Source: Alphaproteobacteria bacterium (GTDB taxonomy: Bacteria > Pseudomonadota > Alphaproteobacteria > SHVP01). From it: a stretch of 21,204 bases of DNA. This document shows positions 1-21,204 of this stretch, piece by piece. The notes below the pieces were generated by a model. That model worked only from the letters and a program-made list of their open reading frames with translations. It ran no database searches and was not told where the DNA came from. The stretch is taken from positions 1 to 21,204 of the forward strand of contig SHVP01000040.1 of NCBI GenBank assembly GCA_009694165.1, read 5' to 3'. Within the stretch, counting starts at the first letter, position 1. Every line of letters starts with the position of its first letter. Position numbers and translations under genes: made by a program.

Positions 1-340
1 GGCCCCGTCGATAGGGACGCGAGGGACAATTTTATTCCCTAAACCACGACAAATATCCGAAAGATCCAGGACCGTGGGACCGCACTCCGGCCGACCCCAC
101 ACAATCCGACCGTTTCCTTGTGGGACGGCCTTTGGGTATTCCCGCGCCGCCGGCCGGGGAGGCACCGCAATCCGACGGGTTAGCACGATTGGGTCAAAGA
201 CAGGACTTGTGTCTTGGCGCGCCCGGAGCCACCCTCCCGCCCGACGCGGCAGTGCCTAAAATGGCCCACAGCAATTGGTCCGCGCCCAATCGGCTGATGC
301 GATGGCGTGCAAGCCCAGCCTTGCCCGCCCGGAGATATGA
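1..340. other. Upstream region with no recognisable gene
   Basis: No reading frame here has a recognisable domain, and the open frames are short shadows. No FMN-riboswitch core could be seen, although the next gene is a ribA homologue. The last bases carry the ribA ribosome binding site (GGAG at 331-334). Any promoter for the ribA operon should lie here, but no convincing -35/-10 pair was found. Confidence 0.5.
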
Positions 341-940
341 ATGTTTCAGGATACGGCGTCCACGGCTCTCCCGATCGAACTGAATGGCCGCGAAGTGTTG
401 TTCGAGGCGCATGCCTACGAAGATAAGAGCGCCTCGTATCAAGCCATGGCCTTGGTCTACCGCAAGCACGGACACACAACGGAAATCCCCCTCGTCCGCG
501 TCCATTCGGGCTGCGTGACGGGCGACATCTTTCATTCGTTGCGCTGCGACTGCCATCAACAACTCCACATGGCCCTCGAGCGCATCACGGCGAGCGAGTA
601 CGGGATCACCATTTATCTCCCGCATCACGAAGGCCGCGGTATCGGCTTGGTCAAAAAGATCAAAGCCTATGCCGAACAGGATCGCGGACTCGACACGGTG
701 GACGCCAATATTTCCATCGGCGCCCCCATCGACTCGCGCGACTACCGGTTAGCCGCCAACATCCTGAAAGACCTCAACGCTACGACCATCCGCCTGATGA
801 CGAACAACCCGCTGAAGATCGAAGCGCTTCGCGGGTTCGGCATCACGATGACCGAACAGGTGCCGCACATCGTCTCGTCGTCGCGTCACAATGCTGGGTA
901 CCTGAAGACCAAACGTGACCGCATGGCGCACACGATTTGA
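341..940 (+). CDS. ribA: GTP cyclohydrolase II (RibA family)
   Basis: This enzyme opens GTP to 2,5-diamino-6-ribosylamino-4(3H)-pyrimidinone 5'-phosphate, the first step towards riboflavin and several pyrimidine or deazapurine metabolites. The 199-residue length matches single-domain RibA (E. coli 196). The three zinc cysteines are present as C58, C69 and C71 in the VHSGCVTGD and SLRCDC motifs. The active-site Tyr (Y92 in TIYLPHHEGRG) and the KIKAYAEQD and TVDAN motifs are also conserved, and the C-terminal GYLKTKRDRM is typical. A clear GGAG sits 6 bases before the ATG. There is no fused DHBP synthase domain. Only 10 bases separate it from a RibD reductase domain, so the pair is probably co-transcribed. 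No other riboflavin genes (ribB, ribE, ribH) are nearby, so it may serve a specialised pathway rather than housekeeping riboflavin synthesis. Confidence 0.95.
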   Translation: MFQDTASTALPIELNGREVLFEAHAYEDKSASYQAMALVYRKHGHTTEIPLVRVHSGCVTGDIFHSLRCDCHQQLHMALERITASEYGITIYLPHHEGRGIGLVKKIKAYAEQDRGLDTVDANISIGAPIDSRDYRLAANILKDLNATTIRLMTNNPLKIEALRGFGITMTEQVPHIVSSSRHNAGYLKTKRDRMAHTI

Positions 941-950
941 TTGTGCTCCA

Positions 951-1694
951 ATGATAACGACGACGATGCAAGGCTCGATCACAGTGACGATGCCGGAGCC
1001 GGCCGATCTCTGCGCCTCCGTGCGGGCCGCGCCGACCGATCGGCCTTTCGTCATTGCCCAAATCGGTCAATCGCTCGACGGCCGCATCGCGACGTCGACC
1101 GGTGAGAGCCAATGGATCAATCAATCCCTGGCGCTCGACCATGTGCATCGCCTGCGAGCCACCGTCGATGCCGTCGTAGTCGGGGTCGGCACGGTCGTCG
1201 CCGACGATCCGCTCTTGAACGTGCGGCGCGTCACCGGGCGAAATCCGGCGCGCGTCGTCATCGATCCCAACGGCCGCTGTCCGATCACGGCTCGTTGCTT
1301 CAACGACGACGGCGCCCGCCGCATCATCGTGCGGTCACCCACGGCGCGATCGGCGGTGCCGGAAGGCGTCGAAGTCATCATCATGGCCAGTGACGGCCGG
1401 ACGATCCCGCCCGGCGACATCGTGGCCGCCATCTACGCCTGCGGCATCGCGACAATGTTGATCGAAGGCGGCGCCAAAACCGTCTCGCAATTTGTCGATG
1501 CCGCCGCTCTCGACCGTTTGCACGTCCTGGTCTCGCCCATTATCCTGGGCTGCGGAAAAACCGGACTTGAACTTCTCACCATCGCCAATCTCTCGCACGC
1601 CTTGCGACCAGCGACTCGCGTCCATGCCCTGACGGACGGCGACGTCTTGTTCGATTGCGACATGCGGGCGCAGCGAGACGCCGCCAAGCCATGA
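951..1694 (+). CDS. RibD C-terminal (reductase) domain protein
   Basis: A stand-alone RibD C-terminal/DHFR-like reductase of about 247 residues. It would reduce the ribose of the GTP cyclohydrolase II product, or a similar pyrimidine, with NADPH. Recognisable elements are RPFVIAQIGQSLDGRIAT, the WINQ substrate segment, VVVGVGTVVADDPLLNVR, and the nucleotide-binding TMLIEGGAKTVSQF near the C terminus. The N-terminal deaminase domain of bifunctional RibD (HAE and PCxxC zinc motifs) is absent. The start is uncertain: ATG 951, 966 and 990 are in frame and none has a strong Shine-Dalgarno. The stop overlaps the next start (ATGA at 1691-1694), which indicates translational coupling with the cytochrome b561 gene. 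Confidence 0.9.
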   Translation: MITTTMQGSITVTMPEPADLCASVRAAPTDRPFVIAQIGQSLDGRIATSTGESQWINQSLALDHVHRLRATVDAVVVGVGTVVADDPLLNVRRVTGRNPARVVIDPNGRCPITARCFNDDGARRIIVRSPTARSAVPEGVEVIIMASDGRTIPPGDIVAAIYACGIATMLIEGGAKTVSQFVDAAALDRLHVLVSPIILGCGKTGLELLTIANLSHALRPATRVHALTDGDVLFDCDMRAQRDAAKP

Positions 1695-2266
1695 CCTCCG
1701 AACCAGGCGCGTCGGGCCCATATTCCAAGACGGCGCGACGCTTTCACTGGTGGACCTTCGCGCTGATCGTCATCCAGGCGCCGGTCGGCATTGCGATGGT
1801 CTGGCGTGGCAAGAGCCTCGACATCTGGGATGCCGCGACCAACACGCTGTACGACACACATAAGCTGATCGGGTTCACGGCATTGCTGTTGATCGTCGCC
1901 CGTCTTATCTACCGCCTCGTACACGGCAGACCGGCGGACAAGCCGACGCTGGAGCCCTGGCAAAGGCGCGTCAGCCACGTCGTGCATTGGGCGATCTATG
2001 CCCTGCTGCTTACCGTCGCCCTTCTGGGCTGGTTTGGCGTGCAGCTCTTTCCGGCGCTGACGATTTTCGGCCTCTTCGACCTACCGGCGATCGTATCGCC
2101 CGATCAGGCGGCCGCGGACCGTGTCCTGGAATTGCACCGGACTATGGCATTTCTGCTACTTCTGCTGATCGGCCTGCATGTCGCGGCAGCGCTGTTCCAC
2201 TACCTGATCCGCAAGGACGGCGTTCTGCACCGCATGTGGGTGTCGGCCCCGAAGCGGACTCCCTAA
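1691..2266 (+). CDS. Cytochrome b561 family membrane protein
   Basis: A 191-residue, four-helix integral membrane protein of the bacterial cytochrome b561 / Ni-Fe-hydrogenase b-type family, which carries b hemes and moves electrons across the inner membrane. Candidate heme histidines occur where expected: RFHWW near residue 19, YDTHKLIG, VVHWAIYALL, VLELHRTMAF and IGLHVAAALFH. Hydrophobic segments surround each. The ATG at 1691 overlaps the stop of the reductase gene, which supports this start over an upstream in-frame one at 1655. Coupling to a pyrimidine reductase gene is unusual and suggests the metabolite pathway may have a membrane redox step, but that is inference. Confidence 0.9.
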   Translation: MTSEPGASGPYSKTARRFHWWTFALIVIQAPVGIAMVWRGKSLDIWDAATNTLYDTHKLIGFTALLLIVARLIYRLVHGRPADKPTLEPWQRRVSHVVHWAIYALLLTVALLGWFGVQLFPALTIFGLFDLPAIVSPDQAAADRVLELHRTMAFLLLLLIGLHVAAALFHYLIRKDGVLHRMWVSAPKRTP

Positions 2267-2281
2267 CCGACCATTTGCTGA

Positions 2282-3121
2282 TCAAGACGCGCCGGGTAGT
2301 GCCAGCGTATCGATGTGTCCCACCACGCCGCCGGTGCGAACGACGCGGCTCCAGTCGGTCAACGTCGCGCTGTCGACACGCTGGGTTTCGGCCACAGCCC
2401 CTGCCGTTCCATCGGCAAGCGCGCGAACCAAAGCAGCGTCATCGGAACCTAAGCGCCAGGGCGAAGGACCTTCGGTCGCGGCGTAGGCATGCCGCTCGAA
2501 GGCTGATTTCAAGAAGCGTCCCGCGTCCGGTCCGGCCGCCACACCGAAGCCCTTGTCGGTTTTCTGATGTGCGATGAACGCATCGTGCATCTGTCCATCG
2601 GCGGGGTGCCCAGGCGTCCACGTTTGCACGCCATCGAACGACAGCACGGTGTAGAACGCCGCCTTGCGACGAGCGACCGCGGCAGCGCAACCTTCGATAA
2701 AACGCGCCGAACACAGGTCGAACAGCGACGACGCTGTCACCAGGTCGGGAGCTTTGCCGAGAACGTCATCGAGACCCCTCATTAAATCGGCTTGCCGAAA
2801 GCGGACCGAAATTTGCCGGCCGCCTTTGTGCAAGACCAATTCGTCCGGCGTCGCTTGCGCGCGGTCGGACCAAGCGCTCAACCGGGCGCGGGCCGCGTGC
2901 AGCAGCAGCGGATCGTAGTCGACCAGGGTCCAGCGTTGACGCTCGCCAAGCAGCGCGGCGGTGGCGCGAAGGTTAGCACCGGTGCCGGAGCCAAGATCGA
3001 CAACCGTAATCTCAGTTTTTGATCCAAGCCGGTCAGCGAGCGCACGGGCCACGCCGGCGTCCCGCGATCGCGCGTCGACCGGCTCGCGCAGATCCAGCCA
3101 GTCGGTCGAGAACCCGCTCAT
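2282..3121 (-). CDS. Class I SAM-dependent methyltransferase
   Basis: A 279-residue Rossmann-fold methyltransferase. SAM-binding motif I is VDLGSGTGAN at residues 41-50, and the acidic motif II is VDYD at 67-70. A later LVTASSLFDL segment fits motif IV. The frame stays open upstream, but ATG 3121 overlaps the stop of the glycosyltransferase (ATGA), and the glycosyltransferase needs the upstream bases, so this start is preferred. It is the last gene of a four-gene minus-strand operon. Its 3' end faces the cytochrome b561 gene with only 15 bases between. The substrate cannot be read from the sequence; the context suggests a pyrimidine/pteridine-derived or glycosylated product. Confidence 0.88.
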   Translation of the reverse strand: MSGFSTDWLDLREPVDARSRDAGVARALADRLGSKTEITVVDLGSGTGANLRATAALLGERQRWTLVDYDPLLLHAARARLSAWSDRAQATPDELVLHKGGRQISVRFRQADLMRGLDDVLGKAPDLVTASSLFDLCSARFIEGCAAAVARRKAAFYTVLSFDGVQTWTPGHPADGQMHDAFIAHQKTDKGFGVAAGPDAGRFLKSAFERHAYAATEGPSPWRLGSDDAALVRALADGTAGAVAETQRVDSATLTDWSRVVRTGGVVGHIDTLALPGAS

Positions 3122-4167
3122 GGCGCGATGTCCGACAGAACCTTGGCGATGCGCCCCGCCGTGGCATCCCATCGGGTCAGGAACTGAGCGGCGTCCCAGG
3201 CCCCATCGGCGAGTTGCTTTCGGGTTGCGGGCTCCACGATGACGCGGCGAAGCGCCGCCGCCAGATCGTCCGACCGTCCCGGTGCGACTTTGATCGCGGC
3301 ACTGTCCGGCAACACTTCGGCAGAAGCCCCAGCGGTCGTGCAGACGATCGGGAGACCACTGGCCAAAGCCTCGGTCAGCACCATCCCGAAGCCCTCGAAA
3401 TGCGACGCCATGACGAACACGTCCGCACCCGCATATAGGCCTGCCAATGGTTCGGTATCGACGGCGCCGAGCATCGTGATCCGACCGGAAAGCCCGTGCT
3501 CGGCGATCTTGCGGTCGAGATCGCGCGCCGTCGCCGAATTGCGGTCTCTCGATCCCGCGATCGTCAGACGCCAATCGAGATCCTTCAGCGTCGACAACGC
3601 CGCGATCAAAACATCGTAGCCCTTCCGCGGAATGACAGATCCGACGGCCAGCAGGTGCAGGGCTCCGCCACCCGAGCCCGCGGCGCGCGACGCCGGATCC
3701 GTGCCAGGCTCGGCCACGGTGATGCGGTTGCCCGGCACAGCGAAATCAGCGACCAGGATCTTGGCCGTCGCAGCGCTGGTCACGATCACACGCCGCGCCG
3801 TGCTGAGGGCCGCCGTCTCGAGCCGCTTCAACTCGGCCTGGCGGGCCGCGCTCAATCCGCCTTCCAGACACAACGGATGATGAACCAGAGCGACGAGAGG
3901 ACGTTCGATGCGACGGAGCACATCGAACGGGATCGCCCCGAAGGCCAGGCCGTCAAACAACACGACGGACGACGGTGGCGTCCGGTTGCAAAGCGCCACC
4001 GCTTTTTCAAGGTCCGCGGACGCCGAATTCGGATAGATGGCCGGGAGCGCCAGATGCGTCACCGCCACGCCACAGGCCGGAAGCAGCACCATCACCCGTC
4101 GATCGTAGGCGTAGCCGCCGGTCGGTTGCTCGATGTCGCCAGGGATTGCGAAGGAAGCGTGGGTCAC
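3118..4167 (-). CDS. Glycosyltransferase family 4-like protein
   Basis: A 349-residue GT-B fold glycosyltransferase of the GT4/group-1 family, which moves a sugar from a nucleotide-sugar donor to an unknown acceptor. The C-terminal domain shows the typical start AVGSVIPRKGYDVLI (about 175-189) and the donor-binding HFEGFGMVLTEALASG (257-271), with the EX7E glutamates at 258 and 266. The N-terminal domain holds the acceptor site and is less conserved. There is no signal peptide or membrane helix, so it is cytoplasmic. It starts 3 bases after the PTPS-like gene and overlaps the methyltransferase by 4 bases, so all are one operon. Its place beside pterin-type genes suggests a small-molecule acceptor rather than a polysaccharide. 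Confidence 0.9.
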   Translation of the reverse strand: MTHASFAIPGDIEQPTGGYAYDRRVMVLLPACGVAVTHLALPAIYPNSASADLEKAVALCNRTPPSSVVLFDGLAFGAIPFDVLRRIERPLVALVHHPLCLEGGLSAARQAELKRLETAALSTARRVIVTSAATAKILVADFAVPGNRITVAEPGTDPASRAAGSGGGALHLLAVGSVIPRKGYDVLIAALSTLKDLDWRLTIAGSRDRNSATARDLDRKIAEHGLSGRITMLGAVDTEPLAGLYAGADVFVMASHFEGFGMVLTEALASGLPIVCTTAGASAEVLPDSAAIKVAPGRSDDLAAALRRVIVEPATRKQLADGAWDAAQFLTRWDATAGRIAKVLSDIAP

Positions 4168-4170
4168 GGG

Positions 4171-4575
4171 TCAGGCTTTGATCGATCCCTCGAACCACGC
4201 CCGCGCCAGATCGGTTTCGTGCAACGTGACTTTGATCTTGGCGAGGCCCTTGCCGTGTTCGCCGAGAGCCCCATCTCGGGCGGCCTTGGCCATGGCATCG
4301 AAGACATGACGGCACAAGAACTCCGTCGTCGTCAGCGTGCCTTTAAAGGCGGGTAGATCGTCGAGGTTCTTGTAGGCCAGCGGCTTGAGGGTCTTGCCAA
4401 GCACATCGAGTGCCGCGCCGATGTCGACGACGATGTTTTCACGGGTCAACGATTCACGAAAGAACGCGACATCGACCACGAAGGTGGCACCATGCATGCC
4501 CTGCGCCGGACCGAACAGCGGGTCGGGCAAACTATGGGCGATCATGATCCGGTCGCGAACTTCAACGGCGTACAT
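4171..4575 (-). CDS. PTPS/QueD-like protein with altered active site
   Basis: A 134-residue member of the 6-pyruvoyl-tetrahydropterin synthase / 6-carboxy-tetrahydropterin synthase fold. Shared features are IAHSL (H14), MHGATF (H28), the NIVVDIGAALDVL strand-helix (47-59), TTEFLCRHVFDAM (83-95) and the C-terminal VTLHET with the pterin-anchoring Glu (E120). Several catalytic features of true QueD/PTPS are missing: the third zinc histidine (HGH) is Ala30, no Cys precedes the HG motif, and the DHH/LN catalytic region reads AYKNLDD (67-73). It may therefore do different chemistry or only bind a pterin-like ligand. It sits between a dehydrogenase (26-base gap) and a glycosyltransferase (3-base gap) in one operon. 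Confidence 0.82.
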   Translation of the reverse strand: MYAVEVRDRIMIAHSLPDPLFGPAQGMHGATFVVDVAFFRESLTRENIVVDIGAALDVLGKTLKPLAYKNLDDLPAFKGTLTTTEFLCRHVFDAMAKAARDGALGEHGKGLAKIKVTLHETDLARAWFEGSIKA

Positions 4576-4601
4576 TCGTGCGGTTCCCCGAAGTGGCGTT
4601 T

Positions 4602-5621
4602 CTATGATGACGGAATGGAATAGCGCAGAACCGGCGCGAGAGCCCGGCTCTCGGCGGCGAGAAGACGTGGAAGCGCGGCGGGCGCTTCGTCGAACGCGAC
4701 CTCGTTGGTGATGAGGTCATCGAGGACCGGATCTTGCAGCAACGCCAGAGCGGCTTCGAGACGACGCCGATAGGTCCAGCGCGGCCGATGCCCCGCCGAC
4801 ACTTGCCCGACCTGCGACGAGACCAGCCGCAACCGCTGACTGTGAAACGCGCCGCCGAGAGGAACCGAGACGTTCGTCGCGCCGTACCACGACAGATCGA
4901 CAATTGCCGCTTCCAGGCCTCCCGCCGCCAGCGACGTCGTAAGACCGGCCGCCGTCGCCGAAGTATGGACCACGACATCGGCGCCGGATGCGGCGCCGTG
5001 GTTCGACTGCTCCGTCAAAAATCCTGCGCCCAGACGCTCGACAATGGTCCGGCGTTCCGCGACCGGGTCGATCACCGTGACCTCAGCGCCGGGCAAGCGG
5101 GCTGCTAGGTAGGCAACCAGCAATCCGACGATTCCGGCTCCGACGACAATGATCCGATCGGCCGGAGCGGCCCCGGAATCCCAAAGCGCGTTGAGCGCCG
5201 TCTCCATATTCGCCGCCAAGGTAGCGCGTCGCATCGGAAGCCCGTCGGGCAGCGGCACGACACGCTCGGCCGGAACCTGAAACACGTCCTGATGGGGATG
5301 GAGGCAAAAAACCCCGCGTCCTAGGAGTTCCTTCGGGCCCGCCTCGACGACGCCTACGGCGGCGTATCCATATTTGACGGGGAACGGAAAGGCGCCGTCC
5401 TGCAAAGGGGCACGCATCCGTTTGACCTCGCTGTCCGGGATCAGGCCGTTGAGAACCAAGCGCTCGGTCCCCCGGCTGACGCCGCTGAAATGGGTCCTGA
5501 CCCGCACGGCTTCGGAGACCAGGGACGGCAACTCGGCCGAGCGGATTTCGACAATCCCTTTCCCGGCGTACCAGATCGAGCGGGCAATCGGCATCTTGTC
5601 GGCCGACCGTCCTGTCATCAT
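4602..5621 (-). CDS. MDR-family (alcohol dehydrogenase-like) oxidoreductase
   Basis: A medium-chain dehydrogenase/reductase of 339 residues. The nucleotide-binding Rossmann motif VVGAGIVGLLVA is at about 159-170, followed by VTVIDPVAERR. The N-terminal GroES-like part contains HFSGVSRGTERLVLNG (44-59) and KYGYAAVGVVEAGP. In classical zinc enzymes a Cys and a GHE motif bind catalytic zinc; here a Ser and KYGYAAVG stand in those places and no four-Cys structural lobe is seen, so the enzyme is probably zinc-independent despite its family name. BchC-like and glucose/threonine dehydrogenase-like proteins are relatives. ATG 5621 (or 5618) follows AAGG at a good distance, so the longer in-frame extension is rejected. 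It is the first gene of the four-gene operon and is divergent from opgH. Confidence 0.88.
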   Translation of the reverse strand: MMTGRSADKMPIARSIWYAGKGIVEIRSAELPSLVSEAVRVRTHFSGVSRGTERLVLNGLIPDSEVKRMRAPLQDGAFPFPVKYGYAAVGVVEAGPKELLGRGVFCLHPHQDVFQVPAERVVPLPDGLPMRRATLAANMETALNALWDSGAAPADRIIVVGAGIVGLLVAYLAARLPGAEVTVIDPVAERRTIVERLGAGFLTEQSNHGAASGADVVVHTSATAAGLTTSLAAGGLEAAIVDLSWYGATNVSVPLGGAFHSQRLRLVSSQVGQVSAGHRPRWTYRRRLEAALALLQDPVLDDLITNEVAFDEAPAALPRLLAAESRALAPVLRYSIPSS

Positions 5622-5716
5622 GTTCGTGCCTTCGTTAGAGTGCAGATGCTCGGCCCCTTCATATCCCCGATACCATGACCCAACACCCCATGCGGCCATC
5701 GTTCCAGGGCTGACGG

Positions 5717-7483
5717 ATGAGCCTTACGACACCCACCGGCGTCCAGTCCATGGCCGTCCTTACACGGCGGCGTTGGTTGGTGGTCGCCTTGAATGTCTCG
5801 ACCTACGCCATCTTAATGATGGTCGCGGCTCACGTCGCCGCCGCCGGTGGATGGACCCTCGTGGACATAGCCATGGTCGCGGCCTTCGCGACCGCACTGC
5901 CATGGACGGTGCTGGGCTTCTGGAACTCGGTGATCGGGCTGTGGCTGTTACACATCGCGCCACGTCCCATGGACTTGGTCGCGCCTTATGCGATCGCGGG
6001 GACGGAGGCGACTGCCCTCGGCATCAAGACCGCCATTCTGATGACGCTCCGCAACGAGCCCCCGGCCCGCGTCTTCCGGCGGCTGCGCATCTTGAAGACC
6101 AGCCTGGATGCCACCGGAACCGGCGAACACTTCAGCTATTTCCTCTTGAGCGACACCAACGATCCGGACGTCGCCGCGGCCGAAGAACGCGAGACGGACG
6201 CCTGGAAGCGCGAGGTCGGAGCAGCCGAAGCGGGCCGCATCACCTATCGGCGCCGCACGATCAACACCGGATTCAAAGCTGGCAACCTGCGGGACTTCTG
6301 CGACCGCTGGGGCGCCGACTACGAACTGATGCTGCCCCTCGATGCCGATAGCCTGATGTCCGGGGATGTCATCGTGCGACTGACCCACATGATGCAGACT
6401 CATTCTAAGCTCGGCATTCTGCAAAGCCTGGTGGTCGGCATGCCGTCGTCCAGTGCCTTCGCCCGAATGTTCCAGTTCGGGATGCGTCACGGCATGCGCA
6501 CCTACACCATGGGACAGGCCTGGTGGACGGCGGATTGCGGACCTTACTGGGGACACAACGCGATGGTTCGCATCGCTCCGTTCAAGGCGGCCTGCAATCT
6601 ACCGATCCTGCCCGGAGAGCCCCCGCTCGGCGGACACGTGCTGTCCCACGATCAGGTCGAAGCAACCTTGATGCGGCGCGCCGGTTTTGAAGTCCGAGTC
6701 CTGCCGGACGAGGTTGGCTCCTGGGAGGAGAACCCGCCGACCATTCTCGATTTCGCCAAACGCGACGTGCGCTGGTGCCAAGGGAACATCCAGTATCTCC
6801 GGCTGCTCGATATTCCCGGTCTCTTGCCGGTAAGCCGCTTCCAGCTAGTCTGGGCGATCCTGATGTTTCTCGGCGTTCCCGCCTGGACCCTGATGATTGC
6901 TTTGGCGCCGTTTGCCGCATGGCAAGCGCAAGGAAACGCCGCATTTCCGACAAACGTCGCCGCTAGTCTCTACGTCACATTCCTGGTGATGTATCTGTCG
7001 CCCAAAATCGCCGGCCTGATCGATGTCATGCTGCGGTCCAATGAGACCCATCGCTATGGCGGCAGGGCTTGGTTCCTGCTGTCCGCCGCCCTGGAATTCG
7101 TGTCCTCATTTCTGCAAAGCGCGATTTCCACCTTCGGTACGACGATCTTCATGATCGGGCTGATGTTCGGCCGGTCGGTGGTCTGGGGCGGACAATCGCG
7201 CGACGCCTACGGCCTTTCTTGGGCAACTGCCGCCAAGACACTCTGGCCGCAAACCCTGTTCGGCGTCGCCGTCTGCGGAGCGCTCTATGTGATCGAGCCA
7301 GCCGTGCTGTGGTGGAGTCTGCCGGTGACGCTTGGCTACGTTATTGCCGTGCCGTTCGCGGTTGTCACGGCATCACCGGCGTTGGGCTGCGCGTTTAAGA
7401 AATGGGGCATCGCCGGCATTCCGGAAGACTTCGCACCGCCCCCCGAACTGAAAGCGGCGCTGAATAGCGGACATGCGACGTAA
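5717..7483 (+). CDS. opgH: OpgH/MdoH-like glucans glucosyltransferase
   Basis: A 588-residue membrane glycosyltransferase (GT2) of the OpgH/MdoH family, which polymerises UDP-glucose into the backbone of osmoregulated periplasmic glucans. Two N-terminal helices (about 20-40 and 55-80) precede the cytoplasmic catalytic domain. That domain carries LSDTND (144-149), NTGFKAGN (183-190), LPLDADS with the DAD triad (209-211), GHNAMVR (279-285), LSHDQVE (309-315) and the R/Q-x-x-R-W motif RDVRWCQGN (349-357). Several helices follow. It is shorter than E. coli OpgH (847) but similar to alphaproteobacterial forms. No opgG neighbour is visible, which is unusual. The start could also be ATG 5750. It is divergent from the dehydrogenase operon with about 95 bases between. 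Confidence 0.92.
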   Translation: MSLTTPTGVQSMAVLTRRRWLVVALNVSTYAILMMVAAHVAAAGGWTLVDIAMVAAFATALPWTVLGFWNSVIGLWLLHIAPRPMDLVAPYAIAGTEATALGIKTAILMTLRNEPPARVFRRLRILKTSLDATGTGEHFSYFLLSDTNDPDVAAAEERETDAWKREVGAAEAGRITYRRRTINTGFKAGNLRDFCDRWGADYELMLPLDADSLMSGDVIVRLTHMMQTHSKLGILQSLVVGMPSSSAFARMFQFGMRHGMRTYTMGQAWWTADCGPYWGHNAMVRIAPFKAACNLPILPGEPPLGGHVLSHDQVEATLMRRAGFEVRVLPDEVGSWEENPPTILDFAKRDVRWCQGNIQYLRLLDIPGLLPVSRFQLVWAILMFLGVPAWTLMIALAPFAAWQAQGNAAFPTNVAASLYVTFLVMYLSPKIAGLIDVMLRSNETHRYGGRAWFLLSAALEFVSSFLQSAISTFGTTIFMIGLMFGRSVVWGGQSRDAYGLSWATAAKTLWPQTLFGVAVCGALYVIEPAVLWWSLPVTLGYVIAVPFAVVTASPALGCAFKKWGIAGIPEDFAPPPELKAALNSGHAT

Positions 7484-7511
7484 GGAATCGGAGTTGGGCT
7501 CCCGATCCTTA
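7481..7511 (+). terminator. Imperfect hairpin after opgH
   Basis: Arms at 7481-7493 and 7499-7511 form a stem with a small internal mismatch around a 5-base loop, starting at the opgH stop codon. No long T-run follows, so this is a weak intrinsic terminator at best. Confidence 0.4.
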
Positions 7512-7738
7512 TTCCGCCCGGTCAGGAAAATTCTGAACCGCGCCTCGGCATTTGGACGAATTGACGATCAATAGCCTGGTGCGCTTGCATCGACGCATGA
7601 CAACGGCCCGGGCACCATCGCGCAAGGAATAGGCGGAAGACTCCGCCCTTCCATGGCGGCATCAGCCGACCGACCGCTTGGTTGCCATGAACGCAAGCCT
7701 CTGCGGCAACGCGTAGCGCCTGCGTTCGAAAGTATGGG

Positions 7739-7975
7739 GTGGCAGATCAAGCGTCACCAAAGCTTCGCAGCGATGTTCACAGACGTTCTGGCGGGCGCTG
7801 CAAGTGCACAAGCGACTCATGCCGCCACCACACCGATCGCTGTCCCCGGATGTTGCATGGGGATTGGGTCGTGCACCCCGTCTCGGAGAATGGGTCCTAT
7901 GGGTTGGATGACGTGATCGGCGTTTGCCCGGCCTGTCACCGCAACCTGTCGGCCGGATCGCGGCGTCTGCACTAA
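7739..7975 (+). CDS. Small HNH-like / zinc-binding protein
   Basis: A 78-residue cysteine/histidine-rich protein starting with GTG. It has C21-x-C23, C28, H30/H31 and C35, then a conserved GDWVVH (41-46, H46) and a C63-x-x-C66-H67 knuckle in DVIGVCPACHRN. This spacing resembles small HNH-type zinc domains, in which metal-binding cysteines frame a beta-beta-alpha fold. The conserved tail argues that the frame is real rather than a shadow, although the Shine-Dalgarno is weak. It is isolated between opgH and the FAD oxidoreductase. Function is unknown; nuclease activity is not proven by the motif. Confidence 0.55.
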   Translation: MADQASPKLRSDVHRRSGGRCKCTSDSCRHHTDRCPRMLHGDWVVHPVSENGSYGLDDVIGVCPACHRNLSAGSRRLH

Positions 7976-7976
7976 G

Positions 7977-8070
7977 TCACGCCGTCGGCGTGGCCAAAGC
8001 CTCATTCATGGCGCGGACCGTCGTCGGATAGGCGTCGAACGCGACGCGTTCGCAGCGGCTCATCTCGATC
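7977..8070 (-). pseudogene. Possible relic of a glutathione S-transferase C-terminus
   Basis: A minus-strand frame ending in TGA at 7977-7979 reads SRCERVAFDAYPTTVRAMNE followed by a short tail. This resembles the C-terminal helix of maleylacetoacetate-isomerase/GST proteins, in which an aspartate-x-TyrPro motif is followed by an arginine-rich helix. The frame is closed by a stop about 150 bases upstream and no N-terminal GST domain is visible. It may be the end of a decayed GST gene, or chance similarity. Confidence 0.33.
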
Positions 8071-8191
8071 TCGGTAACACTCAGCCTGACCGGACGGCGC
8101 GGCGTCGGCCTTGTTGCGCTCCTCGGCGCAGCCTAGGCTGGTGCTCCAACGTATCCACCGCTTGTCACGTCCGTCGCAAGGCCGCCCCACC

Positions 8192-9907
8192 GTGATTGCC
8201 GACCGCACGCAACCCACTCCCTCGTCTTTGGAAACTGACGTCCTGGTAATCGGCTCGGGCGCCGCCGGGCTAACCGCCGCGCTGACGGCGCGCCTCAACG
8301 GCCTCGCCGTGACGATCGCCGAGAAGGAGCCGGTGTTCGGCGGAACTTCGGCCTGGTCCGGTGGCGTGGCCTGGATTCCTCTCAACCGACATGCTCAGGC
8401 AGCCGGCGTCGCCGACAGCCGCGAGCTCGCCCGCACCTACATCCAGGCCGCTGCCGGCCAGCATTTCGATGCCGCACGGGTCGATGCGTTTCTTGACCAC
8501 GGCGCGGCGGCGGTAGATTTCCTCGAGAGCCGCACTCAGGCACGGTTCGAACTCGCGGCCGAGCCCGACTACCAGCAGAGCCTGCCTGGCGCTTTGCCGC
8601 GCGGCCGCGCCTTACGCCCGATTGAATACGACGCCCGGGGGTTGGGCGCACATGCACCGGCGCTGCGGCCGCCGGCCCGCGAGCGCGTCCTGTTCGGCGG
8701 ACTGCAGATCGGCGCTGAGCATCTCGCGCATTTCTTGAAAGCAACTCGCTCGTTCCGTTCGGCGTGGTTCGTAGCGCGACGCATTCTCGGGCATCTCCGT
8801 GATCTCGCGGCTCACGGCCGCGGCATGCGTCCGGCCATGGGCAATGCGCTGGTCGCCCGGCTGGCGACGTCGGCATTTGAGGCCGGAATCCCCATCCTGC
8901 TGTCGACGCCGGCCCGCGAGTTGATCATGGATGGATCCCGCGTCGTCGGCGCGGTGTTGAACGGGCCGCAGGGGACGATCCGCGTCACGGCGCGGCGCGG
9001 CGTGGTGCTGGCGTGCGGTGGTTTTCCACAAGATTTCGTCCGCCGCCAACAGGTCTACCCGCACAAACCGTCGCCGGATGAACATTTGTCCAACGCGATT
9101 CCTGCCGCGACCGGCGATGGCATCAAGCTTGCCGAAAGCATCGGCGGCGCGTTCGAGGGCGGGCTACCCAATCCAGCCATTTGGTATCCGACCTCGCGGG
9201 TAGCGTATCCGGATGGCTCCGTCGGCCACCTCGCGCATCTTCTGGAGCGCGGCAAGCCCGGCGTGATCGCGGTGACTCCCGACGGTCGGCGATTCGCCAA
9301 CGAAGCCCTGAACTACCATTCGTTCGTGCAAGCGTTGCTCGCGACCCGACGCGAGGGCCAAGCGCCGGTCGCCTATTACGTATGCGATCACCGGGCGCTT
9401 AGGCGCTATGGACTCGGCGCGGCACGTCCGTGGCCGTTACCGTTCCGGCGCTATATCCGCACAGGCTATCTCAAGCGTGGCCGCACTCTCAGCGAGCTCG
9501 CCGTGGCTACCGGAATCGATACCGCCCAACTCGAACGCACGGTAGCTGCCTACAACGCCGGGGCCGCGACCGGCAGCGACCCTGAGTTCCACAAAGGCGA
9601 GAACGCCTACGACCGCAGCCAGGGGGATCCGCGACGCCAGCCGAACCCCTGTGTCGGCCCGCTGGACCGGGCACCGTTCTATGCGGTCGAGATCCGGCCC
9701 GGCGATCTGGGCACCTTCGCTGGTTTGCGCACTGACGCGACGGCGCGGGTGCTCGATCAGAGCGGTACGCCAATCCGCGGCCTTTTTGCGGTGGGCAACG
9801 ACCAAGCCAGTGTCTTCGGCGGAGCCTATCCGGGCGGCGGCGCGACGATCGGCCCCGGCCTGACCTTCGCCTATATCGCTGGGCGCACGCTCGCCGGCGC
9901 GAATTGA
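8192..9907 (+). CDS. FAD-binding oxidoreductase, 3-ketosteroid dehydrogenase-like
   Basis: A flavoprotein of about 571 residues in the fumarate reductase / 3-ketosteroid delta1-dehydrogenase superfamily (FAD_binding_2). The dinucleotide motif VLVIGSGAAGLTAA begins at residue 17, followed by FGGTSAWSGGVAW, typical of this family. The C-terminal FAD-contact region reads GLFAVGNDQASVFGGAYPGGGATIGPGLTFAYIAGR; the YPGxG segment matches the KstD region that holds a catalytic Tyr and Gly. It probably dehydrogenates or reduces a hydrophobic ketone, but the substrate is unknown. GTG 8192 gives a normal N terminus; a longer TTG start at 8111 adds residues unlike the family. The stop lies only 10 bases from the CCA end of a convergent tRNA(Sec) fragment. 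Confidence 0.88.
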   Translation: MIADRTQPTPSSLETDVLVIGSGAAGLTAALTARLNGLAVTIAEKEPVFGGTSAWSGGVAWIPLNRHAQAAGVADSRELARTYIQAAAGQHFDAARVDAFLDHGAAAVDFLESRTQARFELAAEPDYQQSLPGALPRGRALRPIEYDARGLGAHAPALRPPARERVLFGGLQIGAEHLAHFLKATRSFRSAWFVARRILGHLRDLAAHGRGMRPAMGNALVARLATSAFEAGIPILLSTPARELIMDGSRVVGAVLNGPQGTIRVTARRGVVLACGGFPQDFVRRQQVYPHKPSPDEHLSNAIPAATGDGIKLAESIGGAFEGGLPNPAIWYPTSRVAYPDGSVGHLAHLLERGKPGVIAVTPDGRRFANEALNYHSFVQALLATRREGQAPVAYYVCDHRALRRYGLGAARPWPLPFRRYIRTGYLKRGRTLSELAVATGIDTAQLERTVAAYNAGAATGSDPEFHKGENAYDRSQGDPRRQPNPCVGPLDRAPFYAVEIRPGDLGTFAGLRTDATARVLDQSGTPIRGLFAVGNDQASVFGGAYPGGGATIGPGLTFAYIAGRTLAGAN

Positions 9908-9916
9908 TCGGAACGG

Positions 9917-9950
9917 TGGCAGAAGAGGCGGGAGTCGAACCCACCAGGGA
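9917..9950 (-). tRNA. selC: 3' fragment of tRNA(Sec) (partial, non-functional alone)
   Basis: Read on the minus strand this stretch ends the long variable arm (TCCC), then gives a T arm GTGGG-TTCGACT-CCCGC, the acceptor 3' strand CTCTTCT, discriminator G and encoded CCA (9919-9917). No matching 5' acceptor strand, D arm or anticodon lies within 100 bases. The missing partner strand GGAAGAG is at 13058-13064 beside the selB remnant and pairs with CTCTTCT apart from one G-U. The upstream bases read as a tyrosine integrase fragment. This is therefore a split-off or att-duplicated 3' end of selC. Confidence 0.72.
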
Positions 9951-10100
9951 CACGATACGCGCCCACTCCCGAGTTACAGAGTTGGGGCTTCGGGGGGTGC
10001 CGTCGAGCTTTGCGAATGCGAGAGCGTCGTCGGGCGCTCGGCCTAGTCCCAAGACTAGCCGGCGCATCAAGACGCGCATCGCTTGCGCCCATCCCGACAA
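9951..10100 (-). pseudogene. Tyrosine recombinase (integrase) relic
   Basis: The minus-strand frame contains LGLGRAPDDALAFAKLDGTP followed by RSPNSVTREWARIV, which is the characteristic linker of phage-type tyrosine integrases just before the catalytic HxLRH box. About 100 residues of the C-terminus, including the His-Arg box and Tyr nucleophile, are missing because the frame runs straight into the tRNA(Sec) 3' fragment. The N-terminal side is also degraded. It points to an integrative element that used selC as its attachment site. Confidence 0.62.
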
Positions 10101-10389
10101 CCGGCGGGGTGGTTATCAGGCTCGATAACTGGACGGGCGAGGTTAGGGCCTGCCCCATGCCGCTGCACACCCAATCCAACCTAGGCTTCGGCCAGCCCGG
10201 CCATTTATACTGCGAGTAGCATCCCCCGAACCGCTCAAAGGGAGCCGATCACTGCGTTGGCATAAAGTAGCGGCGACGTTGTTTTTTGGTTGCTCCCTTG
10301 CGCCGGATCGCCCGACCTCCTTGCCGACTCGGGAGCGCCAACGCGCTCCGTCTTCGCTCAGTCCGCCTATAGGAAACGGAGCCGTCATC

Positions 10390-11832
10390 ATGATCACGCG
10401 ACGCGAGCTGCTTCGGTGGATTCCGGCCTCGGCGGCGGTCAGCGTTCTTGGGACCGGCCTCGCATCGGCGGCAGAAGCGGGTCCCTCCATCACGCTCGCG
10501 GCCCGCACCCGCACGATTGAAGTCGGCGGCAAAGCGGCAAGCGTCTACGGCCTGGTTCAACCGTCGGGCGTCCACGGTCTCGTCGCGTCGGCCGGAACGC
10601 GGTTTAGGGTGCGGCTCGAGAACCGGCTCGACACCAAGACTCTCGTTCACTGGCACGGCTTGACGCCGCCTTATCGCCAGGACGGCGTTCCCGGCATTTC
10701 GCAGCCGGCGCTCGAGCCGGGCCTCGCCTACGACTACGACTTTCCTCTCGACCGGCCCGGGACCTTTTGGATGCACTCGCATCAAGGACTTCAAAAACAA
10801 CAGTTGCTTGCCGCGCCCCTCATCGTCCGCGATCCCGCCGACGCCGGCCGCGACGAGCAGGAAGTCGTGATGTTCCTGCATGATTTCTCCTTTCGCGATC
10901 CCGAGGACATCCTGGCCGAACTCACCGGTGGACGCGCACGGGCAAGCGGTCACGGCGCGATGCACAGCTCGCCACCGCCCGTCGTCCGCATGGATCATGG
11001 CGCGCATGGCGCTCACAGCGCATCCGCCGCGCCCCATTTCAACGATATCGAGTTCGACGCCTATCTCGCCAACGACCGAACCCTCGGCGATCCCGAGGTC
11101 GTCCGGGTCGAGCCGGGCGGACGGGTCCGCCTTCGCGTCATCAATGCCGCCGCCGCGACCAATTTCATGATCGATCTCGACCGCATCGACGGCGAACTGA
11201 TCGCGGTCGACGGCCATCCGATCCAGCCGATCCGAGGTTCGCGCTTCGGACTCACCACCGCGCAGCGCCTCGACATTCTGATCCACCTACCAGCGGGGCA
11301 GGGCGCGTTTCCAATTTTCGCGATCCGCGAAGACGATGTCCGGCGAACCGGCATCGTTCTCGCCACCAAGGACGGCCGTATCACACGGATCGGCGAGCGC
11401 GCCGCCCGGCGCGAGCCCGGGCTCGGCCTCTCCTTGGAAGCGAAGCTCGTACCGCTGATGCCGCTCGTCGAGCGGCTCCCGGTCCGCACACACGTGCTCG
11501 ATCTTGTCGGCGGTCATGCCGGCGGCTACGTCTGGTCCTTCAGCGGCGCCGATTTTACGCTCGTCGCCAAGCGCGGCGAACGGGTCGCGATCGTCATGCG
11601 CAACAAGACCGACATGGGCCATCCCATGCACCTTCACGGCCATCATTTTCAGGTGACCGCCATCGATGGCCGCCGCATTGGCGGCGCGGTCCGCGACACC
11701 GTCCTGGTGCCGCCGGGTCGTTCCGTCACCATCGCCTTCGACGCGGACAATCCCGGCGAATGGGCGTTTCACTGCCATCACCTCTATCACATGGTCGCCG
11801 GCATGATGACGACCGTTACCTATCAAGCGTGA
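10390..11832 (+). CDS. Tat-exported multicopper oxidase (CueO/CopA type)
   Basis: A 480-residue periplasmic multicopper oxidase, probably a cuprous or phenol oxidase for copper tolerance. The N terminus is a twin-arginine signal (TRRELLRW at 3-10, hydrophobic stretch, SAAEA cleavage region). Copper ligands appear in the four expected blocks: HWHG (87-90), HSHQG (129-133), HPMHLHGHHF (411-420) and HCHHLYHM (461-468). A His/Met-rich insertion (MHSS, MDHGAHGAH) around 190-215 resembles the copper-binding loops of CueO/CopA. ATG 10390 has GGAG 8 bases upstream; the in-frame extension to 10279 would bury the Tat signal and is rejected. CueR follows after 16 bases. A TATACT at 10206-10211 may be a -10 box, but no matching -35 or CueR operator was found. 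Confidence 0.93.
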   Translation: MITRRELLRWIPASAAVSVLGTGLASAAEAGPSITLAARTRTIEVGGKAASVYGLVQPSGVHGLVASAGTRFRVRLENRLDTKTLVHWHGLTPPYRQDGVPGISQPALEPGLAYDYDFPLDRPGTFWMHSHQGLQKQQLLAAPLIVRDPADAGRDEQEVVMFLHDFSFRDPEDILAELTGGRARASGHGAMHSSPPPVVRMDHGAHGAHSASAAPHFNDIEFDAYLANDRTLGDPEVVRVEPGGRVRLRVINAAAATNFMIDLDRIDGELIAVDGHPIQPIRGSRFGLTTAQRLDILIHLPAGQGAFPIFAIREDDVRRTGIVLATKDGRITRIGERAARREPGLGLSLEAKLVPLMPLVERLPVRTHVLDLVGGHAGGYVWSFSGADFTLVAKRGERVAIVMRNKTDMGHPMHLHGHHFQVTAIDGRRIGGAVRDTVLVPPGRSVTIAFDADNPGEWAFHCHHLYHMVAGMMTTVTYQA

Positions 11833-11848
11833 GCGTCAGAGAGTCGCC

Positions 11849-12244
11849 ATGAACATTGGAACCTTGGCCCAGCAGTCCGGCGTCAATCCCAAGACCATCC
11901 GCTACTATGAAGACATCGGCCTGCTGAAGCCGGCGGCGCGGCGCGACAACGGCTACCGCCACTATGCCGACGCCGACGTCGCCACCGTGCGCTTCATCAA
12001 AAGGGCGCGCACGCTCGGCTTCTCGACCCAGGACGTCGCCAAGCTTCTCAATCTCTGGCACGACCGCGACCGGGCCAGCGCCGACGGCCGGGCGCTCGCG
12101 ACGCGCCATGCCGCCGACATCGAGCGCCGCATCGCCGAGCTCGAAGCCGTACGCCGAACACTCCTTGATCTCGTCCATCGCTGCCACGGCGACGACCGTC
12201 CGCACTGTCCTATCCTCGACAATCTATCTCGGCCGTCCGATTGA
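11849..12244 (+). CDS. cueR: CueR-type copper-responsive MerR regulator
   Basis: A 131-residue MerR-family activator. The N-terminal winged helix reads IGTLAQQSGVNPKTIRYYED (3-22) with GLL and GYRHY following, then a dimerisation helix. The metal-binding loop has C112 and C120 in CHGDDRPHCPILDNLS, which matches the two-cysteine Cu(I)/Ag(I) site of E. coli CueR in spacing and even numbering. It probably senses cytoplasmic Cu(I) and activates the preceding oxidase gene or other copper genes by DNA distortion. It lies 16 bases behind the oxidase on the same strand, so the two form a compact copper-tolerance unit. Confidence 0.93.
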   Translation: MNIGTLAQQSGVNPKTIRYYEDIGLLKPAARRDNGYRHYADADVATVRFIKRARTLGFSTQDVAKLLNLWHDRDRASADGRALATRHAADIERRIAELEAVRRTLLDLVHRCHGDDRPHCPILDNLSRPSD

Positions 12245-12275
12245 CGCCCGGGCCGGGCCGCGATAGGGCTCCGGT

Positions 12276-12745
12276 GTGATCAAACGCAGCGATTGGGTTC
12301 TGGTGGCGGCCGTCGCTACCGCCTTCGGGCTCGGCTATGTCGTCGCCGAACGGATGGCGTTAGGGCCGGATTCCGAAAAAGCCGTCGAGGATATCGGTAC
12401 CCAAGTCCATTCGTCGGTGCGTGAGTTTCAACCGCTGGCCACGGAGCCATCGACGCTCGGTGAGGAAGAAACGCTTCCCGCCGATACGTATGTCACGTCC
12501 CGAGCCGCGCCCAACGCGCGCGGTGCGACCCTCTCAAGTGCCGAAGCACCATGGCGACGCTTCGCGGTCGCGGCGCCAGTTCCCGACGGCCGGCCGCGAA
12601 TCGTGATCGTCATCGACGACATGGGCGTCGACACCAAGCGAACCGCCCGGGCGGTTCGTCTTCCGGGGCCGTTGACCCTGGCCTATCTCGCTTATGCTCA
12701 CGACGGCCGGCGTCAAGCGGCAACCGCCCGTAACCATGACGGGAC
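12276..12745 (+). pseudogene. Truncated divergent polysaccharide deacetylase
   Basis: From a GTG start the product has a membrane-anchor helix (about 8-24), a low-complexity linker, and the start of a divergent polysaccharide deacetylase domain: PRIVIVIDDMGVDTKRTARA (107-126), LPGPLTLAYLAYAHD (129-143) and RRQAATARNH. The conserved HELLLH-type segment and everything beyond it are missing, and the frame degenerates after about residue 156 before stopping at 12794. A full protein would be over 300 residues. A deletion near 12745 probably removed the rest, since a different gene fragment follows on the other strand. Confidence 0.7.
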
Positions 12746-12852
12746 AGGATCGCCATCGCCGGCCCCGACTCGCGCTCACACGATTCGCAGGTGACGTGCA
12801 TCCGGGCGCCGACAATCAGCGCATCGTCGATATGTTTGATTGGGCCGCGCAT
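12715..12852 (-). pseudogene. Truncated CxxC zinc-ribbon-like small protein
   Basis: The minus-strand frame from ATG 12852 reads HIDDALIVGARMHVTCESCE, then a segment ending in GYGRLPLDAG. This pattern of a CxxC knuckle plus a Gly-Arg-Leu-Pro-Leu segment is seen in small zinc-ribbon proteins of alphaproteobacteria. The second cysteine pair expected further on is absent, because the frame enters the deacetylase fragment in antisense. It may be the other side of the same deletion junction. Identification is tentative and no clear Shine-Dalgarno is present. Confidence 0.35.
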
Positions 12853-12960
12853 GGGAGAGTTCTAGGGGCCGGACGAGCGCCTGGGCCAGCAACAAAAGTT
12901 GCAACAAACTAGACGGGACTAGGCGTGAACATGTGTTACCGGCTTGCCGCTCTAGCTCAA

Positions 12961-12980
12961 GAAACCCGAGGAAATCCGGG
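12961..12980 (-). terminator. Weak terminator-like hairpin downstream of the selC 5' fragment
   Basis: On the minus strand CCCG (12980-12977) pairs with CGGG (12968-12965) and is followed by TTTCTT. The stem is only 4-5 pairs. It lies about 85 bases past the 5' end of the tRNA(Sec) fragment, a place where the terminator of an intact selC would fit. Confidence 0.35.
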
Positions 12981-13000
12981 CTACACGGTACTAGACGATA

Positions 13001-13064
13001 ACAGGCGGGAGGGTGCGCCCAGGATTTGAAGTCCGGGCGCTCCACCGGGATGCGCTTCTCTTCC
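13001..13064 (-). tRNA. selC: 5' part of tRNA(Sec) (degenerate or split)
   Basis: On the minus strand this starts GGAAGAG (acceptor 5' strand), continues with a D arm CGCATCC-CGGT-GGAGCG, and an anticodon loop CTTCAAA with anticodon TCA at 13027-13029. That UGA-reading loop in this context is diagnostic of selenocysteine tRNA. The D stem has an unpaired A and the anticodon stem a C-U mismatch or bulge. After the anticodon stem no variable arm, TTCGA T loop or CCA end follows. A short CTCCCGCCTGTTAT matches 12 of 14 bases of the 3' fragment at 9917-9950. It begins 9 bases past the selB stop, giving the order selA-selB-selC. Confidence 0.8.
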
Positions 13065-13073
13065 GAGCCGATC

Positions 13074-13577
13074 CTACGACAGTTCCGAATTCCTGTGCGG
13101 TTCCGACAACATTGGAAATGCCTGACGCACTGATTGGGCAATGGCGCGCAGGTCGCCCCGGCGGCGGGTGAACCGGGCTCGATCGAAGAATTCCAGAAGG
13201 CGGATCGTCAGGTTTAGGCTAATCCCGGACCGATCGCGAAATTCCGCCGCCGAGAAAGCACCCGATAGGTCTTCGCTCACTAATGTCTCGGCGATTTCAC
13301 CAAGAGCGATGACCGCCGACGGTTGGAAATAGCGGTTGTCCGCAACCTTCATCAGCAAGCCGACGTCGGCGGCCCGGTCGAGAAACCCCTGAAGCGGCTG
13401 AAGCTCCAGGCCCAGCGCCGCCATCAACTCGCGGCCCCGCGGCGGACGTAGCCCTCCGGCATCGAGAAGCGGCGCGACCTGCTTCCAGAGCGTTTCGTCA
13501 GCATTACCAAGTCGCGGACGATGATCGGGCCGGCGATAGAACACCCCGCCTCGATCGATCCGTCCTGTCTCGACCAT
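13074..13577 (-). pseudogene. selB: SelB C-terminal remnant (Sec-specific elongation factor)
   Basis: About 150 residues of SelB remain, from about [19 protein letters not shown] to the natural stop at 13074. They contain winged-helix segments typical of the SelB C terminus: GLRPPRGRELMAALGLE, ADNRYFQPSAVIALGEIAE, and AAEFRDRSGISLNLTIRLLE with FFDRARFTRRRGD. These last domains bind the SECIS RNA hairpin. The whole EF-Tu-like GTPase part (over 350 residues) is gone. The first 15 codons or so of the open frame are not SelB. A SelA fragment lies immediately upstream, so one deletion probably fused the two genes. The remnant cannot deliver Sec-tRNA. Confidence 0.85.
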
Positions 13578-13581
13578 TGCC

Positions 13582-13746
13582 GACGCGGAGCGCCCGTTTC
13601 AAAGGATTGCGCTTGATGATCGCGATCAAATCGGCGCGGCCGGCGACGATCCCGGCCTGCGGACCGCCGAGAAGCTTGTCGCCGCTGAACGTGACGAGAT
13701 CGGCGCCGGCGGCGAGAGTGGCGGCAACCGTCGGCTCGTGGGGCAA
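13582..13746 (-). pseudogene. selA: SelA internal fragment (selenocysteine synthase)
   Basis: Fifty-five residues match the PLP-binding heart of L-seryl-tRNA(Sec) selenium transferase: [20 protein letters not shown], then [20 protein letters not shown] with the Schiff-base lysine, and [11 protein letters not shown]. SelA is about 460 residues, so both the N-terminal two thirds and the C terminus are missing. Upstream, the sequence turns into the leader of the divergent UGSC gene; downstream, it passes into the SelB remnant. No function is possible. Confidence 0.85.
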
Positions 13747-13771
13747 CGGTCGGCAGCCAGCCTGTCAGTAT

Positions 13772-13777
13772 GGAGGT
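13772..13777 (+). promoter_or_regulatory. Ribosome binding site of the UGSC gene
   Basis: GGAGGT lies 6 bases before ATG 13784. It fixes the start and shows that the frame opening further upstream (from 13577) is only antisense shadow of selA/selB. Confidence 0.8.
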
Positions 13778-13783
13778 GGGTGG

Positions 13784-14305
13784 ATGACATCCCGCGTGTT
13801 GCTCGATCCGACATCGGAGCGGTCGCCCGAAATGCAACCGCTAGCCGAGCGGCCAGAGTCCCTGAAAGGGATTACGGTCGGCTTGCTCGATATCGGAAAG
13901 GTGCAGAGCACGATTTTCTTGGACGAGGTCGAAGCGCAGCTGAAAACCCGGGGGTTGGCGGTCGAACGGTTCCGCAAATCGACCTTCGCGCGTCCAGCCC
14001 CGCTCGGCCTTCGTCAAGAGATCGCGTCGCGTTGCAACGTAGTGATCGAGGATCTCGCCGACTGAGGATCATGCACGACGTGCAGTTTGCATGACGTGAT
14101 GGATCTGGAAGGTCGGGGGGTGCCGGCGGTCTACGTCGCCACTACCGAATTCCGCCAAGCGACCTAGGCGCAGAGTGCGTCGCTCGGCTTCGTGCCGGCC
14201 GTGATTTACGTCCAGCATCCGGTCCAGGACCGGACGCCGGACGAGGTCAAAGCCCTGGCCCGCGAGTCGCTCGACGCCGTCCTCGCCAAGATCAAAAAGT
14301 CCTAG
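13784..14305 (+). pseudogene. UGSC-family selenoprotein gene with in-frame TGA and a nonsense TAG
   Basis: The 174-codon frame reads MTSRVLLDPTSE at the start, GITVGLLDIGKVQSTIFLDE (29-48), and RCNVVIEDLAD (83-93). Then comes TGA at codon 94 (14063-14065), followed by GSCTTCSLHDVMDLEGRGVP. This is the Sec-Gly-Ser-Cys signature of the UGSC family, whose other members carry Sec or Cys here. The rest is also family-like: FVPAVIYVQHPVQDRTPDEV and a terminal helix ending at TAG 14303-14305. A second stop, TAG, breaks the frame at codon 128 (14165-14167), where a single change from GAG, AAG or CAG is likely. A bSECIS hairpin follows the TGA. Without Sec machinery the product would be 93 residues. 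Divergent selA/selB remnants lie upstream. Biochemical function of the family is not known to me. Confidence 0.85.
14074..14098 (+). promoter_or_regulatory. Bacterial SECIS element
   Basis: Bases 14074-14083 pair with 14089-14098: nine pairs including one G-U, and one A-A mismatch. The apical loop is AGTTT (14084-14088) with G in second place. The loop starts 18 bases after the TGA, inside the 16-37 base spacing usual for bacterial SECIS hairpins. It would recruit SelB-GTP-Sec-tRNA to read UGA as selenocysteine. Confidence 0.78.
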
Positions 14306-14307
14306 AG

Positions 14308-14336
14308 CCTGTCCCGGCCAACCGGGTCGTGACAGG
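14308..14336 (+). terminator. Hairpin after the UGSC gene
   Basis: CCCGG (14313-14317) pairs with CCGGG (14322-14326) around a 4-base loop, extended by CCTGT (14308-14312) and ACAGG (14332-14336) with a one-sided bulge. It begins 2 bases after the UGSC stop. No T-run follows, so termination may be weak. Confidence 0.45.
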
Positions 14337-14464
14337 AAAGCCCCCATCGCACGCATGGCTGCGATGATGCAGAGCCACGATCTGCGGCTGCCTTAGCCTT
14401 TTTCTCTCCGCCGATTCTGCGATAGCGTGGTCGCTGGTCCGATCGCCCCACCTTCGAGGTCCCC

Positions 14465-16255
14465 ATGCCCGACGCCAGTTCGATCCGCGCCCACCGGCCC
14501 GTCATTGCCGCCACCCGCCACGCCGCTGCGTCGGGACATTACCTGGCGACCCAGGCGGCGTTCCAAATCCTGGAAGCGGGCGGGAACGCGGTCGATGCCG
14601 GGGTCGCCGGCGCCATCGCGCTCGGCGTTCTGGAAAGCGAACTAGTGAGCTTCACCGGCGTCGCGCCGATGATCTTCTACATGGCCGAGCGCGGCGAGGT
14701 CGTCACCATCGACGGCCTCGGCGTCTGGCCGCAAGCCGCAAGCTGCGAACACTTCGTCCGCAACCACGGCGGCAAGATCCCGAAGGGCATCCTGCGCAGC
14801 GTGGTTCCGGGCGCTCCCGACGCATTTTTCACGGCGCTGGAACGCTACGGCACGATGTCCTTCGCCGACGTGGCCGCCACAGCCATCCGTTTCGCGCGCG
14901 AAGGCTTTCCCATGTATCCGCTGATGAACGAACTGCTGACCAAGCAAGCCGGCGGCATCCGCGAATTGGCGGAGAACGCGCGCATCTACCTTCCGAAGGG
15001 CCAGGCGCCCGCGATCGGCGATTTGTTCGTGCAGGCCGATTACGGTGCGACCTTGCAGTACCTGGCCGATGCTGAAGCCAAAGCCGCCAAGACCGGCGGC
15101 CGCGTCGCCGGCATCGAAGCCGCCCGCGCCGCCTTCTATCGCGGCGACGTCGCTGCCGCCATCGACCGTCACCAACGCGAGAACGGCGGCCTTCTCGCCG
15201 CCTCCGACATGGCCGACTATCGCGCCCGGGTCGAACCACCGGTCAGCGTGCGCTTCGGCGATCATCAGGTGTTCGGCTGCGGTCCGTGGTGCCAAGGCCC
15301 GATGCTGCTGCAGGAGATAGCCATCCTGAAAGGCGCGAACGTGGCCGCCATGGGTCACAATTCGGCCGACTACATCCACACCATCGTCGAAACCGTGAAA
15401 CTCGCCGCCGCCGATCGCGAGCGCTATTTCGGCGATCCCCGCTTCGTCGACGTCCCGATGGGGGCTCTGCTCGACGACCGCTATGCCGAAGCCCGTTTCA
15501 AAATGATTCAGCCCGAGCGGGCTTGCCCCGACCTGCCGCCGGCTGGAACGGTCGCGGCGGATGCGGCCGCCTGGGGCCGCAGCGGCGCGTCCGGCGGCGT
15601 ACCGCGACGGGCCAACGTCTGGCGCAGCGACAGCGGCAGCGACGCCCACGTCGGCGACAAACGCGGTCTGGACACATCCTATGTCTGCGTCGTCGACCGC
15701 CACGGCAACGCGTTCTCCTGCACGCCTAGCGACGGCATGCCCGCCTCGTCCATCGTGCCCGGACTTGGAATTGGCCCATCGCAGCGCGGCTCGCAAACCT
15801 GGGCGGTGCCCGGCCACCCCTCGATGATCGAGCCGGGCAAGCGGCCGCGCCTGACCTGCAATCCGGCCCTGGCCATCGGCCGCGACGGCAAATTTGTGAT
15901 GCCCTTCGGCACGCCTGGCGCCGACATCCAAACCCAGGCCATGTTGCAGGTGTATTTGAACCTGTTCGCGTTCGGCATGAACCCGCAAGCCGCCGTCGAG
16001 GCACCACGCGTTGCGTCGATGGGCATCCCGGATTCGTTCGAGCCGCACACCTACACGCCTGGCCTGGTGAAGATCGAAGGCGGTATCGACACCGCCGTCG
16101 GCGAGACGCTCGCCCAACGCGGGCACGTCGTTGAATGGTGGCCCGAGGGCTTCTGGCAGTTCGGGTCGGTCTGCGCGATCCTCGACGACCGGGAGAACGG
16201 CACGATGCGCGCCGTGGCCGATCATCGCCGCACAGGCGCTGCCCAAGGCTGGTAA
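14465..16255 (+). CDS. Gamma-glutamyltransferase family (Ntn-hydrolase)
   Basis: A 596-residue member of the GGT family, which self-cleaves into two subunits and hydrolyses or transfers gamma-glutamyl or acyl-amide groups. The N-terminal part has HYLATQAAFQILEAGGNAVD followed by AGVAGAIALGV, the family hallmark. The processing site and nucleophile are Thr404 in LDTSYVCVVDRHGNAFSCTPSDG; most GGTs have Thr-Thr-His where this protein has Thr-Ser-Tyr. The C-terminal subunit keeps GKRPRLTCNPALAI and PFGTPGADIQTQAMLQ. No signal peptide is seen, so it is probably cytoplasmic, unlike E. coli GGT. GAGG precedes ATG 14465. An amidase follows 78 bases downstream; the two may act on related amides. Confidence 0.9.
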   Translation: MPDASSIRAHRPVIAATRHAAASGHYLATQAAFQILEAGGNAVDAGVAGAIALGVLESELVSFTGVAPMIFYMAERGEVVTIDGLGVWPQAASCEHFVRNHGGKIPKGILRSVVPGAPDAFFTALERYGTMSFADVAATAIRFAREGFPMYPLMNELLTKQAGGIRELAENARIYLPKGQAPAIGDLFVQADYGATLQYLADAEAKAAKTGGRVAGIEAARAAFYRGDVAAAIDRHQRENGGLLAASDMADYRARVEPPVSVRFGDHQVFGCGPWCQGPMLLQEIAILKGANVAAMGHNSADYIHTIVETVKLAAADRERYFGDPRFVDVPMGALLDDRYAEARFKMIQPERACPDLPPAGTVAADAAAWGRSGASGGVPRRANVWRSDSGSDAHVGDKRGLDTSYVCVVDRHGNAFSCTPSDGMPASSIVPGLGIGPSQRGSQTWAVPGHPSMIEPGKRPRLTCNPALAIGRDGKFVMPFGTPGADIQTQAMLQVYLNLFAFGMNPQAAVEAPRVASMGIPDSFEPHTYTPGLVKIEGGIDTAVGETLAQRGHVVEWWPEGFWQFGSVCAILDDRENGTMRAVADHRRTGAAQGW

Positions 16256-16333
16256 CGGACTCGTGCCGTAAGCGCCGCGCGGCGACCTCCCACTGCGACG
16301 CTCCTCACAATCCGAGGGTCGGGAGAACGTAGG

Positions 16334-17764
16334 ATGGCGACGCTTCCACCCGACCCGCTCGAGCCTGGCGGCATCCGTGAATTCGGAGAACGCCTGCGGA
16401 AAGGCGACGTCACCGCGGCCTCGGTAACCGGAGCGTATCTGGCCCGGATAGCAATCATCGACAAACGTCTCGGCGCGTTCGAGCACGTGGCTGGCGAGTC
16501 CGCGATGGCGGCCGCCCACGCAATCGATCGGCTACTGGCCGCCGGAACCGATCTCGGGCCCCTCATGGGCGTCCCCATCGCCATCAAGGACAACATTACG
16601 GTGAAGGGGATGCCGACGACGGTCGGCTCTAACCTCGACCTCACCGATCTCGTCGGACCAGAGGCACGTTTCGTTGGGATGTTGAAGCGTGCCGGCTGCG
16701 TCATTCTCGGCAAGACGAAGCTGGCCGAACTCTCCTTCGGACGAGGCGGTGTGAATCCCCAGCGCGGCACGCCCTGGAATCCGTGGGACTCCAAAGTTCA
16801 TCGGATACCCGAAGGATCGAGCAGCGGATCGGCGGCGGCGACAGCGGCCGGGCTATGCGCGTTCGCGATCGGCACCGACACCGGCGGCTCCATCCGGGCG
16901 CCGGCGGCGCATTGCGGACTGTACGGCCTCCGGCCGACGATAGGGTTGTGGCCGACCGACGGCGTGTTCGCGGTGTCACCGACGCTCGATACCGTCGGCC
17001 CCTTGACCACGTCGGCCGCCGACGCTGCCATCGTCTTCGCGGCGCTAACCGGCAAGCCAATGCCCAAGGCGCGCCCGCCGCGCGGCCTGCGCCTGGGCAA
17101 ACCGGTCGCTCACTTCTTCGACGACTTGGATCCGCTCGTCGAGAAAAGCACTGCCGCTGCGCTCGCGACATTGCGAGACGCCGGCGTGGACATCGTCGAG
17201 ATCGACGTGCCTGAAGCCGCCGAAGCATCCGGCGTGGTGATGGCAACCGCCGGCGAGTCGGCAAGCCCGTCCGCGACCTTTGCGCCGCTGGTTCCGGCCG
17301 AACTGCTCGCTGGTCTCGGGCGCGAACGCTTTCTCGCGATGCGCGGCGCCCTCGGCCTAGATGTCGGGGAACGCACCGCGGTGGGGCTCGATGTCACGGC
17401 GGACACTTATGTCCGCTTGCTGAGGCGCCACCGGGAACTCTGCCGCCTGACGCGGGAACGGATGCAGGGCTTCGACGGGTGGGTCACCCCAACTGTCCCT
17501 GTCGTCGCGCCGCCGGTTGCGGACGTCGCCGACCTTGAAGGCGGGCGGTGGTACGCCAAGATCATGGCGCGGAATACCAAGCCCGTCGGCTTGCTTGGGC
17601 TCTGTGCGTCCAGCACACCGATCCCGAGGGTCGGCTCGCCGTTACCCGTTGGGCTGCAGCTTCTCTGTCCCGGCGATCAGGATGCCGAGGCGCTTTCGAT
17701 CGCGCTTACGTTCGAGAAACTATTCGGGCTGCCGCCGCGACCCGACTTGACGGGTTTCGTGTAA
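16334..17764 (+). CDS. Amidase signature family hydrolase
   Basis: A 476-residue amidase-signature enzyme that hydrolyses carboxamides with a Ser-cisSer-Lys triad. The lysine is K85 in GVPIAIKDN, the Ser-rich loop is GSSSGSAAA (161-169), and the nucleophile is S186 in GTDTGGSIRAPA. The region GLYGLRPTIG and the ending LPVGLQLLCPGDQD are also typical. It lacks GatA-specific partners (no gatC or gatB nearby), so it is a stand-alone amidase of unknown substrate. The start at 16334 has an AGG-type site directly upstream. It is convergent with the MFS gene, with 44 bases between the stops. Confidence 0.92.
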   Translation: MATLPPDPLEPGGIREFGERLRKGDVTAASVTGAYLARIAIIDKRLGAFEHVAGESAMAAAHAIDRLLAAGTDLGPLMGVPIAIKDNITVKGMPTTVGSNLDLTDLVGPEARFVGMLKRAGCVILGKTKLAELSFGRGGVNPQRGTPWNPWDSKVHRIPEGSSSGSAAATAAGLCAFAIGTDTGGSIRAPAAHCGLYGLRPTIGLWPTDGVFAVSPTLDTVGPLTTSAADAAIVFAALTGKPMPKARPPRGLRLGKPVAHFFDDLDPLVEKSTAAALATLRDAGVDIVEIDVPEAAEASGVVMATAGESASPSATFAPLVPAELLAGLGRERFLAMRGALGLDVGERTAVGLDVTADTYVRLLRRHRELCRLTRERMQGFDGWVTPTVPVVAPPVADVADLEGGRWYAKIMARNTKPVGLLGLCASSTPIPRVGSPLPVGLQLLCPGDQDAEALSIALTFEKLFGLPPRPDLTGFV

Positions 17765-17808
17765 CGCGCCTATCCAGCCGCATTTCAAGCCGCCGCGGGC
17801 GCGGCACG

Positions 17809-19029
17809 CTACGGATCTTTCTTTATCTTCGGCAGGAACCACGCGAGCAAGCCGATCGCGGGCAGAAACGAGCAGACTTGGTAGACGGTCTCGACGCTGG
17901 TGTAGTCGGCGAGTTCGCCGAGAATGGCCGCCGCGATGCCGCCGAATCCGAAGGCCAGCCCATAGAACAGCCCGCCAATCAGTCCGGCACGGCCGGGCGC
18001 CAGCTCCATCGCGTAGATCATGATCGAGGCGAACGCGCTGGCCATGATCAAGTTGATCACGACGGTCAGCACACCGGTCCAGAACAAGTCCACGTAGGGC
18101 AGCAGGATCGTCACCGGCAGTGCGCCGATGATGGAGAACCAGATGATCTTGTCGCGGCCGATCCGGTCGCCGAGCGCGCCGCCCGCCAAGGCTCCGGCCG
18201 CCGACGAACAGAGGAAGAGGAACAGCATCAACTGCGATCCCTGCACGGACATGCCGAATTTATCGATCAGGTAGAAGGTATAGAAAGACGTAAAGCTGGC
18301 CGTGTAGGCGTTCTTCGAAAACAGCAGGACCATCAAGATCGCCAGGAGGAATGCGACTCGGCCGGTCGAAAGGGTGCTACGCGGCGCGGGCGATTCGTGA
18401 ACGGCTTTCGGGGCCGCGGCCTGTTGTTTCCGAATATGGGCAAAGCGACCGGCTGTCCACGTCATCAAGACCATGGCGATCAGGGCCGCGGCCGAGAACC
18501 AGGCGAGGCTCGTCTGCCCGCGGGGCACAATGATGAACGCCGCCAAAATCGGTCCGAGCGCGCCCCCCGCCTGCCCGCCCACTTGGAAGATTCCTTGCGC
18601 CAAGCCGAGCTGGCCGCCGGAGGCGTTGCGGGCCATGCGTGTGGCTTCGGGGTGGAAAATGGAGGAGCCAACGCCGACACAGGCGGCCGCGGCGAGCAGC
18701 AACAGATAGGTGTCCGCATAGGCTAGACCAAGGAGCCCGGCGAGCGTAAAGCCCATGCCGGCCACCATCGAGAATGGCATTGGGTGTCGATCGGTGTAAT
18801 AGCCGATGAGTGGCTGAAACAGCGACGCGGTGACCTGGAAGGTCAGCGTGATCAGCCCGATCTGGCCGAAATCGAGAGCGTAGGCGGTTTTGATGATCGG
18901 GTAGATCGCCGGAATCAGCGACTGGATCATGTCGTTCAGAAGGTGTGTGGCGCTGATCGCGATCAAGACCGACATCGCGATCGTGCGCGAGGTCGCCGTC
19001 GAGGCGTTACCGCTGTGGCCGTCCATCAT
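17809..19029 (-). CDS. fsr: MFS transporter, fosmidomycin-resistance (Fsr) type
   Basis: A 406-residue, 12-helix major facilitator protein. The N terminus ISATHLLNDMIQSLIPAIYP (about 25-44) and QIGLITLTFQVTASLFQPLIGYYTDRHP are hallmarks of the Fsr subgroup; GVGSSIFHPEATRMAR follows in helix 4-5. A basic cytoplasmic loop (KQQAAAPKAVHESPAP) separates the two halves, and the second half carries the GDRIGRDK inter-helix motif. Members export fosmidomycin or other small molecules by proton antiport, though natural substrates are mostly unknown. It is transcribed alone, convergent with the amidase. Confidence 0.92.
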   Translation of the reverse strand: MMDGHSGNASTATSRTIAMSVLIAISATHLLNDMIQSLIPAIYPIIKTAYALDFGQIGLITLTFQVTASLFQPLIGYYTDRHPMPFSMVAGMGFTLAGLLGLAYADTYLLLLAAAACVGVGSSIFHPEATRMARNASGGQLGLAQGIFQVGGQAGGALGPILAAFIIVPRGQTSLAWFSAAALIAMVLMTWTAGRFAHIRKQQAAAPKAVHESPAPRSTLSTGRVAFLLAILMVLLFSKNAYTASFTSFYTFYLIDKFGMSVQGSQLMLFLFLCSSAAGALAGGALGDRIGRDKIIWFSIIGALPVTILLPYVDLFWTGVLTVVINLIMASAFASIMIYAMELAPGRAGLIGGLFYGLAFGFGGIAAAILGELADYTSVETVYQVCSFLPAIGLLAWFLPKIKKDP

Positions 19030-19250
19030 GGTGCTATCCTAGTCTCGCAAGGGTCGAGCCCGTCCCTCGGAGGTCCGAGGCTGGTTCCGGCGGCCCTTTC
19101 TGACAGCACGGCGCCGGCGTTTCCAGTGCGAAATTAGGTGGGCAGCGCCGCGATTTTCGCGTGGTTCGCCCCTACCCACCTGAGGCCGCGCTGCCGGGGT
19201 TACCGCCGAATTCCTGGCACGGAGCCGCTACCGAGGATACTGTCACCCGC

Positions 19251-19529
19251 ATGGTCGAACGCGCCACCCTGAAAGACCGCCAATTCGTCTCGAAGCGCTT
19301 GGCGATGGTCTTCCGCATCACCTATCGAGGCCGGGCCTTTCGATGCACTTTGCCGCGACTCGTCCAAGAGGATCTCGACAGCACGAGCTACACCAGCATG
19401 GCCGAGTTCGAAGCGGCTTTCGATGCGCGCCGTGACTTGATCCTGGCAAGAACCCAGCGGGCCATCGACGCCGGCCGCGGTGCCAAGGGCGACCTGATCC
19501 TCACCCGCGATGATTTGCAGGGCGCCTAG
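19251..19529 (+). CDS. Small hypothetical protein
   Basis: From ATG 19251 the product has 92 residues; a longer in-frame version from 19161 has an N terminus of low-complexity character. The middle reads LAMVFRITYRGRAFRCTLPR and the rest is a charged helix (SMAEFEAAFDARRDLILART). No domain is recognised; the beta-rich first half vaguely recalls DUF1488-type proteins. There is no signal peptide. It precedes the small lipoprotein gene by 65 bases on the same strand. Confidence 0.5.
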   Translation: MVERATLKDRQFVSKRLAMVFRITYRGRAFRCTLPRLVQEDLDSTSYTSMAEFEAAFDARRDLILARTQRAIDAGRGAKGDLILTRDDLQGA

Positions 19530-19594
19530 TCGAACATCAATCAGACATCTTCGCCGGTTTTAGGATTTCTCACGGGACCGCCAAGGAGGAAAAG

Positions 19595-19855
19595 ATGAAT
19601 CGACGCCTGCTGTTCGTCGCGTTCGTTCTTGTCGTCACTCTCACCGCCTGCGCCACTCAGCCGCAACCGATCGGCTTCGATCCGCCCGGGTTCTGGTCCG
19701 GTCTTCTGCACGGCTTTATCGCGTGGCCGGCGCTTATCGTCAGCATCTTCACCGAGACGCGGATCTACGCGTTCCCCAATTCCGGTGGTTTGTACGACTT
19801 CGGTTACATGATCGGAATGATTGGATTGCTGGGCGGTGGCGAACGAGCCTTCTAG
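19595..19855 (+). CDS. Small predicted lipoprotein
   Basis: An 86-residue protein with a signal helix (RRLLFVAFVLVVTL) and a lipobox LTAC, so Cys19 would be lipidated and the protein anchored in the envelope. The mature part has a conserved-looking hydrophobic segment (GFWSGLLHGFIAWPALIVSI) and FTETRIYAFPNSGGLYDFGY. A very strong AGGAGG Shine-Dalgarno stands 6-7 bases before the ATG. I cannot name the family. The mature protein is mostly a membrane-spanning segment, odd for a lipoprotein. Confidence 0.75.
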   Translation: MNRRLLFVAFVLVVTLTACATQPQPIGFDPPGFWSGLLHGFIAWPALIVSIFTETRIYAFPNSGGLYDFGYMIGMIGLLGGGERAF

Positions 19856-19918
19856 CTGTGACCCCATCCCGCTGCCATTTGTCTCGCGCACCTCGGCCTC
19901 ATTCGCCATAGTCTGCCG

Positions 19919-20929
19919 ATGACCACGCTTTCCGTACTCGACCTCTCCCCCGTGCCCGAAGGCAGCGATGCCGGTCAGGCGCTCCGCAATTCCCTCGATC
20001 TCGCCCGCCACGTTGAGGCGCTCGGGTTCGGGCGCTACTGGATGGCCGAGCATCACAACATGCCGGGGATCGCCAGCGCCGCGACCGCCGTCGCCTTGGC
20101 GCATGTCGCCTCCGGGACCAAGACCATCCGGGTCGGGGCCGGCGGGGTGATGCTGCCGAATCACGCGCCGCTGGTGATCGCCGAGCAGTTCGGGACTTTG
20201 GCCGCCCTCCATCCGGGGAGGGTCGAACTCGGGCTCGGCCGCGCGCCGGGGACCGACCAGATCACGGCGCGAGCGATGCGACGGACCCTGGTCTCGGGCA
20301 CCGACGACTTCCCCCAAGATGTCCTCGAGCTGATGCACTATTTCCAGGCGCCGGAACCGAACCAGGCGATACAAGCCGTGCCGGGCGGTGGCCTCGAAGT
20401 GCCGATCTGGATTCTCGGGTCCAGCACTTATGGCGCGCGGCTCGCGGCCCTTCTCGGGCTGCCCTATGCCTTCGCGTCACACTTCGCGCCGGGCGCAATG
20501 ATGGAGGCGGCAGCGCTGTACCGGCAGCTGTTCCGTCCCTCCGCCCAGTTGGCGGCGCCCTACATAATGTTCGGCCTCAACATCGCCGCGGCCGATACCG
20601 ACGACGAAGCGCGCTTTCTGTTCTCGTCGGTCCAGCAGTCCTTCCTCAACAGCCGCCGCGGCCGGCCCAGCAAGCTGCCGCCGCCCGTCGCCGACATGGA
20701 CGGCCAGATCGACCCGCAAGGCAAAGCCATGCTCGACGACGCCCTTGCCTGCGCGATCGTCGGCGGACCAGAGACCATCCGCCGCGGCATCGAAGCGTTC
20801 GCGGCGCGAACCGGGGCCAACGAATTGATGGTGACGACGAACATGCACGACCACGCCGCTCGGCTGCGCTCGTTCAGCATCGTCGCCGAAGTGCGTGACT
20901 CCATGAAAGCTGCCGCGGGCGATGTCTAA
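19919..20929 (+). CDS. LLM-class flavin-dependent oxidoreductase
   Basis: A 336-residue luciferase-like monooxygenase with TIM-barrel fold, using reduced flavin and oxygen. Features are [20 protein letters not shown] at the N terminus, [20 protein letters not shown] (36-55), and [21 protein letters not shown] (70-90), with [16 protein letters not shown] following. These place it in the MsnO8/YhbW-like subgroup found across proteobacteria. C-terminal [20 protein letters not shown] and [10 protein letters not shown] complete the family pattern. The substrate is unknown. It is transcribed alone, 63 bases past the lipoprotein gene. Confidence 0.92.
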
Positions 20930-21104
20930 CGCTGGCGTGCGGTCGATTTGACCCGCGAATCGTCCAGCCTGTAGGCAGAGAAACCGTGCTATAAAGGCCA
21001 TGTCAGCCGTGACGATGGTACGGGCAAAGTTCCCCGACCGATGGCGTGCAATCCCGTTCGAATGGGCCAAGGTCCGGGGTCATCTCTAGCCAACCCTAGA
21101 CGAA

Positions 21105-21204
21105 ATGGGGAGCTACACCCCTCGCTCGCGCCCTATCAGCCTCAATACCGAGATGGTTACAAAGCTTAGAGACTTCCTCGAATACGAAGAGGGACGGTTT
21201 GGCC
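21105..21204 (+). CDS. Possible start of a gene cut by the window edge
   Basis: From ATG 21105 the frame is open to the end of the window (33 codons): GSYTPRSRPISLNTEMVTKL followed by RDFLEYEEGRFG. No Shine-Dalgarno is obvious. The amino-acid make-up looks protein-like but no family is recognised. The preceding stretch 20930-21104 holds nothing else that I can support. Confidence 0.28.
   Translation, partial: MGSYTPRSRPISLNTEMVTKLRDFLEYEEGRFG

Follow-up and report, generated by a model that had tools for sequence, protein, structure and literature searches.

Does the UGSC gene on this alphaproteobacterial contig still encode a selenoprotein, or is it the remnant of one, stranded when the machinery that read its UGA codon as selenocysteine (Sec) was lost? 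We analysed the whole stretch of 21,204 nucleotides, called the window below. A first-pass annotation of this DNA had proposed a UGSC selenoprotein gene with an intact UGA and SECIS hairpin, a second, nonsense stop, and ruined Sec genes next door, and had inferred that the gene was caught shortly after loss of its decoding system. We favour, with a probability of roughly 0.8, the reading that the locus is a selenoprotein pseudogene beside the fossil of its own selABC cluster.

Table 1. Features of the UGSC locus and its surroundings (window coordinates)
Feature	Position	Strand	Remarks
CueR-type MerR regulator, full-length	11849..12244	+	left boundary of decayed stretch; NCBIfam
Truncated divergent polysaccharide deacetylase	12276..12794	+	Pfam profile positions 1-44 of 212
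Putative tRNA-Sec remnant	13022..13065	-	5' half: D-arm, anticodon arm (UCA)
SelB remnant	13074..13589	-	C-terminal winged-helix part only
SelA remnant	13582..13746	-	55 middle residues, [12 protein letters not shown] among them; both terminal parts gone
GGAGG, Shine-Dalgarno-like	13772..13776	+	7 nt 5' of ATG 13784; direct reading
Probable UGSC-family selenoprotein pseudogene	13784..14305	+	conceptual 173 codons; TGA at 94, TAG at 128
In-frame TGA, the family's Sec codon	14063..14065	+	codon 94
SECIS hairpin	14066..14106	+	apical stem-loop 14079-14093, loop GUU
Second in-frame stop TAG	14165..14167	+	codon 128
Gamma-glutamyltransferase, full-length	14465..16255	+	right boundary of decayed stretch; Pfam, NCBIfam

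The UGSC frame, its Sec codon and its second stop

A single reading frame matches UGSC proteins upstream of the TGA, between the two stops, and downstream of the TAG. The Pfam UGSC profile spans the TGA (residues 6-126, E 4.8e-32, above the cut-off), and the 45 residues 3' of the TAG correspond in the same frame to the C-terminal end of the family, a match that is weak when this piece is scored alone (Pfam E 0.0047, NCBIfam E 2.2e-4, both under the curated cut-offs). The NCBIfam cut-off of 125 bits applies to the whole protein, and the two UGSC pieces score 101.8 and 21.2 bits singly, neither reaching it. The frame thus matches the UGSC family (PF24696/NF041046) over the family's length, and direct reading places its natural end at the terminal TAG 14303-14305. 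Three public full-length homologues (P0002-P0004) cover 98, 97, and 98% of the read-through frame with 54-56% identity. The region after codon 94, on whose alignment to UGSC proteins the first-pass annotation had staked its selenoprotein call, does align, and the call survives. The Sec/Cys-Gly-Ser-Cys motif, a downstream Cys, and a His-Asp pair are all kept; the D-U-G-S-C, later C, and H-D columns are invariant in 80 of 80 relatives when the Sec codon is written as C. A DNA pattern for the motif gave one other match in the window, at 4386, and two matches were reached in 1 of 100 shuffles.

Relatives place selenocysteine at the TGA. A scan of GTDB genomes yielded 482 UGSC relatives, and among the best 80 of these the Sec codon is TGA in 79 and TAG in one, Geodermatophilus obscurus (L080, around 10280), which has the same hairpin and agrees with the UAG-Sec code described for Geodermatophilaceae, UGSC proteins included (PMC5330540). 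A UAG-decoding Sec system of this type was rejected for the window, where the TAG is codon 128, not the Sec codon, and the tRNA remnant has the anticodon UCA. Several other genes in the window have TGA as their stop and an open frame at 17809-19029, a transporter by its look, has TAG, so both triplets serve as stops here. Among 5.8 billion proteins searched, 140 matched; of the 120 listed, 112 are 95-150 residues long, most stopping where the UGA would be, and eight, of 173-187 residues, align across both stops with 35-55% identity and carry Cys (seven) or Trp (one) at the Sec position.

The hairpin 3' of the TGA folds with -18 kcal/mol (z -2.63; 6 of 200 shuffles equally good). In an alignment of the window with 53 of the 80 relatives, 95.4% of the cells of the apical stem (14079-14084 with 14088-14093) are paired across the 54 sequences, and 17 nt of the apical stem-loop are identical to those of 5 of the 53 relatives. 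Four of the six apical pairs are invariant and one is broken in 15 sequences. For one pair, one count found a change on both sides in six sequences and another found one-sided changes only and no two-sided change, a difference that arises because the second count takes another commonest pair. The covariation score was matched by 11 of 500 shuffles. Because covariation is thin and coding constraint acts on the same sequence, conservation itself is the main evidence for the SECIS. These comparisons support the call of a UGSC selenoprotein gene with its TGA at the Sec position and its SECIS apical stem-loop intact, much as first proposed. The locus accordingly retains a UGA at the Sec position and a SECIS hairpin, the signals expected of a functional selenoprotein gene; an open frame from the UGA to the natural end is lacking, being interrupted by the TAG.

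Relatives do not share this second stop. In the window, 80 codons separate the TGA from the terminal stop and the TAG lies 34 codons past the TGA. The corresponding distance is 79-87 codons in 79 of the 80 relatives; in the last, the contig ends before the stop. Read from 88 codons 5' of the Sec codon as far as the natural end (or, in that one relative, the contig edge), all 80 are free of a second in-frame stop. Nor does a second stop occur in any of 100 UGSC matches in 38 of 385 genomes; 95 of these matches have one TGA and five have no stop. The genomes sampled share the class of a Reyranella genome, taken here to be the Alphaproteobacteria, and at most eight candidates were scored in each. 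Apart from this stop, the window shares with the UGSC family the family-length match, the Sec codon, the later Cys and His-Asp, and the SECIS. The TAG itself, read directly in the read-through frame, falls in a column that varies widely in the family and is never Cys in the 80 relatives.

An AlphaFold model of an intact UGSC protein (L049, 4533-5036) shows a five-stranded, alternating alpha/beta, flavodoxin/receiver-like fold, which disagrees with the thioredoxin-like fold suggested for UGSC in the literature. A search of solved structures with a UGSC sequence profile gave no match up to E 1. A separate UGSC protein, from L078, has weak NCBIfam matches to glycine/sarcosine reductase selenoprotein B (E 0.002-0.005). 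The TAG maps to the penultimate helix of the L049 model, and by this model a 127-residue product would end before the last strand and helix.

Could the gene live on in a Sec-free form, with a useful 93-residue product that ends at the UGA? Its first 93 codons are open behind a good ribosome-binding site, and their identity to the listed homologues that cover this part is mostly 52-63%. Judged by the model of the relative, such a product would be without any of the redox motif and would have only half the fold, and the second stop, absent from all 80 loci and all 100 matches, also speaks against a gene kept in this form. We regard this explanation as highly improbable and prefer that of a pseudogene.

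Fragments of the Sec machinery beside the gene

Pieces of SelA, SelB, and tRNA-Sec follow one another on a single strand, opposite to UGSC and immediately left of it. The SelB and SelA remnants meet in different frames, and the SelB frame stops ahead of the tRNA-Sec piece. In 29 of 30 SelB loci examined, SelA lies ahead of SelB on the same strand, and ARAGORN finds tRNA-Sec directly after SelB in 15 of the 30, making selA-selB-selC on one strand the usual order. The ruined Sec genes that the first-pass annotation had reported are thus present as SelA and SelB fragments, and the damage extends to a tRNA-Sec gene that it had not named.

Rfam model RF01852 matches the tRNA piece weakly (23.7 bits, E 0.079; cut-off 47), and neither ARAGORN nor Rfam at the gathering score calls it. 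A complete tRNA-Sec, with its long acceptor and variable arm, is absent: the variable arm, T-arm, and 3' acceptor strand are missing. We compared the piece with 16 intact tRNA-Sec sequences (15 genes, the L002 and L088 sequences being the same), each with 300 base shuffles. Local scores were 33-40 against L002/L088, L003, L015, L036, and L076 (shuffle maxima 12-15) and 21-30 against seven others (13-22); L087 gave 16, equal to its shuffle maximum, and L023 and L043, which have another type of tRNA-Sec, gave 9, under their shuffle maxima. From this resemblance we take 13065-13022 to be the 5' half of a tRNA-Sec gene.

A complete Sec system might nevertheless exist elsewhere in the genome, the fragments being a redundant second selABC, in which case only this UGSC gene would be dead or it would yield a 127-residue Sec protein. 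Genomes with up to eight UGSC genes occur in the 385-genome sample, so the loss of one copy could be cheap. Two full selABC sets in one genome would be unusual, which counts against this possibility, as do the contig, which offers nothing positive for it, and the loss of the last strand and helix from the shorter product in the relative's model. A broken selC beside selB, with a further selC elsewhere, is indeed known from bacteria (PMC8124441). In Sinorhizobium meliloti pSymA and a Rhizobium lineage, a tRNA-Sec remnant lies at the end of selB (Mukai 2021, PMC8124441), and in S. meliloti, as in the window, only the 5' half of tRNA-Sec remains beside selB. There, selB is reported to survive and to extend at its C-terminal end over the tRNA piece (PMC8124441), whereas the window's selB is mostly deleted. 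Because such 5'-half remnants occur with an intact selB and with selC elsewhere, as described for S. meliloti pSymA (PMC8124441), the tRNA piece alone proves nothing. On balance, we consider a redundant cluster unlikely, and a genuine fossil of the gene's own selABC cluster the better account.

UGSC, SelA, and SelB run together in eight of the 80 loci (L002, L003, L006, L014, L015, L020, L036, and L076), all betaproteobacterial records by their titles, although that of L020, a bin labelled Bordetella parapertussis, seems doubtful. Among the seven scanned for it (all but L020), tRNA-Sec follows SelB in six, and none was found in L014. UGSC in the window is oriented opposite to UGSC in all eight. 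Three genomes examined for arrangement (L152-L154) have UGSC and selAB divergent; they differ from the window in having tRNA-Sec on the UGSC strand, and their SelB is ~29-32% identical to that of L002. They show only that divergent arrangements exist. Given that they do, the window could be accounted for without an inversion, by a deletion that began within selA and stopped just short of UGSC.

Linkage between the gene and its machinery also extends to whole genomes. SelB scores above the cut-off in 34 of the 38 genomes with UGSC. Among the 35 with UGA-type UGSC, 33 have such a SelB, so that nearly all the sampled genomes that carry a UGA-type UGSC gene are able to read it. The other three have only stop-free UGSC, one with SelB (G254) and two without (G334 and G371). 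G346, with UGA-type UGSC, has a SelB piece at a contig edge and a 79-bit tRNA-Sec. Separately, G020 (L098) has four UGA-type UGSC genes, no SelA match, and neither SelB nor tRNA-Sec above the cut-off; it is either an incomplete genome or another case of Sec loss.

Two further observations concern the family's gene context. In 73 of the 80 loci, the gene immediately ahead of UGSC encodes a protein of ~480 residues with an N-terminal CxxC (for example, L002 8553-9989 and L078 8532-9983), for which the two sequences tested, from L002 and L078, gave no Pfam family; it is likely a functional partner of UGSC. A search of the window for a remnant of this 478-residue partner found no match (best tblastn E 0.18). 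In several genomes, UGSC lies inside long reading frames of ~500-715 residues, in keeping with a 2008 report of fusions to another domain (PMC2398784).

The decay covers a stretch from ~12.7 to 14.3 kb, which takes in the end of the polysaccharide deacetylase gene, itself cut toward the tRNA-Sec remnant at the edge of the stretch. By Pfam and NCBIfam, genes on either side look full-length: for riboflavin synthesis, a glycosyltransferase, a flavoprotein, a multicopper oxidase, and CueR on the left, and for gamma-glutamyltransferase and an amidase on the right. The ~290 nt between deacetylase and tRNA-Sec remnant (12735-13021) gave no Rfam match from 12750 on, Pfam matched neither frame 12694-12912 nor frame 12776-13141, and four other reading frames of the decayed stretch gave nothing in Pfam at E 0.1. 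The only repeats around it are direct ones of 14-17 nt and inverted ones of 12-16 nt, which we judged to be chance and rejected as ends of an insertion element.

This local damage bears on whether the lesions are artefacts, the TAG a base error and the Sec fragments a metagenome misassembly. Such an origin would suit a single nonsense codon at a variable site on one contig that has no close relative among 120 listed gamma-glutamyltransferase homologues; the 119 besides the protein itself, among the matches listed (120 of 4603), are 53-59% identical and carry names that include Rhodospirillales, Bradyrhizobiaceae, Proteobacteria, and Burkholderiales. It fits poorly with several lesions within ~2 kb (selA, selB, selC, deacetylase, and UGSC) between long full-length genes, since damage this local argues against generally poor sequence, and the base composition of the decayed stretch resembles that of the rest of the contig. 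We hold an artefact to be improbable, more so than a redundant cluster, and continue with true decay of the selABC cluster and its client.

Extent and order of decay

At sites at least 95% conserved, the UGSC gene keeps 45 of 50 residues, with the Sec codon counted, and departs at five; the relatives' median is 0 departures, and one relative (L033) also has five. When the threshold is lowered to 90%, the window departs at 8 of 63 sites and the most deviant relative at 6; at the 97% level it departs at 3 of 44, with one relative equal, and at the 99% level at 2 of 30, with three relatives equal. The 80 relatives in these comparisons are the best matches, a choice that favours conserved sequences. 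In a maximum-likelihood UGSC tree of 81 rows, the window has the longest end branch, 1.36, the next being 0.98. The long branch and the changes at conserved sites fit relaxed selection; with no close relatives these two measures are confounded, and they may partly mark an undersampled lineage.

Under a neutral model, 14-26 substitutions would explain 3-5 conserved-site changes, with 0.4-0.8 new stops expected. If all five changes are neutral, ~24-26 substitutions (0.046-0.049 per site) are needed, for which 0.6-0.8 stops are expected and one is observed. About 0.03-0.05 neutral substitutions per site would suffice for the conserved-site changes, an estimate of age that is rough because some changes may predate the loss. 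At this low precision, the figures suggest that the UGSC gene is in early decay.

We infer the following history. The ancestor would have had selA-selB-selC adjoining the UGSC selenoprotein gene, whose UGA would have been decoded as Sec by way of the hairpin 3' of it. Deletions would then have left little of selA, stripped selB of its GTPase part, and cut the 3' half from selC. With selABC gone, the UGA would act as a stop and yield a 93-residue fragment, and the UGSC gene would have been freed to decay, acquiring the second stop at codon 128 and some of the conserved-site changes while the Sec motif and SECIS stayed legible. The decay scenario of the first-pass annotation stands as far as the gene, its Sec TGA, the SECIS, the nonsense codon, and the ruined Sec genes are concerned; loss of the trait from this genome, the order of events, and the word "shortly" go beyond what these features establish. 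Loss of function, too, is a deduction from the lesions. We put at somewhat less than even odds the fuller proposal that the machinery and its client selenoprotein died together in one cluster and did so recently, as a readable anticodon, SECIS, UGA, and active-site motif would suggest, the machinery going first by deletions and the client afterwards by point mutation, so that the locus would be a datable transitional state in the contraction of a genetic code.

Known parallels and what the locus offers

Several described cases resemble parts of this picture. First, in Yersinia pestis CO92 and Mediaevalis, a selB pseudogene strands the UGA of formate dehydrogenase (PMC1273633); there, as in the window, a selenoprotein UGA is left behind by a broken Sec system (PMC1273633). 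According to that report, a frameshift in selB is the sole lesion, and selA, selC, and selD are kept (PMC1273633); a second report notes that frameshifting at a G run might still yield protein (PMC1780047). In the window, by contrast, nothing but pieces remains of selA, selB, and selC, and a nonsense stop interrupts the client as well. Second, Helicobacter pylori has lost the Sec trait, as the genome of the window probably has, and retains one recognisable sel gene (PMC4607533). In that case, selA is described as intact and thought to be reused, with no other sel or selenoprotein genes found in the report (PMC4607533), whereas everything in the window is in pieces. Third, remnants of SECIS-like hairpins are known from Cys homologues descended from selenoproteins (PMC1794560), where, as in the window, the SECIS outlives the use of Sec (PMC1794560). 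Those genes live on with Cys (PMC1794560); in the window, the UGA is still present and the gene is broken. In the open-licence literature, we found no report of a UGSC pseudogene.

The process is thus a known one, and the window locus adds to it a fuller case, unusually complete and readable. Standard tools can miss such fossils: ARAGORN and Rfam at its gathering threshold passed over the tRNA piece, and ordinary gene calling would stop at codon 93. Use of Sec is scattered over the bacteria, and its loss has mostly been deduced from absence. By its appearance, the locus is a fossil of a lost translation trick, that of the twenty-first amino acid. Because selA, selB, selC, and the client are all recognisable, their lesions can be counted, which could make the order and speed of Sec loss testable in this population.
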